Position numbers and translations under genes: made by a program. The notes beneath the pieces are model-generated. The model saw nothing but the letters and a program-made list of their open reading frames with translations, ran no database searches and had not been told where the DNA came from. Shown here in pieces: positions 1 to 62,777 of a stretch of DNA of 62,777 nucleotides (position 1 is the first letter of the stretch; each line of letters starts with the position of its first letter). The stretch is from a virus: the IMG/VR virus record IMGVR_UViG_3300022413_000011, positions 1 to 62,777 of that record. One strand, given 5' to 3'.

Positions 1-1
1 C

Positions 2-763
2 AAGAGTAGCCACTACGCGGACGTGTGTGAGTATCTCACGGGGGTCTCGGGGGCAAGGGTTGCCAAACGGAAAATACCACCTCGTGCCCATATTGAGAAG
101 AAACCCAGAGAATTCCACTACACACTGAGGGACGTAGATGACTGGCACAAACGGATGGACAAAGAACCCAGGGAGTGGTGCCACGATAGGTACGGTCTCA
201 GCAACGAGACGATGGACCAGTTCGACATTGGTTTGGGGACCTTCAAAGTCCCCTGCAAGGGAGGTGTGTATAGAGCAGAGACACGTATAGTCATACCGTG
301 TAAGCACCATGATGAACTGACAGGTATCAAGATACGCTCATTCCCGGGCGACGCGCCTCCCAAGTATCTCTGGAGAGGCAAAGAGGGACAGACGATTTTT
401 AACCTGGACGCCATTACGGAGGACACTGACCAGGTGATTATCACCGAGGGTGAGATTGATGCAATCAGACTGTGCCAGATGGGGATGCCAGCAATCTCGG
501 CCACCTCCGGTAGTGGACTCTGGAAACAGGAATGGAATGAACACATATCACACGTAAGAAACGTGTTTCTGTGCTTCGACAACGACGAAACTGGCAGAAA
601 GTCGGCAGTTAGGTTCAAGAGACATTTCAGGAGAGCCACGATTCTGGACTGGCTACCCCCTGAACTACAGGGGGAGTACAAGGACATCTCCGAGTTTCTC
701 AGGGTGGAAGAATCTCTTGGAGAGAACTACCTGTGGAGGACGATAGCGAACTCCATGAAATGA
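2..763 (+). CDS. DnaG-type primase with Toprim domain, 5' end missing
   Basis: The frame is open to the left window edge, so the N-terminus (normally a CHC2 zinc finger) lies outside. A GTG at 23 could be taken as a start, but the in-frame upstream residues fit the tail of a zinc-finger region, so I treat the gene as partial. The Toprim catalytic core is clear: ITEGEIDAIRL carries the conserved Glu, and FDNDETGRKSA carries the DxD-type metal-binding acidic pair. This predicts an RNA primase (or a DNA-binding Toprim relative) that primes replication forks together with the DnaB-like helicase at 5366. About 250 residues are visible, ending just after the Toprim fold, so any C-terminal helicase fusion is absent. 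Confidence 0.85.
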   Translation, partial: KSSHYADVCEYLTGVSGARVAKRKIPPRAHIEKKPREFHYTLRDVDDWHKRMDKEPREWCHDRYGLSNETMDQFDIGLGTFKVPCKGGVYRAETRIVIPCKHHDELTGIKIRSFPGDAPPKYLWRGKEGQTIFNLDAITEDTDQVIITEGEIDAIRLCQMGMPAISATSGSGLWKQEWNEHISHVRNVFLCFDNDETGRKSAVRFKRHFRRATILDWLPPELQGEYKDISEFLRVEESLGENYLWRTIANSMK

Positions 764-777
764 AAAGTTTGCCAAGT

Positions 778-806
778 TTGCTATTAGGAAACAAATGTGT
801 TACAAT
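778..806 (+). promoter_or_regulatory. Sigma70-type promoter for the left structured RNA/early operon
   Basis: TTGCTA (778-783), a 17-bp spacer and TACAAT (801-806) give a good housekeeping-type promoter. Predicted transcription starts near 812-814, exactly where the first hairpin of the downstream RNA begins. The -35 matches 4 of 6 and the -10 matches 5 of 6 consensus bases. Confidence 0.65.
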
Positions 807-812
807 AAGAAA

Positions 813-977
813 CATTGCACGCATCATGCTCTGTGGTGGGGCTGAGATGCGTGAGCAACCATGACTCGTGAATTTTCTTACCTGCCTGTGCAACTCATAT
901 ATGGATACGGTTGCAATCCATATATGAGTCACCACCACCACAGGCACAGGCTGGTAAGAAAGCGCACGAGTTTTTTT
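813..977 (+). ncRNA. Structured leader or small RNA, about 165 nt, two hairpins
   Basis: No good reading frame fills this interval. The first hairpin pairs CACGCATC (818-825) with GATGCGTG (846-853). The second is a long rod: CTCGTG 865-870 with 965-970, TTTCTTACC 874-882 with 953-961, CCTGTGC 885-891 with 944-950, and a 13-bp block 894-906 with 916-928 closed by a 9-nt loop. Only one side has a sizeable bulge (929-943, CCA-rich). Seven T residues follow at 971-977. It starts at a promoter and ends at a terminator, so it may be an independent RNA. Because the replication operon begins only 22 nt later, it could instead be a cis-acting attenuator or antitermination leader. Confidence 0.6.
865..977 (+). 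terminator. Long rod hairpin plus T7 run
   Basis: The roughly 35 paired positions between 865 and 970 are followed directly by TTTTTTT (971-977), the form of an intrinsic terminator. The stem is far longer than usual and lies just ahead of the early operon, so read-through must be allowed or regulated unless another promoter serves the genes downstream. Confidence 0.6.
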
Positions 978-998
978 GTTCCATGAAAGGACATGACC

Positions 999-1259
999 AT
1001 GACAGCAGATATAAACGTCACGAAGATACCAACACACAGCAAGGCCAAAAGCTTGCTGGGGGCAACCATACTGAGAATGTATGGCATAAAGCCCGTCTTT
1101 ACCAACACGGGACACCTGACGAAGAAGAGTCGAGATAAAATTACCGAGGTAGGGTACTACTGGTCCCCCTCTTTGGCCACCTGGGTTTTTAGACCAGAGC
1201 TTGGCAATGGGGACAAGTCCAGAGAGAGATTCCGGCCTGGAAGCAGAATGAAAGGATAA
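999..1259 (+). CDS. Hypothetical protein, first gene of the early operon
   Basis: I do not recognise this 86-residue protein. The ATG at 999 is preferred over the one at 993 because AAAGGA at 986-991 then lies 7 nt upstream, the same spacing as in the next two genes. The product is basic, with a central aromatic-rich segment (GYYWSPSLATWVF) and a Lys/Arg-rich tail. It sits immediately after the terminator-like hairpin and 3 nt before the next gene, so it is probably co-transcribed with the replication genes. Confidence 0.6.
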   Translation: MTADINVTKIPTHSKAKSLLGATILRMYGIKPVFTNTGHLTKKSRDKITEVGYYWSPSLATWVFRPELGNGDKSRERFRPGSRMKG

Positions 1260-1262
1260 ATC

Positions 1263-1445
1263 ATGGCAAGCAGCAATATAAGCGTTATGGGTGAATGGAA
1301 TAAGGACGATCATTGGGACAAGTTGAGTGACGAGGAGAAACTAACCAGACTGTATAACTACATACGAGAGTGTAATCGCAACTTATTCATGGATAAACCA
1401 GGACTCCAAACTTACGGCGATTACGTAGAGAAGATCAGACGTTGA
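1263..1445 (+). CDS. Small acidic hypothetical protein
   Basis: A 60-residue protein of unknown function, rich in charged and aromatic residues and predicted mostly helical (DEEKLTRLYNYIRECNRNLF). It has a strong ribosome binding site, AAAGGA with 6 nt to the ATG. The 16-bp block around this site (gaaaggataaatcatg) recurs unchanged before the next gene, which suggests local duplication or a shared translation signal. Confidence 0.6.
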   Translation: MASSNISVMGEWNKDDHWDKLSDEEKLTRLYNYIRECNRNLFMDKPGLQTYGDYVEKIRR

Positions 1446-1471
1446 ACGCGTTGAGTTCGAAAGGATAAATC

Positions 1472-1717
1472 ATGAGCGAATTAGACAAAAAAGTCGAGGA
1501 ATTAAAAGTAGCAAGAATTCAAGCCAGAGACCTCTTGGATAGACTTGCTGCCCAAAAGGTGGCGAGTGACGAGAGATTCCAGGAGGAAAACAAGGACCTT
1601 ATCAAGCAGGAGAACGAGGCGAGTGAGCGCGCGGCCCTGTGCTACGAGAAACTGAGAGATGTGGCGATAGAGGCTTACAGGGAAAACCCCTCCACACTCG
1701 AACCAGAAGAGAGATGA
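1472..1717 (+). CDS. Small coiled-coil hypothetical protein
   Basis: An 81-residue protein made almost entirely of charged heptad-like sequence (LDKKVEELKVARIQARDLLD), predicted to be one long helix or coiled coil. Function unknown. Its start repeats the AAAGGATAAATC-ATG signal of the previous gene. The stop overlaps the ATG of a 16-codon reading frame, so translation into the following region is likely coupled. Confidence 0.6.
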   Translation: MSELDKKVEELKVARIQARDLLDRLAAQKVASDERFQEENKDLIKQENEASERAALCYEKLRDVAIEAYRENPSTLEPEER

Positions 1718-1764
1718 GCGACCTGGATTGGGCTGAATGGATAGAGGAGTTTTTCGTGAGGTGA
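1714..1764 (+). CDS. Possible 16-residue micropeptide
   Basis: ATGA overlaps the end of the preceding gene and opens a frame of 16 codons (MSDLDWAEWIEEFFVR) that stops 3 nt before the initiator gene. The peptide is acidic and aromatic. It could be a genuine product or only a device that carries ribosomes from the coiled-coil gene to the initiator start. Weakly supported. Confidence 0.3.
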   Translation: MSDLDWAEWIEEFFVR

Positions 1765-1767
1765 TTT

Positions 1768-2976
1768 ATGAGCACATACAGAGTAGTACACAACAAGGAT
1801 AACCCATACTACATAAAGAGCAGGATTGCTCCAAACGACCCACTCCTGTCTTTCAAGGCGAAGGGTATCCATGACTGGCTTATGTCAAAACCTGATGACT
1901 GGTTGGTCATCATGGATGTAATCATAAAAGCATCCTCAGATGGCGAAACGTCTGTTCGGTCTGGCATCAAGGAACTTGAGGCGCACGGCTATGTTCAGCG
2001 CAGACGCGTCACTGACGAAAAAACCGGCAAGGTTCTGAGGTGGGAAACTCATGTATTTGAGTCCCCACAGGAACCAGATCCAAACCTGGCAGAAGACAAT
2101 GAACCAGATGTTGATTATCCAGATGTGGAAAACCCACATGTGGATAACCCAGATGTGGATAATCAAGCCCTACTAAGTAAAGATATACAAAGTAAAGATA
2201 AACTAAGTAAAAAGATTGGCGCTGCTGACGCAGACGCATCTTTGGACCTGGAAAATTTGGAAGATGAAGAAAAGCTAGCAGAGGTATCCCTTTCTTCTGC
2301 TAGTTCTTCTGAAGATGATGACACCGAAGAAACTCCGACTGAAGATGCAGTTGATGAGAACGCGCCCGACCACATCGGACCTACCGGGCTCCCGGAGTCG
2401 GAGAGACCCAACGACAAGAACGGGAAACCTCTAACGGATATCCAGTGGTATCTCAAGGAGTGGGCAGAGGCACAGGGAACTGACCCCACGAAATTGAATG
2501 GACAGGGTCCGCGCCAGTCTGCTGGTGCAAAGAACCTCCTGCAAAACGAGATTTCGATACCAGAGATGGTTCGCGCAATCAACGTTATGAAGCGCGACAA
2601 TTTCAACACTGGTCGCACCATCAGTTTTCAGGAGGTGGTCAAGGATGCCCCGGCCATCCTGCAAATAGACATCCCACTGACAAAGGAGCAGCAGGACATT
2701 GAGGATTTGATGTACAGACTCACCTCCAGAGATAAGGAGACAGCCAGCAAGGATGACTACCTGACAATCAAGAGGGCAGCAGTCATCCTTCAGGGGAAGG
2801 GATGCACATTTGAAACCATGACAGAGTGGTATCAGACATGGGTTAAGGCTTATGGGGTGGTCGTGAGACCAACCCCGTCGAGCGCACAGCAGAAATTGTG
2901 TGCATTCATAGATGATAAGAATGGCAACCCGTTTGACGATGCCCCCAAGAAGGAAACCAAGTGGGGCGAACTGTAA
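1768..2976 (+). CDS. Replication initiator, O/DnaD-like winged-helix protein
   Basis: The first roughly 100 residues match the winged-helix domain typical of phage replisome-organiser proteins: SFKAKGIHDWLMSKPDDW, then a helix-turn-helix and the wing KELEAHGYVQRRR. Such proteins bind origin iterons and recruit the helicase or its loader. Residues 113-132 form four 5-residue repeats (PDVDY-type), encoded by four 15-bp DNA repeats, followed by a low-complexity Ser/Lys and acidic linker. The C-terminal 180 residues look globular and may contact the helicase. GAGGTG lies 4 nt before the ATG. Position upstream of clamp, helicase and SSB supports an initiator role. I cannot tell whether the C-terminus is DnaD- or DnaC-like. 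Confidence 0.7.
   Translation: MSTYRVVHNKDNPYYIKSRIAPNDPLLSFKAKGIHDWLMSKPDDWLVIMDVIIKASSDGETSVRSGIKELEAHGYVQRRRVTDEKTGKVLRWETHVFESPQEPDPNLAEDNEPDVDYPDVENPHVDNPDVDNQALLSKDIQSKDKLSKKIGAADADASLDLENLEDEEKLAEVSLSSASSSEDDDTEETPTEDAVDENAPDHIGPTGLPESERPNDKNGKPLTDIQWYLKEWAEAQGTDPTKLNGQGPRQSAGAKNLLQNEISIPEMVRAINVMKRDNFNTGRTISFQEVVKDAPAILQIDIPLTKEQQDIEDLMYRLTSRDKETASKDDYLTIKRAAVILQGKGCTFETMTEWYQTWVKAYGVVVRPTPSSAQQKLCAFIDDKNGNPFDDAPKKETKWGEL
2104..2215 (+). repeat. Four 15-bp iterons plus AT-rich tract: candidate origin inside the initiator gene
   Basis: Four head-to-tail 15-bp units begin at 2104, 2119, 2134 and 2149, with core CCAGATGTGGATAA and few mismatches. They are followed by an AT-rich stretch (2164-2215) in which AGTAAAGAT or AGTAAA recurs three times. 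Iterons next to an AT-rich unwinding region inside the initiator's own gene is the lambda O/ori arrangement. Confidence 0.6.
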
Positions 2977-3004
2977 TTTCCTACATAGGAAGAAAGGACG
3001 AGTC

Positions 3005-3424
3005 ATGTCGGCAGATAAGAAAAGTGGTGAGATACTCGATCTCAACAAGCAAATGGAATCCAATTGGACTCAACTGTCCAATGAGATTGACCGTCTAATC
3101 GGAACCATGTTTGGATACGCAGGTGAGATTCAACAAATTGTAGACGCATCACACTCAAACCTACCCATGAGTGACCTGGAAGCATCCATTGCAGACGCAT
3201 ACAGCACTGCTGAGTCTCTATCGAAGGAACTGGGGGTAGGTGGCACCATGACCATCACATTCCCTGACTTTGGTTCCGTCCTTGGCTACGTGACGGTGTG
3301 GGTTTCAACAGGGGAGGATGTCACACCGTACAAGGGCGCATCTCTCATTGATGCACTTCGCGCTGCATCCCGTGGCGTGGGGGAGCAAATAGAGGCCCTG
3401 GACAAGCAAAGAAGCCCCTTTTAA
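3005..3424 (+). CDS. Hypothetical protein
   Basis: A 139-residue protein I do not recognise. The ATG at 3005 has AAAGGACGAGTC in front, the operon's standard signal, so I reject a longer in-frame extension from 2912 that would overlap the initiator gene. The first half is helical and acidic; the second half carries hydrophobic strands (GTMTITFPDFGSVLGYVTVW). It lies between initiator and clamp genes, so a replication-accessory role is possible but only inferred from position. A short GGGCT/AGCCC hairpin without a T-run follows it. Confidence 0.6.
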   Translation: MSADKKSGEILDLNKQMESNWTQLSNEIDRLIGTMFGYAGEIQQIVDASHSNLPMSDLEASIADAYSTAESLSKELGVGGTMTITFPDFGSVLGYVTVWVSTGEDVTPYKGASLIDALRAASRGVGEQIEALDKQRSPF

Positions 3425-3488
3425 TGTATTTGTACCACGCGGGCTAAAAAGCCCCGTGTAGAGCCCCTGGTGGGGTCACGGAGGACGT

Positions 3489-4592
3489 ATGGACACGAAG
3501 GTGTTAGGAAAAATACTAAAAGCTTGCGCGGCTGTCGCACCAAAGCGCAGCGCAATGGCCACGGGACCGATGGTGCGACTAAGTGTCGAGGACGGAATGT
3601 TGGAAGCGTCGGCAACCGACCTCCAGGTGGGTGTTGTGGTAATTACCGACACCGATTTACCAGACCTTGATGTGTGTGTCAATGCTGAAATGCTGCATAA
3701 GTTCGTAGATAGCATTCAGGGAGAAGAGGTGTCAGCAAAAATCACCCGAGGGAAACTTCTTGTGGAGGGAGGGGGCATTAGAGCAACGTTCCCCACTATG
3801 GACGGTGGGGACTTCCCCAGAATCGGTGGCAACAACGATGGTGAGCTTCTGGAGAATGCCCCTATCGGGCTGATAGACGCGCTCCTGGGGTGCTTCGAGA
3901 CAACAACCAAGAGTGGCGCGCAATCACTCATGGGCGCGTGTATTGAGGCATCCCCCGGGATGATAAGAATCATGAGCAGCGAGTCAGGGGCGATAAACTC
4001 CCTGGCTAGCACAGCGTATGATGGTGAGGCGCGCGGAGAGTTCATCGTGATGCCCACCACGGCCATCAAGACGGCCCTGGCAATGGTGGGAGATGAACCA
4101 GAGGAGAGGATGGTTCTGTCACCCACGACTATCCTGCTTCACTTTACCGGAAATGGATACACGGCGAAGGTGTACTCACAGACTGTTGACGCGCGGTTCC
4201 CATGCAGTACCTTCCACACATTCTTTGAGCTACCAGGTTCTTGGTCGTGTACGGCAGACTTGGGGCATATAAATCACACTCTCAAGTCATCCAAGGCGTT
4301 GGGTGCGGAGAAAGTGGTTCTATCTCTCTCCAAGGATGGGGGAGAAATCGAGTCGGTAGCCAACAACGGCTCCCCATCTTGTAAGGGCAAGTTCGGTGTC
4401 TCCGAGTATCTCGGGGATGACGAGTATATGGCCACGATGTCTTTGCCGTACCTAACCAAGGTTATGATGGATGGTGACGGTGGTGATGAGATAGACATTT
4501 TTGTGGACCCGCGCGGCATCATCAAATCAGTCGTTGATGATGGCCACGTCAACATGCGCAGAATCCTGATGCCAGTGACAGGTGGTGCGTGA
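3489..4592 (+). CDS. dnaN: DNA polymerase III beta subunit-like sliding clamp
   Basis: The 367-residue length and overall pattern match bacterial beta clamps. The N-terminus (LGKILKACAAVAPKRS) and the strand that follows (VRLSVEDGMLEASATDLQVG) are the hallmarks of clamp domain 1. The C-terminus ends in RRILMPVTGGA, where bacterial clamps carry their conserved MPMRL-like tail. Such a ring encircles DNA and tethers the polymerase. A phage-coded clamp implies either a phage polymerase outside the window or a takeover of host Pol III. GGAGG lies 5 nt before the start, and the stop overlaps the next start (TGATG). Confidence 0.85.
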   Translation: MDTKVLGKILKACAAVAPKRSAMATGPMVRLSVEDGMLEASATDLQVGVVVITDTDLPDLDVCVNAEMLHKFVDSIQGEEVSAKITRGKLLVEGGGIRATFPTMDGGDFPRIGGNNDGELLENAPIGLIDALLGCFETTTKSGAQSLMGACIEASPGMIRIMSSESGAINSLASTAYDGEARGEFIVMPTTAIKTALAMVGDEPEERMVLSPTTILLHFTGNGYTAKVYSQTVDARFPCSTFHTFFELPGSWSCTADLGHINHTLKSSKALGAEKVVLSLSKDGGEIESVANNGSPSCKGKFGVSEYLGDDEYMATMSLPYLTKVMMDGDGGDEIDIFVDPRGIIKSVVDDGHVNMRRILMPVTGGA

Positions 4593-5281
4593 TGCCAAGA
4601 AATCTTGTTCTTCCCCAGCAGCAGTCTACCGTGTTTGATATGTTCGGGGTCGATGCCCCAGAGGGGTTTGCTCCAAAGGTGGACAAAATGAGTCCGGCCA
4701 TGAGCTTCTCGTTCGACCAGGATGAGATACTCCTGTGGGTTATGGCGCTCTTTAATGATGGCGACAGGTTCGACATAGACGCCACCTACGGGAAAGGAAA
4801 CTTCTACTCTGGCAAGGTGCCGAAACCGGCTAGAATCTTTGATGCCGAGCCACAGCCAGGAACGGGGGCAGAGCAAGGATTCTCATACGCTCTGCCCCTA
4901 GAGGATGCCTCTGTTGGAAGCATCGTATACGACCCCCCGTTCCTCCCTTACACCAGTGAGGGGAGTGTTATCAAGGAGCACTTTCGTCAATACTCGTCGT
5001 ACGGCGCTTTGCGCGAAGACTGGTCAAGGTCGATGGATGAGTTCTGGAGAGTGTTGAGGCCAGGAGGATTCGTTCTGTTCAAATATCAGAACAGCGTCTC
5101 GTCAGGAAGCAACGTGTGGTTGGAAGACTGGCTGCGTCCCTACTGTTACCTGGGGGGATGGAAAAGAAAGGATGCGTTTTTTCTAATGAGCACATCAACA
5201 ATCAATCACTACCCGGGGGGAATGCAGTATCATGCACGAAAAGGCGTCAGCTTTTTTGACGTGTGGGAGAAGCCAAAATAA
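4592..5281 (+). CDS. DNA methyltransferase (N4/N6 amino type)
   Basis: A Rossmann-fold SAM-dependent methylase of 229 residues. The catalytic motif IV is DPPF (VYDPPFLPYTS), the motif I region is FDIDATYGKGNFY, and WRVLRPGGFVLFKYQN is the typical post-motif strand. Amino-methylases with DPPF usually make N6-methyladenine; N4-methylcytosine is also possible. There is no neighbouring restriction gene, so it is probably an orphan enzyme that protects phage DNA or marks regulatory sites. ATG at 4592 overlaps the clamp stop, and the stop overlaps the ATG of the next mini-gene (TAATG). Confidence 0.75.
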   Translation: MPRNLVLPQQQSTVFDMFGVDAPEGFAPKVDKMSPAMSFSFDQDEILLWVMALFNDGDRFDIDATYGKGNFYSGKVPKPARIFDAEPQPGTGAEQGFSYALPLEDASVGSIVYDPPFLPYTSEGSVIKEHFRQYSSYGALREDWSRSMDEFWRVLRPGGFVLFKYQNSVSSGSNVWLEDWLRPYCYLGGWKRKDAFFLMSTSTINHYPGGMQYHARKGVSFFDVWEKPK

Positions 5282-5373
5282 TGGAGAGCAGCATAGGACC
5301 AACACTAGCCAACTTCCTGATGATTCTCGGATTGATTGTATGGATGTTGGTTGAATGGAGTAGCTATGAGTAG
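5281..5373 (+). CDS. 30-residue single-span membrane protein
   Basis: A short frame begins in a TAATG overlap with the methylase and ends 8 nt inside the helicase gene. It encodes a hydrophobic stretch (LANFLMILGLIVWMLVEW) flanked by polar ends, a clean single transmembrane helix. Tight coupling to both neighbours supports translation. Function unknown; a membrane anchor or modulator of the replication complex is one possibility, and simple translational coupling is another. Confidence 0.5.
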   Translation: MESSIGPTLANFLMILGLIVWMLVEWSSYE

Positions 5374-6832
5374 CACGAGCACAATGCCAAATTTTGTAGT
5401 GGGTGATGAAGCTGATGTCAACCTAGTAAAGGCCACGGAGGAGTGCGCGGAGCATTTGGTGGCTGCTCTGTGGTACGACTTGAAAAGTGTTCCGTGGGTT
5501 ATGGAACACCTTAAGCCAGATGTGTTCCGCGCGGCCCTGCCCGGGCCGTGTGCTATGGTGTACAGCGAGATGGTGCGATTGCAAATCTCTGGTCAGCTAA
5601 ATCCTGGTCAGCTAAAAAACTCCCTGATAAAGCAAGCAGTCGATATGGAATGGCTATCCAGGGTGCAAAATGATGTAGACATTTACACTTCACAGGAGAT
5701 GCACGATTTCTCAATGGAGGTCATCAACCTCCATCAGGTGAACGTGTTGAGGGGGATTCTGTCTGAGGGTTCTAAATCCCTGGCGCAAACCGACGCGGAC
5801 GCACCCGAGGTTGCTGGAGTCGTGGTGTCGGCTATCACGGCACTGGGCTCCGACATAGACGGGGACGTAGAGGACGTAGGGAAAATAACAAGCAGGTTAC
5901 GAGCCCAGCACGGGCAACGAATTCTTGGCAATGACCCCGTGGTGAGAACCGGAATAGCTTCACTGGACTCGAGGCTATCCATGAAGAACGGTGGGCTCTA
6001 CCTGTTTGTAGCAGAACCAAGTATGGGTAAAACGGCTTTTGTTAGACGTATTATATACAACGTGGCAAAGGCAATTGAGTATCCTGAAGAAGAATGCGTG
6101 ATGGTGTTTTCAATGGATGACACTCCAGACGAATTCATACACATGATGGCCTGTTCGGTAGCTAACGTCGATAGCACCAGGCTGGACCAGAATACCCAGG
6201 ACCAGGAGGAGGACGATGCGTACCTCTTGGCCCTGGATGAGATTGAGAGTCTGCCAATCAAGGTCTCTGGGATGCAGACGATGTCTCCAGATGTGGACAC
6301 ATTATTTTATGAGGCGTCGATGGTTAACGCACAGAAGAGTATCAAGCTATGCGTGATTGACTATATGAGTCAGCTATCTGTAAAGACAGAGAGAGGGTCG
6401 AGCGAGACGAGAATATATCAGCGCATTGCCCAGGGGTGTAAGAGCATGGGGAGAATACTCAATTTCCCAACCATTCTTCTTCACCATCTCAATAAATCTG
6501 TGGTATCGAGCGACGACAAGGTGCCAAGGCCAGATGATATTCCCTACAGTGGGTTCAGGGAATCCACTGCTATTCTCGGAATAATGAGACCGGACCAGTA
6601 CAAAAAGAATAGCGAGAGCGTCGAGATAGATGAGCCCTGGGAGAAGGATGTTGTGGTACTCAACCTGATGAAGAACAAGTTTGGGACTCTTCACAAGTTT
6701 GTTATGGGCTGGTATGGCCCGTACACAGGGTTCTACGATTTCGCTGAACCACAAGAACGCGCGGACTATATCCACCTGACGGGCAACAGGCCCGCGGTGA
6801 GTCTGTTTGACATAAGATTTGGGAACAACTAA
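5366..6832 (+). CDS. dnaB: DnaB-like replicative DNA helicase
   Basis: A 488-residue protein with the DnaB plan: an N-terminal helical domain (to about 150), a linker, then a RecA-like motor. Walker A is AEPSMGKTAF, Walker B is LCVIDYMSQL, and LLHHLNKS sits where DnaB has its H3/sensor region. It would unwind DNA at the fork as a hexamer. I start it at ATG 5366, with GGAG 5 nt upstream inside the mini-gene, rather than at an earlier in-frame codon that lacks a ribosome site. Neighbours are the initiator, clamp, primase and SSB. Confidence 0.85.
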   Translation: MSSTSTMPNFVVGDEADVNLVKATEECAEHLVAALWYDLKSVPWVMEHLKPDVFRAALPGPCAMVYSEMVRLQISGQLNPGQLKNSLIKQAVDMEWLSRVQNDVDIYTSQEMHDFSMEVINLHQVNVLRGILSEGSKSLAQTDADAPEVAGVVVSAITALGSDIDGDVEDVGKITSRLRAQHGQRILGNDPVVRTGIASLDSRLSMKNGGLYLFVAEPSMGKTAFVRRIIYNVAKAIEYPEEECVMVFSMDDTPDEFIHMMACSVANVDSTRLDQNTQDQEEDDAYLLALDEIESLPIKVSGMQTMSPDVDTLFYEASMVNAQKSIKLCVIDYMSQLSVKTERGSSETRIYQRIAQGCKSMGRILNFPTILLHHLNKSVVSSDDKVPRPDDIPYSGFRESTAILGIMRPDQYKKNSESVEIDEPWEKDVVVLNLMKNKFGTLHKFVMGWYGPYTGFYDFAEPQERADYIHLTGNRPAVSLFDIRFGNN

Positions 6833-6843
6833 CAGGAGGAAAC

Positions 6844-7083
6844 ATGGAAAAACTTGGTATATTTATCAACGGAGACAACTGCTGGCCAGACCTGAAGATG
6901 TTAGAGCATAAAACTGTGAGGGAAAAACTTAGTGGAATTGCCAGGATCCCTGGTGGAATGGCATCCGGGAAATCGTCTGTGACCTTCAGGGTTGATTTGC
7001 CTGACGGGGGAGTAGTTTTGGCTCAGACAAGTATGGACCTATTCCTGTACGCGGCAATGTTGTTTTCTGACGTGGAGGAATAA
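6844..7083 (+). CDS. Hypothetical protein
   Basis: A 79-residue protein with no family I recognise. It has one of the strongest ribosome sites of the operon (AGGAGG, 5 nt before ATG). Predicted mixed alpha/beta, with an acidic C-terminus. It lies between the helicase and a MazG-like gene, 3 nt before the latter. Confidence 0.6.
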   Translation: MEKLGIFINGDNCWPDLKMLEHKTVREKLSGIARIPGGMASGKSSVTFRVDLPDGGVVLAQTSMDLFLYAAMLFSDVEE

Positions 7084-7086
7084 ACA

Positions 7087-7590
7087 ATGGGTGAAATGAT
7101 TGTAGTAGCAGATGCAGAAGTGGAGTGTGTTAGTTGTGGCTCCATTGCGAACGTAGTAGTTTTGGATACAGGTGTCCTCACGTGCGTATCGTGCAACGGG
7201 GAGGGGTCTCGTGACCAGCTTGGTGACTGTGAGTCCGGTCTTGCTCTTTTCGCTGAAATTGTCCACAAAACCAGTCTGAGAATTGGCTGGTGGGACGACA
7301 AGAGTCATCTCCTTGGCTCCCGAGACCCCATGATAGCCCCAAAGGATGTGATGGCAGAGGTGGCACAGATTCACAAGGAACTCTCTGAATCCGTCGAAGC
7401 ACTGGCGCACGGAAACCCAGAAGATAAGCACTTGAGGTGTACCCCGTCGTTTCTGGTTGAACTCGTGGACGCAGCGATAAGAATACTGGACCTCGCGGAG
7501 GGAATTTACCCCGGCAAGGTCGGTGAAACCCTGGTAGAAAAACACGTATACAACAGAACGAGGGAGTACAAACACGGGAAGCTCCTATGA
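7087..7590 (+). CDS. MazG-like nucleotide pyrophosphohydrolase with zinc ribbon
   Basis: The N-terminus carries two CxxC pairs (CVSC at about 15-18 and CVSC at about 33-36), a zinc ribbon. The rest follows the all-alpha MazG pattern: RIGWWDD, the acidic helix KELSESVEAL, and LVELVDAAIRILDLAEGI, equivalent to the metal-binding ExxD helix. MazG-type enzymes hydrolyse (d)NTPs, and phage versions have been linked to removal of damaged nucleotides or to alarmone balance. The zinc ribbon fusion is less usual. GGAGG precedes the start, and the stop overlaps the next ATG (ATGA). Confidence 0.7.
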   Translation: MGEMIVVADAEVECVSCGSIANVVVLDTGVLTCVSCNGEGSRDQLGDCESGLALFAEIVHKTSLRIGWWDDKSHLLGSRDPMIAPKDVMAEVAQIHKELSESVEALAHGNPEDKHLRCTPSFLVELVDAAIRILDLAEGIYPGKVGETLVEKHVYNRTREYKHGKLL

Positions 7591-8345
7591 ACCAAATAGT
7601 TTCTACCGATGGTGATGTGTTGGACAAAGATAGGACAGGTCTGACCATAAACGGGTGGGTTCCTGGCAAGGGGCTCACCCTAGAGGTGTGGGGAAACCAG
7701 TTTGGCCTGTGTTCTCTCTTGCCAGAGACATCGCGAATCGCAATGGGCGACATGATACTGTACGCAGAAAACAATTTTGGGGACACGTACACGGATTTTT
7801 GCGACATGTGGAACAGACCCCTGTCCACCCTGGCGAATTACGTGTCCTGCGCGAAACACGTCCCAATGGAGGTGAGAAAGTTTCACCTTGGACTCCTGTA
7901 CAGTCACCACCTACAGGTAGCCAGAATCCACATGATAAAGCCACTTCCAGTTGACTGGAAGTCAATCCAAAATAGACTTTTAGTCAATGCAGCAGACAAC
8001 AGGATGACGGTAAGAGAGCTTGCCCTCCTTGTAGACAAGGAGGTGGAAAGACTTACACCCAAAGATAATCGCTCCAAGGATGAAAGACTCCGGTTAAACA
8101 TGGAGACCGTCATGGTCAATGGCGAGGAACCCGTCACCGTTGACCATGCCCTGAAATCCGTAATGCCCAGCACGGACAACGTGCCAGAGAGACACAAGGA
8201 CAATGATTGGGTCGCGGCCCTGGTTCTGTACTACTCCAGGGTGACGGACATGAGCAGAGAGCAAGCCTTGCGTGGGCTTGCCAGAAGCATGTTGTCTCAT
8301 TTGAGGCAGGAAGGACTACTGGACGATGATAGCAGAGATGGTTAA
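7587..8345 (+). CDS. ParB/RepA-accessory-like DNA-binding protein (LSxSHH-type domain)
   Basis: Residues about 55-125 match a domain common in phage and plasmid proteins of actinobacteria and relatives: MGDMILYAENNFGDTY, then a helix-turn-helix-like block STLANYVSCAKHVP, then the LLYSHHLQVARI signature. This domain is usually annotated as ParB-like or simply hypothetical, and a DNA-binding role is inferred. The C-terminal half is charged and contains no nuclease motif I can see. It overlaps both neighbours by a few bases and is part of the early operon. Confidence 0.45.
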   Translation: MNQIVSTDGDVLDKDRTGLTINGWVPGKGLTLEVWGNQFGLCSLLPETSRIAMGDMILYAENNFGDTYTDFCDMWNRPLSTLANYVSCAKHVPMEVRKFHLGLLYSHHLQVARIHMIKPLPVDWKSIQNRLLVNAADNRMTVRELALLVDKEVERLTPKDNRSKDERLRLNMETVMVNGEEPVTVDHALKSVMPSTDNVPERHKDNDWVAALVLYYSRVTDMSREQALRGLARSMLSHLRQEGLLDDDSRDG

Positions 8346-9090
8346 GGAAGCCAGAAAGAAGGCTGACTACACCCAGACTCATTTGGCTAACTTGATGGGA
8401 TATGGGGTTAGCACACAGCGTAGGTACGAGGACGGAACATCGTCCCCGAGCATGGAGACGCTCGTCAACATCATGCTGGTGTGCAACCAGAATCCCGTCG
8501 TTGCGCTGTATTATGCCCTCTCCCCAGAGCAAAGGGAAAGCCTGGGGACAATAACCCGATACGCGCTGGAAGAAGAGGGACAGAACTTTACGATGTCTCA
8601 CGGGTACGAATATGTCGTTCTCGTAAGGAAGGTCGTATCTGGAAACCACCAGTTTTTAGTTCTACGTACGCCAGAGAACAGGATGGACCTGGCCCTGGCG
8701 TGGTCCCAGTGGGCCACAGAAGGTGACTGGGAACTCCTGCATACTGGAGACGTGATTGACTTCGCGACAGTGAAGACGCACGACCCCCAAGCGTTGTATG
8801 ACAATCCGAAAGGGGAAACCATTCCCATAAAACCTATGACTCGAGATATTGTGTCTCTGTCAGACATCCCTGCCGACAGAAGGGCTCCCAAAATAGGGGA
8901 CTGGTACGCGGAACTGAGCCACATGGCAACATCTCTGCCCTACTGTGATTCAAACGAAGAGTTTGTAGACGCCGCGGGAAGCATCCTCGGGTTACTCGCG
9001 GCCATCTCCAGAAGTAGAGGAATGAGCCTGATTCAGGTGGGGCGCACGTATCTGAAGAATATCACTAGCACGAGAGGGGGGGAATGGTGA
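8326..9090 (+). CDS. XRE-family regulator with long C-terminal domain
   Basis: Residues 1-45 are a Cro/CI-type helix-turn-helix (ARKKADYTQTHLANLMGYGV then RRYEDGTSSPSMETLVNIM). The remaining 200 residues are not familiar and contain no LexA-like Ser-Lys peptidase, so this is not a classical cleavable repressor. It could regulate the early operon in which it lies or act on host genes. The start overlaps the previous gene by 20 nt and the end overlaps the next by 7 nt. Confidence 0.65.
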   Translation: MIAEMVKEARKKADYTQTHLANLMGYGVSTQRRYEDGTSSPSMETLVNIMLVCNQNPVVALYYALSPEQRESLGTITRYALEEEGQNFTMSHGYEYVVLVRKVVSGNHQFLVLRTPENRMDLALAWSQWATEGDWELLHTGDVIDFATVKTHDPQALYDNPKGETIPIKPMTRDIVSLSDIPADRRAPKIGDWYAELSHMATSLPYCDSNEEFVDAAGSILGLLAAISRSRGMSLIQVGRTYLKNITSTRGGEW

Positions 9091-9317
9091 ACAATCTTCT
9101 GAATGGACCGTACCGGATTGGTGGACTTGTGGACTATGACGATAGTGACCCGAACAGCAGAGGACCATTTGTAATCATTGTGTCTGACTACGTGGACGGA
9201 AACGTGGCAGACGTGTACGGGGAAACCATCGTGAAAGCCGAGAAAATGGCCAAGAGTATCGTTGGCCTATTGAATACAATAGAGAACGTGAAGCGTGGAG
9301 GAAAATCTAATGTTTAA
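9084..9317 (+). CDS. Small hypothetical protein
   Basis: A 77-residue protein preceded by a G-rich ribosome site (GAGGGGGGGA). Predicted short alpha/beta with an amphipathic C-terminal helix (AEKMAKSIVGLLNTIENVK). Function unknown. It overlaps SSB by 8 nt, so it is co-translated with SSB and may act in the same process. Confidence 0.55.
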   Translation: MVNNLLNGPYRIGGLVDYDDSDPNSRGPFVIIVSDYVDGNVADVYGETIVKAEKMAKSIVGLLNTIENVKRGGKSNV

Positions 9318-9690
9318 CGCAACGATTTCAGGTCGCCTCGGGAATGACCCCGATATGCGATACACCCCAAACGGGGACCCAGTTTGCAGCTTTTCTCTCG
9401 CCACCGACATGGGGTGGGGCGAAAGGAAAGAGACGACATGGTTCAGAGTCACCTTCTGGAGGAAGCAGGCCGAATCCCTGGCCAATCACTTCCACAAGGG
9501 AGATGGGATAATAATATCTGCAAAGGATTTGCGTCTGAATTTGTATGATAAGAACGATGGGGGGCAGGGGGTCAGCCTCAATGTTACAGGTGACTCCTGG
9601 TGGTTCCCGGAAGGTAGCAAGAGCGACGGAGGGTGTAGCAACGGTAGCGCGCCACGGAAGAAGGAGACCAAAAGTGACATACCCTTCTAA
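9310..9690 (+). CDS. ssb: Single-stranded DNA-binding protein
   Basis: A 126-residue OB-fold protein. MFNATISGRLGNDPDMRYTP is the classic SSB opening, followed by TTWFRVTFWRKQAESLANHF. The C-terminus ends in KSDIPF, the acidic-aromatic tip that recruits partner proteins. ATG 9310 has GGAGG 7 nt upstream, which favours it over an in-frame codon five residues earlier. It would coat single strands during replication and recombination. Confidence 0.9.
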   Translation: MFNATISGRLGNDPDMRYTPNGDPVCSFSLATDMGWGERKETTWFRVTFWRKQAESLANHFHKGDGIIISAKDLRLNLYDKNDGGQGVSLNVTGDSWWFPEGSKSDGGCSNGSAPRKKETKSDIPF

Positions 9691-9997
9691 CGAAATCAGA
9701 TCGCTATTGAACAAGTTGATGGAGGATTCTCAAACTAACGAAATCAGATCGCTATTGAACAAGTTGATGGAGGATTCTCAAATCTCTCCAGACTTTGCCG
9801 AGGCAACGAGTCACAGGTATGGGTGTCGATGTGACTCGTGCAAGCAGTGGTGGGTCAAAATGGGTCCCACGGAACATGATGTCAGAGATGAATGGTCGTA
9901 TGGCCCATTCAGCGAAGAAGAGTACGTGGCCGCGGGGGGTAAAGTTATCAGTGACCCCCCGTCCGTCTACTTTGCCAAGGAGGTTCTGGATGAGTGA
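9674..9997 (+). CDS. Hypothetical protein with duplicated 16-residue segment
   Basis: GTG 9674 lies 7 nt after AAGGAG and overlaps the end of ssb by 17 nt; longer in-frame starts would be buried in ssb. The 107-residue product begins with two identical copies of NEIRSLLNKLMEDSQ, encoded by a perfect 48-bp tandem duplication. A later CRCDSCKQWW motif (CxCxxC) could bind metal. Function unknown. The exact repeat indicates a very recent duplication or strand slippage that kept the reading frame. Confidence 0.55.
   Translation: MTYPSNEIRSLLNKLMEDSQTNEIRSLLNKLMEDSQISPDFAEATSHRYGCRCDSCKQWWVKMGPTEHDVRDEWSYGPFSEEEYVAAGGKVISDPPSVYFAKEVLDE
9687..9782 (+). repeat. Perfect 48-bp tandem duplication
   Basis: Copy one spans 9687-9734 and copy two 9735-9782, identical by eye. 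The unit is 16 codons, so the reading frame of the surrounding gene is preserved. The first copy also holds the ssb stop codon. Confidence 0.9.
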
Positions 9998-10178
9998 CCA
10001 AGAAATAGCAGCAATTGACTTGCTTGCGCTGGTCTACGGAGAAAGCATCGGAGTGGACCTTCTTGAAGAGTGTTTTGTGTCACCCACTATGGAGGCTCAC
10101 AGAACCGATATCCTGGTGGACCTGATTGGAGCCATAAAGGATAGACGGGAAGAAATCAGAGCAAACTCTGATACATAG
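9990..10178 (+). CDS. Small hypothetical protein, last gene of the early operon
   Basis: A 62-residue acidic, mostly helical protein of unknown function. Its ATG at 9990 overlaps the preceding stop by 8 nt and has AAGGAGG about 6 nt upstream. Its 3' end overlaps the end of the convergent late operon by 23 bp, so this is the meeting point of the two transcription units. Confidence 0.55.
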   Translation: MSDQEIAAIDLLALVYGESIGVDLLEECFVSPTMEAHRTDILVDLIGAIKDRREEIRANSDT

Positions 10179-10455
10179 ACAGCCAGACTATCACGAACAC
10201 AACAAGGAGCAACAGGGTCAAAGCACCAGCGATGGTCTTGTTGCTCACTCGTTTTCCCTTGCCAGCTTCTTCGCAGTCCCTCGCTGTATACCCCACTGGG
10301 TCCTTCTGAAACAAATCGGAATCCCCTCTTAGGTAGGCTCTTACCAGAGAGTTTACCCACACTGTAAAAACCACACTTTGAATCAAAAACCAAATAATCA
10401 CAATTGTATCGGCAGCATACCTAGCCATCATCAAATATTTAATACTATCGTCCAC
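10156..10455 (-). CDS. Two-span membrane protein, holin-like candidate
   Basis: A 99-residue protein with two hydrophobic helices, about 15-40 (IVIIWFLIQSVVFTVWV) and about 75-95 (ALTLLLLVVFVIVWL), separated by a charged loop. Size, topology and position at the distal end of the late operon fit a holin, but no endolysin was found beside it, so the role is inferred. The start is GTG directly after the preceding stop. Confidence 0.5.
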   Translation of the reverse strand: MDDSIKYLMMARYAADTIVIIWFLIQSVVFTVWVNSLVRAYLRGDSDLFQKDPVGYTARDCEEAGKGKRVSNKTIAGALTLLLLVVFVIVWLSMYQSLL

Positions 10456-11523
10456 CTATTGCCCCACGTGTTTCTCAAGCAGGTCTTTCAGCCTGTCAAT
10501 CTCTTCCTGTTGCTCTTGTACTGCCCTGACCAGAGGAGCGATGAACTCCGTATATATCAGGCTGTGCTGGTCTGTCTCCTCATCATAGACGTATCCCCCA
10601 AATCCAGACCCGGCTATTTCGGCTATGCTCTGCGCAGAGAATCCATAATGAGTCTTGCTTGCCCCCATATGCCATCTCCACTTCAGTGGATTTAGGGACA
10701 AAATAAAATCTAGCCCCAAGTCAGATTGAGACACATCTGATTTATATCGTATGTCAGATGTCTGTATTGTTCCGTTTGCAGACCATACGGCAGACCATCT
10801 CTGGCCAGACTTCCCACAGGTCATGGTGTCGTCTACCAGGGGGTAAATGGCGTCACCGACAGAGTCAAAGAACACGGAGCCCACGGTGCCATCCTGAGAA
10901 ACTTTTCCTGCCAACTCTTGCCCTATCCCATACAGGTGAGCAGTTAGGTTGGCAGTTGTGTCAACCTCGGATGGTGCTGCTGACGGGGTGTATCCAATTG
11001 CCACCCAGTCAATATCCATCCTGTCCCCATCAAACTCGTCTGACCCCTCGGAGACGTGTGTAGCAGAATGAGACGAGGATGCTTTCCCCGACAAAGACCC
11101 CTCCACCGTGTCAACGCGCGCGGACATCTCTCCGAGAGACGCAGACACACTCGCATTTATGGCGCTCTCTGCCGAATAGCTACCCTGTACCCACTTGCTG
11201 GACTCTGTTGAGTAAACAAATCTCACAACATTGTCACTGGAAATCTGTCCAGAGAACCCTATGTTTCCCGTGTTTGATATGGACAGGGTCCATCCAGGAC
11301 CAGGGTGAACCATAATCTCTAGGCCATCCCTCCCCCCATTGATGGTGTCCAGGCTTGACCCATTGACAAGGACCATGTCCGATGTCAGGGATATGGCACC
11401 AGACGAAGGTGTGTGAGAAACCCAGCCACCGCGCGCAGTGTTTCTGTGCTCTAAATCTGTCAGCCGACTGTCCACGTCTCGGAAGGAGTCGGCAATCTGA
11501 GACATCATCGTATCTAGGCTCAT
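10456..11523 (-). CDS. Tail fibre/tip protein with S74 intramolecular chaperone
   Basis: The C-terminal 110 residues match the peptidase S74/endosialidase chaperone: SDIRYKSDVSQ (the autocleavage Ser lies in such an SDxR(Y)K motif), FILSLNPLKWRW, YGFSAQSIAEI, then a coiled coil (VRAVQEQQEEIDRLKDLLEK). These domains trimerise fibres and then cut themselves off. The upstream 240 residues are beta-rich fibre sequence. ATG 11523 (ATGA overlap with the previous gene, GGAG upstream) is preferred to a longer frame. Confidence 0.75.
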   Translation of the reverse strand: MSLDTMMSQIADSFRDVDSRLTDLEHRNTARGGWVSHTPSSGAISLTSDMVLVNGSSLDTINGGRDGLEIMVHPGPGWTLSISNTGNIGFSGQISSDNVVRFVYSTESSKWVQGSYSAESAINASVSASLGEMSARVDTVEGSLSGKASSSHSATHVSEGSDEFDGDRMDIDWVAIGYTPSAAPSEVDTTANLTAHLYGIGQELAGKVSQDGTVGSVFFDSVGDAIYPLVDDTMTCGKSGQRWSAVWSANGTIQTSDIRYKSDVSQSDLGLDFILSLNPLKWRWHMGASKTHYGFSAQSIAEIAGSGFGGYVYDEETDQHSLIYTEFIAPLVRAVQEQQEEIDRLKDLLEKHVGQ

Positions 11524-12605
11524 GGCAAGCTCTCCATCTTGACCGACACGCTCATATCTCCATTCCTGTCTGACCTGGCTCTGAATGACTTGACGATACA
11601 CTCGTACGAGCTACCGTTTACGCTGACGTTGACCACGTCACCCAGGTCGTAATCCAAACCAAATCTATAGCCATCGACATCGACTGACTCGGCGCTCACC
11701 GACACCTTGGCCCTGTTCTTATTGATTTCGCTGAGTCCAGCGTCCGACAGGACCGTATGGCTAAACTCCTGACCCTTCGTAATGAATGCCTCATACCTGT
11801 CTATCCCCGTGGGATTTTGTATCCTCTGGTCCCTGGCCTCCACAACTATCTGTTCCGGTCCCTGCCCCTCTCCCCCCACATACACGTGAGTGACTTCATT
11901 TTCCCAAGACACCTCTAGCTCCACGTCAGAGATGTTTCCCCTGTCTGGCGAAAGGGATAAGTCTCGGACTACGCCTAGAACAGATGGTCTAATAATCACC
12001 CTGTATGGTTTTTGGATGTAACCCGTATAGACTACATCCACGTGGACAGGCATTCCCTTCTCCGTGGATTCGGAATTGATGTTACTTATGACGGAGAGAA
12101 GACTTTTCCATGCGCCCTTTGACTCGACAGATGGAGCTACCCCAGACACCTGCTCCACCTCGACCAGGTCATCAAGGGCTCTGACAGGGTTTAGTGGGGC
12201 TATGAGATTCTCATACAGGTAGTCGTAAATCATTCTATCTGCATTGGTGTTGTTGCCCATCTCCGTCGTTTTTTCTGCGTAGGTGGTCTCCCCTGGGTGA
12301 GCGACAATCCTCTGTTTATCCAGGATACTGAGCGCGCACTTTGCAGAAAGCTCGATGGTGTCCTCCTCCTCGGAAAATGTCACTTTCTTAAGGAGCCATA
12401 TGGTTTTGCCAAGCACGGTGGATGCAGGGATGTCGGTCCTTCTGACAACGAACTGCATGTCCTTTGACCAGTGGGACATGGGGATAGTGTTGGGAATGGT
12501 GATTTTCAGGGTCCCTACACGCCCCATCGCTTTCGCTACATCCACCTCATAGTATCTCAGAGACCCCAGGGAGACCCCCTTTTTGTACATATCCACAGAG
12601 AACAT
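11520..12605 (-). CDS. Siphovirus Gp37-like tail tip protein
   Basis: A 361-residue protein with the pattern of the ReqiPepy6 Gp37-like family: an opening strand region, WSKDMQFVVRR, then a long middle, and a C-terminal YRFGLDYDLGDVVNVSVNG segment shared with baseplate hub proteins. These are thought to form part of the distal tail tip. It starts in a TAATG overlap with the larger upstream tail gene and is followed by the S74 fibre gene. Confidence 0.6.
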   Translation of the reverse strand: MFSVDMYKKGVSLGSLRYYEVDVAKAMGRVGTLKITIPNTIPMSHWSKDMQFVVRRTDIPASTVLGKTIWLLKKVTFSEEEDTIELSAKCALSILDKQRIVAHPGETTYAEKTTEMGNNTNADRMIYDYLYENLIAPLNPVRALDDLVEVEQVSGVAPSVESKGAWKSLLSVISNINSESTEKGMPVHVDVVYTGYIQKPYRVIIRPSVLGVVRDLSLSPDRGNISDVELEVSWENEVTHVYVGGEGQGPEQIVVEARDQRIQNPTGIDRYEAFITKGQEFSHTVLSDAGLSEINKNRAKVSVSAESVDVDGYRFGLDYDLGDVVNVSVNGSSYECIVKSFRARSDRNGDMSVSVKMESLP

Positions 12606-15600
12606 TAGTACGCCTCCGGTATACCAGCATACAGGTTTTCCCAGATAAGACGCACTGCCATCATCTCGTCCGTCTTGACAACTATCTTGTTGTGTCCTGG
12701 CACCATGACAATCTGCTGCGAAGATCCACTCATGTACCTCTCTACGTCCCCCTTGTTGTCGGTCCTAGCAATGGCCACCCCATCTCTCCCCTCAATCGTC
12801 AGCACGTCCGATTCCAAACTCAAACCCTTGAAGAGAATCTCCTGGCCAGTCGTGATGTTTTTGACGTAATGAACGGCTCCCGTACCGGATACGGTTATCT
12901 GTGGTGATGTATGGTCACCGGACTCGCAGAGTATCTCCTGGACATCCTCCGTGGATGCTGAGTAGAATCCGTACCCAACGTTATATTCTGTTCCTATGGC
13001 AACTGTTCTTTCCCCGATGTGGATGCTGCGCATTGGACGTTGTTTTATACCGGCAGGGGAAATGCGCCATTCCGACCCCGTCCACAACACAACGTTTCCA
13101 TCTACGTATTTTGGAACCCCCCATTTGCCATTCTGGATTATCCCAACAATCCACATTCTACCGTCACTGTCCCAGTCAAAGTCTTGAACCCCTGGTCCAA
13201 TTCCCCCACCAAAACTCTCTAGCCTCGAACCAGTCCATCGCACCAATGCGCCCATAGGCCACTCGGATGACGGGTCTGTGGTGGACGATACCGGAATAAA
13301 TCCTCCAAAGTAGACGGCTCCATCTCTGCCTACACGTACTCGATTAACATACTGAAGTGGAAGGCTCACGGGTGTCTCAGGTACGGTGTATCCCCCAGAT
13401 GTCCCGGTCCCTGACAGGATGGGATCTCCCCTCATAATCCCTATGAAACCAATCTCTCCCGTGTCTGGGTTGATTTGTGCGCAGTTTGTGTTCACCCGTA
13501 TCTGCTGGCCTGGGGTTGGTCCTGCCAGTGGTCTCACAAGACTTATTTGTCCACCCACATAGATGGTGCCATCCTGCGCTATGTCGGCACTGTTAATAGT
13601 CCCCTCTATGCTCCATGTTGACCCCGACGTGAAATTCTGCCATACAGACGTGTGTCGAACGCTGGTGCGTGCAACCCCGTTGGATATATTGATGCCCCCA
13701 ACGAGCGATTGCGTCATGCTGCCAAACGCGTATATGTATTCCCCGCGTACGATAGCCTTTTTCACCGAACCACCACTTAGACCACTGGCAATGGCAAACG
13801 AACTAAACGTCTTTGTTACAGCGTATATGCCTGAGTGGGGCGTAGTCATATCTCCACACACAATAATGCCACCAGCAGAGTTTCCTTCCCCTGGTATCAT
13901 GTCGTGTATCGTGGCGTTTGGTCTCAGCCCCTCCATTGCTTCGTAGGTGGGCAGATATGGATTAGAGTCTCTCCCGTCAGGGGAGAAACGGAACAGATTT
14001 GTCAGTTGAGTGCCCTGGGAAATCATGTCGAAGTTTCCACCGACATACAGCTTTCCATCGACTTCAGCCCAGGAGGTGGCTATTCCACTGACAGAAGATG
14101 CTGCTGCATTGCTCGGGTCTGATGGGGACCACGACCCGTCCGGTGCCTGGAACAAGAAGAGGCTCCTGGATTCCTGTATAAGGTTCCACGTGACAAACTC
14201 GGCGTTTCTCTGAGATGAAATCAGGCCATCGTACGTACGAAGCTGGATGGCGTACTGGGCCTGATTGAAGTTGTCGTACGTGCCCTCCATGCCAGATACG
14301 TACACACACGGGATTCTCACGCTGTCCCCGACGGGATACCCCAACCTGTCAACCGGCTGGAATATCAGCATCTTTCGGCCATCGTTGCCACTTCTCGGAT
14401 TAAACAACCTGATAACAGATGACTTGTTTCGATTTAGCTGTACGTCGTTGTCGCCAAAAACTCTACCTGTTATCGTAAAGTTCCTGGCCTGAACCTTACT
14501 CTTCTCGAGGGTGACAGGTCCTTCCGTGTCTCTCTCCACATACTCGACGGATGGCATATCGAGACCCGTGATGGATGTCGTCATAAACCCTGAGTCTCTC
14601 AGGGACACCATCCGACCACCATTCCATGCGTGAGCATCCCTTCTGGAGAACGAGTTATTCTTTGGTCCCATCCACTCGTACCCGTCCCCCATGTCTCCAC
14701 TGGCAAACGTGGTTGGGTAATCCTTTGCCTCCACTTGCCAGGAGTCGGTTTTGTAGTAGGAGCCAGATATGTAGTTGGATGCCTCAGAAACCAGACTTAC
14801 CTCATACTGGTCAACCTCTTTGAGGGAGAATATGAGATGGACGCGCGTCCACCTTGAGTCTCTCAGGATAAGTGTGTTTCTGGAGAGGTATAGACCCGGG
14901 GAGCCCAAGTCCCCAAGTTTGTTCACGTGCATGGAAAACTTCTGGCCAGCAAACCCTTTGATATACAGTGACCAGGTGTACTTCCCCGTGGGCATACTGT
15001 CCAGGAGATATGAGGACACGCTGGAATTTGTGGACAGTGGGACCCTCATGCACCTGTCACCACTGTGAAAGTCGCCCATGTCAATGTGAGGGACACCGCG
15101 CGTACCCGTAAACGTGTACCGTAGGTTCCCAAACCCAAACGACGGGTTTTTCACGAGATTTACGGTCTCTTCTGGGACTACTACATGCCAGAACGAACCG
15201 GGGGAATCCAAGGCATATCCCGATACCGGCTCCGGGACTGCGTATAGGCTGGGTGGGCCAGAGGTAGATATGGCAAACGCGTCGTTGTACGTGACAGCAG
15301 GTGTCACAGGGGACGGGATGGTCTCCTCGCGATACTCGGCATACGCAGTCGCCTGTGTGACTCGTATCTCGTCTTCGATTTCGCGATACTCAGCATATGC
15401 CTGTGCCTGAGTAATCTTCAGTCCAGCCGACAGTTCCCTGTATTCCAGATACCCAACAACCTGGGTAACCTTCAGAGTGGCTGGTTGAGGTCTGTACTCG
15501 GCATACCCTATCGCCTGAGTAACTCGTATCTCTACCGATGCTGCTGGTGGCGCACCATCGGAATATTCAATAATAAGTTCTGTTTCGTCGTACGATACGT

Positions 15601-15634
15601 TATCGTACGACCCAGCCCGTCTCTCGTTGGCCAT
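12605..15634 (-). CDS. Large tail tip/adhesin protein with four short repeats and beta-propeller-like region
   Basis: 1,009 residues. Near the N-terminus (about 35-105) four 19-20 residue repeats of the form IRVTQAxxYAEYR occur, a repeat often seen in phage tail proteins. A carbohydrate-binding-like jelly roll follows (about 150-330, NLVKNPSFGFGN at its start). The second half has repeated LYVGGNFD/YVGGQIS/YFGGFIP blades, suggesting a beta-propeller like the delta-60 repeats. A receptor-binding or cell-wall-sensing role at the tail tip is likely. Confidence 0.55.
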   Translation of the reverse strand: MANERRAGSYDNVSYDETELIIEYSDGAPPAASVEIRVTQAIGYAEYRPQPATLKVTQVVGYLEYRELSAGLKITQAQAYAEYREIEDEIRVTQATAYAEYREETIPSPVTPAVTYNDAFAISTSGPPSLYAVPEPVSGYALDSPGSFWHVVVPEETVNLVKNPSFGFGNLRYTFTGTRGVPHIDMGDFHSGDRCMRVPLSTNSSVSSYLLDSMPTGKYTWSLYIKGFAGQKFSMHVNKLGDLGSPGLYLSRNTLILRDSRWTRVHLIFSLKEVDQYEVSLVSEASNYISGSYYKTDSWQVEAKDYPTTFASGDMGDGYEWMGPKNNSFSRRDAHAWNGGRMVSLRDSGFMTTSITGLDMPSVEYVERDTEGPVTLEKSKVQARNFTITGRVFGDNDVQLNRNKSSVIRLFNPRSGNDGRKMLIFQPVDRLGYPVGDSVRIPCVYVSGMEGTYDNFNQAQYAIQLRTYDGLISSQRNAEFVTWNLIQESRSLFLFQAPDGSWSPSDPSNAAASSVSGIATSWAEVDGKLYVGGNFDMISQGTQLTNLFRFSPDGRDSNPYLPTYEAMEGLRPNATIHDMIPGEGNSAGGIIVCGDMTTPHSGIYAVTKTFSSFAIASGLSGGSVKKAIVRGEYIYAFGSMTQSLVGGINISNGVARTSVRHTSVWQNFTSGSTWSIEGTINSADIAQDGTIYVGGQISLVRPLAGPTPGQQIRVNTNCAQINPDTGEIGFIGIMRGDPILSGTGTSGGYTVPETPVSLPLQYVNRVRVGRDGAVYFGGFIPVSSTTDPSSEWPMGALVRWTGSRLESFGGGIGPGVQDFDWDSDGRMWIVGIIQNGKWGVPKYVDGNVVLWTGSEWRISPAGIKQRPMRSIHIGERTVAIGTEYNVGYGFYSASTEDVQEILCESGDHTSPQITVSGTGAVHYVKNITTGQEILFKGLSLESDVLTIEGRDGVAIARTDNKGDVERYMSGSSQQIVMVPGHNKIVVKTDEMMAVRLIWENLYAGIPEAY

Positions 15635-15640
15635 ATTATT

Positions 15641-18232
15641 TTATAGTCCAGTCATGTCGTTGTCAGCAACAACGACGCTGATTGAGTTTCCCGATGCCCA
15701 CCCTGCACGGTCATATATTTCCTGGATTATGGCTGTCATGGATGGGGAATCATAGACCGTGCCAGCAGTCCATGACTCTATGGTATTCCACGTCACCATA
15801 GCCGTGCTCCGTGGTCGTCCAGACACGTCGTTGTTTGCCGTGGTGAACTGTGGAGCATCATCGTATGTAAGGGTTCGAAAATAGAGGGTGGCTGACTCTG
15901 CGTTTGTTTTTGATGCCGTGAATCTGAGCTTGGCAGACACGATGGTTTTACCCGTAGGAAGAGTCACGCTGGGAAATCTAATTCCCACTATCTTCTCAGT
16001 GGCACCCATGTTCAGATCGTTGCCCGTAGCGAGGATCGTATCGTCCAGGGCCTCCTCCACATCATCCAGACTGGCCAGAGGTTTCATGATAATCTCTGTT
16101 GTCGATTGCCCTGCTCCAGTCTCAAGATAGAATTTACGAACAGTCAACTCATCGTTCGTGGATGACATAAGCCATCCGGTCTTTCCATCCTGCGACAACC
16201 ACTTAGAGGGAATCTCTGCCCTCTCACCTGGACCCATGTCCCAGGATTCCGTGTAGTAAATGGTCGTCCAGGGACCCCACGGGTCTTCTGCCTCAAACAT
16301 GGCAAACCCCCCTGCGAATCTCACGTCGCCTGTAAAATGGGTCTGCCAAAGAATGTATCTGGAGATTCCTGGGTTCCAGTTGACGCTGTGCCTCAAGCAT
16401 CGACCAGAGTCGGTAAATATTGGTGCTCTGTTTGCTATGTTGGAGTCCCAGGCTGGTGACGCTGGTGTGCCCGAGAAAAATTCGTACGAGCCCCTGGTGG
16501 TAATCGAGCCAACCGGCACCCTGGCTAGAACAAAATCATCCCCTGGCGTATATGCACTCGCAGTGTCCGCGGCTACGCAGTATACGTAGCTGTCCTGCGC
16601 ACCAGAGTAATCCTTGCCATAGTTGATGAATGAGACATAGCCGAACTCTGGCAAAAATCCCGTGTGTTCTGTCCAGGTTATCGCGCCGTCAGTGGAACTC
16701 CACAGGTCTACTTGCTGACCGTTACCGTTTACGTTTCGTACCCACAGGTAGAGAACGTTGGATACAGACAGAATGCCACTGGATTTCTTCCCCTGTCTCC
16801 CATGCCCCAGGGGCACTGTTGTTCCTATAATGTTTGTGCCCAGTATGTCTGGTGGTGCTCCACTCACATTAGCAAAACCCATCGACACAGATGTGGACCC
16901 AGAGTCAAACCCTTTACCATCAAGATATGTGACGTACAGGTCGTTATCCAGCCCCCATGTGGATGCCCAACCGTCCGAGTCTATACCGATTGCAACTGCC
17001 GTCTGCACACCCTCCCAGGTTACATCCGTCACGTATGTGGACCGTGAGTAGGGGGCACCCGGGAATTCACCTGGCTCCTGACCACCACCACCACCTCCCC
17101 CATCACCACCACTATCCCCAAAGGTTCTGAGGTCGTTGATTCTGGTGAGCATCTCGTCAGGGGCAGTTGTCACCCCTGCCTCACCTGCCTCCACGGTCGA
17201 GGCAGGGTCCACAAAGACAGTGCCATTATTCCTTACTAGCACGTTCGTGATGTTGGTAAACGTGTTGTACGAGTAGAACATGGTGACCAGGGGTCTACCC
17301 GCGGGTTTCTCATTGATGTGAGCGCCACGACCCGTATGGTCCTTGTAGTGATTGTCGTAAAAGTAGCAGGTAAAACCGTTCCCCTGGTCGATGGCGTAAA
17401 AGCGCGTGCCACCCTCAGAGTTTCCACCCTCAAAGAAATTGTTGTGCCAATATATCTCGTTTCCGTCTGGGCACTTGCTTGGCTTGTCTCTATCCTTTAC
17501 GTGATTCCCACATACCTCGCCTGAATCCACGTGCAGGTCTATACCATACTCGTTTGTATTTGGTGCGCTATGCACATAGTTTGAGTACACAGAAACCAGG
17601 GTTGGGAGTGGCGCTCCGTTTAGGGAGTTATCACCGTCACCGGCAGAGATACCGTGGTACATGTACTGGCCAGACACCTCGCAGAATCGAACGGTGGCAC
17701 GCGCCACCCCCTCCATGTATATGCCAGTCCTTCCCCCAATAACATTCAGTCTCTCTGCTAAAAAGTTGAGCCCCTTACCGATGTTTATGAGGTGAATCAC
17801 GCGTCCGTTTGCGTCCAGGGTCATGTCCCTGATTACCACGTTTTGCGCTTTCCCGTAATGGAGAAGGGAAGACGCATCTGGTATATTTCCAGCCTTGAGG
17901 ACTGTCGCGCCAACTCCAGAACCCTGAATGATGACGCGCGCGTCATACAGGGTGCCACTCCTGGCGTTGACCGTGGTGTTCATTGTGTACGTGCCAGGAG
18001 CAATCGTCAGGGTTCCACCACCCTGGGCCTTCAACTCGGCAACACCATCATATATCTCGTTTGTCGTGGACGCGGTTATAGAGCGTGTTGGCAGTACGCC
18101 CAAGAAGTCATCCAGAACAAATCCCCACTGGGGGAACTGGAGGTTTTTTGTGCTATCCCCATCTGTCGGATCGGTATACTTCCCCTCCTCGACAGGGTTT
18201 CTGATTGGACCGTTGAATGGAAGGTCGGCCAT
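15641..18232 (-). CDS. Tailspike-like protein: right-handed beta-helix, glycosidase-like middle, DNRLRE-like C-terminus
   Basis: 863 residues. About 60-370 is a right-handed beta-helix (GGGTLTIAPGTYTM, then parallel-strand repeats). A poly-Gly linker (GGDGGGGGGG) joins it to a five-bladed-propeller-like section (about 400-690, WSSTDGAITW, WGPWTTIYYTESW) like GH43 or DUF4185 proteins. The C-terminus (about 710-863) matches a beta-sandwich seen in surface proteins (VGIRFPSVTLPTGKTIVSAK), though its usual last strands seem cut short. Probably a depolymerase or adhesin for host surface polysaccharide. Confidence 0.55.
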   Translation of the reverse strand: MADLPFNGPIRNPVEEGKYTDPTDGDSTKNLQFPQWGFVLDDFLGVLPTRSITASTTNEIYDGVAELKAQGGGTLTIAPGTYTMNTTVNARSGTLYDARVIIQGSGVGATVLKAGNIPDASSLLHYGKAQNVVIRDMTLDANGRVIHLINIGKGLNFLAERLNVIGGRTGIYMEGVARATVRFCEVSGQYMYHGISAGDGDNSLNGAPLPTLVSVYSNYVHSAPNTNEYGIDLHVDSGEVCGNHVKDRDKPSKCPDGNEIYWHNNFFEGGNSEGGTRFYAIDQGNGFTCYFYDNHYKDHTGRGAHINEKPAGRPLVTMFYSYNTFTNITNVLVRNNGTVFVDPASTVEAGEAGVTTAPDEMLTRINDLRTFGDSGGDGGGGGGGQEPGEFPGAPYSRSTYVTDVTWEGVQTAVAIGIDSDGWASTWGLDNDLYVTYLDGKGFDSGSTSVSMGFANVSGAPPDILGTNIIGTTVPLGHGRQGKKSSGILSVSNVLYLWVRNVNGNGQQVDLWSSTDGAITWTEHTGFLPEFGYVSFINYGKDYSGAQDSYVYCVAADTASAYTPGDDFVLARVPVGSITTRGSYEFFSGTPASPAWDSNIANRAPIFTDSGRCLRHSVNWNPGISRYILWQTHFTGDVRFAGGFAMFEAEDPWGPWTTIYYTESWDMGPGERAEIPSKWLSQDGKTGWLMSSTNDELTVRKFYLETGAGQSTTEIIMKPLASLDDVEEALDDTILATGNDLNMGATEKIVGIRFPSVTLPTGKTIVSAKLRFTASKTNAESATLYFRTLTYDDAPQFTTANNDVSGRPRSTAMVTWNTIESWTAGTVYDSPSMTAIIQEIYDRAGWASGNSISVVVADNDMTGL

Positions 18233-18236
18233 TATC

Positions 18237-19373
18237 TTATCCCGTTACATACAGTCTTAGTTTTAGGGTGTTTATGTAATCCTCAATATCTCCGTACCCA
18301 GAGCGTGCTGGGTCACTATCATACTGAGCAGCAGTGGCAGACAAGGTGTCATTCCACAACTTGTACGATGTGGAGATTGATAGTCGGTTTGCGTGTGCAA
18401 TCTGGTAGTCACCAAGAGCCAAATAGGAGCCATACGCGGTGGATGCCTGGTCCGTCTTTCTTCCGACAATACCACCAAATATTTTATCAAGTTCCCAGCC
18501 CGCGACTGGTGCTAGTGCCACAAACCCGAACTGCGACTCCTCTCCAATGGTACTGGAGTGAAGGTGGGTCGTGTCCCCATCGCTATCTGTGTCGTCAACG
18601 GCATCGTACAGACTGACTGTACCTTCCGGTGTCCAGTCTGTAGTTGGGGTTGTTCCATCCGAATTAGGCACAATCGGGAAAAACCTGCGCGGAACCGGCA
18701 CAACGGGTGCATCATTAAACTTTTGCGCTTCCCACCATGCGTCGTCTATGAGCATGGTGGCATCCCAACCATACGACGTTACGCCAGACGGTTGTCTCAC
18801 ACCACCAGCCCACAGTCCGGTTACACGGTTTCGATTGTTGGCATTTGCACCCTGGACATCCAGAGCAAGCGTGTCGTTTACGTACAGCCTCATGTACGGC
18901 GTTTCATCTGGGTTTGTGGCATCAAAAAGTGCATCCATACCGATGAACAACCACGTATCCGGCACAAACCCAACCGAACTGGCATTGACGGATGACTCTG
19001 TGCCAGCAGAAACACTCTTTAGGGTCCCGGTCTCCGGGTCAAACCAGAATCCAAAAAGGTTGCTTTCGCCATCAATAGACACACCAATCAACCAGGGCAT
19101 CTCTGCGCTACCGGCAGCATATGTTGCTCCGGTGTGCTTTATGAAAAACCCTGCCGTGACTCTGTTTGGGTCTTCTAATGACGGCGCTGGGTCTATATCT
19201 CTACTCAGCAGATAATCGTCAAACCATCCAGCAGGAGACATATCCCCTGAGAAACCCAAGCACTGCGCCCCCGTATAGGCTCCAGCCTGTAGAGATGGAG
19301 GATACCCAGTGTGGTATACGCTGTACTCAGCTTTCCCCATCTCAAACCCTGTTCTAAACAAAGATACTGTCAT
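18237..19373 (-). CDS. Tail protein with lectin-like (concanavalin A-type) domain
   Basis: 378 residues, beyond the tape measure where distal tail proteins lie. Roughly 1-210 reads as a jelly-roll/lectin fold (VTAGFFIKHTGATY, WLIGVSIDGESNLFGFWFD, YMRLYVNDTLALDV). The last 150 residues are conserved-looking but unfamiliar. AGGAG lies 6 nt before the start. A distal-tail or baseplate decoration that binds carbohydrate is the most reasonable reading. Confidence 0.5.
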   Translation of the reverse strand: MTVSLFRTGFEMGKAEYSVYHTGYPPSLQAGAYTGAQCLGFSGDMSPAGWFDDYLLSRDIDPAPSLEDPNRVTAGFFIKHTGATYAAGSAEMPWLIGVSIDGESNLFGFWFDPETGTLKSVSAGTESSVNASSVGFVPDTWLFIGMDALFDATNPDETPYMRLYVNDTLALDVQGANANNRNRVTGLWAGGVRQPSGVTSYGWDATMLIDDAWWEAQKFNDAPVVPVPRRFFPIVPNSDGTTPTTDWTPEGTVSLYDAVDDTDSDGDTTHLHSSTIGEESQFGFVALAPVAGWELDKIFGGIVGRKTDQASTAYGSYLALGDYQIAHANRLSISTSYKLWNDTLSATAAQYDSDPARSGYGDIEDYINTLKLRLYVTG

Positions 19374-19381
19374 GTCATCTC

Positions 19382-22300
19382 CTAAAACGAACTCATTATT
19401 GCAAAATCGCTAACTACACCCTGAGAACTGCGAGGTGTGTTTACGCTCAGATTGTAGTAGTTTGTGTTGTTGTAGTTGTTGGATGGCCCACTGGCATATG
19501 CTGGTGACTGTACGTTGCTCATCGACGCAGCGAGGGACGTGACCCCCACCATCACGGACTGCGCTGCATCCATGATGCTTTTTGCCCCATTCTGAATCCC
19601 CTTGGCAATGCCCTCAGAGAATGGTTCGCCCACCTCTTTGATGGCTACCTTGGATGGAGAGGCAGTCTTGGTTGCATCCTTTGCTGCTTTCCGCGCGGCC
19701 TCGCCAGCCTTTTGAGCAGCATGACGGATTTCATTTAACTTGTTCAGGATTCCGTCCGCGATACCCTGGCCAAATCTCTCACCAATCTCCACGCCCCAGT
19801 CAGCAAATTTCTCCTGCAAGAACCTGACCAACTCCTCAAACTTCTTTATCAGGTCTGCAACCATGCGATCTACGGTGCGCAGAACAGCCCTTCGCATATC
19901 CTCAAACATTTTCACGACTGCCTTGGTCATCTTGTCAACCAGGGCAATCAATTGGGTCTTGAGTAACTCAAACTGGGCTATAATCAGGAGTCTCATCGAC
20001 GTGACCAGTGATATGGTCGTGTCGTGCATATCCTGGAACCTGTCCACTACAAATATCTGAGTCTCCTCGACTAATGATGTGACCACCGTCTTCATGTCAG
20101 TGAAAAAGGTCAGCGTCTCGTCCAAGAACAAGGTCAGAATTGTGTTTACTTCCAACTTTGTCGCGTTGAACTGGGAAACCACCCCGATACGGAAAAAGAT
20201 AGCCTGGGCAACCAGCAGGGCAATGCCCAGGAGAGTTGACGACAGCAGTGTGTTAAACAGGGAGGGCATCGGGTCATCCTCTTTGGCTGACTTGATGCCA
20301 GCGAAGATGCCCTGTGTAATGGGTTGACCAATGTCGCGCTCTGCTTTTTTCGATGGAGACTTGGATTCCCACCACTCTCTGGCCGAGTCGTAGATGTATT
20401 TCATGGAGTTGTCCACGGACTCCTTGACACCTGCAATCTTGTCTAAGCCAGCCGTGATACCACTAATGACGCTCTCGCCCAGACCCTCTGCCTTTGTTTT
20501 TATACTGCCCAGGAGGTCAACGCTGATAACGGAGTCAAACATGTCGGTCAGGGACTTCTTGACTGTTGAAAAGCTTATCTCTACATACGCTTTAATCCCA
20601 TCCACCACGCTGTTGGCCATAGCCGTGCCAGACGATAGGAACCTAATGATGAAATCCGGTGACGATATGGCATCACGGATTTTTATGAACTTATCCTTTA
20701 TTGCCTGAACCTTTTCGTCTATTGCCTGTCCGATGCCGTCCAGGACACCATAAACAATTGGTTTGCCTATCTCCTCTGCTGCCAGGGTCGATGGCGAACT
20801 GATACCCCAGTACGCCTTGATTGCAACGGCAATCACGCGGAATATTGTGGCGATTTTCTCGTTGGTTATTTCATTCGCCGCGTCCAAGAGACCCTGGACT
20901 ACGCCGTCTATAATTGCTTGGCCTATTTCGTTGAATGACGGAATTACATCTGTGATAAATTTGCCCAGAAAAACCGTCCTGAATGTTGTCAGGTCTATTT
21001 CGCTACTGGTTGGTTTTAGTATGAACAAGAACAAGTTGAGTACAGCATCCTTGACAGCCTTCCAGTAATCAGCATCCGTGCTAAACACACCAGCCAACTG
21101 GGTGGGCAACGTCTCCGTTAGATAGTTAATCGCATTGGGCAGGGCCTCCCCGATGGCTACGGTGATATTCTCCTCAAGACTTGTGGCCATCCCTGAGAAC
21201 GCGCTGGATATGGAGCCCGAGATTCCCAGGGCCAACTTTTCTGGTTGAATCACGTGCGTGAGTGCGCCACCCAGACCCGTGTCAGCGTAGTTCCTTATGG
21301 ATGTGAGCATCCCATCGAAAAACACGGCAGCGTCAAAGCTCTCCCACGCCTTTTTTATTCTTTCCGTGATTGCAGGGATGTCTATGCCAAGTTCCTGGAG
21401 CCTGGTGTTAATCTTGGGAACATGCTCGTCCACCAAGTCTCTGAAGCCAAGGAAATTGCTCTGATACGCCTCGTAGAGAAGCCAGCCAGCCGTAATCACC
21501 CACCCAATAGGACCCGTGAGTAACCCAAGTGCCCTTCCCAGGAGAAGCGACACACCACGCAGGAGGCTAAACCTGGACACTAGTGGCAGCAGCAGTCTGC
21601 TAAGTGGGGCAAGGATAACCCCAAGAATTCTTATGGAGCCACTCAAAGCCTTAAATGGTGCCTTTATCAGGAGGAGGACGCGCACTAGACCTCGCAGCGC
21701 GCCAGAGAATATACCGGCTTGCGCAATGGACTTGATGAACAGGCCACCAGAAACAACTGCCTTTGTGCCCTTCCACACTGCTGTGAGCAGGAGTAGCATT
21801 TTTATGGTACTGAGCAGAGGGGATTCCCCCGTTGCAGGGTCACGCGGCTTGAGAAAATCTGGCAGGCTGTTGTTTATGTCCTCGAATGCCTTTTTCGCTG
21901 CATCGGCCATGTCGGTGAAGCTTTTCTTTATCTCTTTTATTTTGTTGTCAAATTCAGTGAGTGAACCAGCAAACCCAGCATCCTCCAGGGAGGGGAACTC
22001 ATGGGCGAACAGAGCCCCAAGGTCGTCCGATAGACCACCTACCCCATCGCTGGTATCCTTAATAACAATCTGCATGTCACGAAGTGGCTGGAGATCCACG
22101 CCAAATTTTGCAGCCTCAATGTCCCTGAGTTGCGCACGTATAGCTAACTCTTGCAACTCTAGCTGCGCAGCTACCTTCTCGGCCTCCGTTGCCGTTTCTG
22201 ACTCCAGAATCTTGCGCAACTCGGCCGCGCGCACAAGGTCCCTGAGTTCCTCGCGCTGTATCTGGATGGCTTTTAGCTGCCTTTCCAGTGGAGACAGGCC

Positions 22301-25300
22301 CTTCTTCATGGCCTTTGCCATGCTGCCAGCAGCGCCCTTGGCCTGGTCTAGCAGGGATTTCTGTTCTGCCAGCAGTTTGTTTTGCCCCTCCTGGAGACCC
22401 AGTCTCTCCTTGAAGTTGGCTATCTCGAATTCGGCTCTATCGACCGCACCCTTGGCCTGTTCAGACTCCGATTCCAGTTGGTCCTTCTTTACGTCTCGCT
22501 GTCTCTCCTGTAAACGTATTTGCTTGTTTAGCTGAATCTCTTCAATTCTAAGCTGAGTTGACCTCTGCTTATCGGACGAGATTCCAGGTGTAGAAAGAAT
22601 GCGAAACAGCTTGGCAAGTTCTTTCTCGTCTGCAATGTCCTGCTGCTGGTCCTTAATGCCTTGCAGACGGCCCTTCAGGGGGCTCAGGATGGTGTCAAAC
22701 AGCCTCATGGCACCATTGAGCCTACTCTGAGCTCTCTCGTAGTTCAGGGCGCTCCTGGCCACCTCTGAGTACCTTGAAATCAGACTGCCAATAGCAGGGC
22801 CAACCTTGGCACCCAGACTTCCTATGTCGGAAAATGTTTGGACGGAGACCTGGCCAAATCTGCGTATATCATCAATCGCCTGGGCAGTTATGTCGTTGGC
22901 CCTAAACTGAACCTCTGGGACGCTGGCCTTTTCTATCTGACCCGTACCAGCCAGGTTGTCCAGGATGGTACGAACGTTGGACCCAAAATCCTTCAAGGAC
23001 GCAAAGTCGGCTTTCTGCCAGCCCTGTAGATAAATGTTTGCTGCCTCTTCGCCCCACTTATCTATGTCTGGCACAATGCGCGGAGGTGATGCTGGTTGCA
23101 GGAAGTACGAAATCATGTTTCCGATGGCTGTCAGCGCACTGGCCACAGCTTCGACTGCTGCTGCCATACCAGAGGCAAATATCTCAACCGCGCGCTGACC
23201 CCAGGTGGCAAGCTGTGTCAAAAACGAGCTAAATGCAGTTGACAGGTTCGACAGAACCGACATGGTGCTTACCTGCACACTCAAAAACCCGGTAGTCCAC
23301 TCGGCAACCAAAAGGCCACCACCCGTAATCAGAAGACCAATCGGGGAAAGAACGGCTCCCAGGGCCGCGGACAGCAGACCCACGGCAACGACAACGGCAG
23401 CGATACCGACTGCTGTGACGGCAAACACGGCTGCAAACTTTACTACCTGTGGGTCAATACTCACGAGCGTATCGAACAGACCAGCGATTGCTGTCCTGAG
23501 ACGAGTGATTGCGCCAAAGAGGTACTCTCCAATCAGTTGACCAAGAGCGATTACGGATGCCCTCCAGTCACCATCTTCGTCCGTGAAGAAGTTCACCAAG
23601 CTCTCGAACCCCTCCTGGAGGGGACCCAGGAGAGCGATAAAGAAATCTCTCAGAGAGTTATTTTTGATGTCTCGCAGGGATGACAGCAAACCTGTAAGAG
23701 TCAGCGCGCTGGCCGCGGCTGCACCCTCGAACTCCTTGAAAAAGTCGCTTAGAACCTTGATGGCCAGACTGGAGGGCAAGAGCCCCTTTCTGGTCATCTT
23801 CTCCAGTTCTGTCCTGGTGACGCCGAGGTTATCAGCCAAAAGTTTTCTGATGGGGATACCGGCATTGGCAAGCTGACGAACCTCCTCACCAGCAAGCTTG
23901 CCCTTTGTCTGTATGTCGCCAATGGCTCTAGCCACATTCGCCAATTTCGCGGGGTCAGTACCAAACGCCGTACCGAAGTCCACAATTTGCTTGGTGAGTC
24001 CCCTCGACACGGCAGCAGGAATATCGCGCGTCACCAAATTGGTGAACACCTCCTGTATCTGCCCTGTCTCGAATGGAGACTTAATGGCCAGCCTATCAAA
24101 CTCCTGGGCCAAACCGCGCGCGAGGACCTTGGCCTTTTGCAGGTTCTCCACCTGGCTCGCCGTGGGGTCTGTTTGCGACAACTCCCTGAAGATAAATGCC
24201 GTGTTCGCAAACTGTAGCCTCTCAAACTGAGAAGCTACATCCAGGGATTGGGAGAACAGACGGCTAAACGCTCTGATTACTCCCTCCACAGAGTTTTTAA
24301 AGTTTACGACGCTGCGCACGGCAAACGCGGCCACGACAAACTTTCGAAATGTGCTGGTTGTTTGGGTGAGACGCTCCATCGACCGTTCGGCTCTACCAGT
24401 CTCCCTGGTGAAACCCTTGATAGGAGCAGCCAGGTTGGGCATTGACCCCTGGATACCCCCAACCACATTCTTGTAGTTGACCACGGCATCGAGCGATCTG
24501 TCCCAGCTTTTGTGTAGGACACCCACTGATTTGGCCAGATTAAAGATGGACGCGCTGGCCTTACCCGTATCAACCAATTTTCCAAGGGCAATTTTCCCAG
24601 CAGACCCACTCTTGCTTACGGCCACGCGGAATGCGTTGATGGCTCCCGCGGCATTCGTGTATGATGCCTGGACGCGCTTTCCTACGCTGTCCAGATTGGA
24701 TAGGGCTCCCTTGGCAGCGTTTATGGATTGACTGGACCTGCGAACGGCATCACTGACAGCAGCAGCAGCCTTCGCTACCTGCTGTTGGGACGCCCCCGGC
24801 GTTGTCAGGGCAGCACCATACTTCTGATACGCCAGAGTAACACGCGCCAGGTCAGTTGAGGCCAACTTCACGGCACTGGCCAAAGACCTGGCACCACCCA
24901 CTGCCTTTTGTGATTCTGCCTGATATGCACCCACGGCAGCAGATGCGTTTCTGGCTGCATCTGCTACCGCGTCTATACTGGCATCAGCAAGACCAAGAGA
25001 CTTGAGAGACGCAGACACACTTGCTGCCTTACCCTGTGCCTGGTCAAATTGCGTGACCAGGTCCTTCATGCTGGTGACACCTCTTCCAATGGAGGAGGCG
25101 TCTAGCCTTAGTTGGTCTGGCAGGTCTCCAAAGTCTTGGGCCAGTTGCCGAACCTGACTCGTGACTTTACTCAGGTCAGGGACTTGGGCATTGGGAATAT
25201 TTATGGACAGGCTCTTTTGAGCACCTACGGTCTGTTTTATTGCGTTGGCAACACCCCTGGTGTACTGACTCAGCCCCTTATTGAACTGAGATACATCAAA

Positions 25301-25327
25301 GACGCCTTTTAGACCTATTATTCTCAT
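19382..25327 (-). CDS. Tape measure protein
   Basis: The longest gene of the window (1,981 residues), placed right after the tail chaperones. Opening residues resemble TP901-type tape measures. Long coiled coils (about 860-1060) alternate with hydrophobic blocks (about 640-700 and 1270-1330). The motif SPS...IGxPxxxGxxxGI occurs three times towards the C-terminus. The protein sets tail length: at about 0.15 nm per residue a tail near 300 nm is expected. I see no clear muramidase or peptidase motif in it. Its ATG overlaps the chaperone stop by 4 nt. Confidence 0.85.
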   Translation of the reverse strand: MRIIGLKGVFDVSQFNKGLSQYTRGVANAIKQTVGAQKSLSINIPNAQVPDLSKVTSQVRQLAQDFGDLPDQLRLDASSIGRGVTSMKDLVTQFDQAQGKAASVSASLKSLGLADASIDAVADAARNASAAVGAYQAESQKAVGGARSLASAVKLASTDLARVTLAYQKYGAALTTPGASQQQVAKAAAAVSDAVRRSSQSINAAKGALSNLDSVGKRVQASYTNAAGAINAFRVAVSKSGSAGKIALGKLVDTGKASASIFNLAKSVGVLHKSWDRSLDAVVNYKNVVGGIQGSMPNLAAPIKGFTRETGRAERSMERLTQTTSTFRKFVVAAFAVRSVVNFKNSVEGVIRAFSRLFSQSLDVASQFERLQFANTAFIFRELSQTDPTASQVENLQKAKVLARGLAQEFDRLAIKSPFETGQIQEVFTNLVTRDIPAAVSRGLTKQIVDFGTAFGTDPAKLANVARAIGDIQTKGKLAGEEVRQLANAGIPIRKLLADNLGVTRTELEKMTRKGLLPSSLAIKVLSDFFKEFEGAAAASALTLTGLLSSLRDIKNNSLRDFFIALLGPLQEGFESLVNFFTDEDGDWRASVIALGQLIGEYLFGAITRLRTAIAGLFDTLVSIDPQVVKFAAVFAVTAVGIAAVVVAVGLLSAALGAVLSPIGLLITGGGLLVAEWTTGFLSVQVSTMSVLSNLSTAFSSFLTQLATWGQRAVEIFASGMAAAVEAVASALTAIGNMISYFLQPASPPRIVPDIDKWGEEAANIYLQGWQKADFASLKDFGSNVRTILDNLAGTGQIEKASVPEVQFRANDITAQAIDDIRRFGQVSVQTFSDIGSLGAKVGPAIGSLISRYSEVARSALNYERAQSRLNGAMRLFDTILSPLKGRLQGIKDQQQDIADEKELAKLFRILSTPGISSDKQRSTQLRIEEIQLNKQIRLQERQRDVKKDQLESESEQAKGAVDRAEFEIANFKERLGLQEGQNKLLAEQKSLLDQAKGAAGSMAKAMKKGLSPLERQLKAIQIQREELRDLVRAAELRKILESETATEAEKVAAQLELQELAIRAQLRDIEAAKFGVDLQPLRDMQIVIKDTSDGVGGLSDDLGALFAHEFPSLEDAGFAGSLTEFDNKIKEIKKSFTDMADAAKKAFEDINNSLPDFLKPRDPATGESPLLSTIKMLLLLTAVWKGTKAVVSGGLFIKSIAQAGIFSGALRGLVRVLLLIKAPFKALSGSIRILGVILAPLSRLLLPLVSRFSLLRGVSLLLGRALGLLTGPIGWVITAGWLLYEAYQSNFLGFRDLVDEHVPKINTRLQELGIDIPAITERIKKAWESFDAAVFFDGMLTSIRNYADTGLGGALTHVIQPEKLALGISGSISSAFSGMATSLEENITVAIGEALPNAINYLTETLPTQLAGVFSTDADYWKAVKDAVLNLFLFILKPTSSEIDLTTFRTVFLGKFITDVIPSFNEIGQAIIDGVVQGLLDAANEITNEKIATIFRVIAVAIKAYWGISSPSTLAAEEIGKPIVYGVLDGIGQAIDEKVQAIKDKFIKIRDAISSPDFIIRFLSSGTAMANSVVDGIKAYVEISFSTVKKSLTDMFDSVISVDLLGSIKTKAEGLGESVISGITAGLDKIAGVKESVDNSMKYIYDSAREWWESKSPSKKAERDIGQPITQGIFAGIKSAKEDDPMPSLFNTLLSSTLLGIALLVAQAIFFRIGVVSQFNATKLEVNTILTLFLDETLTFFTDMKTVVTSLVEETQIFVVDRFQDMHDTTISLVTSMRLLIIAQFELLKTQLIALVDKMTKAVVKMFEDMRRAVLRTVDRMVADLIKKFEELVRFLQEKFADWGVEIGERFGQGIADGILNKLNEIRHAAQKAGEAARKAAKDATKTASPSKVAIKEVGEPFSEGIAKGIQNGAKSIMDAAQSVMVGVTSLAASMSNVQSPAYASGPSNNYNNTNYYNLSVNTPRSSQGVVSDFAIMSSF

Positions 25328-25623
25328 CTGCCTTTACGACCCCTTTTCCTGTTCCTGTTCTTTGAGTCTCTCTCAGACCTTTCCTCGGACAACTTTTGCT
25401 CGTATGCTTCTATGGTGAGCTTTGTCCGTCGTGTTGCCACAGCGTATGCCTTGTCCTCCTCGCTCAAGCTTAAAAATTCAGTGAGGGTAAGATTCAGTTC
25501 AGACGCTATGGTCGATTGCTCATACGTTGTCCCGTGTCGCCAATTGGTGTCCGGTAGCCTCTTGCGTATGTCCTCCAGCGACAACGATTGGTCCAGTTCC
25601 CTGTCCGTTATGTACCGGATCTC
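25324..25623 (-). CDS. Tail assembly chaperone T-extension (made by frameshift)
   Basis: This frame has no ATG with a ribosome site; it is open from just after a stop at about 25637 down to 25324. It lies +1 relative to the upstream chaperone gene. If ribosomes shift at UUU-C (25627-25624), the product continues as EIRYITDRELDQSLSLEDIR and on for 100 codons, ending in a very basic tail (RNRKRGRKGR). The G/GT arrangement just before the tape measure is nearly universal in siphoviruses. The alternative is a separate protein from TTG 25584. Confidence 0.65.
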   Translation of the reverse strand, partial: EIRYITDRELDQSLSLEDIRKRLPDTNWRHGTTYEQSTIASELNLTLTEFLSLSEEDKAYAVATRRTKLTIEAYEQKLSEERSERDSKNRNRKRGRKGR

Positions 25624-26143
25624 GAAAAGAGTCTTCTGCTATTTGAATCGACTCCTCTGACACACCAGACATGCTGGTCACGGTTTTTACAAGATGTTCC
25701 AGTTGTTCGTCGGTGATGTGGTACATCAAGTAATCGACTTTTAGGACATCTTCATCGGTAGGGACAGGTGCTCCCATCTGCGTATATATAGACATCCACT
25801 CTGTGTCATCCTCGGGGATTCTAAAGCTTGTCCCATACACGAAGATGACATTCATAATGGCTGTGTTGTGCTTGTCCTCAATATCAGACCGTTGCTCGGT
25901 GTACGCCTCCCACTTGGCAGCATCGCCCGGTGTTTCGGCAGCAACCTGGGCATCCATTGGCCACCACTCCTCTTTTCCAGATGCCGTTTTGACCATGTAT
26001 TTTGGTCTCTCAGGCATCTTGAAAGACTTCTGGACCATGCCCATTCTCATCTTGTTGACTCGTCTAAACTTTACTACCACCCCATTATCCAGCGTGATAA
26101 ATGGAGCAGGATCACTCTGTGGTAAATTTTCTGTTGACATCAT
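25520..26143 (-). CDS. Tail assembly chaperone (G protein)
   Basis: 207 residues between the tail tube gene and the tape measure, where the G chaperone lies. The body (VVKFRRVNKMRMGMVQKSF, then a helical domain with EDDTEWMSIYTQMG) is plausible for this family, which is poorly conserved. After residue about 172 the zero-frame tail (GQGTGPIVVAGGHTQ) looks non-structured, as expected where selection acts mainly on the shifted frame. The chaperone keeps the tape measure soluble and recruits tube subunits. Confidence 0.65.
   Translation of the reverse strand: MMSTENLPQSDPAPFITLDNGVVVKFRRVNKMRMGMVQKSFKMPERPKYMVKTASGKEEWWPMDAQVAAETPGDAAKWEAYTEQRSDIEDKHNTAIMNVIFVYGTSFRIPEDDTEWMSIYTQMGAPVPTDEDVLKVDYLMYHITDEQLEHLVKTVTSMSGVSEESIQIAEDSFRDPVHNGQGTGPIVVAGGHTQEATGHQLATRDNV
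25622..25630 (-). promoter_or_regulatory. Putative +1 programmed frameshift site
   Basis: On the minus strand the zero frame reads TCT TTT CGA. A P-site tRNA-Phe can re-pair from UUU to UUC after a +1 slip, and the waiting CGA codon is commonly slow. The shift joins the G and T frames exactly where the T frame becomes open. A -2 slip would give the same frame. Confidence 0.5.
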
Positions 26144-26176
26144 GCCTCCGATTTACCCCCGTTTTACACTTATGGA

Positions 26177-26217
26177 CCGAGGGGGGACGCACGGAGGTCG
26201 GAAGCGTCCCCCCTCGG
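26177..26217 (-). terminator. 14-bp GC-rich hairpin between tail tube and chaperone genes
   Basis: Perfect inverted repeat 26177-26190 with 26204-26217 (14 bp, including six G:C in a row) and a 13-nt loop. No T-run follows, so complete termination is unlikely. It probably shields the 3' end of the abundant tail-tube message or partly terminates, lowering expression of the chaperones and tape measure. Confidence 0.55.
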
Positions 26218-26260
26218 GTTCCAACTAGAAACATTTGTTTCTCATCAGGATACAAATTGC

Positions 26261-27730
26261 CTATGAAGCATCTCCACTGGCAATGAATCCTGTGGATGCC
26301 TGTGCGTTTCCACAGACGAAAAACTTTCTGTCGTCACAGATGAACAGGTCGGTGAGCCCGGTGTTGGTTGGGACCGTAATGGGCTCCCAGTAGAATCCAC
26401 CCGTTACCGTGCGCAGCACAACGCTGTTTCCACCACCCGTGGTGTGAATCATGTAGCCAAGAATCTCGTTTCTAAACGCCATTTGCGCGATAGACCCGGT
26501 TCCCGACCCAGAGAATGTTCGCTGGGTCCAGGTGACACCGGCATCGGCAGTGCTATAGATGTTGCCGTTCCCATAGCCAACCCATGCGCGGTTTCGATCC
26601 AAGCATGTCACGGCTGTGATGTCTTGACCTGCCTGTGGACCAGTGATGGCCTCCCAAGCAACTCCACCGTCGATGGAACGGGCCAGCGCGTTACTCGCGC
26701 CCCCCATCCATCCATCGGTTGCACTTGAGAAGTGAATGTCATTGATTACACCAGTCGTGACAACCCCTGCATCCTGAACCGTCCAGGTCACACCAGAATC
26801 ATCAGACTTGTAGATGTATCCGTCATCGGTGCCAACGAAAACATTTCTCAGGTCATACGCGCTCAGTGATGTGACATACTGGCCAGTCACAACGCCCACG
26901 TCAACAGCGGTCCATGTTGCACCACTGTCATCGCTGTAGGCCACTTCTGCTGCTGCGCCTGCATCGGTCTCTGCTCGAGACACCACAACACGGAACTGGT
27001 CAGCACCGAGGTCCAAGCCCACGATGTCGCCACAATCCTCGTCAATCCCAAATGGGTCTGCTGCTGCTGCTGTCCAGGTTCCTCCAGAATCGGTGGTTTT
27101 CAAGACATTAGCTGTCACGCCAGCCCCGGCTGCGCAGGACGCATAGCCGATCTGACACGATTTGCGCGCGGGGGTTGTGGCCGTCCGCGGACGAGCATCA
27201 CCCACGAACACGATGCTATCAACGTTGTTCACTTCCGAAATCGCCTGTCTGGAGATGGCTTGCGCAGTCACCTTGATGACTGCCTCTGCTTCCAGGTCGT
27301 ACGTGTTCAGAGAGGCATCTGTCTCATCAGGGTCACGCGCTGCGATGTTCGTACTACCGCGGCTGGTAATCTTGGTGTTGACAAATGCTTGCGAACGCAG
27401 GTAATTGCTAAAGTTGTCCCGTCGTCCCGTGCGCACTTTGTGTGCAAACATGGTGAAAGGGAACGCTGGGTCAATCTTCTCCATCTCGGAAAGTGTGTCT
27501 GACATCGTCTCTTCCAACGAGAAGGACGGTGCGTCACCGGCTCCACGGATGGAGCCAACCACCTTGAATGCCCCAGCTTTTGTTTCGTCAGGGCAGTAAA
27601 TCAGGGTAATATCACCCTCTGGTATATCAACATCCCCCAAGCTGGCACACCCGATGTACATGGGTGCCGTATTGGGACCGTCGCTTTGAACCCAAAGAGA
27701 TGAATCACCACTGGTAAGAGTTTCAGCCAT
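26261..27730 (-). CDS. Major tail tube protein fused to a YCF48/BNR-type beta-propeller
   Basis: 489 residues. Position directly upstream of the chaperones and the N-terminal sequence (to about 190: ITLIYCPDETKAGAFKVVG, FSLEETMSDTLSEMEK) fit a tail tube subunit. The rest is a propeller with repeated Asp-box-like turns: TTDSGGTWTAA, SDDSGATWTAV, SDDSGVTWTV, STADAGVTWTQ, plus GWMGG and AWVGYGNG blades like YCF48. Such domains would decorate the outside of every tube ring. Fusion of a six- or seven-bladed propeller to a tube subunit is unusual; a sugar-binding role is inferred. Confidence 0.65.
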   Translation of the reverse strand: MAETLTSGDSSLWVQSDGPNTAPMYIGCASLGDVDIPEGDITLIYCPDETKAGAFKVVGSIRGAGDAPSFSLEETMSDTLSEMEKIDPAFPFTMFAHKVRTGRRDNFSNYLRSQAFVNTKITSRGSTNIAARDPDETDASLNTYDLEAEAVIKVTAQAISRQAISEVNNVDSIVFVGDARPRTATTPARKSCQIGYASCAAGAGVTANVLKTTDSGGTWTAAAADPFGIDEDCGDIVGLDLGADQFRVVVSRAETDAGAAAEVAYSDDSGATWTAVDVGVVTGQYVTSLSAYDLRNVFVGTDDGYIYKSDDSGVTWTVQDAGVVTTGVINDIHFSSATDGWMGGASNALARSIDGGVAWEAITGPQAGQDITAVTCLDRNRAWVGYGNGNIYSTADAGVTWTQRTFSGSGTGSIAQMAFRNEILGYMIHTTGGGNSVVLRTVTGGFYWEPITVPTNTGLTDLFICDDRKFFVCGNAQASTGFIASGDAS

Positions 27731-28199
27731 TGCTGTTATCCTCCACTAATGAAATAATCGTATTTGCGTTTAATCTCAGCAAGGAAGAGATTACCCCTGC
27801 GACCTCGCTGGGACGAGTTCTCAGGTCATGCGTATCAAAATAGCCTGCTTTGCGCAGAGCTTTTGCTACCGTTTTCGGTGTGAGCGTAATGGTCGGTAGG
27901 ACTTCCTCCCACTCAACCCCGTGTGGGATGGCCTCTGAGACAACTGCCTTGCCATCCTGAACGCTCATTTTGGGGAGCCATCCCCGTTTCAGGTCCCCAT
28001 TCTCGGCCCATTGCACGAGTACGTTGTTATCGGCTCTGTCAACCTGCCTAACTTGTACTCTCCGCGACAAACTTGGCGAGGGCTTCTTCGAGCTCTGCTT
28101 CGAACTGTGGGCCGACTTCTTCCTCGACCGCGGACTCGAAGTCTCTGGCTGGGAATCCGGGGTGCCTGACTGGTCTAAAGACTCTTCTGTTTCTAGCAT
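27723..28199 (-). CDS. Tail completion-region protein with out-of-frame overlap
   Basis: ATG 28199 has GGAGG 5 nt upstream and gives 158 residues. The first 50 residues are Ser/Lys/Pro-rich (SPRSRKKSAHSSKQSSKKPS) and are encoded on top of the conserved 3' end of the neighbouring gene in another frame. The C-terminal part is globular with helical segments (TPKTVAKALRKAGYFDTHDL). Exact role unknown; position between neck protein and tail tube suggests a head-tail joining or tail terminator part. Confidence 0.5.
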   Translation of the reverse strand: MLETEESLDQSGTPDSQPETSSPRSRKKSAHSSKQSSKKPSPSLSRRVQVRQVDRADNNVLVQWAENGDLKRGWLPKMSVQDGKAVVSEAIPHGVEWEEVLPTITLTPKTVAKALRKAGYFDTHDLRTRPSEVAGVISSLLRLNANTIISLVEDNSNG

Positions 28200-28545
28200 G
28201 TCTGCCTCCTGAACGAGCAGATAAACTGCCCGGAGTTGTTTTTGCTGTGTAATCTGCAATCCTGAGATACCCGTAGTTGATTGGGGCAATATCGTGGGGA
28301 GGGGCCCCGTCGTTGACCAGCGTGTACACATCATCCTCCACGTATGCCTCAAAAAATATTTCCTGGCCGCGCGTGCTCTGCCGTCTACGAGCCTGGACTT
28401 TCCTGGTCCAGGTCTTCGTGGGTCTCTCAAGCCCTCTTTTGGCACGAACACTGTTCCTGCGTACCACGTCTGCCAGGTCCTTTTTGAATCCAGATGACCT
28501 GTCTTTTCTCTTGGGAACTATGCTCTGGAATCTGATTCTGCTCAT
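28048..28545 (-). CDS. Neck/tail completion protein, HK97 gp10-like
   Basis: About 165 residues from ATG 28545. The C-terminal segment RRVFRPVRHPGFPARDF followed by a helical region is the usual signature of the gp10-like (minor tail/neck) family. Upstream of it lies EAYVEDDVYTLVNDGAPPHDI, which fits the family's beta core. No clear Shine-Dalgarno is visible, and an in-frame TTG 93 nt upstream is an alternative start. Its last 152 bp are shared with the next gene in a different frame. Confidence 0.6.
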   Translation of the reverse strand: MSRIRFQSIVPKRKDRSSGFKKDLADVVRRNSVRAKRGLERPTKTWTRKVQARRRQSTRGQEIFFEAYVEDDVYTLVNDGAPPHDIAPINYGYLRIADYTAKTTPGSLSARSGGRHARNRRVFRPVRHPGFPARDFESAVEEEVGPQFEAELEEALAKFVAESTS

Positions 28546-28646
28546 TTGCCAACGACTCTGATTGAAATTGCAATATGTGTGCCTGTATAGGTTTTTAACA
28601 TCAGGTGGAGAACTGGGCGTTTGGGAACCAGTCGCCAAAAACCGTA

Positions 28647-28847
28647 CTAAACGCTCTCCATAGGTTCATGCCCTAGAGCATGAGCCTTTTCTTGTTCCTC
28701 CCCATCGTTCAACTGCTTGCCAACTTTTTTAAGAAGGGCCAGAACCCACAGAAGTACGGTGAGGCAGCACGCGCCCACCAGGAACGTGCCACACGCCATG
28801 AGAATGAAAGCAAAAGCAATAAATTCAGCGAACCATTGACCCCACAT
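28647..28847 (-). CDS. Small single/double-span membrane protein
   Basis: 66 residues: a long hydrophobic stretch (about 8-40, FIAFAFILMACGTFLVGACC and on) followed by a charged tail. Starts directly after the preceding stop (TAG-ATG). Function unknown. It belongs to a block of small membrane proteins inserted in the late operon between fibre-like and tail genes, so a lysis or exclusion function is possible. Confidence 0.5.
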   Translation of the reverse strand: MWGQWFAEFIAFAFILMACGTFLVGACCLTVLLWVLALLKKVGKQLNDGEEQEKAHALGHEPMESV

Positions 28848-29231
28848 CTATGTGATTCTCCCACCCTTGTACACCTTGACTTCCTCATACTCCCTGGTGT
28901 CCCAACGGTACACCCTCTTCGTTGTGGGTAGTCCACCGTAGACCACTTTCCCACTGTCAATGTCCCATCTTTCTATGGTGGAGGGAACACCTGGCACACC
29001 CTTGCTGGCGTTTCTCTTTGCCATTTTCAAACCCAGCTTCTCTGCCCACGCCTTCCAGCTACACATTGTTTTTAAGATGTACGACGCGCTGGGAATGGGA
29101 TGGGACCTGTGGGCATCAAAGTGGGACGTAGATGGCATATGCCCATCACTAGACAGCCTGAGTATCTCGCGGGCTACCATCGCTTCTCGTTCGTCAACAC
29201 CTATCTTTGACCACCCAGTTTTACTTGGCAT
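28848..29231 (-). CDS. Homing-endonuclease-associated-repeat-like DNA-binding protein
   Basis: ATG 29231 has AAAGGG 5 nt upstream; 127 residues. The stretch DGHMPSTSHFDAHRSHPIPS, then SYILKTMCSWKAWAEKLGL, resembles the small helical repeat found beside HNH homing endonucleases, in which a conserved GSW or CSW turn sits in a helix-turn-helix. There is no nuclease motif here. The C-terminal 45 residues are beta-like and basic (YRWDTREYEEVKVYKGGR). A transcriptional role is possible. Confidence 0.4.
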   Translation of the reverse strand: MPSKTGWSKIGVDEREAMVAREILRLSSDGHMPSTSHFDAHRSHPIPSASYILKTMCSWKAWAEKLGLKMAKRNASKGVPGVPSTIERWDIDSGKVVYGGLPTTKRVYRWDTREYEEVKVYKGGRIT

Positions 29232-29296
29232 ACAGACCCTTTCTACATTACGGTTTCTTAATTGGGGTCTGCGCAAAAGCTGTACAAACCCCCCAA

Positions 29297-29345
29297 AATA
29301 GGTTCTGATTATTTATAGAAATGAGAACCTATTGCAAATAATCAG
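29297..29345 (-). repeat. Interleaved inverted repeats (pseudoknot or RNA switch)
   Basis: AATAGGTTCT (29297-29306) is complementary to AGAACCTATT (29324-29333), and CTGATTATTT (29305-29314) is complementary to AAATAATCAG (29336-29345). The order is X1-Y1-X2-Y2, so both stems can form only as a pseudoknot; otherwise they are mutually exclusive. It lies in a 126-bp gap between two minus-strand genes. Confidence 0.6.
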
Positions 29346-29357
29346 CTTAACCTTGCC

Positions 29358-29429
29358 TTACCACAGGAGCAGCATGACTATCACCACAAAGGCTATCATG
29401 ACCCAGTACAGGGCATCTCCATTCCTCAT
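29358..29429 (-). CDS. 23-residue single-span membrane micropeptide
   Basis: An ATG frame placed 5 nt after the stop of the four-span protein encodes MRNGDALYWVMIAFVVIVML and three further residues, an almost pure transmembrane helix. A GGGAG lies about 11 nt upstream, rather far. Its placement in the membrane-protein cassette and lack of overlap with any other gene support it, but so short a frame could be fortuitous. Confidence 0.4.
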   Translation of the reverse strand: MRNGDALYWVMIAFVVIVMLLLW

Positions 29430-29434
29430 TGTAA

Positions 29435-29833
29435 CTACACTCCCACCCTAAATGTTCGCCACATAGTGTATATCAAGATATGCACCATAAGACCAGAGAT
29501 CATCATCCTCGTGGCTGTGATGAGAGAGATAAGCTCATTGCCGAACGTGAACCCATCACTGGAAGACACGGAAGATATGTTTGCCATGTGCAAGAGGGTC
29601 ATTATCGCCCCTATATACAGTCCCATCTCGGAGAACAGGATGGACATTGGGTCGTGGCGAATCTTTGCGAACCTGTAGAGAAGAAGGGCGCACAGACACA
29701 CTCCACCCGCGGCAGATATTGGATAAATAAAGATTCTGAATTTCCAAAGTGCTTCCGGGCTGGCACTGAGTACCCCGATAAAGGCCAGCATCATCACGGA
29801 CACACGTATGGCCGATATTTTCAAATGTGCCAT
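29435..29833 (-). CDS. Four-span membrane protein, partner of the EAD1 protein
   Basis: 132 residues from ATG 29833, one base after the upstream stop and with GGGTGGG ahead of it. Four hydrophobic helices can be read: SVMMLAFIGVLS, IFIYPISAAGGVCLCALLLY, MGLYIGAIMTLLHM and ATRMMISGLMVHILIYTMW. No family recognised. Coupling to the EAD1-membrane gene suggests the two act together at the cell membrane; an exclusion pore or a holin are the alternatives. Confidence 0.55.
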   Translation of the reverse strand: MAHLKISAIRVSVMMLAFIGVLSASPEALWKFRIFIYPISAAGGVCLCALLLYRFAKIRHDPMSILFSEMGLYIGAIMTLLHMANISSVSSSDGFTFGNELISLITATRMMISGLMVHILIYTMWRTFRVGV

Positions 29834-29834
29834 G

Positions 29835-30368
29835 TTATATCCCACCCGTGACTTGCAGACCGACTATGAGAAGACCCAAGAAAAGACTTAGAAAAATCAG
29901 GTAAAATATGTGCTCAGTATATCGTGTCCCCCTGTTTCCATCGGGGTATTTTCTAATCTTCAACTCTGCTTCCACGCGACCCATTCTGCTATCCACCTGC
30001 TCCAGGGTAACCTGGAGATATGCAAGCTTCTTGTATATTTCTAGTAACTCTTTGCCATTCAAGTTATCACCCTCACTGGAGTCTATAGTTATCCTGTTCC
30101 TGTAACCCCCACTCTCTTTCCAGTGATTGGATAAAACTAGGTTCTTTAGGTGTTGATTTCCTGGGTTCTCTGAAAACGAGCCTAGAACCAGGGCAGATAA
30201 CTTGTTTCTCCTCTGTGCCCAAGAGACTAGGTTGCCTACCACCTCAGTAAAGCTTTCTCCCCCTACTATATCGCCTAGGTCTTCGTCAAGATGTGTACGC
30301 ACAACACGCACCATTTCTGCCTTATTAAAGGCATCTAGTAAAGCCTCAACTATCTGTTCCCGGTCCAT
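29835..30368 (-). CDS. EAD1 domain protein with C-terminal membrane anchor
   Basis: 177 residues. About 1-78 closely follows the effector-associated domain 1 (EAD1) pattern known from bacterial conflict systems: MDREQIVEALLDAF, DLGDIVGGESFTEVV, NLVSWAQRRNKL, and the ending SENPGNQHL. Then come a polar region, a short coiled coil (YLQVTLEQVDSRMGRVEAEL) and a transmembrane helix near the C-terminus (FYLIFLSLFLGLLIVGLQV). EAD domains link sensors to effectors by like-with-like contacts. In a phage the protein could be a decoy that jams a host EAD immune complex, or part of an exclusion device. Confidence 0.65.
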   Translation of the reverse strand: MDREQIVEALLDAFNKAEMVRVVRTHLDEDLGDIVGGESFTEVVGNLVSWAQRRNKLSALVLGSFSENPGNQHLKNLVLSNHWKESGGYRNRITIDSSEGDNLNGKELLEIYKKLAYLQVTLEQVDSRMGRVEAELKIRKYPDGNRGTRYTEHIFYLIFLSLFLGLLIVGLQVTGGI

Positions 30369-30374
30369 CTCGTT

Positions 30375-32846
30375 TTACACATTGTACGTTATCGTCCAAC
30401 TGTATGGAGGCAACTTCAGCGTTTCCAGGTTTGCCTGTTGCGCAGCAGATGGAGATGCGTTGCTCCCTTCCAGGCTAAGAGTAATGGCGTTATTGTAGTT
30501 ATCTCTAGCTGCCCATATATCATCGCAGACCTGGTCTACTTCGGTTGTTGTCCAACTACAACCGTGAAATCGCATTTGTGTCGCGTCCACCCACAGCCCA
30601 GCAGCACCACCAGTACCGTACGATACATTTGTGTTAGTCGATGTGTTGATTACATATATAGCTGTCAGGCTTGTCCACTCTGAAATATCAGCACTCACGC
30701 TTGTCGCATTTATATATACAATACTCAACCCAGTCAACGTGCCTATATCTTGTCCATCTCCTGACACGCCAGAACCACCAAAGTGCATATACGTTAGACT
30801 GGTCAGCGCACTCAGTACGGATATGTCGCCAGTCATAGAAGCATTGGTGTGTAGGCGTATCTCCTCCAGGCTAGTTAGTGCCGTCAAGTCCGGTAAGGCT
30901 GTAAGGCCCTGGTCAGGAGCATTGAAATCTGTCACGCTGGCAGCAGTCGGAAACTCCACCACCACGGTTTGACTAGACCCATCAAGCACCTTGCTCGGGC
31001 TGTTGTTGGTCTGAATCTCGCCATCCTCAAAATACGCGTTGGCCGTTCCACTGCTTAGTACAAATGTGGGGTCAAATGTACCATTTTTATCGGTTTCCAT
31101 TGACACCTGGTTTGCGATGCTGCCAATATCGTATGATGTTGCGCTGGTAAACCTTTGTGCAGCCGTCACCAAGTACGCATCCTCTGTCGGACTATACGTA
31201 TACACACGTATCTCCCCGACACTACGCATCATTTGATAGATTCGTAGATAGCCCTCACCACCTTCTGCTCTGTCTTGGTAGTTGGCTAGGTACTGATGGA
31301 CTACATTCCCACCGTCACGCGTGTCGTCCAGGGACCCAACCCCGGGAGACAGCACGTGACCACCATGCACCATTTTCACGTTTTCACGGGTCAGTAAAAT
31401 CTTGTTGTATATCTGACGACCATTGTTAATCGTCGTGGACTCGGAGCCTGTATCAAACTCGTTTTCTGGCAGGTACAGGTGGCCTGAATCACCATGCCGT
31501 GTGTCATCGGTATACATATAAGCATGTGTAGCGATGACAGTCAGGTGGTTTGGATAGGTGTCAATTATGCCCGCGGCCCATGACAGGACAGCATCGCGCG
31601 GCCCATACTCCAGGGTCATGAACAGATAGTCTTTGCCACCTAGACGCGCTGTGTAGTATGCGTTTTCGCTGCGTCCACCCTCGTAGAACCCACCGTTCCA
31701 CCAGGTTTCAGACGTATACCTCGACTGTGGGAATCGCGTATTAAATTCCGTCACATCGCTGCGTACTGGTGGACTACCACTCATGTTGTCGTAGTCATGG
31801 TTCCCTACAGAAATCAAGTGGGGAATGTTATTTGTCGCCAGTGTCGCCATGCCAGCCACACCATTATCCCACTGGCCAGACACATCATCGTCAACCACAT
31901 CCCCAACGTGCAGCACAGCACCGATTTTGTATTTGCTCTGATTTGAGACTATCCAATCTGTCTGGTCAGTAAATGTGACGGGATAATCCTGACTGTAGAA
32001 TTGTGTATCAGGCAGAATGACCAGAGACCAGTCAAGTCCACTCGAAAGTTGCATTGGGCGATTTAGTCCAATGTCCCACTTTTTGGACAGATAGTCCTCT
32101 GCTTGCTCCATCTCGCTGTCAGTGAGCCCAGCGCGGTACGCAAGGATTTCGCCATGCTGACCGTTAAACAACCAGTCCAGACCGACGAAATCGAAATCAC
32201 CCACGTTTGACAACGCATCAGCATCTTTTAGCGCGCCAGTATGCGCAACGGCTGCGCCCAGTTGAATGCCGTTCTGCCTGATGATCTGGTCTGTCCCGTT
32301 GTACCTGAAGGAGAATATGTTCCACCCAGTCAAAGGCTCATTCGGTGTCTCTGTGTGGTCCACCCTGGTGGTCGTTATTGTCGTAAACTGCACGTTACCA
32401 GTCGAACGAATAGCGCAGAAAAACGTGCCATTGGTACTGCTATCGTGCTGACTGAGAAGCATCTGGTCAATACTGTCCGTGTCAGCCTTGCACACGACGA
32501 AAACAGTCAAACCGGCTGCATAGAAATCAATCTCAGGGCCTACAAACTCGTCATTGCCACCCCAGTCAATGGTGTTCAGGCTATTTTTGGTAACCAGTGT
32601 GGACTGAGGCTGATTGGCCGTCACACCCTGTGTGAACGCGTGTGCATTGCTGCTCTTGTCGGTCCACTGACTGACATGTGTAGCATCAGCAAGAGCAATG
32701 GTAGACGTGTCGGACGCGTCCAACCACAGGGAGAGATTGTCAATGGTTGTTGGCAGGAACAACGATGAAATCGCCTCCCCCGTGACACCCACGCCAATCC
32801 CAGGGTCCAACAGGGCATAGTCTGTTACTCTATGACTGCCCAGCAT
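30375..32846 (-). CDS. Virion protein: lectin domain + metallophosphoesterase + leucine-rich-like tail
   Basis: 823 residues. About 35-260 is a concanavalin-like jelly roll (LSLWLDASDTSTIA start). About 270-520 is a calcineurin-like phosphoesterase: LPDTQFYSQ (DxQ in place of DxH), HVGDVVDD, SVGNHDY, ATHAY and HGGHVL supply the metal ligands. About 630-740 has leucine-rich-like repeats (LTALTSLEEIRLHTN, LSALTSLTYMHFGGSG). A similar three-part build occurs in phage adhesins. It may dephosphorylate or cleave a surface polymer such as a phosphodiester-containing glycan. Confidence 0.6.
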   Translation of the reverse strand: MLGSHRVTDYALLDPGIGVGVTGEAISSLFLPTTIDNLSLWLDASDTSTIALADATHVSQWTDKSSNAHAFTQGVTANQPQSTLVTKNSLNTIDWGGNDEFVGPEIDFYAAGLTVFVVCKADTDSIDQMLLSQHDSSTNGTFFCAIRSTGNVQFTTITTTRVDHTETPNEPLTGWNIFSFRYNGTDQIIRQNGIQLGAAVAHTGALKDADALSNVGDFDFVGLDWLFNGQHGEILAYRAGLTDSEMEQAEDYLSKKWDIGLNRPMQLSSGLDWSLVILPDTQFYSQDYPVTFTDQTDWIVSNQSKYKIGAVLHVGDVVDDDVSGQWDNGVAGMATLATNNIPHLISVGNHDYDNMSGSPPVRSDVTEFNTRFPQSRYTSETWWNGGFYEGGRSENAYYTARLGGKDYLFMTLEYGPRDAVLSWAAGIIDTYPNHLTVIATHAYMYTDDTRHGDSGHLYLPENEFDTGSESTTINNGRQIYNKILLTRENVKMVHGGHVLSPGVGSLDDTRDGGNVVHQYLANYQDRAEGGEGYLRIYQMMRSVGEIRVYTYSPTEDAYLVTAAQRFTSATSYDIGSIANQVSMETDKNGTFDPTFVLSSGTANAYFEDGEIQTNNSPSKVLDGSSQTVVVEFPTAASVTDFNAPDQGLTALPDLTALTSLEEIRLHTNASMTGDISVLSALTSLTYMHFGGSGVSGDGQDIGTLTGLSIVYINATSVSADISEWTSLTAIYVINTSTNTNVSYGTGGAAGLWVDATQMRFHGCSWTTTEVDQVCDDIWAARDNYNNAITLSLEGSNASPSAAQQANLETLKLPPYSWTITYNV

Positions 32847-33118
32847 ATTTTCTCTCCAGATACGTCAGCATCGAATTTGTAGGATTCCAATGAGCACTGG
32901 GGAGTCGGATAGCTTTGCCCCAAACCCAGTGGATACCCATCTGTTGCACTCTGGCCTATCACCCACATGACACCCGTATTATCCGGGTGTGCTTTTATCA
33001 AAAACCGAGCAACCCCAGTAGCCTCTGGGCCACTCACAGGGGTTCCTGCCGTTGTGACGGTTACTTGCCCCGTCAAATCACCGGAGAACGCTCGTTCTGT
33101 TGGAGACAAAGCTGGCAT
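32825..33118 (-). CDS. Small virion-associated protein
   Basis: 97 residues with a good ribosome site (GGAG, 7 nt to ATG). Beta-rich, with strands SGDLTGQVTVTTAGTPV and ARFLIKAHPDNTGVMWVIG. This looks like the small beta-sandwich proteins that accompany phage fibre or adornment genes. Overlaps the lectin-phosphoesterase gene by 22 nt, so the two are translationally linked. Function not established. Confidence 0.45.
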   Translation of the reverse strand: MPALSPTERAFSGDLTGQVTVTTAGTPVSGPEATGVARFLIKAHPDNTGVMWVIGQSATDGYPLGLGQSYPTPQCSLESYKFDADVSGEKICWAVIE

Positions 33119-33127
33119 AATTTACTC

Positions 33128-33463
33128 CTACTCTATTAGTCCCTTAATCACGGTTATTTCGTTTTCAATAACCCACGTTGTTCTATCACCACTATCATCG
33201 ACTTCAACCTCAATTGAGACTGGCCTTGACAACGGGGTTACCATCCACGTCGTATTCCTTGGAAGCACAACCGACACCAAACTGTTGGGCCAGTCCGCGC
33301 CAGGGTCTCCCGACGCGCACGCAACTGGCTGCGTCAAGAGTCTGGCATCCTGACGCAGAGCAGCACGTACGATGGCGTTTCCAGGTATCAGGAACGATGA
33401 CCCGTCCAACTCAAGTTGAACTTTGAGAACAGAATCGTCCCCAGTCACAATCGTTACTGCCAT
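33128..33463 (-). CDS. Small beta-rich structural protein (fibre/BppU-like N-domain)
   Basis: 111 residues: VLKVQLELDGSSFLIPGNAI followed by further strands (SLVSVVLPRNTTWMV, VSIEVEVDDSGDRTTW). The pattern resembles small baseplate upper-protein N-domains that attach fibres. The match is by pattern only. It lies in a group of four beta-rich genes and starts 2 nt after the preceding stop. Confidence 0.4.
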   Translation of the reverse strand: MAVTIVTGDDSVLKVQLELDGSSFLIPGNAIVRAALRQDARLLTQPVACASGDPGADWPNSLVSVVLPRNTTWMVTPLSRPVSIEVEVDDSGDRTTWVIENEITVIKGLIE

Positions 33464-33465
33464 GA

Positions 33466-33873
33466 TTAGGCATTCCCGTCTGTCAAGGTAAATGTGGTCA
33501 CGGTGAACTGCTGGCCCGTGGCCAGAGACGTGTTATCTAACTCCATGTCTCCACCACCAGAGGTGGCAGTGATGGTCCCCTGCATATGGCAGGCTGTGTC
33601 ACCGTTGTTGTAGATACGAAAATGCGCCGCGGTGCCCGTGGCATCTGCCGACGTGTCTTCCCATGTCCCGGTTTTTGCTTTTGTTCCACTGGAAGCCGCG
33701 GCCATCCAGTCACTCGGAAGATTACACGTGGCCAAAACCGTTCCACTGTCTGCCGTCGCGCAATCTACTGGCGCTGCGCCAGTTCGGATTCGCAGGATGG
33801 CTGACACCCCTACCGTTGTTTCTATTTGGTCCAATCTGGCGTCTCTGACGCCTACAGATAGCTGTATTGCCAT
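33466..33873 (-). CDS. Small beta-rich structural protein
   Basis: 135 residues with GAGG 5 nt before the ATG. Composition is rich in Ala, Thr and Gly, with alternating strands (SAILRIRTGAAPV, FRIYNNGDTACHMQGTITAT), typical of virion decoration or minor fibre proteins. Not assignable to a named family by eye. It belongs to the fibre block. Confidence 0.45.
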   Translation of the reverse strand: MAIQLSVGVRDARLDQIETTVGVSAILRIRTGAAPVDCATADSGTVLATCNLPSDWMAAASSGTKAKTGTWEDTSADATGTAAHFRIYNNGDTACHMQGTITATSGGGDMELDNTSLATGQQFTVTTFTLTDGNA

Positions 33874-33884
33874 TTTTTCCTCAC

Positions 33885-35723
33885 TTATAAATCGACTGAT
33901 CCACTCAGCACGTCATTGGACACCTGTCCACCCCGAGATTTGTGGATAATACCGAGTGCAACCATCACAACCAGACTGGTTTCAATGGTTGCTGTACCAG
34001 ATAAAATAACATCCCCTAGCGTTACACCAAGTGTCCCCGTGCTTCCGGGCTGGTCACTCGACACCAGGGTCACATCCCCTAGCGTTGCAGATACGGTGCC
34101 AACTACCAGAACGTTGGCCGTGGACACTAGAGTTACATCCCCCAGCGTCGTAGATACCGCGCCAACCACAAAGACGCTGGCTGTGGACGCTGTGGACACA
34201 TCCCCCAACGTTGCAGATACCGCGCCAGAGACAGACCCTCCACCACCAGAAGACACCAGTGTCACGTCGTCAAGCGTTGGGCCAGATGAGCCACTTACTA
34301 GCACGCTGGCAGCAGATGATGCTGTTGCATCACCCAGCGTGCTAGACAGGGAAGCGTCTACTAGAACAGCACCAGTGGATGCTACCGTAGCATCTTCTAG
34401 GGTGGGACTCGCTGTTGCTGACACATCGACCGATGATGCAGACGATAGGGCAACATCATCCAGGGTCGAATCCAAGATTCCAAACGAGCCAGATCCACCA
34501 TTAGACGACAGTGAAACGTCCTCGAGTGTCACAGACAGGGTCGCGTCTACCGGGGCAGCACCAGCAGAAACCAGTGTTGCATCCCCTAACGTTGAAGAGA
34601 CCTGACCAGAGACAACGACTTCTGAAGCAGACACCAAAGAAGCATCTTCGAGAGTCTGCGCGAGTGTCCCAGACACCCCTATCGTTCCACTTGACGAAAG
34701 GGTCACATCGTCAAGTGTGGTGCTTGTTTGGCCATCCACCAGGACGGCTGCTGCTGACGCCAAGGTGACATCAGCTAACGTCGCTGATGTCTGACCCAAA
34801 ACCGTTATGCTGGCAGCAGATGAAAGGGATGTATCGGCCAACGTAACTGCTGCTGCACCATCCACCAGGACCGTTGACGCTGACACCAGGGTGGCATCAC
34901 CCAAGGTCTGTGTGAGTGTCCCGGAGACACCTCCGTCTACCGTTCCACTTGACGAAAGGGTCACATCTGCTAGGGTGGCGCTCGTTGTGCCATCTACGTC
35001 TACCTCCCCTGTGCCAGAGAGGGTCAAGTCTGCTAGAGTGACGCTCGTTGTGCCGTCTACATCCACCTCTCCAGTGCTGGAGAGGGTTAGGTCTGCTAGA
35101 GTGGCACTCGTTACACCGTCTACGTCCACCTCTCCAGTGCTGGAGAGGGTTGTATCGTCCAGAATTTTTGATAGTTGGCCCGTTACCAGGGCAACTGCCA
35201 GGGACGATACGCTGGCATCCTCCAGGGTGACCGACAGTGTAGCATCGACAAGAGAAACGCCAGTAGATGATAGGGTGACATCCCCCAGTGTGTTTGTGGA
35301 TGTTGCAACCACATCCACTTCACCTATACCACTAAGGGTCAGGGAGCCCAGGGTGGCACTCGTTGTGCCATCCACATCCACCTCTCCCGTACTAGAGAGG
35401 GTGGCGTCACCCAGAGTCTTTGTAAGTGTTCCTGATACCCCAGCGCCACCCTCCGACGCTGCTTCCATAAAGACTGGGAATGCCAAACGGCTGGTGATCC
35501 AGGTATCAAAATCGCCAGTTGACCCACTGGCAGGCTTTGCTACATCAAAGGTTTCTCGATTGGTGATCCAATCGTCAAATGTAGTAGTACCACCCGGGGG
35601 TGCAGCATCTACTACCCAAACCGAAAACGACCGATTGGTAATCCATCGGTCCAAGTCCCCTGTTGAGCCAGTGCTGGCTACGACAGTTCGGGTGATTCGG
35701 TTTGATACCCATTTGTCGAACAT
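33885..35723 (-). CDS. Fibre-like repeat protein with 23 tandem 21-residue repeats
   Basis: 612 residues. The N-terminus has four copies of a W(I/V)(T/S)NR motif about 25 residues apart. From about 96 onward I count 23 tandem repeats of 21 residues with consensus GTxSxTLGDVTLSSxGxVxV. At DNA level the 63-bp repeats run along most of the gene. Such regular beta-repeats build long fibres or surface adornments. The C-terminus ends in a short hydrophobic segment (LVVMVALGIIHK). Repeat number is likely to vary between strains by recombination. Confidence 0.6.
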   Translation of the reverse strand: MFDKWVSNRITRTVVASTGSTGDLDRWITNRSFSVWVVDAAPPGGTTTFDDWITNRETFDVAKPASGSTGDFDTWITSRLAFPVFMEAASEGGAGVSGTLTKTLGDATLSSTGEVDVDGTTSATLGSLTLSGIGEVDVVATSTNTLGDVTLSSTGVSLVDATLSVTLEDASVSSLAVALVTGQLSKILDDTTLSSTGEVDVDGVTSATLADLTLSSTGEVDVDGTTSVTLADLTLSGTGEVDVDGTTSATLADVTLSSSGTVDGGVSGTLTQTLGDATLVSASTVLVDGAAAVTLADTSLSSAASITVLGQTSATLADVTLASAAAVLVDGQTSTTLDDVTLSSSGTIGVSGTLAQTLEDASLVSASEVVVSGQVSSTLGDATLVSAGAAPVDATLSVTLEDVSLSSNGGSGSFGILDSTLDDVALSSASSVDVSATASPTLEDATVASTGAVLVDASLSSTLGDATASSAASVLVSGSSGPTLDDVTLVSSGGGGSVSGAVSATLGDVSTASTASVFVVGAVSTTLGDVTLVSTANVLVVGTVSATLGDVTLVSSDQPGSTGTLGVTLGDVILSGTATIETSLVVMVALGIIHKSRGGQVSNDVLSGSVDL

Positions 35724-37117
35724 TATGCTGCTGCCACCGTATCAAAAAATGTAGCATAACTGCCACTGGTTGCTGTGTTAAGGCTTTGTAGCTCCACCAC
35801 TACATACGGTGGATTCGCCGCGGGCGTAAATGTGTCAGATAGTTGATTCCACGTTGACGCACTGCCCACGTCTGTGGTCGTACGGTCTGATTGTCCGGGC
35901 TGCTTTATTACCATGCGCGGATTAGTACCAGCATAGTTGGTTTCGCGGTAACAGTATACTGAGATCGTTATACTAGAGCCACCATGTTCAACAAATAACT
36001 GCTGACTGCCAGCATCAGCTAGTTTAATGCTGGCCGTGCTACCCCCCTGCGTGGTCGTGGTTTCGCGCTCACTGGGTTGGTACTGCACAGCGCCCCATGA
36101 TTTCTTGGCGCTGGTGGTTGGGCGCGTTATGCCATATATGTCATCTGCTGCCTCAGTAGTCCCGGCAATGCGCGCAATCTGTGACCATTCCGACAGTTTG
36201 CCTGTGAATGGCGCACCAAACTCGATACCATCTAGCTGTATGGGTGGCTCAAATAGCGCGGGGTATGTGTTTGAGTTTGTACCTGTCGTCACGTTTGTGC
36301 GCGCTGTGCCAACTGCGTATATATTGTTGTAATCCTCTGTCAAGTCGCCACTGTTGGCAGCCGTTAGGCCCGTATTTTGGCCTATAATTGTGCAATTATT
36401 GACGGTAACGGTATCACTCAGCGCGCCGGTCACTTCGACGCCCAAATAGCCCCCGATCAACGTGCAGTTTTTTATGAGCGTATCACCTATCAGATTGGCC
36501 GTAATACAGGCCGTGTTATACCGTCCCGGCCCAAAAAATATGCAGTTTTCGATCAGATAGTTCGCTGTCGCATGGTCGCTACCATGATACAGGTAGATGC
36601 ACGCCTCGCGCCCCCCATAAAAAACGCACCGTCGAATAATCAGATTGGTGCCTGTCCCACCAATAAAAACAGTTTGAGTATTTACATCTACTGCGTGAAA
36701 AACGCAATCCTCTATGATGATGTCATCCTGTCCATTGGTCGCATTGAATAGGTATGATGTACACATATCCATAGTAAAGCCGCGGAAAGTGCGAAAGTCG
36801 CGACCAGCGCCAGATGTGCAAATAATACAATTCCCACGCGTCGCGGTCGTGTCGTTGTCGCTACCCGTGATGCGCACTACACCCCCCACGCCGTCGGTGT
36901 TGTCGCCAGTGACATCGCCTATGTAGGTGATGGGGTTGCCAGATGTGCCAGCGACATCGCATGTCAATGCTTCGCGATAGACCCCCGGTCCGACATAAAC
37001 AGTGTCGCCAGCAGCCACCGGCTCGTCCTCCGCGCCGTTGAGCGTCAGGAATCGATTAGCCCAGGACAAGCCATCGTTTGTGTCGTTGCCACCACTGCCG
37101 ACATAGTACGTTGTCAT
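35723..37117 (-). CDS. Right-handed beta-helix protein, paralogue A
   Basis: 464 residues. The opening YYVGSGGNDTNDGLSWANRF and GDTVYVGPGVYREAL are typical of pectate-lyase-like beta-helix proteins, followed by regular strand turns (LIIRRCVFYGGREACIYLY). The C-terminal 100 residues form a separate beta domain. It is nearly a copy of the adjacent upstream gene, so it arose by tandem duplication. A surface-glycan-binding or -cleaving spike is the usual role. It starts in a TAATG overlap. Confidence 0.65.
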   Translation of the reverse strand: MTTYYVGSGGNDTNDGLSWANRFLTLNGAEDEPVAAGDTVYVGPGVYREALTCDVAGTSGNPITYIGDVTGDNTDGVGGVVRITGSDNDTTATRGNCIICTSGAGRDFRTFRGFTMDMCTSYLFNATNGQDDIIIEDCVFHAVDVNTQTVFIGGTGTNLIIRRCVFYGGREACIYLYHGSDHATANYLIENCIFFGPGRYNTACITANLIGDTLIKNCTLIGGYLGVEVTGALSDTVTVNNCTIIGQNTGLTAANSGDLTEDYNNIYAVGTARTNVTTGTNSNTYPALFEPPIQLDGIEFGAPFTGKLSEWSQIARIAGTTEAADDIYGITRPTTSAKKSWGAVQYQPSERETTTTQGGSTASIKLADAGSQQLFVEHGGSSITISVYCYRETNYAGTNPRMVIKQPGQSDRTTTDVGSASTWNQLSDTFTPAANPPYVVVELQSLNTATSGSYATFFDTVAAA

Positions 37118-38499
37118 TAGGCGACCTCCAACGTGTCAAAAAATGCTGCATAGCTGCCCGATGTCGCGGTGTTTAGTGATTGCAACTCCACTACGCAGTA
37201 AGGGGGGTCAGCCGCGGGAGTAAACGTGTCAGATAGTTGATTCCACGTACTAACGCTGCCGGTGTCCGTGGTCGTGCGGTCGGCCACGCCCGGCTGCTTG
37301 ATGACCATTGTAGGCAGCGTCCCGGCGTAATTTGTCTCACGATAGCAGTAGACCGTGATTGTCGTGCTCGCGTTGGTTGTCGGTACGAATATCTGATGAG
37401 CCCCGGCATCGGCTAATTTAATGCTGGCCGTACTGCTGCCCTGCGTGGTCGTGGTTTCGCGCTCACTCGGCTGGTACTGAATAGCGCCCCACGATTTTTT
37501 GGCGCTGGTGGTTGGGCGCGTTATGCCATAAAAATCGTCGGTCGCTTCGCCAGTGCCAGCAATGCGCGCAATCTGTGACCATTCCGACAGTTTGGCGCTG
37601 AATGCCGCGCCGTACTCTATACCATCCATCAGAATAGGAGCATCATATAGCGCGGGATAACTTACGCTGTTGGTTCCTGCGGTCACGTTCGATCTGTCGG
37701 TGCCATTCCCGTAAACTGCATTGTAATCTTCAACCAGATCGCCAGACGCGGACGCCTTCAGGCCCGTATTGCAACCTGCAATTATGCAATTGTTGACGGT
37801 GACAACCCCGGTCATGCTAACGGCTGTTTCTATGCCCAGGTTCGATCCCGTAATCGTGCAATTTTTTATTGTAATGCCACCTACATAATATGATGATACA
37901 CTGCCGACATTTGTACGCCCCCCACCGATAAATACGCAATTTTCGACGGTTGCATTCGCCGTTGTGTGGTCTGATGAACGATAAAAATATATTCCAGCGT
38001 CTCTCAGACAATGAAAAAAGCAGCGTCGAATTATAGTTCCGTCACTCGTGCCACTAATAAATATGCCCGCAGTGTTCCCGCCCTGCCTCGTTACAATCGA
38101 ACAATCTTCTATGATTAGTGATGTAGGAGCAGATGAAGTAATGATGTAGCTGGTCCCCGCGTCCATCGCCAAGCCGCGAAATGTGCGATAGTCACGATTG
38201 CACACTATGCAATTCGACCGCGTTTCTGTCTGGTCATTGTCGCTGCCAGTAATGCGCACCGTACCCCCCACGCCGTCTGTGTTGTCGCCAGTGACATCGC
38301 CTATATAGGTGATGGGGTTGCCAGATGTGCCAGCGACATCGCATGTCAGCGTCTCGCGATAGACGCCCGGCGCAACATAAACAGTATCGCCAGCAGCCAC
38401 CGGCTCGTCCTCCGCGCCATTCAGCGTCAAAAACCGATTGGCCCACGAAAGACCATCGTTTGTGTCATTGCCACCACTGCCGACATAGTACACAGCCAT
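37117..38499 (-). CDS. Right-handed beta-helix protein, paralogue B
   Basis: 460 residues, sharing the first 80 and the last 150 residues almost exactly with paralogue A (for example GITRPTTSAKKSWGA and YQPSERETTTTQG), while the central beta-helix coils (about 90-290) differ. Conserved ends with a variable middle suggest attachment regions are kept while the ligand-binding coils diversify. Codon composition is similar in both and somewhat more GC-rich than in flanking genes. Confidence 0.65.
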   Translation of the reverse strand: MAVYYVGSGGNDTNDGLSWANRFLTLNGAEDEPVAAGDTVYVAPGVYRETLTCDVAGTSGNPITYIGDVTGDNTDGVGGTVRITGSDNDQTETRSNCIVCNRDYRTFRGLAMDAGTSYIITSSAPTSLIIEDCSIVTRQGGNTAGIFISGTSDGTIIRRCFFHCLRDAGIYFYRSSDHTTANATVENCVFIGGGRTNVGSVSSYYVGGITIKNCTITGSNLGIETAVSMTGVVTVNNCIIAGCNTGLKASASGDLVEDYNAVYGNGTDRSNVTAGTNSVSYPALYDAPILMDGIEYGAAFSAKLSEWSQIARIAGTGEATDDFYGITRPTTSAKKSWGAIQYQPSERETTTTQGSSTASIKLADAGAHQIFVPTTNASTTITVYCYRETNYAGTLPTMVIKQPGVADRTTTDTGSVSTWNQLSDTFTPAADPPYCVVELQSLNTATSGSYAAFFDTLEVA

Positions 38500-38500
38500 A

Positions 38501-38779
38501 CTATTCTAGCCCCTCGCGTCGTAAGCCTGCCCGCAAGCCCAACTCGTACAGCGTCGCGTTTTCATCCTCGCCCAGTTCCGAAAAATCGGCAGGAAACTGC
38601 ACAAAATTATGCTCAACTACCGTCTCACCATTGGGCGCAGGAATGTCGCCCTCAGTCGTGCCAAAATAGTGCCATGTGATTGCGCCCAGTTCGTCTATCA
38701 GTTTGGCGCGGAAATTGACCCGGCGACTGATTCCCGCGGTATCAATGCTATCGGTCCAGATTTCGCTTACGTTTGCCAT
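38501..38779 (-). CDS. Small structural protein
   Basis: 92 residues, acidic, beta-rich start (VNFRAKLIDELGAITWHYFG) and helical end. Starts in TAATG overlap with the connector-region gene. It precedes the beta-helix pair and may be the adaptor that fixes them to the virion, but that is only position-based. Confidence 0.45.
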   Translation of the reverse strand: MANVSEIWTDSIDTAGISRRVNFRAKLIDELGAITWHYFGTTEGDIPAPNGETVVEHNFVQFPADFSELGEDENATLYELGLRAGLRREGLE

Positions 38780-39990
38780 TAGATAGATCCCCCGTTCATG
38801 GTGTGACTAGAGACTATGGAGAGTAACCTTGCTGCCTCAAGCTCACCCTGCTTGCTGCCAAAGCCAGCTATGGCATTGTATGACTCGAGAAGAACCGTGT
38901 TGTAAAACGCGCTCCCCCTACTGCCCTCCACTCTTGCCGTGTCCGTCGTCAGGTATTTGTAGAACTTGTTCACAGACTCACAGCCACACGGGAAATCTGG
39001 CAGTCTGGCAGTGGCCAGGTAGGTGACAGCTTTTGCCAGATACGGGTGAATGGGGTCTATCGACAGCCCGTCCTTGTAGTCGTCCGTTCTAGCCCCTGCC
39101 ATGTACCAGACAACCGTACTGTCTGGGTCACTGTATGGCACCGTCCCGGCTGTCCATATCTGCGTACCAGCATCATAGGAGGCAGCAGACGCTACAGCGT
39201 ATCCGTGTTGGGGGGAGTGAACGTATGCTCTACCCAATTCGACCCTGGGCTCTGGAAGGACAGCACAACTGGTTGGGTCCATTCCCCACGTCATCTGGCA
39301 GCTAGTTTCCGTGGAGTCCAACTCCTCCAGGTACACATCGACAGTGACGCTGAAGTTTGAGTCATCAGTCAGTTCTATGGCAGCACTGATGCCATATTCG
39401 TATATATCCGGTTTTACCAGCAGCCACTTTTTCATCTTGATAGTGGCTGTTGTGCCCGGACCATCCACCGTCACGCTGGACAGTGGCCTTACTTCTATGT
39501 CTGTTCCTGGGTGATACACACGCACCTTCTGGGGGTCAAACGTGAATCCGGTGACCACCACGGTGCCTTCCTCGCTGAAGGAGTCTCCGTCTGCGTCGCC
39601 AAATGAGACGGACGCACCAGCTTCAACGAGGGTTTTCTTCCTTTTGCCAGCCCCTATCACCTCTCTGTTTCTAAGAGAGAGTGGGAACTGGTTAATGATG
39701 GGACTATGGCGATAAATGTTGCTTGCGTGTTCTTCCCTCAGATACATGGGTCCTATGGGGTGTCCGAGATACTCCTGGACCTCTTTCTCGGCCCTTTGTA
39801 TCTCCAGAGAGAGTTCATGTCTCCCTACCATGTAGTCACCTTGCCAACCGTACTCTGACCACACCTCGTTGCACACCACACTTGGTGTGTCGTAGTGAAG
39901 CGTGTTCGCATTGCAGCCCCAAAAATGGGCAGGGGACATCCCCATGTGTCTGGCGTATGTCTCTAGTGGCAAAATCGTCTTGACAATCAT
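38779..39990 (-). CDS. Putative head-tail connector/adaptor protein
   Basis: 403 residues located after the capsid gene, where connector proteins usually lie. The opening (LPLETYARHMGMSPAHFWG) and the C-terminal helix pair (DPIHPYLAKAVTYLATARLP) resemble gp6-like head-tail adaptors with a large beta insertion (about 130-260) between. The family match is weak; it could be a minor capsid protein. Both ends are TAATG-coupled to neighbours. Confidence 0.4.
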   Translation of the reverse strand: MIVKTILPLETYARHMGMSPAHFWGCNANTLHYDTPSVVCNEVWSEYGWQGDYMVGRHELSLEIQRAEKEVQEYLGHPIGPMYLREEHASNIYRHSPIINQFPLSLRNREVIGAGKRKKTLVEAGASVSFGDADGDSFSEEGTVVVTGFTFDPQKVRVYHPGTDIEVRPLSSVTVDGPGTTATIKMKKWLLVKPDIYEYGISAAIELTDDSNFSVTVDVYLEELDSTETSCQMTWGMDPTSCAVLPEPRVELGRAYVHSPQHGYAVASAASYDAGTQIWTAGTVPYSDPDSTVVWYMAGARTDDYKDGLSIDPIHPYLAKAVTYLATARLPDFPCGCESVNKFYKYLTTDTARVEGSRGSAFYNTVLLESYNAIAGFGSKQGELEAARLLSIVSSHTMNGGSI

Positions 39991-40334
39991 TATTTTCCTG
40001 CGTCGGAAAGCATTCCAAACATGACGTAGGCAAACCCAGAGGCAGCAAACACAGCCACCGCGATGTTTACCCAGGGGACATACAGAAGGGCGAAACTAAT
40101 TCCCGATGTCCACACCATGTTGCACAGAATGCAGTGGTATGCCTTTGCAATCTCACGCCTCAACCCAGTAAGTTCCGGGTCCACCACTATTTCAGAATAC
40201 TCGTCATATCTCAGGCCAACAATGTACCTGAGAGTCTCGAACACATCGTACGGGCCATCTGTCAGCGTCAGTATCATCGACAGGCTAAACCCCGATGCTC
40301 CAGCAACGGCAGCATTAACCAGCAAGGAGACCAT
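39990..40334 (-). CDS. DUF1360-like membrane protein
   Basis: 114 residues with hydrophobic helices at both ends. The core GPYDVFETLRYIVG ... AYHCILCNMVWTSG matches the DUF1360 pattern (GPxxxFExLR then a CxxC-W segment). The family occurs in many phages and sporulating bacteria without known function. Here it lies among head genes, so it might act in lysis or membrane association. It overlaps the preceding gene by 20 nt. Confidence 0.55.
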   Translation of the reverse strand: MVSLLVNAAVAGASGFSLSMILTLTDGPYDVFETLRYIVGLRYDEYSEIVVDPELTGLRREIAKAYHCILCNMVWTSGISFALLYVPWVNIAVAVFAASGFAYVMFGMLSDAGK

Positions 40335-40770
40335 TGGCCATTTCCTTAACCTTCCCGGCCATGACTTTACCGAATCCCTTAATCTTTACCAGGTCATCCA
40401 CGCTGGCAAGAGCAACCTGTCTGACCTCCGTGTATCCATTATCGCGGAGGACATTTACATGGCGCTCCTGAAGATTTAGGTCATCCAGGGTGGGGTCCTC
40501 CACGCGCGGTTGCACCTCTGGAGTCTCCAGAGAGGACCGTATGTCCTCTAGGGACTCTACGGGCTTTTCGGGAGCCTTCTTTTCTACTGGAGGAGCGCCC
40601 TGGTCTTCCATGACAATAAACATATGGCTTTTAGCGTGCTGTTCTTGTACGAAGAACACCTCGCCATTCTTTCTGTGCCCGTAAGACACCGGGCCAGTGG
40701 GACTGGACAGGATAACTGAGTGTCTGCCAGCGTTCCCGTCGTTCAATTTTACTTTTACAAGATTTTCCAT
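40315..40770 (-). CDS. Head-region protein with C-terminal helix-hairpin-helix
   Basis: From ATG 40770, with AGGAGGT 8 nt upstream, 151 residues. The C-terminal 50 residues (VLRDNGYTEVRQVALASVDD, then KIKGFGKVMAGKVKE) form a helix-hairpin-helix like that of RNA polymerase alpha or UvrC, normally binding DNA backbone. The frame also extends upstream to ATG 40848, 2 nt after the capsid stop, adding a Cys-containing start (MGCRSCGGSGVPAP), so a longer form is possible. It may bind packaged or incoming DNA, or serve as an adaptor. Confidence 0.55.
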   Translation of the reverse strand: MENLVKVKLNDGNAGRHSVILSSPTGPVSYGHRKNGEVFFVQEQHAKSHMFIVMEDQGAPPVEKKAPEKPVESLEDIRSSLETPEVQPRVEDPTLDDLNLQERHVNVLRDNGYTEVRQVALASVDDLVKIKGFGKVMAGKVKEMANGLLAG

Positions 40771-40850
40771 AATAAGTGACCTCCTGGAGACAGGGGTGCC
40801 TGCTCTAGGTGCAGGCACCCCCGATCCACCACAGCTTCTACAACCCATGA

Positions 40851-42293
40851 CTAGCGTGAACTCACGCCGTCGTTGCCACGGAACCCAGCGTCACCAGGGA
40901 ACGGTGTCACTGTGTGTAGTGTGGTGCTGTACTTAATATCGTCAATACGCGCGGCCAACCACGGAGTACGCAAGATAGCGCGCGGTGTTACTGAAGCCTT
41001 CAGCTTGAAGCAGAAGTTCAGGTTCTCAATCGCCCACATAAACTTGCCTTGGTCAGTCCAGAAGTTGACCTTATCTCGACCAGGCATACCGGCCAACTGC
41101 TCGTTAATGCCAGTGAAGTTCATGTACTGCCAGTATAGGCTCGGGAAGTTCCCCCGAACGGTCATGGGCAGGAATGCGATGCTGGACGAATAGTCGTCTG
41201 CGTTGGGCAGGTTCACAGGGTCGTCCGAATTGGTCAACTCGGTCATCCCGTCATCCAAGACCACGCTGTAGCGACGGCCATTCAGAGGCAGGTACATGCC
41301 CTCGCGCATGGCGTCTCGCATGTCGGTCTGGCTGCTGTCATTCAGGACAACGGGCGTTTGACCGTCGTTGTCGTTCGTGGCGCGGCAGTTATCGGTCAGA
41401 TAGCGACATGGCCACACGGCAGTCAGGTGGTGCCACAGGTCGGCACGCATGGCGATTCTCCACGTGACGGGAGCCATGCCAGTTCGGTTGGCCATCGTGT
41501 ACAGGTAGTGCTCAGTACGAGCAAGAGTCGCCACAATGTCTGTCGTGGTGCTGTCTACAGGCTCAAAGGCAAAGTCCACAATGGTGGAGTCGATGCTTGG
41601 TACTGCACCTGCTGTTTCGGCGTCTACATAGCCAGTTTTAATCAGGCGATCCAGACCGTCGAACTCTTTGTAGCCACCATTGGCCGTGTTGTTGGCAGGA
41701 TTGCCATTCCACAGCATTTTGGCCAGCTTGCGTTCCATGCGAACACCCACAGAGGCCATCTCGTGCTGCACAACCATGTTCAGCACACCATTGACGTTCG
41801 TGGTCGGACTCATGGGGGTTTGTCCGTAAATGGACGAAATCAGATTCAGGTCACTGTTTCCACCACGGATCTGCTCCACCAAACCCTGAATTTCTACGGT
41901 TTTTGTGTCGCGAGTCACATGGCCAAAGGTGGCCGTGAGTACAGCAGAGGTGCTCACGCCAGTCGGCGCGTCACCACATGGGTCCACTGGCTCAGAGCCC
42001 ACATCGTCCCCAAAACCCGTCCATACGCCGTAGCGCGGGTCGGTTGTGTTATTTGGGATGGCTGGCATTACAGCGCCAATTCCCTGGGGGGTCGTGTGAA
42101 TCCCGAGAACATCGGTTTCCATATTGTGAACGGCAAACATGCCAGTTGGCTGCGCCAGAAGCGTAGCGTCAGTCACCGTGGCAGGTGCCTTGTTTAGCAT
42201 ACCGGACTTGGTGAACGCGTCCAGGATTGCAGCCTTCTGGACATCGCCTTCAGCGTTTTCGGCCAGGGCCGCGAGAATTGCAAGATTATTCAT
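40851..42293 (-). CDS. Major capsid protein
   Basis: 480 residues directly after the protease-scaffold gene and before connector genes. It has the feel of a large HK97-fold capsid: an N-terminal helix, a long E-loop-like segment (about 130-200, VSTSAVLTATFGHVTRDTKT), a spine helix (VNGVLNMVVQHEMASVGVRMER) and a late A-domain (ILRTPWLAARIDDIKY). The gene start overlaps the preceding stop (TAATG). Identification rests on position and size more than on motif. Confidence 0.7.
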   Translation of the reverse strand: MNNLAILAALAENAEGDVQKAAILDAFTKSGMLNKAPATVTDATLLAQPTGMFAVHNMETDVLGIHTTPQGIGAVMPAIPNNTTDPRYGVWTGFGDDVGSEPVDPCGDAPTGVSTSAVLTATFGHVTRDTKTVEIQGLVEQIRGGNSDLNLISSIYGQTPMSPTTNVNGVLNMVVQHEMASVGVRMERKLAKMLWNGNPANNTANGGYKEFDGLDRLIKTGYVDAETAGAVPSIDSTIVDFAFEPVDSTTTDIVATLARTEHYLYTMANRTGMAPVTWRIAMRADLWHHLTAVWPCRYLTDNCRATNDNDGQTPVVLNDSSQTDMRDAMREGMYLPLNGRRYSVVLDDGMTELTNSDDPVNLPNADDYSSSIAFLPMTVRGNFPSLYWQYMNFTGINEQLAGMPGRDKVNFWTDQGKFMWAIENLNFCFKLKASVTPRAILRTPWLAARIDDIKYSTTLHTVTPFPGDAGFRGNDGVSSR

Positions 42294-44026
42294 TAGATAC
42301 CTCCTGACGCGGCCACCAGGCCATCCAGGAAGGAGCCAAGGCCAGTGCTGCTGGCTGACTCTTTTTCCTCGGTCTCTTTGGGACCTTTCAGCGATTTACT
42401 TTCACCCACCGTGGTGGGCTGGTTCACAACGTGACCAGCCAGAATGTCTGCTAGGCTAGCGCGCGGTGTTTCAACCAAAGCCTTTTCTGCCTCCTGGCTT
42501 TTTAGTTCTTTCTCCAGGAGTTCAATTCTGTCTGCGTACGCCTTCAAGATGGGCGCGAGTGTCTCACCCACCTCTTTGATTACATCCTCTCGGACCCCCT
42601 CTTCCTTCTTGTTCTCTGGGGTCTCGTCCTTGGACTCGGCATCGGTGGTGGAGGCTCCCTCTTGGGTTTCCTCATCTTCCGATTTCCGGTCCAGTTCTTC
42701 GCCTTCTGCTGCCTTATCCGCGATAGTCGATTCAATCGCGGCAGGATCAAAGCCCAATTCGGCAAGGAAGGACTTTTGGCCATCACTTAGAGCCATATCG
42801 TTCTCCTCAATTATGAATCCCGTCAAAAGGTTCGCTGCCTTGCTAACTGGCAGCACGCTCACCTCTGACGTGATTGCAAAGTCAATCACGCTTTCATCCG
42901 TCGAGTCGCGACGGATATATCGTCTCGGCATCCCGTGGCTCATGCCCAGGTCTACCATTTCTGCCAACTTGTTGGCTTTTGCTTCTTGCCCTTCGTCTAT
43001 GAGCCCAGAACACATCTGGAACCCATCTGCGTACGATACCCAGTCGCACGCCCCGATTCTTGAGCCAGAAACGTGCCATGCCCATAGTTCCGGATATGGC
43101 GTCACGCCTTCCTTGCACAAAAATTCAAAAGCTCTATGAGCCTTTTCACTAATTATGTCCCCGTCTCTGTCACGGTAGTTGTTGGAGTAAATCCCTAGGA
43201 ATCGTACTCGGCCATCCTTCTGTTTGTTCAGGATGAAACTAGCATGTGACTTCAGGGTGTCTGGTGGGCTTTTGCCCAGCTTCCTGTAGAGCCCTCTGAG
43301 CCTCGCTTTTGCCTTCGGTATGTCACCGGAGGGTATGGGGGTTTTGTTGCCTCTCAGACCTGCCTCAGACAGCGCAGAGACCACGCGGCCCAACTGGGCA
43401 ACGGTCACATTCCCACTCTTGCCCTCTGCAATGCGCAATTTCCAGTCAGAAGGGTCATTGGATGGAGTGTACAGATAATCGCTCTTTTTAAATGTGACAC
43501 CCGAATCCGTTTTGGAAGCCTTGCTGTCCGACCCGGGATTCCCCTCTGAGATACGCATGACGTATTCATCCGACAGAGACCGAATGGCATTGGCCTTGTC
43601 ATCAGAATCTCCACTCATGACACTACCAATCATTGTTACAAATGCCTGTGTGTCGTCCTGGATAATCTGCGACTTTTCGCGCGCCTCAAGCCACATGTCG
43701 TAATCCTCAAATGAGGAAATGCCCCAGGGGGGTGATGGTCTCCAATGCTTCTGCGTTTCTTGGCTCATTTTCATCCACGGAATCGCATCCTTGGTGGGCA
43801 CCTCACTGGTGGCACCAATTGGTGCCCAATACCCGTCGTCCCCCTCTTCGTACTCCCGAACATGGTATCGGCCATCAGAACCGGACTTTGTGATGACGCC
43901 ACGAACGACAGGGGTTACCCCCTTTGCCGTGCGCACATACGAGCCATCACGCAACTCCTCTTTTGATGCCACATGGTTGGTCTGCCCAACCTCACTCATT
44001 TCTTTTACTTTATCTATGTTGACCAT
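42293..44026 (-). CDS. Capsid maturation protease fused to scaffold
   Basis: 577 residues. About 265-420 reads as an XkdF/S78-like prohead protease (RFLGIYSNNYRDRDGDII, ELWAWHVSGSRIG, MVDLGMSHGMPRRYI), with the His of AWHVSG and the Ser/His of MSHGM as catalytic candidates. About 430-560 is highly acidic and coiled-coil (APILKAYADRIELLEKELKS), like internal scaffolds. The N-terminal 250 residues contain a short beta domain (SYVRTAKGVTPVVRG). It would shape the prohead and then degrade itself. Confidence 0.65.
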   Translation of the reverse strand: MVNIDKVKEMSEVGQTNHVASKEELRDGSYVRTAKGVTPVVRGVITKSGSDGRYHVREYEEGDDGYWAPIGATSEVPTKDAIPWMKMSQETQKHWRPSPPWGISSFEDYDMWLEAREKSQIIQDDTQAFVTMIGSVMSGDSDDKANAIRSLSDEYVMRISEGNPGSDSKASKTDSGVTFKKSDYLYTPSNDPSDWKLRIAEGKSGNVTVAQLGRVVSALSEAGLRGNKTPIPSGDIPKAKARLRGLYRKLGKSPPDTLKSHASFILNKQKDGRVRFLGIYSNNYRDRDGDIISEKAHRAFEFLCKEGVTPYPELWAWHVSGSRIGACDWVSYADGFQMCSGLIDEGQEAKANKLAEMVDLGMSHGMPRRYIRRDSTDESVIDFAITSEVSVLPVSKAANLLTGFIIEENDMALSDGQKSFLAELGFDPAAIESTIADKAAEGEELDRKSEDEETQEGASTTDAESKDETPENKKEEGVREDVIKEVGETLAPILKAYADRIELLEKELKSQEAEKALVETPRASLADILAGHVVNQPTTVGESKSLKGPKETEEKESASSTGLGSFLDGLVAASGGI

Positions 44027-45664
44027 TTATACATTTCCCTGTGGCTGTGCCGAGGCTTCAGCCTGATCATTCGTTCCCTCCAGGGGGTTTTCCTCCTGAA
44101 GAGACTCCTCCAATGCAGCCACCTCTACAAGCGACTCGGACTCCACCCTGAGTTTCTCAAGCGCAGCAATAGAGAGTCGTATGCGCCATCGTCTCTTCTC
44201 GCCCTGTATCGCATTCAAAGCCGTGTACGCTCTCTCCAGAGCATCTGTTGTCTCTTCAAGAACGACATCGGCGTTTTCGGATGTCATCCTTACCGGACGT
44301 GTGACTTCTTTGAGCAACAGTTCAATCATGGGGTCACTGGAGTAAAACAACGAATAGACATCGTCCCCGTCCGGGGTTCGCCCATCGGAAAGCTCGAGTG
44401 TTTCAAATTCGAATTTTGTAATCTCACCCTTACGCATCATCATCATGCGCTGGGTTCGTGTGTCAGTTAGACCACTGGCCACATCCCTGCTGCGCGCGGT
44501 GGCGCGCATAGCATGGATTCGTGCCGTGGCCTCATCCTGCGAATCGTCCAGTGAGTCAAAGGTGGCAGACAACCCTTCAGGGCAGTATTTCTCAGTGAGT
44601 TGCTCTGCCAGGTCGTCTGTAAACTCTTTCAATCCTTTTGTTTTCAGCTTGCGATCCATCGTCTCCGCGTCGCCCTTGGTGGCTCCCTGTAAGCCAAAGG
44701 CGATGTTCAGGTCTCGCAAGTCAAGGCCAAACGCTGAAGCAACCACGGACATATCTATCAGATATGTTTCCGTGCGATTGAACCCGTCCGGTGTTCCTGC
44801 CAGGTCTATTTTGTTCAGCTTCAGACTGGACGCGGCCATCTTGGGTGCCAGCAAGAGGGTCTTTGAGAAATAATCGTTACCAGATGCAGAAAGCTTCACA
44901 TGGTGGGCACCCACAGCCGACTCGATTTGGTCCACTGTCGCCCCGGTTTCCACGTAGAGTATCTGGCGCGCTGGCTTACTCCCTAGCTTCTCCTCTAGGT
45001 AGCTAGAAATCGCCTTCTGCTCTCTGGCAGACTCCAGACACGAAGAGACCGGACAAAAGCCCACACCGTTAAGTTCAGGGTCGGGGTTTGGCAGCTTCGT
45101 CATATGGACAAGGCGCGTATGGTGTATGGGGTACTGCTGCATATCGGTGTGGGTGTATACAATGGGGTATTCAGGGGAACTAGTCCTCATGCAGAGGGCA
45201 CTTTGCATGTGTGCTAGGCCATATGGTCTCCCAACAATAGGCCCGTCCTTGTTCCCCTGGCCCAGGACAAGCATAAATGCACCGTTATCCTGGGTTAAAT
45301 AGTCCTGCACAAATTTCTGTAGCTCATTCCTCAGTCCACCCATCATGCCAGAGTTTCTCATGAGGGAGACTCGCATCTCCTCGGCCATCTTGACCATTCT
45401 GGAGACACTTCTGTCATCTGCTTCAATGGTGAGAGGGACAGACAACAGCTTGCTCGTAAATGTGACGATGGATATTTTGAGTACATCGGCGTCAAACGCC
45501 AGTTTTCTTAGCGCGGAGTCACGGTGCGCACTCCAGTACGGGGGAATACCAGATACGCTGCCCGGGAGCAGAAAGGCGACGCGATGACTCATCCCACTGC
45601 TGTCGGCATCCGTCTCCGTTTCCCAGGGCGCGCCTGACATAACCTCTTGTAATTTATCAGGCAT
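44027..45664 (-). CDS. Portal protein
   Basis: 545 residues from ATG 45664, which overlaps the terminase stop by 8 nt; an upstream in-frame GTG is less likely. The core looks like a portal: early helices, the stem/crown region (ADVLKISIVTFTSKLLSVPL), LTQDNGAFMLVLGQG, and the late helical tail (ERAYTALNAIQGEKRRWRIR). It forms the dodecameric DNA channel to which TerL docks. Order TerS-TerL-portal-protease-capsid supports it. Confidence 0.75.
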   Translation of the reverse strand: MPDKLQEVMSGAPWETETDADSSGMSHRVAFLLPGSVSGIPPYWSAHRDSALRKLAFDADVLKISIVTFTSKLLSVPLTIEADDRSVSRMVKMAEEMRVSLMRNSGMMGGLRNELQKFVQDYLTQDNGAFMLVLGQGNKDGPIVGRPYGLAHMQSALCMRTSSPEYPIVYTHTDMQQYPIHHTRLVHMTKLPNPDPELNGVGFCPVSSCLESAREQKAISSYLEEKLGSKPARQILYVETGATVDQIESAVGAHHVKLSASGNDYFSKTLLLAPKMAASSLKLNKIDLAGTPDGFNRTETYLIDMSVVASAFGLDLRDLNIAFGLQGATKGDAETMDRKLKTKGLKEFTDDLAEQLTEKYCPEGLSATFDSLDDSQDEATARIHAMRATARSRDVASGLTDTRTQRMMMMRKGEITKFEFETLELSDGRTPDGDDVYSLFYSSDPMIELLLKEVTRPVRMTSENADVVLEETTDALERAYTALNAIQGEKRRWRIRLSIAALEKLRVESESLVEVAALEESLQEENPLEGTNDQAEASAQPQGNV

Positions 45665-46985
45665 AATCCATTCCCATTCCGTCACAATCGTTCAAAAATG
45701 TGACAGAGTATCTTAGAGTATCACACGAGTGATCGTGTATCTTTTTTGGTTTCTCTTGCACACCGTCTTTATTCTCTGCCCACACGTATCCGGGGATTTC
45801 CTCTATGATTCCACTGGGCAACCCCTTTTCCTCGCAGACCTCATCTGGTTCTTCGAGACATCCAGAATAAATCGTCAGAGAGGGTCTCCCGTCGTCATCG
45901 AGTTCGAGTTTCTCAGACACCCTTTCGATGCCATATAACACGTCGTTGTTTGCTGGCACAGCAGGTAGTCCTGCTTCAACAAATTGCTGTAGAAACTCTG
46001 GCCTGGCAGGGTCACAGACAAAGATGTCTGGGTGATATATGGCCGACAACTCCCTAGCCTTTTCAATCCACCACTCTATGGTTCTCTGAGTCTTGGACAC
46101 CTCGTGCAAGACGCGCACATCGCGTTTTACATCCATAGAGGAGACCATCATCGTCCCCCTGCTGGTGTATCCCCAGTCAACACCCACTGCCGTGATTGTT
46201 GTGACTTCTGGGTTGGGCAGGATATGGGTGTTGTCCCAGAGTGTGGCTGGCGTTTTTGTGCCACGAACCGTAGCGTCCAGCATTTTTTGTCTGGACACCG
46301 AGTGAATACTGTCATTCCAGTCCCAGATGACGCCTTCGGACTGAGCCCATTTCCCCTCTAGCAGACGAAGTCTCGTAACCCCTGTTAGCTTTCTTAGAGA
46401 CTCTATATAGTCGTCTGGGTTATATGGGTTGTCCAGGGGACCTGCCTCGTACACAGAGGCTTCTCCCCCTAGTATCAGCCTCCTGCGAATCCAGTGCATT
46501 GGGCCATCTGGATTTGTAGACAGAATAATCTGCCTCCAGGGTGCTGCTTGCCCTCTCATGCGCCCCAGAATCTCGTTGTAATCGCTCTCGAGGAATCTGG
46601 TTGCCTCTTCCATCCAGGCTATATCAATAGACCCTGCTTGCCCGATGGAGCGAATCGCTTCTTTCTGCTCCTCATCGGCCATGCCTCCATAAGCCAGGAT
46701 GCTACCGTTTGCATACTCAAATCTAAGCTTGGACGAGAAATGACGTATGAATGGGTCGCCCTGCACCACCGTTCTCTCGAACATCAGAACGGTGGAGTTT
46801 GTCATACTTTGTCGCTTTTTGCGCAGCATGACCCCCATTGCGTCGGGATACTTCCTGAGATACGCATCCATCTTTTGGGCTGCGCACATACTGCGCCCTG
46901 CTCCAGCAGGACCAGACAAGAGAACAGTAGATGACTTGTCCCGAAGTGGGGGAATTTGCCACGCCAATGGCGTAAAAGAATTCAC
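45657..46985 (-). CDS. terL: Terminase large subunit
   Basis: 442 residues. ATPase: LLSGPAGAGRSMCAAQ in the Walker A place (Arg where Lys is usual), and IDIAWMEEATRF as Walker B with catalytic Glu. Nuclease: VGVDWGYTSRGTM supplies the first RNase H-like Asp, and CDPARPEF with HDHSCDTLRY the later acidic residues. It packages DNA into proheads and cuts it. The start codon appears to be GTG immediately after the preceding stop (TAG-GTG), without a strong ribosome site, so expression may depend on the secreted-protein gene upstream. Confidence 0.85.
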   Translation of the reverse strand: MNSFTPLAWQIPPLRDKSSTVLLSGPAGAGRSMCAAQKMDAYLRKYPDAMGVMLRKKRQSMTNSTVLMFERTVVQGDPFIRHFSSKLRFEYANGSILAYGGMADEEQKEAIRSIGQAGSIDIAWMEEATRFLESDYNEILGRMRGQAAPWRQIILSTNPDGPMHWIRRRLILGGEASVYEAGPLDNPYNPDDYIESLRKLTGVTRLRLLEGKWAQSEGVIWDWNDSIHSVSRQKMLDATVRGTKTPATLWDNTHILPNPEVTTITAVGVDWGYTSRGTMMVSSMDVKRDVRVLHEVSKTQRTIEWWIEKARELSAIYHPDIFVCDPARPEFLQQFVEAGLPAVPANNDVLYGIERVSEKLELDDDGRPSLTIYSGCLEEPDEVCEEKGLPSGIIEEIPGYVWAENKDGVQEKPKKIHDHSCDTLRYSVTFLNDCDGMGMDYA

Positions 46986-47456
46986 CTATTTGAATACGCC
47001 AATCGCCGTAATTGTAATCGGACTGGTAATAGTTAGATCGGCATTAACACAGGTGTATCGTCCAAAAACAGCGTGCTGCACCAGCGCATCCTCATCAGCC
47101 ACAACCGCGGACGCGGGCACAGGACCGTTGTCAAAGGTAATAAGGTCATTGGTGTGCTGGATTGTCAACGTGGTCGTGTTGACCGTCCCCACATCAATCA
47201 CATGCTGGAAGTCAACGATTTCATAGGCAGACGCCTCAAAACAGGTGCGCTTGTCGGCAGTCAGCACCTCTGCGTCAAAAAACTCATAAACGCGCGCTGT
47301 CCCACTTTGCAGATTAACCGATGCGACCGGGGTTACGATTGCCTGTGGCGCGGCGTTTGCCCGATTGGTTCCGTCAGACGGAATCGCAAGGATAAATGCC
47401 ACGGCAAGCACAGCTAACACCAAAATGGCCGACGCGACTTTGTTTCTGTGATTCAT
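46986..47456 (-). CDS. Predicted secreted protein between terS and terL
   Basis: 156 residues with a typical signal peptide: basic start (MNHRNK), hydrophobic core (ILVLAVLAVAFILA) and likely cleavage after ANA (about 35). The mature part is beta-rich with two Cys that could pair. Not a lipoprotein (no Cys at the cleavage point). Finding an exported protein between the two terminase genes is odd; it may act in the envelope, for example in superinfection exclusion. Good ribosome site (AGAGG, 8 nt). Confidence 0.6.
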   Translation of the reverse strand: MNHRNKVASAILVLAVLAVAFILAIPSDGTNRANAAPQAIVTPVASVNLQSGTARVYEFFDAEVLTADKRTCFEASAYEIVDFQHVIDVGTVNTTTLTIQHTNDLITFDNGPVPASAVVADEDALVQHAVFGRYTCVNADLTITSPITITAIGVFK

Positions 47457-47459
47457 AAT

Positions 47460-47843
47460 TTATTCCTCTATTAGAAATTCCTCTTCTTGTACTTCGATCT
47501 CAACATCATCCCAGTCATCTGGCGTAAACCCGATGAATGCCTTGATTTCTCCGTTGTTGATGATTTGGCCGTCCTTGTATTTATCAGGTTTGTGTGCCTT
47601 CAGCATCTTTTCTAGGAGCATATCGCTGTCCGATAATGCCCGTCTCCCTGCTTCACCCTCCAGTCGGTCGGCAAAGTCGGATTGGGCATCATCGAATTCT
47701 TCCTTAAACTGGGGGTTGTCTCGAATAGCCTTTCTGACGACACTGGAACTCACCCCAGCCTCCAGGGATGCCTCGTAAATGTTTCCTTTTACTATGTATG
47801 ACTCCAGAAACGCTGGCATCCAGATACCGTCAGAGATACTCAT
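47460..47843 (-). CDS. terS: Terminase small subunit
   Basis: 127 residues from ATG 47843. An N-terminal helix-turn-helix (GNIYEASLEAGVSSSVVRKA) is followed by NPQFKEEFDDAQSDFADRLE and a long helix, the normal TerS pattern for DNA recognition and oligomerisation. A promoter lies so close that transcription would begin at or just before this ATG, so the message may be leaderless, or the true start may be ATG 47819 (MPAFLESYIVKG). First gene of the late operon. Confidence 0.7.
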   Translation of the reverse strand: MSISDGIWMPAFLESYIVKGNIYEASLEAGVSSSVVRKAIRDNPQFKEEFDDAQSDFADRLEGEAGRRALSDSDMLLEKMLKAHKPDKYKDGQIINNGEIKAFIGFTPDDWDDVEIEVQEEEFLIEE

Positions 47844-47850
47844 GGGCCTA

Positions 47851-47879
47851 CTAATACAACATGCGCATCCTAATGTCAA
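47851..47879 (-). promoter_or_regulatory. Late operon promoter (minus strand)
   Basis: On the minus strand TTGACA (47879-47874), 17 bp, then TATTAG (47856-47851). The perfect -35 suggests a strong host-sigma70 promoter. Predicted start point about 47844, at the terS ATG. No other good promoter was seen for the 37-kb late operon. Confidence 0.6.
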
Positions 47880-47910
47880 CTGACGGAATACATCAGTATC
47901 CTTACAGGAA

Positions 47911-47993
47911 ACATTTTTTCCGGAAAAATCTGGAAAAATCTGGAAAAATGTGGATTTTTCCGGAAAAATCTGGAAAAATCCACATTTTTCCGG
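47911..47993 (+). repeat. Phased A-tract array with 20-bp inverted repeat between divergent promoters
   Basis: Eight 10-bp modules of type (C/T)GGAAAAATC or its complement follow each other without a gap: 47911, 47921, 47931 and so on. A5/T5 tracts recur every 10 bp, which normally makes DNA bend strongly. Within it, 47942-47961 and 47972-47991 form a perfect 20-bp inverted repeat with a 10-bp spacer. It lies 32 bp from one promoter and 8 bp from the other. Candidate operator, partition site, or pac/cos recognition site beside terS. Confidence 0.75.
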
Positions 47994-48000
47994 CGAATCC

Positions 48001-48029
48001 TTGCTTTTGGTGCCTCGTCGTGCTATAAT
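48001..48029 (+). promoter_or_regulatory. Rightward promoter of the divergent pair
   Basis: TTGCTT (48001-48006), 17 bp, TATAAT (48024-48029, perfect -10). Transcription would begin near 48036 and read into the RHH-like gene at 48071. TGCTGCA is repeated at 48029-48044 around the start point and could be a small operator. Confidence 0.65.
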
Positions 48030-48070
48030 GCTGCATAGTGCTGCACGAAACGATAAAAATAGGAGGGGTT

Positions 48071-48445
48071 ATGAGTATGAGACCGTCAGTAAACCTAAAC
48101 ACACCAGAATTGGTGGAAATGTTTGAGGTTGTAGCAGAGAGGGTTAGAAGATTTCATCCAAAGGCCAGTGACTCAGATGTGTTTATCCTGATATTGGTGG
48201 ACAAGTACAACTACTACACAGATCCACATCCAAAAAAGGAAAGCGAGTCAAGTCTGGCCAGAATAGAGAATATGCTGAAGGTTCTGCTAGACGAAAAGGG
48301 CGTGGAGTACATCCCCCCATACAAAGACATGGATTTTTCCGACTGTGACAATCCATATATCGAAGAGATGAGTTTGTCCGATGCCCTTGATGTTTTCCAT
48401 ACCGTAAGGGATGCGATAGGCAATAATAGCACATCCCAAATTTGA
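48071..48445 (+). CDS. RHH-like small protein, possible regulator of the divergent region
   Basis: 124 residues from ATG 48071, with AGGAGG 4 nt upstream; ATG 48077 is an alternative. The N-terminus (RPSVNLNTPELVEMFEVVAE, then a second helix ASDSDVFILILVDKY) could be a strand-helix-helix fold of the MetJ/Arc type. The C-terminal half is acidic. As first gene beside the repeat array it is a natural candidate to bind those repeats. The match is weak; function otherwise unknown. Confidence 0.5.
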   Translation: MSMRPSVNLNTPELVEMFEVVAERVRRFHPKASDSDVFILILVDKYNYYTDPHPKKESESSLARIENMLKVLLDEKGVEYIPPYKDMDFSDCDNPYIEEMSLSDALDVFHTVRDAIGNNSTSQI

Positions 48446-48470
48446 CATTCGCCCAAATGTACGGTATGAT
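48442..48470 (+). promoter_or_regulatory. Promoter for the FtsK-like operon
   Basis: TTGACA (48442-48447), 17 bp, TATGAT (48465-48470). Starts within the end of the RHH-like gene. The 12-bp motif ATAATCACATGG (48469-48480) overlaps the -10 and recurs at 57340-57351 beside another promoter. Confidence 0.65.
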
Positions 48471-48496
48471 AATCACATGGACAGAAAGGAGGCAGT

Positions 48497-50041
48497 ATGC
48501 CGAACAGAAAAATTGTGGGGCTGGCAACCCTGTATGTTGCCCTGACGGGTGCAATGGGTCTACTTGTGTATATGGGCCTCACGGCAGTGGGGGCACAGGT
48601 AGACCCATTGGTTATTACCGTCATTGCCGTGCCAGTCACAACGCTGATTTTTGTGTGGATAATGAATAGCCAAAAAACTAGCCCTAGAAAAAACAGAGAA
48701 TTGGACTTCGTGGTGCCAGTGCATCGCGCGTCCGCGCCACCCACGGATAGCTCTCCACCAGTTACCCAAAAAGCCAAGAAGGTTGTCACGGACGCAGACC
48801 TTCTGGCCCTGCGAGAAGCGTCAAACAGAGAGGAGTGGGGGATTCGGTTTGGCAAAGGGAACGTGCTGTCTCGCCACACGGTATACTCTCTGTGGCTGGC
48901 GAATGGGGTCACCTCCAGGAATGTCCTTAAACTAAGGGACCATATGGCAGACATTATATATAGGGGTCGTGGGAACCAAGGCGAACAGAGAGTAAAAGTC
49001 ACCTTCGTGTCTCAGCCAGCCACCATAATAGTGCCACGCCTAAATCCAGACATCCTGAGATACTCCGACGCACCCACACCCGGGTCGTACACGGCAAACC
49101 TGGGGGTAACGGCATCGTACCCAGAAAAAGATGTCTCTGTGAACCTTGGGGGAAACAGCGAGTTCTCTCTTCTAATAGGTGGGGCTCCTGGTAGTGGGAA
49201 ATCAAATCTACTAGATGGCATCATCGTACAGTTGGCCATGCACAACTCCCCAGAGGACATCCAGTTTATCCTGGCAGACATGAACGAGAAGCACCTGTCC
49301 CCGTATGAGCGTATCCCCCACGTGAGGACTATGGTGAAGACCCCTGGGGAGATGATGAAACAAATCAGATGGATAAAGGAGCATCTGTTCAAAGGCAAGG
49401 ACGGGGATTTCTCCCAAAGAACCGTCCTAATTGTAGACGAGGCAGACTGGTACACGGGCACCCATGACTCTAACCCGAACGTACGGTCACTGCGTCATGA
49501 GTTAACCCTGATTGTAAACAAGGGTAGAGGTTTTGGCGTGTCAGTCATAATGGCAACGCAGAAACCATCAAACGACAATATGCCAACCAACCTGCGAGAC
49601 GCCTTCCCCACCAGAATTTCTGGCAAAACGGGGAGTGTCCCTCAGTCAACAATGATTTTAGGCCCTGGGTTCGACCAAGGGGCTTACCTCTCCGGGGAGG
49701 GCCACTTCTTTATCCAGGGACGAGAACAGGAGCGCGAGTTTCTCTCGTACCTTGTGGAGGACAGGGAGAAGGAGATACAGAGGATTGTTGAGAAGTGGCC
49801 AGGGTTTTCTAGGGGAGGAACATCGGTTGACGATGTGGAAATACCGGAAAGAGTTCTGGCTGTCTTCAGAGAGTGTGACGATGGTCTGGGAAACCTGTCT
49901 GGCCACAAGGTGAAGGCAATGAAGGCCCTGTCATCTGTTCTAGGCAGGTCTCACGCTGGAGACAACTACGCAGAGTTTACAGAGCGTGTGAATGAAATGG
50001 TAGACAAGTACAGGAGGGACAACCATGAGCATGGAGTATGA
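48497..50041 (+). CDS. FtsK/SpoIIIE-like membrane DNA translocase
   Basis: 514 residues with AAAGGAGG 4 nt before ATG. Two N-terminal membrane helices (LATLYVALTGAMGLLVYMGL; LVITVIAVPVTTLIFVWIM), a linker, then an FtsK-type ATPase: Walker A LIGGAPGSGKSNLLDG, Walker B RTVLIVDEADWY, sensor SVIMATQKPSNDNMP. There is no FtsK gamma DNA-orientation domain. Relatives include plasmid transfer pumps (TraB/TraSA type) and phage-plasmid FtsKs. It may pump phage DNA through or along the membrane, or distribute plasmid-form DNA at division. Confidence 0.75.
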   Translation: MPNRKIVGLATLYVALTGAMGLLVYMGLTAVGAQVDPLVITVIAVPVTTLIFVWIMNSQKTSPRKNRELDFVVPVHRASAPPTDSSPPVTQKAKKVVTDADLLALREASNREEWGIRFGKGNVLSRHTVYSLWLANGVTSRNVLKLRDHMADIIYRGRGNQGEQRVKVTFVSQPATIIVPRLNPDILRYSDAPTPGSYTANLGVTASYPEKDVSVNLGGNSEFSLLIGGAPGSGKSNLLDGIIVQLAMHNSPEDIQFILADMNEKHLSPYERIPHVRTMVKTPGEMMKQIRWIKEHLFKGKDGDFSQRTVLIVDEADWYTGTHDSNPNVRSLRHELTLIVNKGRGFGVSVIMATQKPSNDNMPTNLRDAFPTRISGKTGSVPQSTMILGPGFDQGAYLSGEGHFFIQGREQEREFLSYLVEDREKEIQRIVEKWPGFSRGGTSVDDVEIPERVLAVFRECDDGLGNLSGHKVKAMKALSSVLGRSHAGDNYAEFTERVNEMVDKYRRDNHEHGV

Positions 50042-50510
50042 CATCCAAAGAATGCCAGAAGTCGATGAGGGGGTAACCAAGTCCTGGTCGTACAAAGCTG
50101 TGTTTCTGGGCAACCTAGCTGCCCTGATTGTCGTCATCATCGTGACCCTCGCTGGGATTGTCGCATACGTCCACTGGATTCTAGGAGAAACTGCTGGTAT
50201 AATTACGGCAATTGGATTCATCCTGGTTGCAGTCATGATTCTCATCCTGTTTCTGCATGACAGAAGTCAGGAGCGACACGTGGCACACCTGATGGGCACC
50301 GTGCAGGTTGCCCTACGGCACATTGGCCCCGCGATGAGAACGGACCTGGAGGAACAGGCCAAGACACACTGGGGTGGGGTACGGCAGGAGCAGAGATACT
50401 TTACAAACAGCGCACTCCTAGAAAAGCAGACGGATGAACGCCTGCGCGCCTCGCAGGAAAAGGTGGGACACCAGTTCAGTGCGCCACCGGAAGGATGGGA
50501 AGACGAATGA
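50025..50510 (+). CDS. Two-span membrane protein, partner of the translocase
   Basis: 161 residues; starts inside the FtsK gene (overlap 17 nt, GGAGG upstream). Two adjacent membrane helices (LGNLAALIVVIIVTLAGIVA; AGIITAIGFILVAVMILILF) then a cytoplasmic polar tail of about 80 residues. Strong coupling suggests it forms a complex with the translocase at the membrane. No family recognised. Confidence 0.6.
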   Translation: MSMEYDIQRMPEVDEGVTKSWSYKAVFLGNLAALIVVIIVTLAGIVAYVHWILGETAGIITAIGFILVAVMILILFLHDRSQERHVAHLMGTVQVALRHIGPAMRTDLEEQAKTHWGGVRQEQRYFTNSALLEKQTDERLRASQEKVGHQFSAPPEGWEDE

Positions 50511-50872
50511 GGAGACTCACGAAAGATGGACGGACGCAGAGCATAACGAAATGGGCCAAGGAATTAGGTATATCTAGCCCCACGATATACAGAAGGTTGG
50601 ATCGTGGGGATACGGACGAAAGAGCACTGAGACCCGTTAGGGAGAAACTTGACAAACCTGACGCGTACGATGAGATAATCAGAATCTATCTCGACGCCCA
50701 AACCACTCCATCCATTAGACAGGTGGCCGACGAGATGGAGATGCCCGTCTCCACCATCGGGGACAGAATCCAGGAAATGGTGAAAAAGGGTCTGCTGAAA
50801 AAGGGCTCTGGGTCTCACAAGAACCTTTATGTTCCACAGGAGGGAGACAACAATGGGCCTCAACAAGCATGA
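50507..50872 (+). CDS. Winged-helix DNA-binding protein
   Basis: 121 residues from ATG 50507 (ATGA overlap with the previous stop, GGGAAG upstream). The first half has one helix-turn-helix (SITKWAKELGISSPTIYRRL) and the second a winged helix (SIRQVADEMEMPVSTIGDRI, then KKGLLKKGSGSHKN) like LexA or MarR DNA-binding domains. Two DNA-binding units in one small protein suggest a regulator of this operon or of the small RNA promoter downstream. Confidence 0.6.
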   Translation: MRRLTKDGRTQSITKWAKELGISSPTIYRRLDRGDTDERALRPVREKLDKPDAYDEIIRIYLDAQTTPSIRQVADEMEMPVSTIGDRIQEMVKKGLLKKGSGSHKNLYVPQEGDNNGPQQA

Positions 50873-51392
50873 GCAGATGCAGTTGTTTAGCAACGTTTCA
50901 ACTGAAACCAGGGAAAAAGCCCTGACAGACTACCCAGAATTGGCTTCTATAATTTTGGCCGCGAAGTCTCCCAATGGGAAACAGAATGGTCCTCACAAGC
51001 ACAATGCTGCCAGGACAGAGGTCGATGGGGTGAAGTATGACTCAACTGGTGAGAAGGACCGTCACTATGTCTTGATGCAGTGGCAGGAGACTGGCATTAT
51101 ATCCGGTCTAAAGCTGAAACCGACCCTGGTCGTTCAGGAGAAGTTCTCCTACAGAGGAAAAAAGTTTCAGCAAATAACGTGGACCCCGGATTTTAGGTAC
51201 TACGATAAAGAGTATGGCGTGTGGGTGTTTGAGGACTGGAAGAGAATGGACAAGAAGACTGGCAAGGCTTACATGACAGAGGATTTCAAGGTGAAAATCA
51301 AGATTGTGTTGTTCCGTTACCCAGACAATCACTTTTTCATTAACTGCCATCCGTACGGGAGGTACTCAGGGTCCCTGTACAGCACTGATTGA
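50853..51392 (+). CDS. DUF1064 family protein, predicted endonuclease
   Basis: 179 residues from ATG 50853 with AGGAGGGAG upstream. The core HNAARTEVDGVKYDSTGEKD, LKLKPTLVVQEKFSYRGKKF, TWTPDFRYYDKEYGVWVFED and WKRMDKKTGKAY follows the DUF1064 pattern, a PD-(D/E)XK-like fold with Asp (TPDF), Glu (FED) and Lys (WK) as metal-site residues. Common in phages; probably processes branched or damaged DNA. It is followed at once by a promoter for a small RNA. Confidence 0.75.
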   Translation: MGLNKHEQMQLFSNVSTETREKALTDYPELASIILAAKSPNGKQNGPHKHNAARTEVDGVKYDSTGEKDRHYVLMQWQETGIISGLKLKPTLVVQEKFSYRGKKFQQITWTPDFRYYDKEYGVWVFEDWKRMDKKTGKAYMTEDFKVKIKIVLFRYPDNHFFINCHPYGRYSGSLYSTD

Positions 51393-51417
51393 CAATTTGG
51401 CAAAATCATGCTATGAT
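51389..51417 (+). promoter_or_regulatory. Promoter of small RNA 2
   Basis: TTGACA (51389-51394) overlaps the stop codon of the DUF1064 gene; a 17-bp spacer and TATGAT (51412-51417) follow. Predicted start 51423-51425. Confidence 0.7.
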
Positions 51418-51423
51418 AATCTC

Positions 51424-51509
51424 ACTGTTTGTCATCGCTCATGATTAAACAGTGTCCTTTCATATGGAATAGGTCTCGGGATGGTGAATCTCCCGAGACC
51501 TATTTTTTT
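51424..51509 (+). ncRNA. Small RNA 2, about 86 nt, two hairpins
   Basis: Between a strong promoter and a strong terminator there is no usable reading frame. The 5' hairpin pairs CACTGTTT (51423-51430) with AAACAGTG (51447-51454); its loop contains ATCGCTCATGAT, which can pair further. A short single-stranded stretch (CCTTTCATATGG) precedes the terminator hairpin. The size and plan are those of trans-acting regulatory RNAs. Confidence 0.65.
51469..51509 (+). terminator. Intrinsic terminator of small RNA 2
   Basis: Perfect 13-bp stem, 51469-51481 with 51491-51503, 9-nt loop, then a run of T (51503-51509). On the other strand no T-run follows, so it works mainly rightwards. Confidence 0.85.
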
Positions 51510-51519
51510 GCCTGACTTC

Positions 51520-51939
51520 TTAGACGGTAATTGAGAAATCCATTGGCTCCCAATCGCCATCCTCCCCGAGAAAGAAGCTCCGTAGACCCTCCTCGTCTAG
51601 TTCCACATCGTCATTTATGGTGTAGAACGGGGGGTTCCATCTAAGCATGTAGTACCCCTCATAATGTTCACCATCTGGGTCCCCCTTGCGCAGTATGGCG
51701 TCCATTACCCCGAACGTCATTGCCTTAGAGCGACCCAGGACAGAGCCTCCGGTCTTTATTTCAACCAGGGATATTTTTCCCAGGGGGTCCCCATTGGCAA
51801 GACTTCCGTATCTTCTCACGACGAGGTCCAGGTCTTCCAGGACCATACCCTCGCCCCCCGTTGGTAAGTTCTCCCTGGCCCAATCTCTCCAGGGTAACTG
51901 CTGATATAAATCCGGTCTATCGAACACTGGTTTACTCAT
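51520..51939 (-). CDS. PD-(D/E)XK-type nuclease-like protein
   Basis: 139 residues from ATG 51939. GEGMVLEDLDLVVRRYG ... GKISLVEIKTGGSV supplies the E...D...ExK set of the PD-(D/E)XK superfamily, as in VRR-NUC or RecB-like nucleases. The remaining part is compact and acidic. Last gene of a short leftward operon of three. Could degrade host or rival DNA or process replication intermediates. Confidence 0.6.
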   Translation of the reverse strand: MSKPVFDRPDLYQQLPWRDWARENLPTGGEGMVLEDLDLVVRRYGSLANGDPLGKISLVEIKTGGSVLGRSKAMTFGVMDAILRKGDPDGEHYEGYYMLRWNPPFYTINDDVELDEEGLRSFFLGEDGDWEPMDFSITV

Positions 51940-51984
51940 AAAAACACTCTGTTTCCTGTTAGAATACATTCCGGGCAAAATAAA

Positions 51985-52224
51985 TTACCCCTCAGATGCC
52001 TTTTTTATGGCATTCTCTACCCATTCTGGGATTATGGACCGTGATCCACCTTTTTTTGGTTTTCCATACAGTCTGTGCGCCACCCTTCTGGCAGTGGACG
52101 TTGACTGTATGCTGGTTCCTTCAACTATCTCCCGGTAGGTGGGACCCCTGAAATGGGAGCCCCACCACCAGTCCACACAATCAGTTAATTCCCGTTCATA
52201 CTCCAGATTGTTCTTCCTCGACAT
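51985..52224 (-). CDS. Small helix-turn-helix protein
   Basis: 79 residues from ATG 52224, with GAGGG 8 nt upstream. The segment TYREIVEGTSIQSTSTARRV reads as a helix-turn-helix; the C-terminus is basic (GKPKKGGSRSI). It overlaps the previous gene by 29 nt. Probably a DNA-binding regulator; target unknown. Confidence 0.5.
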   Translation of the reverse strand: MSRKNNLEYERELTDCVDWWWGSHFRGPTYREIVEGTSIQSTSTARRVAHRLYGKPKKGGSRSIIPEWVENAIKKASEG

Positions 52225-52789
52225 CGAAAAATCCCTCTTCAAACATTCCTCGGGTGACAAGTTTTCTCAGGTTTCTCTTGTTATTCAACCAATCCTTAGC
52301 CCTGAAGCTAAGTTGGTATGTCCCACTGTTCCCCACAACCCACCCGGCCTTGTGTAGGTTTCTCATCCCCCTGGATGCCTCTTCCCCGTTTGACTCCAGC
52401 CCTATGGCAACGCTATTTACGTCCCATGAAACGTTGTTTGTATCTCTCGGATACACATCCCCTATTAACCACCTCAAGCACTTCCAGGGTGCCGTCTCCT
52501 TGCCCCTCCATGTATTACCAGGTAGCTCGAGTGGTTTGAGAACCATCTGGGGTTTCTCTTCCTCACTCTTCTCTGGAATATCCTTAACTGCGTGCCCAGA
52601 GGATGTCTCCACGTTGTCAGGCATACTGTCTGGCCCGAGGTCCCCTTCCATCTCCAGAACTTGCACAAGGCACTCTAGCACCTGCCCACCGAGTTCACGG
52701 TTCGACGGATAGCAGTAGTGAGTCTTTGAGTATCTCTTTTTCAGTGCTTCATACACAACGTCCGGTATGGAAACCGTTGCAATTTTCAT
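52196..52789 (-). CDS. Putative DNA-binding protein (RHH-like N-terminus, winged C-terminus)
   Basis: 197 residues, AAAGGA 7 nt before ATG. The N-terminus MKIATVSIPDVVYEALKKRY could be a ribbon-helix-helix. A central acidic linker (VKDIPEKSEEEKPQ) leads to a C-terminal helical/winged part (IGLESNGEEASRGMRNLHKA, then GWVVGNSGTYQLS). I assign no specific function. It is the first gene of the three-gene leftward operon. Confidence 0.5.
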   Translation of the reverse strand: MKIATVSIPDVVYEALKKRYSKTHYCYPSNRELGGQVLECLVQVLEMEGDLGPDSMPDNVETSSGHAVKDIPEKSEEEKPQMVLKPLELPGNTWRGKETAPWKCLRWLIGDVYPRDTNNVSWDVNSVAIGLESNGEEASRGMRNLHKAGWVVGNSGTYQLSFRAKDWLNNKRNLRKLVTRGMFEEGFFDVEEEQSGV

Positions 52790-52803
52790 TCAAGTGTCCT
52801 TTC

Positions 52804-52832
52804 TTGACCTTTTGGGTAATATTGAGTATTAT
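52804..52832 (+). promoter_or_regulatory. Promoter for a 34-residue basic protein gene
   Basis: TTGACC (52804-52809), 17 bp, TATTAT (52827-52832) on the plus strand, inside a region otherwise read leftwards. Predicted start about 52839, about 30 nt before the small gene. Confidence 0.55.
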
Positions 52833-52867
52833 GCTCATACGCGCGCGGCTCCCTCCAGGAGTCGCAT

Positions 52868-52972
52868 ATGAAAAATCCTCGTCACAGACATTCTCTCAGG
52901 AGAGAGAGAAATCGTAAGGGCAAGAAGTTTTCAAAGGCGTACCTCAAAACAGTAACCAAGAACCACCAGTAA
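52868..52972 (+). CDS. 34-residue highly basic protein
   Basis: Own promoter, then AGGAG 6 nt before ATG, then a frame of 34 codons with 14 Arg/Lys and 4 His residues (MKNPRHRHSLRRERNRKGKK and on). It is transcribed against its neighbours. Composition resembles ribosome-associated or nucleic-acid-binding mini-proteins. No family can be named. A complete set of expression signals for so small a frame makes chance unlikely. Confidence 0.55.
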   Translation: MKNPRHRHSLRRERNRKGKKFSKAYLKTVTKNHQ

Positions 52973-53026
52973 GAATTTAGCCTAACCTAACACAAGTCAC
53001 TAGACCACCACACAGAGCCGCGCGCG

Positions 53027-53977
53027 TCAATCCACCTTCACAATCTTCGGTTTGTATATTTCGTGCTGTAAACCCCTCTGGTGAGAGGAGACCCACACGG
53101 TTTTCCCATTACTCAGGGTTCTCGTGTGTCCAGCCACGTCGAACCGGAACGACACATGCCTCCCTGTGTTTCTCCTGCCCTCGCTGGGTGCATATCTGTT
53201 CTTGTTCCACTTGCAGATATAGTAATCAGGCAATTCTCGTTTGCCCTTCCGTCGCCTTTTTCTGTTTATATCATGATGGCTGGTTCTCTCCAGTTCCATG
53301 CCAGAAGAATTCATGTAAACAATACATAGCTGGGCTAAGTTTACAATTCTCTGCTTGTCCATCCTGCCAGTTTCAGTTCCCCCGGTGCTGGGATCGTAAT
53401 GAACCTCGCCCCTTTTATTCATATAGGCGATTGCCCGATTATGAGCCGTGCTACCGTAATAGGCAGACACAGAAAAAGCACGGTTAGACTCAAGTTCACC
53501 TTCATCTGGAAACCCTATAACCAATCCTGCGACCACATCATCCGTTTCTTCGTCTATCTTATGGATTGTATCAACACCAAGAATCCTTGCTGCCTCTTTA
53601 GGTGAAATCTCTCCTGGAGATGGTGGGCCAGGGTCAACCAGGAACTCACTCTGGGGAATGGCCTCCGTGAACTGGATTACCATGTATCTAAATGGTATAT
53701 CGTATGACCCGGGAACAATCGGCCTGTCCACGACCCTGAGAAACTCTGTGATTTGCTCAGTCGAAAACAGGACTGTCTGCGCACTTGAACAAATGTGCGC
53801 ATTCACGATTATGTCCACCAGGTCTGCCAGACTTCCTCTCTCGTCCTCTGGAACAAGAAGCATGGCATCGGGAGATAAAATGTTGCTTGCCGTAACTCCG
53901 TATTGAGAAAAATGTTTAAAACCTGCTGACCCAGCCTTTACTGCCAAAGCCAGGATTTCGTCCTTTATGAGCCTCAT
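53027..53977 (-). CDS. Hypothetical protein with actinobacterial/Chloroflexota-type C-terminal module
   Basis: 316 residues from ATG 53977, with GGGGAG 5 nt upstream. The first 220 residues are unfamiliar (possible alpha/beta fold, FRYMVIQFTEAIPQSEFLV). The C-terminus HVSFRFDVAGHTRTLSNGKT, then VWVSSHQRG, resembles a small module at the ends of many uncharacterised proteins of actinobacteria and their phages, where GHWR...WIxPHxRG is typical. Function unknown. Confidence 0.5.
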   Translation of the reverse strand: MRLIKDEILALAVKAGSAGFKHFSQYGVTASNILSPDAMLLVPEDERGSLADLVDIIVNAHICSSAQTVLFSTEQITEFLRVVDRPIVPGSYDIPFRYMVIQFTEAIPQSEFLVDPGPPSPGEISPKEAARILGVDTIHKIDEETDDVVAGLVIGFPDEGELESNRAFSVSAYYGSTAHNRAIAYMNKRGEVHYDPSTGGTETGRMDKQRIVNLAQLCIVYMNSSGMELERTSHHDINRKRRRKGKRELPDYYICKWNKNRYAPSEGRRNTGRHVSFRFDVAGHTRTLSNGKTVWVSSHQRGLQHEIYKPKIVKVD

Positions 53978-53987
53978 TCTCCTCCCC

Positions 53988-54611
53988 TTAAGGTGTGCAT
54001 CGCCCTGGATAGACACACGGATTTTCCAGAGCCATTTTGTTTGGTAAGAATGGGAAATATATCAGGTTCGCGATGTACTTGTCCTCTGGCTCCGTTTCTC
54101 CTCCTACAGACGGCCACTGAAACACACCGTACACGTTCCCCTGAGACTCTATGCAGTATGGGCCAGAGTTCTGCGCATAAAAGACGAACTCAAACGTATT
54201 TGCCTCTCCAGTCAGGTCACTTAGCACCTGACCGTTACATGGGGTTATATAAAGGGCTTCCCCTGGGTTGTGCGCCAACACAACTCCTCTCACAACGGTG
54301 TGGCCGATGATACCCACCTCAGAATCCACAATATTGTGGATTCTGTGTATCTTCTCAAGCTTTGGGATGTTCACGTTGCAATTTTCTGAGCAACTCCACG
54401 CCGCGCGACTATCTTTCGATAGTGGGACCCCTACTCTCACGGAGTCTTCTTGCTGGGTGTAATGGTAATATACCCCATCCTCGCATGACTCACCGACACA
54501 CGTGAGAGAGACAGACGGCAGGCTGGAATCCTCGATTCCACTCGCTCTTACGCTAGGCAGGAAAACTGTAAAATGTAGCAGGAAAACTGTAAAACACAAG
54601 AAAAATCTCAT
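53988..54611 (-). CDS. Secreted Cys-rich protein
   Basis: 207 residues from ATG 54611; GGAG 5 nt upstream makes this start better than ATG 54623. Signal peptide MRFFLCFTVFLLHFTVFLPS with probable cleavage after VRA. The mature part has about eight Cys, presumably disulphide-bonded (SCSENCNVNI, CVGESCEDG). An 18-bp direct repeat in the DNA doubles FTVFL inside the signal peptide. Probably acts outside the cytoplasm; role unknown. Confidence 0.6.
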   Translation of the reverse strand: MRFFLCFTVFLLHFTVFLPSVRASGIEDSSLPSVSLTCVGESCEDGVYYHYTQQEDSVRVGVPLSKDSRAAWSCSENCNVNIPKLEKIHRIHNIVDSEVGIIGHTVVRGVVLAHNPGEALYITPCNGQVLSDLTGEANTFEFVFYAQNSGPYCIESQGNVYGVFQWPSVGGETEPEDKYIANLIYFPFLPNKMALENPCVYPGRCTP

Positions 54612-54637
54612 ACCAAACTCCATTTGCTACACCGACA

Positions 54638-54871
54638 CTATGTAATTGTTACTCCGCGTACGACCTCTGACGAATACCGGACAATCCTGATTTTTTCGAT
54701 TCCATGAGTTTCGCACGCGACTTGGTATAATTTACTCGCCCTGTCTTCAGTGAACTTCGTGATGCCCCCATCCACCTCTGGAAGTGCTTGCCAGTAGGGT
54801 TCTTCACCCACACCATCGGTCCATAGATGAATTTCGTAGTAGGTGCCAATGGCGCGCGCGTTAATCCTCAT
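54638..54871 (-). CDS. Small hypothetical protein
   Basis: 77 residues, alpha/beta. ATG 54871 overlaps the previous gene by 11 nt. Aromatic start (GTYYEIHLWTDG) and two later strands (KIRIVRYSSEVV). No family recognised. Confidence 0.5.
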   Translation of the reverse strand: MRINARAIGTYYEIHLWTDGVGEEPYWQALPEVDGGITKFTEDRASKLYQVACETHGIEKIRIVRYSSEVVRGVTIT

Positions 54872-55166
54872 CAATCATTTCCCCTAAAAATATTCTAACC
54901 TTTTCCTGGATAAGATCCAGATTGTCCACAACCCCACCTTTCCCCAACTGGTATCCTGCTGCAAATAGTGCCCTTTCCTCAAAGGTTGAACTATCGCTCA
55001 TGTACTCTTCTACATAGGCGATTATCTTTTGTAGATCCGTTATCAAGATGGAGTACCATCTGTCGATGGGCTTCCTTTCCAGGGTCCTGTGTGACTTGGC
55101 CACAGAAAGGGCTTCTCTAAGGTGATGCAAAAGTTGCTCGTCATAGTGGTCTTTTTCTGTATACAA
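54861..55166 (-). CDS. Small helical hypothetical protein
   Basis: 101 residues starting at TTG 55166, supported by GGAGG 6 nt upstream and by lack of an ATG in a good place. Mostly helical and acidic (LLHHLREALSVAKSHRTLER). Unknown function. It lies between genes for secreted and small membrane proteins. Confidence 0.5.
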   Translation of the reverse strand: MYTEKDHYDEQLLHHLREALSVAKSHRTLERKPIDRWYSILITDLQKIIAYVEEYMSDSSTFEERALFAAGYQLGKGGVVDNLDLIQEKVRIFLGEMIDED

Positions 55167-55176
55167 GGTAAGCCTC

Positions 55177-55926
55177 CTAGTTAAAAATCATGGACAACCA
55201 CACCCAGAACATTCCTTCTGGCTCCTCATTCTCGGGTAGCGACAGGGCGCATTCCTGGCTGTCTATACACGGAGTCGGTGTGGGGGTCGAGATGACAACC
55301 GTCACCTCTGGCATCGGTGTGTCTGGCTCACTCACCGTGGTGGGGATAATGGTTGTGACCGTCACGGCAGGAACTCGCGTGCTTGTTGGCGTTGGGGTTT
55401 CTGTTGGAGATGGACCCGTGGTTGGCGTTTCTAGGGGAACCACGTAGTCGAGTGCATAAAAGCTCTCGGTTCCCCTCCAGCAAAAGTCCCCCTCGTAGGG
55501 GGCTGTGAAAAATCCATACCACGTGAGTGTCACAGGCACATCTAGCAGGGAGACATCATTTGTGCAATCCGTAATAGATTCCGTCCGGTCAGCACGGTCC
55601 CTGTCTAAACCCAGTAGCAATACAGTCTGGCTTTGCTTTAGATACGCCAGGGGTGCCACTGTGGTGGCTGGCAGCATGGTTACCAGGGGGATGTCGCTGT
55701 CACAGTCCCCACCATCGCATCTCCAGCATTCCACGGTCTGGGCATCACTCTCTTCTGTTGGTCTTGCAATAACGGCTCTACGGAACTTCACGAAGTAATT
55801 ACCATCGAGGTTACCACACTGCTCCTGACCACTGCCTATATGGGTCAGGATGGGGAAGTTGCTCTGCGACAACACCGTCACAGGGGTGGCCAAAAGAACT
55901 AAAATGGCCACAATTAGTTGTCTCAC
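55177..55926 (-). CDS. Secreted protein with Thr/Pro-rich linker
   Basis: 249 residues from GTG 55926, which overlaps the previous stop (GTGA). A signal peptide (LIVAILVLLATPVTVLS) is followed by a Cys-containing domain, then a Thr/Pro linker (about 168-225; TGPSPTETPTPTSTRVPAVT), a short Cys pair and a hydrophobic end (MFWVWLSMIFN) that may dock to the membrane. Such Thr-Pro linkers are especially common in Chloroflexota secreted proteins. It may decorate the cell surface during infection. Confidence 0.6.
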   Translation of the reverse strand: MRQLIVAILVLLATPVTVLSQSNFPILTHIGSGQEQCGNLDGNYFVKFRRAVIARPTEESDAQTVECWRCDGGDCDSDIPLVTMLPATTVAPLAYLKQSQTVLLLGLDRDRADRTESITDCTNDVSLLDVPVTLTWYGFFTAPYEGDFCWRGTESFYALDYVVPLETPTTGPSPTETPTPTSTRVPAVTVTTIIPTTVSEPDTPMPEVTVVISTPTPTPCIDSQECALSLPENEEPEGMFWVWLSMIFN

Positions 55927-56033
55927 GACTCTGTGTCCTTTCCTTCACTTCGTGCGCCAACAATCACGGCACACACAAATACAAACGACGAACATATTGC
56001 AAAAAAGAGGAACAGGCATAACAGGAACTCCAA
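55923..56033 (-). CDS. 36-residue single-span membrane protein
   Basis: TTG 56033 has AAAGGA 6 nt upstream and opens a frame ending in the GTGA overlap with the next gene. The product is a 25-residue hydrophobic helix (MEFLLCLFLFFAICSSFVFV and on) with a polar tail. Coupling on the downstream side argues for translation. Confidence 0.5.
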   Translation of the reverse strand: MEFLLCLFLFFAICSSFVFVCAVIVGARSEGKDTES

Positions 56034-56159
56034 TGCCTATCCTTTATCCACCACACCGTCTATCTGCTGGCTCGTTCAGTGAGCACCACACAGAAGGATG
56101 AGCAGAAATGCTTTTCAAAGCTCCCTCATGGCCCGAATAGCTGTCTCAAATGCAGTAGA

Positions 56160-56264
56160 TTATCCACCTCTCTTATGTTCCCACACGACCACGGCAAACA
56201 GAATGACCAGGGAAACAAATGCCAGCAAAAAAGCTACGATGTCTTGCCTATCTAAGAGCGACAT
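56160..56264 (-). CDS. 34-residue single-span membrane protein
   Basis: ATG 56264 frame: a polar start (MSLLDRQD), one hydrophobic helix (IVAFLLAFVSLVILFAVVVW) and a basic end. It overlaps the preceding micro-gene by 17 nt. No clear ribosome site, so it probably depends on coupling. Confidence 0.45.
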   Translation of the reverse strand: MSLLDRQDIVAFLLAFVSLVILFAVVVWEHKRGG

Positions 56265-56346
56265 GGGGGAAGTCGCTTGGACCCAGCAAGGTCAGCAGAA
56301 AATAGAGGAAAATCACGGAAACAACAAACAGAATAAACGACCTCAT
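56248..56346 (-). CDS. 32-residue single-span membrane protein
   Basis: ATG 56346 overlaps the stop of the gene before it (ATGA). The product is one hydrophobic helix (FILFVVSVIFLYFLLTLLG) and a short polar tail. Third in a chain of overlapping micro-genes. Confidence 0.5.
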   Translation of the reverse strand: MRSFILFVVSVIFLYFLLTLLGPSDFPHVALR

Positions 56347-56477
56347 TCTATGACATCCTCGAGAATGTTTTTCCTCTTGATTCGTTTCGCTTCCATGAGT
56401 CCCAACCTCACCCCCACCCCTACCAGCAGGATGGTGCTAACTAGTGAGAATGAAATCACGACCAATATGTCTCTCAT
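56343..56477 (-). CDS. 44-residue single-span membrane protein
   Basis: ATG 56477 preceded by GGTGGGGTG. One membrane helix (ILVVISFSLVSTILLVGVGV), then a basic, acidic-ended tail (MEAKRIKRKN). Begins the chain of micro-membrane genes. Confidence 0.5.
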   Translation of the reverse strand: MRDILVVISFSLVSTILLVGVGVRLGLMEAKRIKRKNILEDVIE

Positions 56478-56511
56478 GTCACCCCACCACGTTCTTGTCA
56501 GGAACGTTTTT

Positions 56512-57138
56512 CTATAAAAGGTCAGCACTAATAAGCATCGAAACAAACTCCTCCTTGTTTCGAGGGGCGAACGAGGCCATCAGGCAGGACACGAACGTGC
56601 CCAGGGGAATAGAATGACCATTTCTGAAGGTGGAATTTATCGCAACCTGACTCGCGTCCCCGTCCCCCGTCGCTTTCGATTTCGCTACTGTGGATATTGC
56701 AAAAGGCACATCCAGTTCGACAAGCTGCCTGTGCGCTTCTTCCACAACTCTTCGCACCTTCTCGACCGTTTCCTCATCCCCGTATTCCGGCCTATCCGAC
56801 ATGAGGGAATTTCTGAGATTCCCGGGTCTTCCATTCGCCATGTCTATCACGAAATGGATAAACTCGTGCGGTAGCTCCATCAAAGCGCACATTGCCTCGA
56901 TCAAGCATGAGCCATCTTCCTTACGGGACACCTGGGACACCACGCTGTCATCTAGTTCGACCGTGGCCATCACGGTAACCCCATTTTCACTGGCAACACG
57001 GAGGGCTTCCCCCAGTAAATCCAGAACCATCTGCTGATGGGGGTTAATCCCTTTATCATCACCTTGTTCAGACGGTGGCTCCCCACCACTTCTGAGGAAT
57101 TCCTCTATCTCTGAGCACAACTCTTTTTGTTTTTCCAT
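56512..57138 (-). CDS. Hypothetical protein, first gene of a leftward operon
   Basis: 208 residues from ATG 57138, with AAGGAG upstream and a promoter about 55 nt before it. Layout: an N-terminal helix (EKQKELCSEIEEFL), then an alpha/beta body whose second half (PFAISTVAKSKATGDGDASQ; GTFVSCLMASFAPRNKEEFV) is well ordered. A similar body appears in the RHH protein at 57361 (both contain LLGEALRVA- or LSSLYLLHVA-like helices), but I cannot name a family. Confidence 0.5.
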   Translation of the reverse strand: MEKQKELCSEIEEFLRSGGEPPSEQGDDKGINPHQQMVLDLLGEALRVASENGVTVMATVELDDSVVSQVSRKEDGSCLIEAMCALMELPHEFIHFVIDMANGRPGNLRNSLMSDRPEYGDEETVEKVRRVVEEAHRQLVELDVPFAISTVAKSKATGDGDASQVAINSTFRNGHSIPLGTFVSCLMASFAPRNKEEFVSMLISADLL

Positions 57139-57185
57139 GTATCTCCTTATCGCTCCTGCTATGATTATTAAATCCGGCAATACTT

Positions 57186-57214
57186 ATTGTACACTGATTG
57201 TGGGATTTTTGCAA
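57186..57214 (-). promoter_or_regulatory. Leftward promoter
   Basis: On the minus strand TTGCAA (57214-57209), 17 bp, TACAAT (57191-57186). It faces away from the rightward promoter at 57303, so 57139-57360 is a divergent control region. Confidence 0.6.
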
Positions 57215-57302
57215 GAGCTATAGCCCTTCAGGGGTGATTGTAGCACATATTATCTGAAAAATCAATCGGTACGAAACAGGATGAGTCTGCCAGTATCGTA
57301 AT

Positions 57303-57343
57303 TTGTCACTTATTAAATAATATGATATACTATTATTTAATAA
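57303..57343 (+). promoter_or_regulatory. Rightward promoter embedded in a 13-bp inverted repeat operator
   Basis: TTGTCA (57303-57308), 17 bp, TATACT (57326-57331). A perfect inverted repeat, TTATTAAATAATA (57310-57322) and TATTATTTAATAA (57331-57343) with an 8-bp centre, covers the spacer, the -10 and the start site. A dimer bound here would block the polymerase. The RHH-like protein coded next is the obvious candidate. Confidence 0.7.
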
Positions 57344-57360
57344 TCACATGGGAGAGAGAC

Positions 57361-57798
57361 ATGAAGTACGCAACAACATTTAGTATGGACAAGGAAGTGG
57401 TGGACCTGCTGGCAGAGATGGCAGGGTCGCGCAGAAAGATGGGTAAGCTCCTGGGAACCCTCATTATGCAGGAGGCGTGCAGGAGGGGGTTAGAGGAATC
57501 CCAAGATGGCGTGTTTCAGTCTGAAGTGCTCTCTGAAATCACGGATGGGGTATTTGGGAATGAGTTCCTCGAGATTGTCCCGATGATTCACGGGACTGCT
57601 CACGTGAGGATAACCAAGAATGTTCTTAATGGCCCAGAAGTGGGTCTGGTACTGTCATCTCTGTACCTGTTGCACGTTGCCCTTTCTGTGACGAGGTATG
57701 AGAGTGTTGTGTTGAGCCAAGGGGATGACACGGTTCCGGGGTTAGCAGAGGCGATTCGTATGGCAATTAGAGCGAGTGAAATACTTGGAAAGGAGTAG
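57361..57798 (+). CDS. Ribbon-helix-helix-like protein, likely autoregulator
   Basis: 145 residues from ATG 57361 with GGAGAGAG upstream; a longer frame from 57322 would lie in the operator. The N-terminus KYATTFSMDKEVVDLLAEMA, then GKLLGTLIMQEACRRG, fits the strand-helix-helix plan of MetJ/Arc proteins. The C-terminal 90 residues form an extra domain. Position directly behind a palindromic operator and ahead of parM suggests it controls the partition operon. Confidence 0.55.
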   Translation: MKYATTFSMDKEVVDLLAEMAGSRRKMGKLLGTLIMQEACRRGLEESQDGVFQSEVLSEITDGVFGNEFLEIVPMIHGTAHVRITKNVLNGPEVGLVLSSLYLLHVALSVTRYESVVLSQGDDTVPGLAEAIRMAIRASEILGKE

Positions 57799-57803
57799 GA
57801 GCG

Positions 57804-58112
57804 ATGAAGGTGATGAAAGCAATAGTGTGGGTGAAAGATGGAGAAGCAACGTTTCTGGATGCCAAGAGCCCTGACGACATCCAGTTGGAAACAATCGACA
57901 TGCTTGGTGGTCATTTCCCCCTGACAGACCTTTTCTCTAGGTCTGACGACATTGAGCAGGTGCAGGATTTCGTGGGCACGTTGCAAAACGGGCTACACGA
58001 GATAGGCATCATGACGAGGCGACTGGAATTTGCCGAAATCGACATAAAACCAGTCTACTGTGTGGGTTCTCGAATCATATCAAATTTAGTCCTATATTTA
58101 CACACAGGATAA
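57804..58112 (+). CDS. Hypothetical protein of the partition operon
   Basis: 102 residues, with AAAGGAG and GGAG upstream. Strand-rich at both ends (AIVWVKDGEATFLDAKSPDD; DIKPVYCVGSRIISNLVLYL). Unknown. Placed 5 nt after the RHH gene and 11 nt before parM. Confidence 0.5.
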   Translation: MKVMKAIVWVKDGEATFLDAKSPDDIQLETIDMLGGHFPLTDLFSRSDDIEQVQDFVGTLQNGLHEIGIMTRRLEFAEIDIKPVYCVGSRIISNLVLYLHTG

Positions 58113-58123
58113 GGAGGGTAGCA

Positions 58124-59089
58124 ATGAACAAAATCACACTGACGGACAGCGTGTACCCTGTTGGAGCCGACTTGGGAAACGGTTTTGTTAACCTATACAT
58201 GCAGGACCGACACGCTGGCCTACCGGCTGGATACATGCTCGAGAAACCCACAGGCCCATACGACCCCAAGCGCATGTCATACAAATCCCCAAAGGCGCAA
58301 GAGATTGTCGTCAACGATAAAACCGTATGGGTTGGCCGCGATACTCTCACTGACAAGATGGTGAGATACCTGGACGACACAAAGTACGACAAAGAGCATC
58401 TTCGTATCCTGTTCAGTGCAGGGTTGGCAGAATGGCTTTCCCTGACGAAGGCAAGCACCGAAGAAACGCTACGTCTACGCGTGGCATGTGGGATGCCAGC
58501 CGAAAAGTTCCAGGACCCCAAGAACCGCGCGCTTGCCGAGAAAGCGTACAAGGCTGCTTTTAAGGTGACTAACTCGGACCAGTGGCGCATCACGGTCGGT
58601 GGCAAAAGGATACGTCTGCTGACCGAGTTTGCTGGACTCAGACCCGAGACCGTTGGGTACGCTTGCGTAAGCAAGTTGCACAAAGGGTACACGGTGTTGA
58701 TGGACTGTGGTGCGGGAACCGTCGATGTGTGTGTGTTCCATAGCTCCCAACAGAAAACCCCCATAACTGTAAAATCCTTCAACATAGGGCTCATACACGC
58801 GTTTGACGACATCAACCCCATGCAGATGGACCTACCAGAACTCCTTCTGATTCGTAAGGAGATTGATCCATCGGTACTTAACCCGTACGTGGCGCAAATC
58901 AAGACGCTGACCACAAAGTTCTGTCGCAGGCTCGAAGTGAAGGGGCAGGAAATCAGGGTAAAAATTATTGGGGGCTTGCCTCACCTGATGAGCAAGGAGC
59001 AGCGCGCGTCTCTCTCAATGGGGATACCAGTCGTGTTTGGTGATGCTGGAGAAAACGCGCGGGCGTTTGCTAACTACGCTGGAGAGTAG
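58124..59089 (+). CDS. parM: ParM/Alp-like actin-family ATPase
   Basis: 321 residues, GGAGG before ATG. Actin fold motifs: phosphate-1 PVGADLGNGFVNLYM, phosphate-2 VLMDCGAGTVDVCVF, adenosine motif KIIGGLPHLMS, and the C-terminal PVVFGDAGENARAFANY usual in ParM relatives. These proteins form filaments that push plasmids apart or, in some prophages, move viral DNA. Together with the small protein at 59160 it makes a type II partition pair. A lytic position-control role is also possible. Confidence 0.8.
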   Translation: MNKITLTDSVYPVGADLGNGFVNLYMQDRHAGLPAGYMLEKPTGPYDPKRMSYKSPKAQEIVVNDKTVWVGRDTLTDKMVRYLDDTKYDKEHLRILFSAGLAEWLSLTKASTEETLRLRVACGMPAEKFQDPKNRALAEKAYKAAFKVTNSDQWRITVGGKRIRLLTEFAGLRPETVGYACVSKLHKGYTVLMDCGAGTVDVCVFHSSQQKTPITVKSFNIGLIHAFDDINPMQMDLPELLLIRKEIDPSVLNPYVAQIKTLTTKFCRRLEVKGQEIRVKIIGGLPHLMSKEQRASLSMGIPVVFGDAGENARAFANYAGE

Positions 59090-59097
59090 GGGTCCTG

Positions 59098-59155
59098 TCC
59101 CTAAATCCGTCGAAAATGGGATGGGTGCATCCCTAAATCCGTCAAGAACGGGATG
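59098..59155 (+). repeat. Two 32-bp direct repeats between parM and parR-like genes
   Basis: TCCCTAAATCCGTC occurs at 59098 and 59130, each followed 8 nt later by GGGATG, so each unit can form a TCCC/GGGA hairpin. Could be partition-site half-units or a translation-control element for the following gene. CATCCCTAAAT here also appears in the repeats at the right end (62268). Confidence 0.6.
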
Positions 59156-59159
59156 AAAA

Positions 59160-59435
59160 ATGGAAATCAGGTTCAGATTAGATGCCGTGGTAGATGTAAA
59201 ATTTTTGGAGAAATTCTCTCCCCTGGTGAACGCTGGTGCTTCACAGGGGGACGCGTTCCGCGCGTCTCTGCAACAACTACTACTAGAGGCAGAGAGGGGT
59301 GGCGTGATACTGGCCCTGTCCAGTCAGCCCCCAATGGTCAACAACTACGCCACACCGAGCACCAGCATGGGGAAGGCTGTGGAGACAGACTCCGACCCAT
59401 TTGATGTGGATTTTGACGATATTGTAATCAGTTAA
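59160..59435 (+). CDS. parR: ParR-like ribbon-helix-helix adaptor
   Basis: 91 residues. The opening MEIRFRLDAVVDVKFLEKFS and GASQGDAFRASLQQLLLE follow the form of plasmid RHH proteins linked to ParM (FRFD..D..LLEWL......R..AIREAL). The C-terminus is acidic with a short motif (DFDDIVIS) suited to bind ParM filaments. Order parM then parR is the usual one. The ribosome site GGGATG lies inside the repeat. A family search would be needed to be sure. Confidence 0.5.
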   Translation: MEIRFRLDAVVDVKFLEKFSPLVNAGASQGDAFRASLQQLLLEAERGGVILALSSQPPMVNNYATPSTSMGKAVETDSDPFDVDFDDIVIS

Positions 59436-59451
59436 AAACAAAGGAGACACT

Positions 59452-59886
59452 ATGAATGCACTGAGAACCTTAATCGTGGTTATGACATTTTTCATAATCA
59501 TTGGCGTTAGTGGGGCTGGAGCCCAAGGAAACCAGGGGGTCAATTTCGACCTCTGCCCACTAATCAATGACGTTGTCTTCTGCCCCTTTGATGAGTTTGG
59601 GCATGTTTACTGGGAACCTGCCGATGAGCCCGGAAATCCAGTCGTCAAACCTTGTGGCTTGAACGGCTGCTATTACGTCCTCCCGTCGTGTGGCACAATC
59701 GGGTGCCAGGTGGAATACAAGGCATGGGGTGGCAACAGTAAGGGCGAACTCAAGGAGTGGGCCGTCTCCATCTTTGTTGGGTTCGAAGGGGTGGCGCAAT
59801 ATCACCCAATCGCTGTCCCCGACCAGGGGTTGAGAACCTTCCTTCCAGCAGTCAAAAATCAGCCAGAACCAATTTTCACACCGTAG
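59452..59886 (+). CDS. Secreted small protein with Cys pairs
   Basis: 144 residues, AAAGGAG before ATG. Signal peptide MNALRTLIVVMTFFIIIGVS, cut after AGA (about 24). The mature part contains six Cys (DLCPLIND, VFCPFDE, CGLNGCYYVL, CGTIGC) and ends in RTFLPAVKNQPEP, like the (Y/F)LPxV end pieces of Chloroflexota exported proteins. Fourth predicted exported protein in the window. Role unknown. Confidence 0.6.
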   Translation: MNALRTLIVVMTFFIIIGVSGAGAQGNQGVNFDLCPLINDVVFCPFDEFGHVYWEPADEPGNPVVKPCGLNGCYYVLPSCGTIGCQVEYKAWGGNSKGELKEWAVSIFVGFEGVAQYHPIAVPDQGLRTFLPAVKNQPEPIFTP

Positions 59887-59893
59887 TCGTTCT

Positions 59894-59977
59894 GAGGGCA
59901 TAGCTCAATGGGAGAGCGACACTGAGGTTGGGTCCCTCTGTACTGTGTAGATGTGGGTTCGATTCCTACTGCCCTCG
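59894..59977 (+). tRNA. tRNA-like gene, probable anticodon GGG (Pro), atypical anticodon arm
   Basis: Acceptor GAGGGCA/TGCCCTC (59894-59900 with 59970-59976), D-arm GCTC/GAGC, and T-arm GTGGG-TTCGATT-CCTAC are all correct. The 35 nt between D- and T-arms are too long for a normal arm. The best stem is GAGG/CCTC around TTGGGTC, giving anticodon GGG with U33; ACAC/GTGT can lengthen it across an internal loop. A long variable arm (TAC-TGT-GTA) is an alternative. No CCA is encoded. Length 84 nt. Confidence 0.6.
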
Positions 59978-59992
59978 TTTTAAGGAGACATC

Positions 59993-60325
59993 ATGATAAA
60001 AGTTTTACTGACAGCCCTGTTCCTGCTTATCTCCCTGCTCGCGTACGTGTCCTCCGTGGCCATAGAGAGTCACAACAGGGCCTACGTGGACGTGGAGGTG
60101 AGCAAGCAGGTCACCCAACAAACAGGCATCGAATGGGATGGCAGGGTTAGAATAGCCGAAATCGAGGCAAGTAGGGACGTAAGTGTTGCCGAGATACACA
60201 GGGACGAGGTTGTTTGGTCTAGCTGGGCCTGGAACGTGGGCAGCGTTATCCGTGGCCTCCTATGGGTTCTGGCCACGGTCGCCTGCCTGTACCTAATCCT
60301 GCTATATTCCAGGACATTCTCGTAG
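59993..60325 (+). CDS. Two-span membrane protein
   Basis: 110 residues, AAGGAG 6 nt before ATG, starting 16 nt after the tRNA-like gene. A helix at each end (VLLTALFLLISLLAYVSSVA; GLLWVLATVACLYLILLY), with a charged coiled-coil-like middle (RIAEIEASRDVSVAEIHRDE) that would lie outside or inside as a hairpin. Resembles spanin- or DUF-type envelope proteins in plan, but no family is recognised. Confidence 0.55.
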   Translation: MIKVLLTALFLLISLLAYVSSVAIESHNRAYVDVEVSKQVTQQTGIEWDGRVRIAEIEASRDVSVAEIHRDEVVWSSWAWNVGSVIRGLLWVLATVACLYLILLYSRTFS

Positions 60326-60338
60326 GGGGTCAGCGCAC

Positions 60339-60791
60339 ATGGACAAACAGGGACCAGAGTGGGGCTACACCCCCAAACCGTTCGAATTCCACGGTAGGAT
60401 GATGTACAAGAAGTGCTGGTTCTGCGCAACCTGGACGGACCCCGAAATAGAGCATGTTCTTAGCCATGTGCCCCCCGAAGGGCTCCAGGAGTGGATTTGT
60501 GGAGACTGTAAGGAGGGACTGGCCACTAAAAAGGCCAACTCAAAGGAAAGGAGGAGAGAACTCATAAGGATGCTCAAGGACGGACCCCTGACCGTCTCGG
60601 AGGCAGCAGAGGAACTCGGCGTCGTCTGGGCTATGGCAAACAGGGACATGGTCTCCCTGTGTGAACATAAATTCGCCAAGGAAACGGAAGTAAACGGCAA
60701 AAAAGCCGTGGAATTACGTGAGATAGACGGAAATATTGAAGAAATGCTCGAAAAGTACGAAGAAACCATTAGAAAACGCCGCGAGGCGTGA
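60339..60791 (+). CDS. Zinc-finger plus winged-helix protein
   Basis: 150 residues. CWFC (about 26-29) and CGDC (about 54-57) form a four-Cys zinc site; then LIRMLKDGPLTVSEAAEELG, a winged helix, and a C-terminal coiled coil (IEEMLEKYEETIRKRRE). Probably a DNA-binding regulator. It ends 10 nt before the exonuclease gene. Confidence 0.55.
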   Translation: MDKQGPEWGYTPKPFEFHGRMMYKKCWFCATWTDPEIEHVLSHVPPEGLQEWICGDCKEGLATKKANSKERRRELIRMLKDGPLTVSEAAEELGVVWAMANRDMVSLCEHKFAKETEVNGKKAVELREIDGNIEEMLEKYEETIRKRREA

Positions 60792-60801
60792 AAGGACACT
60801 T

Positions 60802-61539
60802 ATGGAACACCTTCTAACAGGATTCGACATCGAAATAGCCACAAAACTGCCCGATGGCAAGCGCGATTGGACCATCTACTCCCCCGGAGTGACCTGCGCA
60901 GTCACAATGGACCACGAAAGCGTGCTGAAGAACAGAGACCCGGGAGTCTGGTACGGGACTGGCAAACACGGGGTAACAGCAGCGCAAATGAGCCCCGTCG
61001 AGGTCCGAAACTTGATGGATTGCATCATTGACTCGGCTGTGGGCCAGACAGCAAGCCGAAAAATCGTAACATGGAACGGTCTGTCCTTCGACTTCCCTGT
61101 GTTACTCAAGGAGGCTGGCAGATACGGTGATGAGATAGCCGACACCTGGAAACATATCGCCATTGCGCACCATATCGACCTGATGTATATGGTCGTATCA
61201 AAGGCTGGCCACTATCTGGCCCTGGACAAAGCCCTGAAGGGGGCTGGACTCGAGGGAAAAACGCCAGGAGTGGATGGAGCACTGGCACCGGAGATGTGGA
61301 AGGAAGGGAAATACGCCGAGGTAATCGAATACTGCGTCCAGGATGTTAAGCAAACCCTCCTGCTAGCCGATTGGGTCAACAAAAACAAGAAAATCGCCTG
61401 GACATCGGGCGCAGGGAACCTAACAGGCGTCCAGTTCCCTAACGGACTCCTGACCGTCTACGAGTGCATGAGCATACGTGGCCCAGATGAACCCCTGGTG
61501 GACCGAACCGCGGCCATGCGCTGGATGGAGGAAATATAA
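60802..61539 (+). CDS. DnaQ-like 3'-5' exonuclease (RNase H fold)
   Basis: 245 residues from ATG 60802, AAAGGA upstream. Exo motifs: GFDIEIA (Exo I DxE), VTWNGLSFDFPVLL (Exo II, N..F.D) and YCVQDVKQTLLL (Exo III YxxxD). This is the proofreading-type or repair exonuclease fold, stand-alone and without a polymerase domain. It might serve proofreading with the clamp and a polymerase outside the window, or remove nucleotides from ends. Confidence 0.75.
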   Translation: MEHLLTGFDIEIATKLPDGKRDWTIYSPGVTCAVTMDHESVLKNRDPGVWYGTGKHGVTAAQMSPVEVRNLMDCIIDSAVGQTASRKIVTWNGLSFDFPVLLKEAGRYGDEIADTWKHIAIAHHIDLMYMVVSKAGHYLALDKALKGAGLEGKTPGVDGALAPEMWKEGKYAEVIEYCVQDVKQTLLLADWVNKNKKIAWTSGAGNLTGVQFPNGLLTVYECMSIRGPDEPLVDRTAAMRWMEEI

Positions 61540-61886
61540 TGGCCCACGAAAACCTGATGGACGCAAAATTCAAGAACATGCTGAAAGGGCACGACGACGG
61601 ATACCTTTACGCTGTAGTCGAGAACGGAGCACTCACGGTACACCCAGTCGTGTGGGATGTGCCAGAAGGCACCATCCCCCGTGAGTTACTCCTGGTGGCC
61701 TACCAGTTGGACCTGATGAGAGAAGAGGAGTCCCTATCCTGGGAACGGAGCGAGGAAGGACTGGGCGTACGCTGGCACGATGAAAACAAATTCGTGCTCC
61801 TGGAGAATGTTGGAATTAGCAAGGAAATAGGATTTTATGTGAAGCCCCTGTTCCCAAATGAGGAGGACATATCCAAGGGCTACTAA
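61539..61886 (+). CDS. Hypothetical protein following the exonuclease
   Basis: 115 residues; start overlaps the previous stop (TAATG). Acidic, alpha/beta (YLYAVVENGALTVHPVVWDV). Function unknown; coupling suggests it works with the exonuclease. A promoter for small RNA 3 begins 11 nt after its stop. Confidence 0.55.
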   Translation: MAHENLMDAKFKNMLKGHDDGYLYAVVENGALTVHPVVWDVPEGTIPRELLLVAYQLDLMREEESLSWERSEEGLGVRWHDENKFVLLENVGISKEIGFYVKPLFPNEEDISKGY

Positions 61887-61896
61887 AAACTCACTG

Positions 61897-61925
61897 TTGA
61901 CTAGCAGGAACATGTGTGATATGAT
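61897..61925 (+). promoter_or_regulatory. Promoter of small RNA 3
   Basis: TTGACT (61897-61902), 17 bp, TATGAT (61920-61925). Predicted start 61931-61933. Confidence 0.65.
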
Positions 61926-61931
61926 TTGCGT

Positions 61932-62086
61932 GCCAATGTTTGTTCTCCGTAGCCCCACTTTCTCCTGTCGCAATTTAATGGGGTTCCGTGGCATGGCATT
62001 CTGATTTCTCCTTTAGGGTAATGTTGGTAGGATTATAGTTGATAGCAAAAGGGCCAGATCCATATGGATCTGGCCCTTTTGTTTTT
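61932..62086 (+). ncRNA. Small RNA 3, about 155 nt
   Basis: No reading frame of note. TGCCAATG (61931-61938) pairs with CATGGCA (about 61993-61999, one bulge), enclosing AGCCCCA with TGGGGTT, so the 5' half is a rod of about 70 nt. A less structured, U-rich stretch leads to a perfect terminator. Promoter at one end and terminator at the other. The plan (rod with internal loops) is reminiscent of regulatory RNAs but matches none I can name. Confidence 0.6.
62047..62086 (+). terminator. Intrinsic terminator of small RNA 3
   Basis: A 34-bp perfect palindrome (62047-62080) centred on CATATG, with G/C-rich stems and A4/T4 ends, followed by GTTTTT. The A4 on the other side would also allow leftward termination. 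Confidence 0.85.
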
Positions 62087-62777
62087 CACTAGAACCCATC
62101 ATGCACCCGGATATACTGGTCGCTTATTCCCAGTATTCCAGAAACCCATCATATATCATGACAATGGACCAGTCAACCCCCCTGGCGATTCCCTGCGTAC
62201 CGAAACATGACTTGACCGTAAAACACCCCTAAACATCCCACTAAAACATGACTAAAACACCCCTAAACATCCCTAAATAAATCCTAAACCCTAAAACCCC
62301 ATAATCTGCCCCCACTCGACTGAAAAACACCCCCTAAACTTATTTAGGAGTTCTTAAAATATGCCAATTCCTACGAAAAATCCTGAAATTGGGTCGCGCA
62401 CACCCCCGCGTCACTCACACATACCTACACGTGCTACACACGCACACCTACGCTCCCCACACACATGGGGAGACATGCCCACGTGATACACACGCAGACA
62501 TGGGTAACGCACATACAGGTAACACGTAGGTATACACACCCAAGCACAACCTGCCAACACGAACACATACGGGACACCCCCCTACTGCCCTCGCGTACGC
62601 ACGTAGGGGCACGCGCGCCCGTTGATATGAGGAAGGAATAGGGATGAGAGGGAGAAAGGGGAATGAACGAAGGGAGAAAGGGAGAATGGGGAGTTTGTAA
62701 TTGTGGGGGGATGCCCTCCTCTGCTGGATGGCTCCCCAAATCTCGAGCACCACCCCCCCCCACCCTAGCCCATTCGT
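62087..62777. other. Gene-free right end with unusual composition
   Basis: About 690 bp with no credible gene. Up to 62350 it contains iteron-like CTAAAC repeats. From about 62390 to 62620 the plus strand is very rich in C and A (many CACAC and CCTACAC words). About 62630-62700 is G/A-rich, and a run of Cs is found at about 62748-62760. This differs sharply from the rest of the window. It may be an origin, a terminus, or a chimeric assembly edge. Confidence 0.5.
62219..62347 (+). repeat. Iteron-like CCCCTAAACATCCC repeats
   Basis: A 21-bp unit (TAAAACACCCCTAAACATCC plus C) occurs perfectly at 62219-62239 and 62253-62273, 34 bp apart. Shorter related words (CTAAAACATGAC, CCTAAACCCTAAAACCCC) surround it, and CCTAAATAA near 62273 is inverted as TTATTTAGG near 62340. 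Candidate initiator or partition-protein binding sites. Confidence 0.6.

Follow-up and report, generated by a model that had tools for sequence, protein, structure and literature searches.

Genes and features at the locus

The window analysed, 62 777 nt in all, is a virus record that is classed as linear and lacks end repeats. Positions 47844–48070 make up the entire intergenic gap between terS, read leftwards from its start codon (ATG at 47843), and the first gene read rightwards, which begins at 48071. The terS gene (47460–47843, minus strand) encodes a small terminase subunit of 127 residues (phrog_4044, E = 5e-17). Its AlphaFold model, calculated without alignments, consists of helices only, with a predicted helical N-terminal DNA-binding region at low confidence (pLDDT 44), and a comparison of TerS with the PDB gave no match. 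The other leftward genes are terL (45657–46985, minus strand), which encodes a large terminase subunit of the Terminase_3 family (PF04466, E = 2e-18; PDB large terminase entries 5oe8–5oeb, E = 8e-7), and a portal-like gene. On the right, ORF48071 (48071–48445, plus strand; 124 residues) is an orphan of no known family and is not recognizably RHH, and the second rightward gene (48497–50041, plus strand) encodes an FtsK/SpoIIIE-like ATPase and has its own promoter-like site at 48442. The right end of the contig (62200–62777) is non-coding and of odd composition, being CA-rich with AAACACCCC-like repeats, and is preceded by a strong terminator-like hairpin near 62040–62085; this stretch may belong to the natural terminus of the phage or may be chimeric.

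Between the two divergent genes lies an array of helically phased A-tracts (47913–47993, no strand assigned) composed of eight 10 bp modules with GGAAAAAT in either orientation. The initial annotation had equated the array with 47844–48070 and had described it as touching terS; that span is the whole intergenic gap, of which the array covers 47913–47993, and approximately 70 bp separate its end from the start codon of terS. Its description of eight A5/T5 modules in helical phase with a perfect 20 bp inverted repeat was borne out. The eight tracts (AAAAAT/ATTTTT) span 47913–47989 at 10 bp spacing, with centres at 47916, 47926.5, 47936.5 and so on to 47986.5; the first centre-to-centre step is 10.5 bp and the following six are exactly 10.0 bp. 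The octamer GGAAAAAT is present in seven of the eight tracts, five times on the plus strand (47922, 47932, 47942, 47962 and 47972) and twice on the minus strand (47954–47961 and 47984–47991), and the first tract carries the variant ATTTTTTCC. Of the ten GGAAAAAT octamers on the two strands of the window, seven fall inside the array, and the flips in orientation leave the 10 bp phase intact. Over 80 bp in total, 6 bp AT runs alternate with 4 bp GC-containing spacers. Among the modules the spacers keep their sequence as well as their phase; this points to a site read by its sequence, or to recent duplication, rather than to selection for shape alone.

The arms of the inverted repeat (left, 47942–47961, plus strand, GGAAAAATGTGGATTTTTCC; right, 47972–47991, minus strand) are 10 bp apart, both lie within the array and between them include two near-DnaA boxes (TGTGGAT/ATCCACA). 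An exact direct repeat of 26 nt on the plus strand recurs at a 40 bp offset (47915–47940 and 47955–47980), so that duplication probably helped to build the array. The longest chain of in-phase tracts that arose by chance was three in 200 first-order Markov genomes and four when the local 227 bp were shuffled 2000 times, compared with the eight observed. As a sequence feature the array is solid; its function is left to the readings weighed below.

Curvature was calculated using a dinucleotide-wedge model and an A-tract model, both with parameters set by hand. As the initial annotation had expected of phased tracts, the array ranked first under both models among all 100 bp windows of the 62.8 kb contig. 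From this prediction we infer that the DNA of the array is bent in fact; it would form an intrinsically curved segment with a total bend of about 140° if each A-tract contributes about 18°.

Promoter-like sites and candidate ligands

A weighted σ70-type scan of both strands (approximately 627 000 scored combinations, with weights set by hand) placed a promoter-like site on either side of the array, in agreement with the divergent promoters proposed in the initial annotation. The predicted rightward promoter P_R (48001–48029, plus strand; TTGCTT-17-TATAAT with a TG extended −10) ranked fifth genome-wide and scored as good. The predicted leftward terS promoter P_L (47851–47879, minus strand; TTGACA-17-TATTAG) ranked 28th and scored as moderate. 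Owing to its hexamer limits, a standard promoter scan missed both sites. Their promoter-like sequences suggest that P_L and P_R fire, with predicted starts at about 47843–47845 and 48036, respectively. Since the P_L start would fall on or beside the A of the terS ATG and no Shine–Dalgarno sequence is visible ahead of terS, the terS transcript may be leaderless.

The phased A-tracts lie directly upstream of predicted P_R, the arrangement that characterizes an upstream curved DNA element. The last tract (T5) is at about −52 to −47 and the tract centres are at −49.5, −59.5 and so on, so the last tract would occupy the position of the distal UP subsite of P_R. A 10 bp direct repeat, ATAATGCTGC/ATAGTGCTGC (48025–48044, plus strand), covers the −10/start region of P_R and is a possible separate operator.

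Three proteins, all named as RHH in the initial annotation, were considered as ligands alongside TerS. For the product of ORF48071, no RHH signal was detected in Pfam or PHROGs, no credible relative was found in the PDB and the AlphaFold model (without alignments) is all-helical and of low confidence, and the assignment was abandoned. The 57361 protein gave an RHH match that was sub-threshold only (E = 0.14). The third, the small ORF at 59160, follows a ParM-like gene (58124–59089; ALP_N, phrog_691). The 57361 and 59160 genes each have candidate sites nearer than the array. The gap between parM and parR holds a 26 bp direct repeat (88%; copies at 59098 and 59130, spanning 59098–59155), which is a candidate ParR site and a more natural ParR target than the array. 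Positions 57160–57360 form a second divergent promoter-like region, in which AT-rich inverted repeats (TTATTAAATAATA/TATTATTTAATAA) overlap the promoter of the 57361 gene. Because ORF48071 lacks an RHH signal and the other two proteins have nearer candidate sites, TerS is the most economical phage ligand of the array, with ORF48071 next.

Comparison with known systems and with other viral contigs

The pac region of SPP1 and SF6 covers the promoters and the start of terS and contains runs of 5–7 AT pairs split by GC pairs over approximately 100 bp (PMC4737164). The binding of pac by the DNA-binding domains of SF6 TerS is weak and shows little preference for sequence, and it has been proposed that intrinsically bent pac DNA is picked by a ring of HTH motifs, which measures approximately 300 Å around and has one motif for each helical turn; the TerS–pac complex represses the motor operon, i.e. 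that of TerS itself (PMC4737164). There is still no agreement on how the TerS of headful-packaging phages chooses viral DNA (PMC9611059). The present array resembles SPP1/SF6 pac in its location on the promoter side of terS (approximately 70 bp upstream of the ATG, at the 5′ end of the gene), in its AT runs of 5–7 bp between GC pairs, in its extent (approximately 80–100 bp) and in curvature, here predicted from phased AT runs. It differs in its perfectly regular 10 bp modules and in the divergent promoters, and no homology to boxA/B/C is claimed. The TerL of SPP1 presumably belongs to Terminase_3, the same Pfam family as the TerL of this phage. By this analogy TerS would bind the array, and we regard it as the leading candidate ligand.

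Two further precedents concern promoters. Phased A-tracts affect a bacteriophage promoter according to work cited in PMC9825172, and the array resembles the upstream curved DNA of bacterial and phage promoters described in such work in having phased A-tracts just upstream of a σ70-type −35; unlike those elements, it places eight tracts between two divergent promoters, in both orientations and with a perfect inverted repeat. In φ29, p4 recognizes the A-tracts in the region of the early and late promoters and does not need intrinsic bending to do so (PMC3100819). The likeness to the φ29 A2c/A2b–A3 switch region, where the early/late switch takes place, lies in A-tract-rich DNA at a promoter region (PMC3100819). 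The p4 sites, CTTTTT-N15-AAAATG, are absent from the array when its sequence is read against the consensus in PMC3100819, and no relative of p4 was recognized among the neighbouring genes.

Searches for close relatives of the phage in which conservation could be followed returned none. Relatives of terL share only 22–30% identity, and those inspected have no similar array upstream of terS; searches of viral contigs yielded no close relatives for the capsid, FtsK-like or portal gene, and the array DNA had no match in viral contigs, genome contigs or phages. We surveyed 2.9 million viral contigs for direct A5 arrays at 10 bp spacing; five-unit arrays occurred in 19 contigs only, and a second, four-unit pattern matched 32. 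At least two unrelated contigs have arrays near terS, lying 86 bp (L050) and approximately 155 bp (L075) upstream of the gene. Other arrays are found upstream of an HNH-terS-terL operon (L067), between terL and the portal region (L036 and L055) and beside packaging genes (L076). Such single cases near packaging genes are analogies only. Among the 26 records in which terL could be located, the array–terL distance matched random placement (seven within 2 kb versus 6.6 expected, Fisher p = 0.64), and an out-of-phase control with a 13 bp period was similar (six versus 3.5 expected, p = 0.05); a general association of phased arrays with terminase was therefore dropped. Recurrence at terminase would be a supporting, not a strictly defining, expectation for an SPP1-type pac site. 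Long arrays of CAAAAATCGC-type 10 bp modules, with approximately 15 and 22 units, were also seen in two large viral contigs (L032 and L045).

Interpretation of the array

The explanation that we favour, with a confidence somewhat short of even, is a joint one: the array is curved DNA that acts in cis to control the promoters diverging from it, and a multimeric protein binds it, TerS being the leading candidate. The array would provide the scaffold on which RNA polymerase and a DNA-binding protein, ring-like or multimeric, assemble. Reaching to approximately 50 bp from the P_R start on the upstream side, it should favour transcription from P_R, and a phage protein that wraps the 80 bp curve should switch both the activity of P_R and the terS–terL promoter P_L. 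If TerS is the ligand, the site would combine a packaging start with operon control as in SPP1/SF6. This explanation is favoured by the position of the TerS and TerL genes directly downstream of predicted P_L and by the coincidence of the predicted curvature maximum with promoter-like sites on either flank, and further by a run of eight phased tracts that no shuffle came near, by the SPP1/SF6 parallel and by the arrays near terS in L050 and L075; the array–TerL distances in the 26 records, which are no shorter than random, the sequence conservation of the spacers and the lack of relatives that share the array argue against it. An idealized, shape-selected packaging start, in which the eight A-tract turns match the TerS ring with one HTH per turn and wrapping both starts packaging and switches the two divergent promoters, is unlikely in our judgement. 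If true, it would offer a natural case in which to test whether TerS reads shape or sequence. A bent segment at terS that is minimal and near-perfectly periodic would make a clean substrate for tests of shape recognition by this protein.

The three functions offered in the initial annotation fared differently. Two-way transcriptional control and a TerS/pac role are plausible and have precedents (PMC9825172 and PMC4737164, respectively), whereas the centromere is disfavoured by the distance to parM and by the repeat found there. A role in transcription alone is possible but rather doubtful: curved and partly UP-element-like DNA would strengthen P_R, or an autoregulator, for instance the product of ORF48071, would have its operators in the array, or both, with no part in packaging. 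The last tract at the distal UP subsite of predicted P_R, the resemblance of the octamer and the inverted repeat to protein sites, and the position of ORF48071 as the gene immediately downstream are consistent with this, but ORF48071 has no recognizable DNA-binding fold, the −10 of P_R has its own small direct repeat and the location on the terS side is left unaccounted for. Were the array a promoter element only, eight tracts in phase between the divergent promoters of a phage would still be an unusually regular case of natural upstream curved DNA. It is distinctly improbable that the array is a neutral or weakly selected tandem repeat without a dedicated binder, produced by 10 bp and 40 bp duplications and a palindrome-centred inversion. 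The 26 nt duplication is exact, inversion about CCGG centres keeps the 10 bp phase automatically and 10 bp A5 arrays occur sporadically, and in no preferred place, in unrelated phages; the precise placement between two promoter-like sites in a divergent-gene gap, where the predicted curvature of the contig peaks, speaks against such an origin.

We consider it very improbable that the array is a parC-like centromere bound by the ParR of the phage ParM/ParR pair. The ParM-like gene with its small following ORF is present, parC sites consist of short direct repeats in arrays, and the array recalls type II (ParMRC) centromeres and alpS of prophage CGP3 in its short repeats in tandem and in the actin-like partition gene that the phage carries. 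Unlike in those systems, where iterons lie at the promoter of the par operon, the array is approximately 10 kb from parM, and the par operon carries repeats of its own, namely the direct repeat in the parM–parR gap and the AT-rich inverted repeats in the region upstream; no GGAAAAAT module lies near parM. Equally remote is a replication origin of A-tract-bent iterons with DnaA-like boxes, to which the two near-DnaA boxes in the inverted repeat would point. Iterons of such origins lie beside or within the initiator gene, and no initiator gene is present beside the array. A better candidate origin lies at 2104–2162 (plus strand), where a 15 bp tandem repeat with the DnaA-box-like TGTGGATAA is found inside a probable replication gene (1768–2976).

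Elsewhere in the contig, the intergenic segment at 808–980 (plus strand) is an RNA candidate. It matched no Rfam family and has a very strong predicted fold (−78.5 kcal/mol, z = −8.4 versus shuffles), a promoter-like site at 778–806 (rank 8 in the contig) and a T-run at its end.
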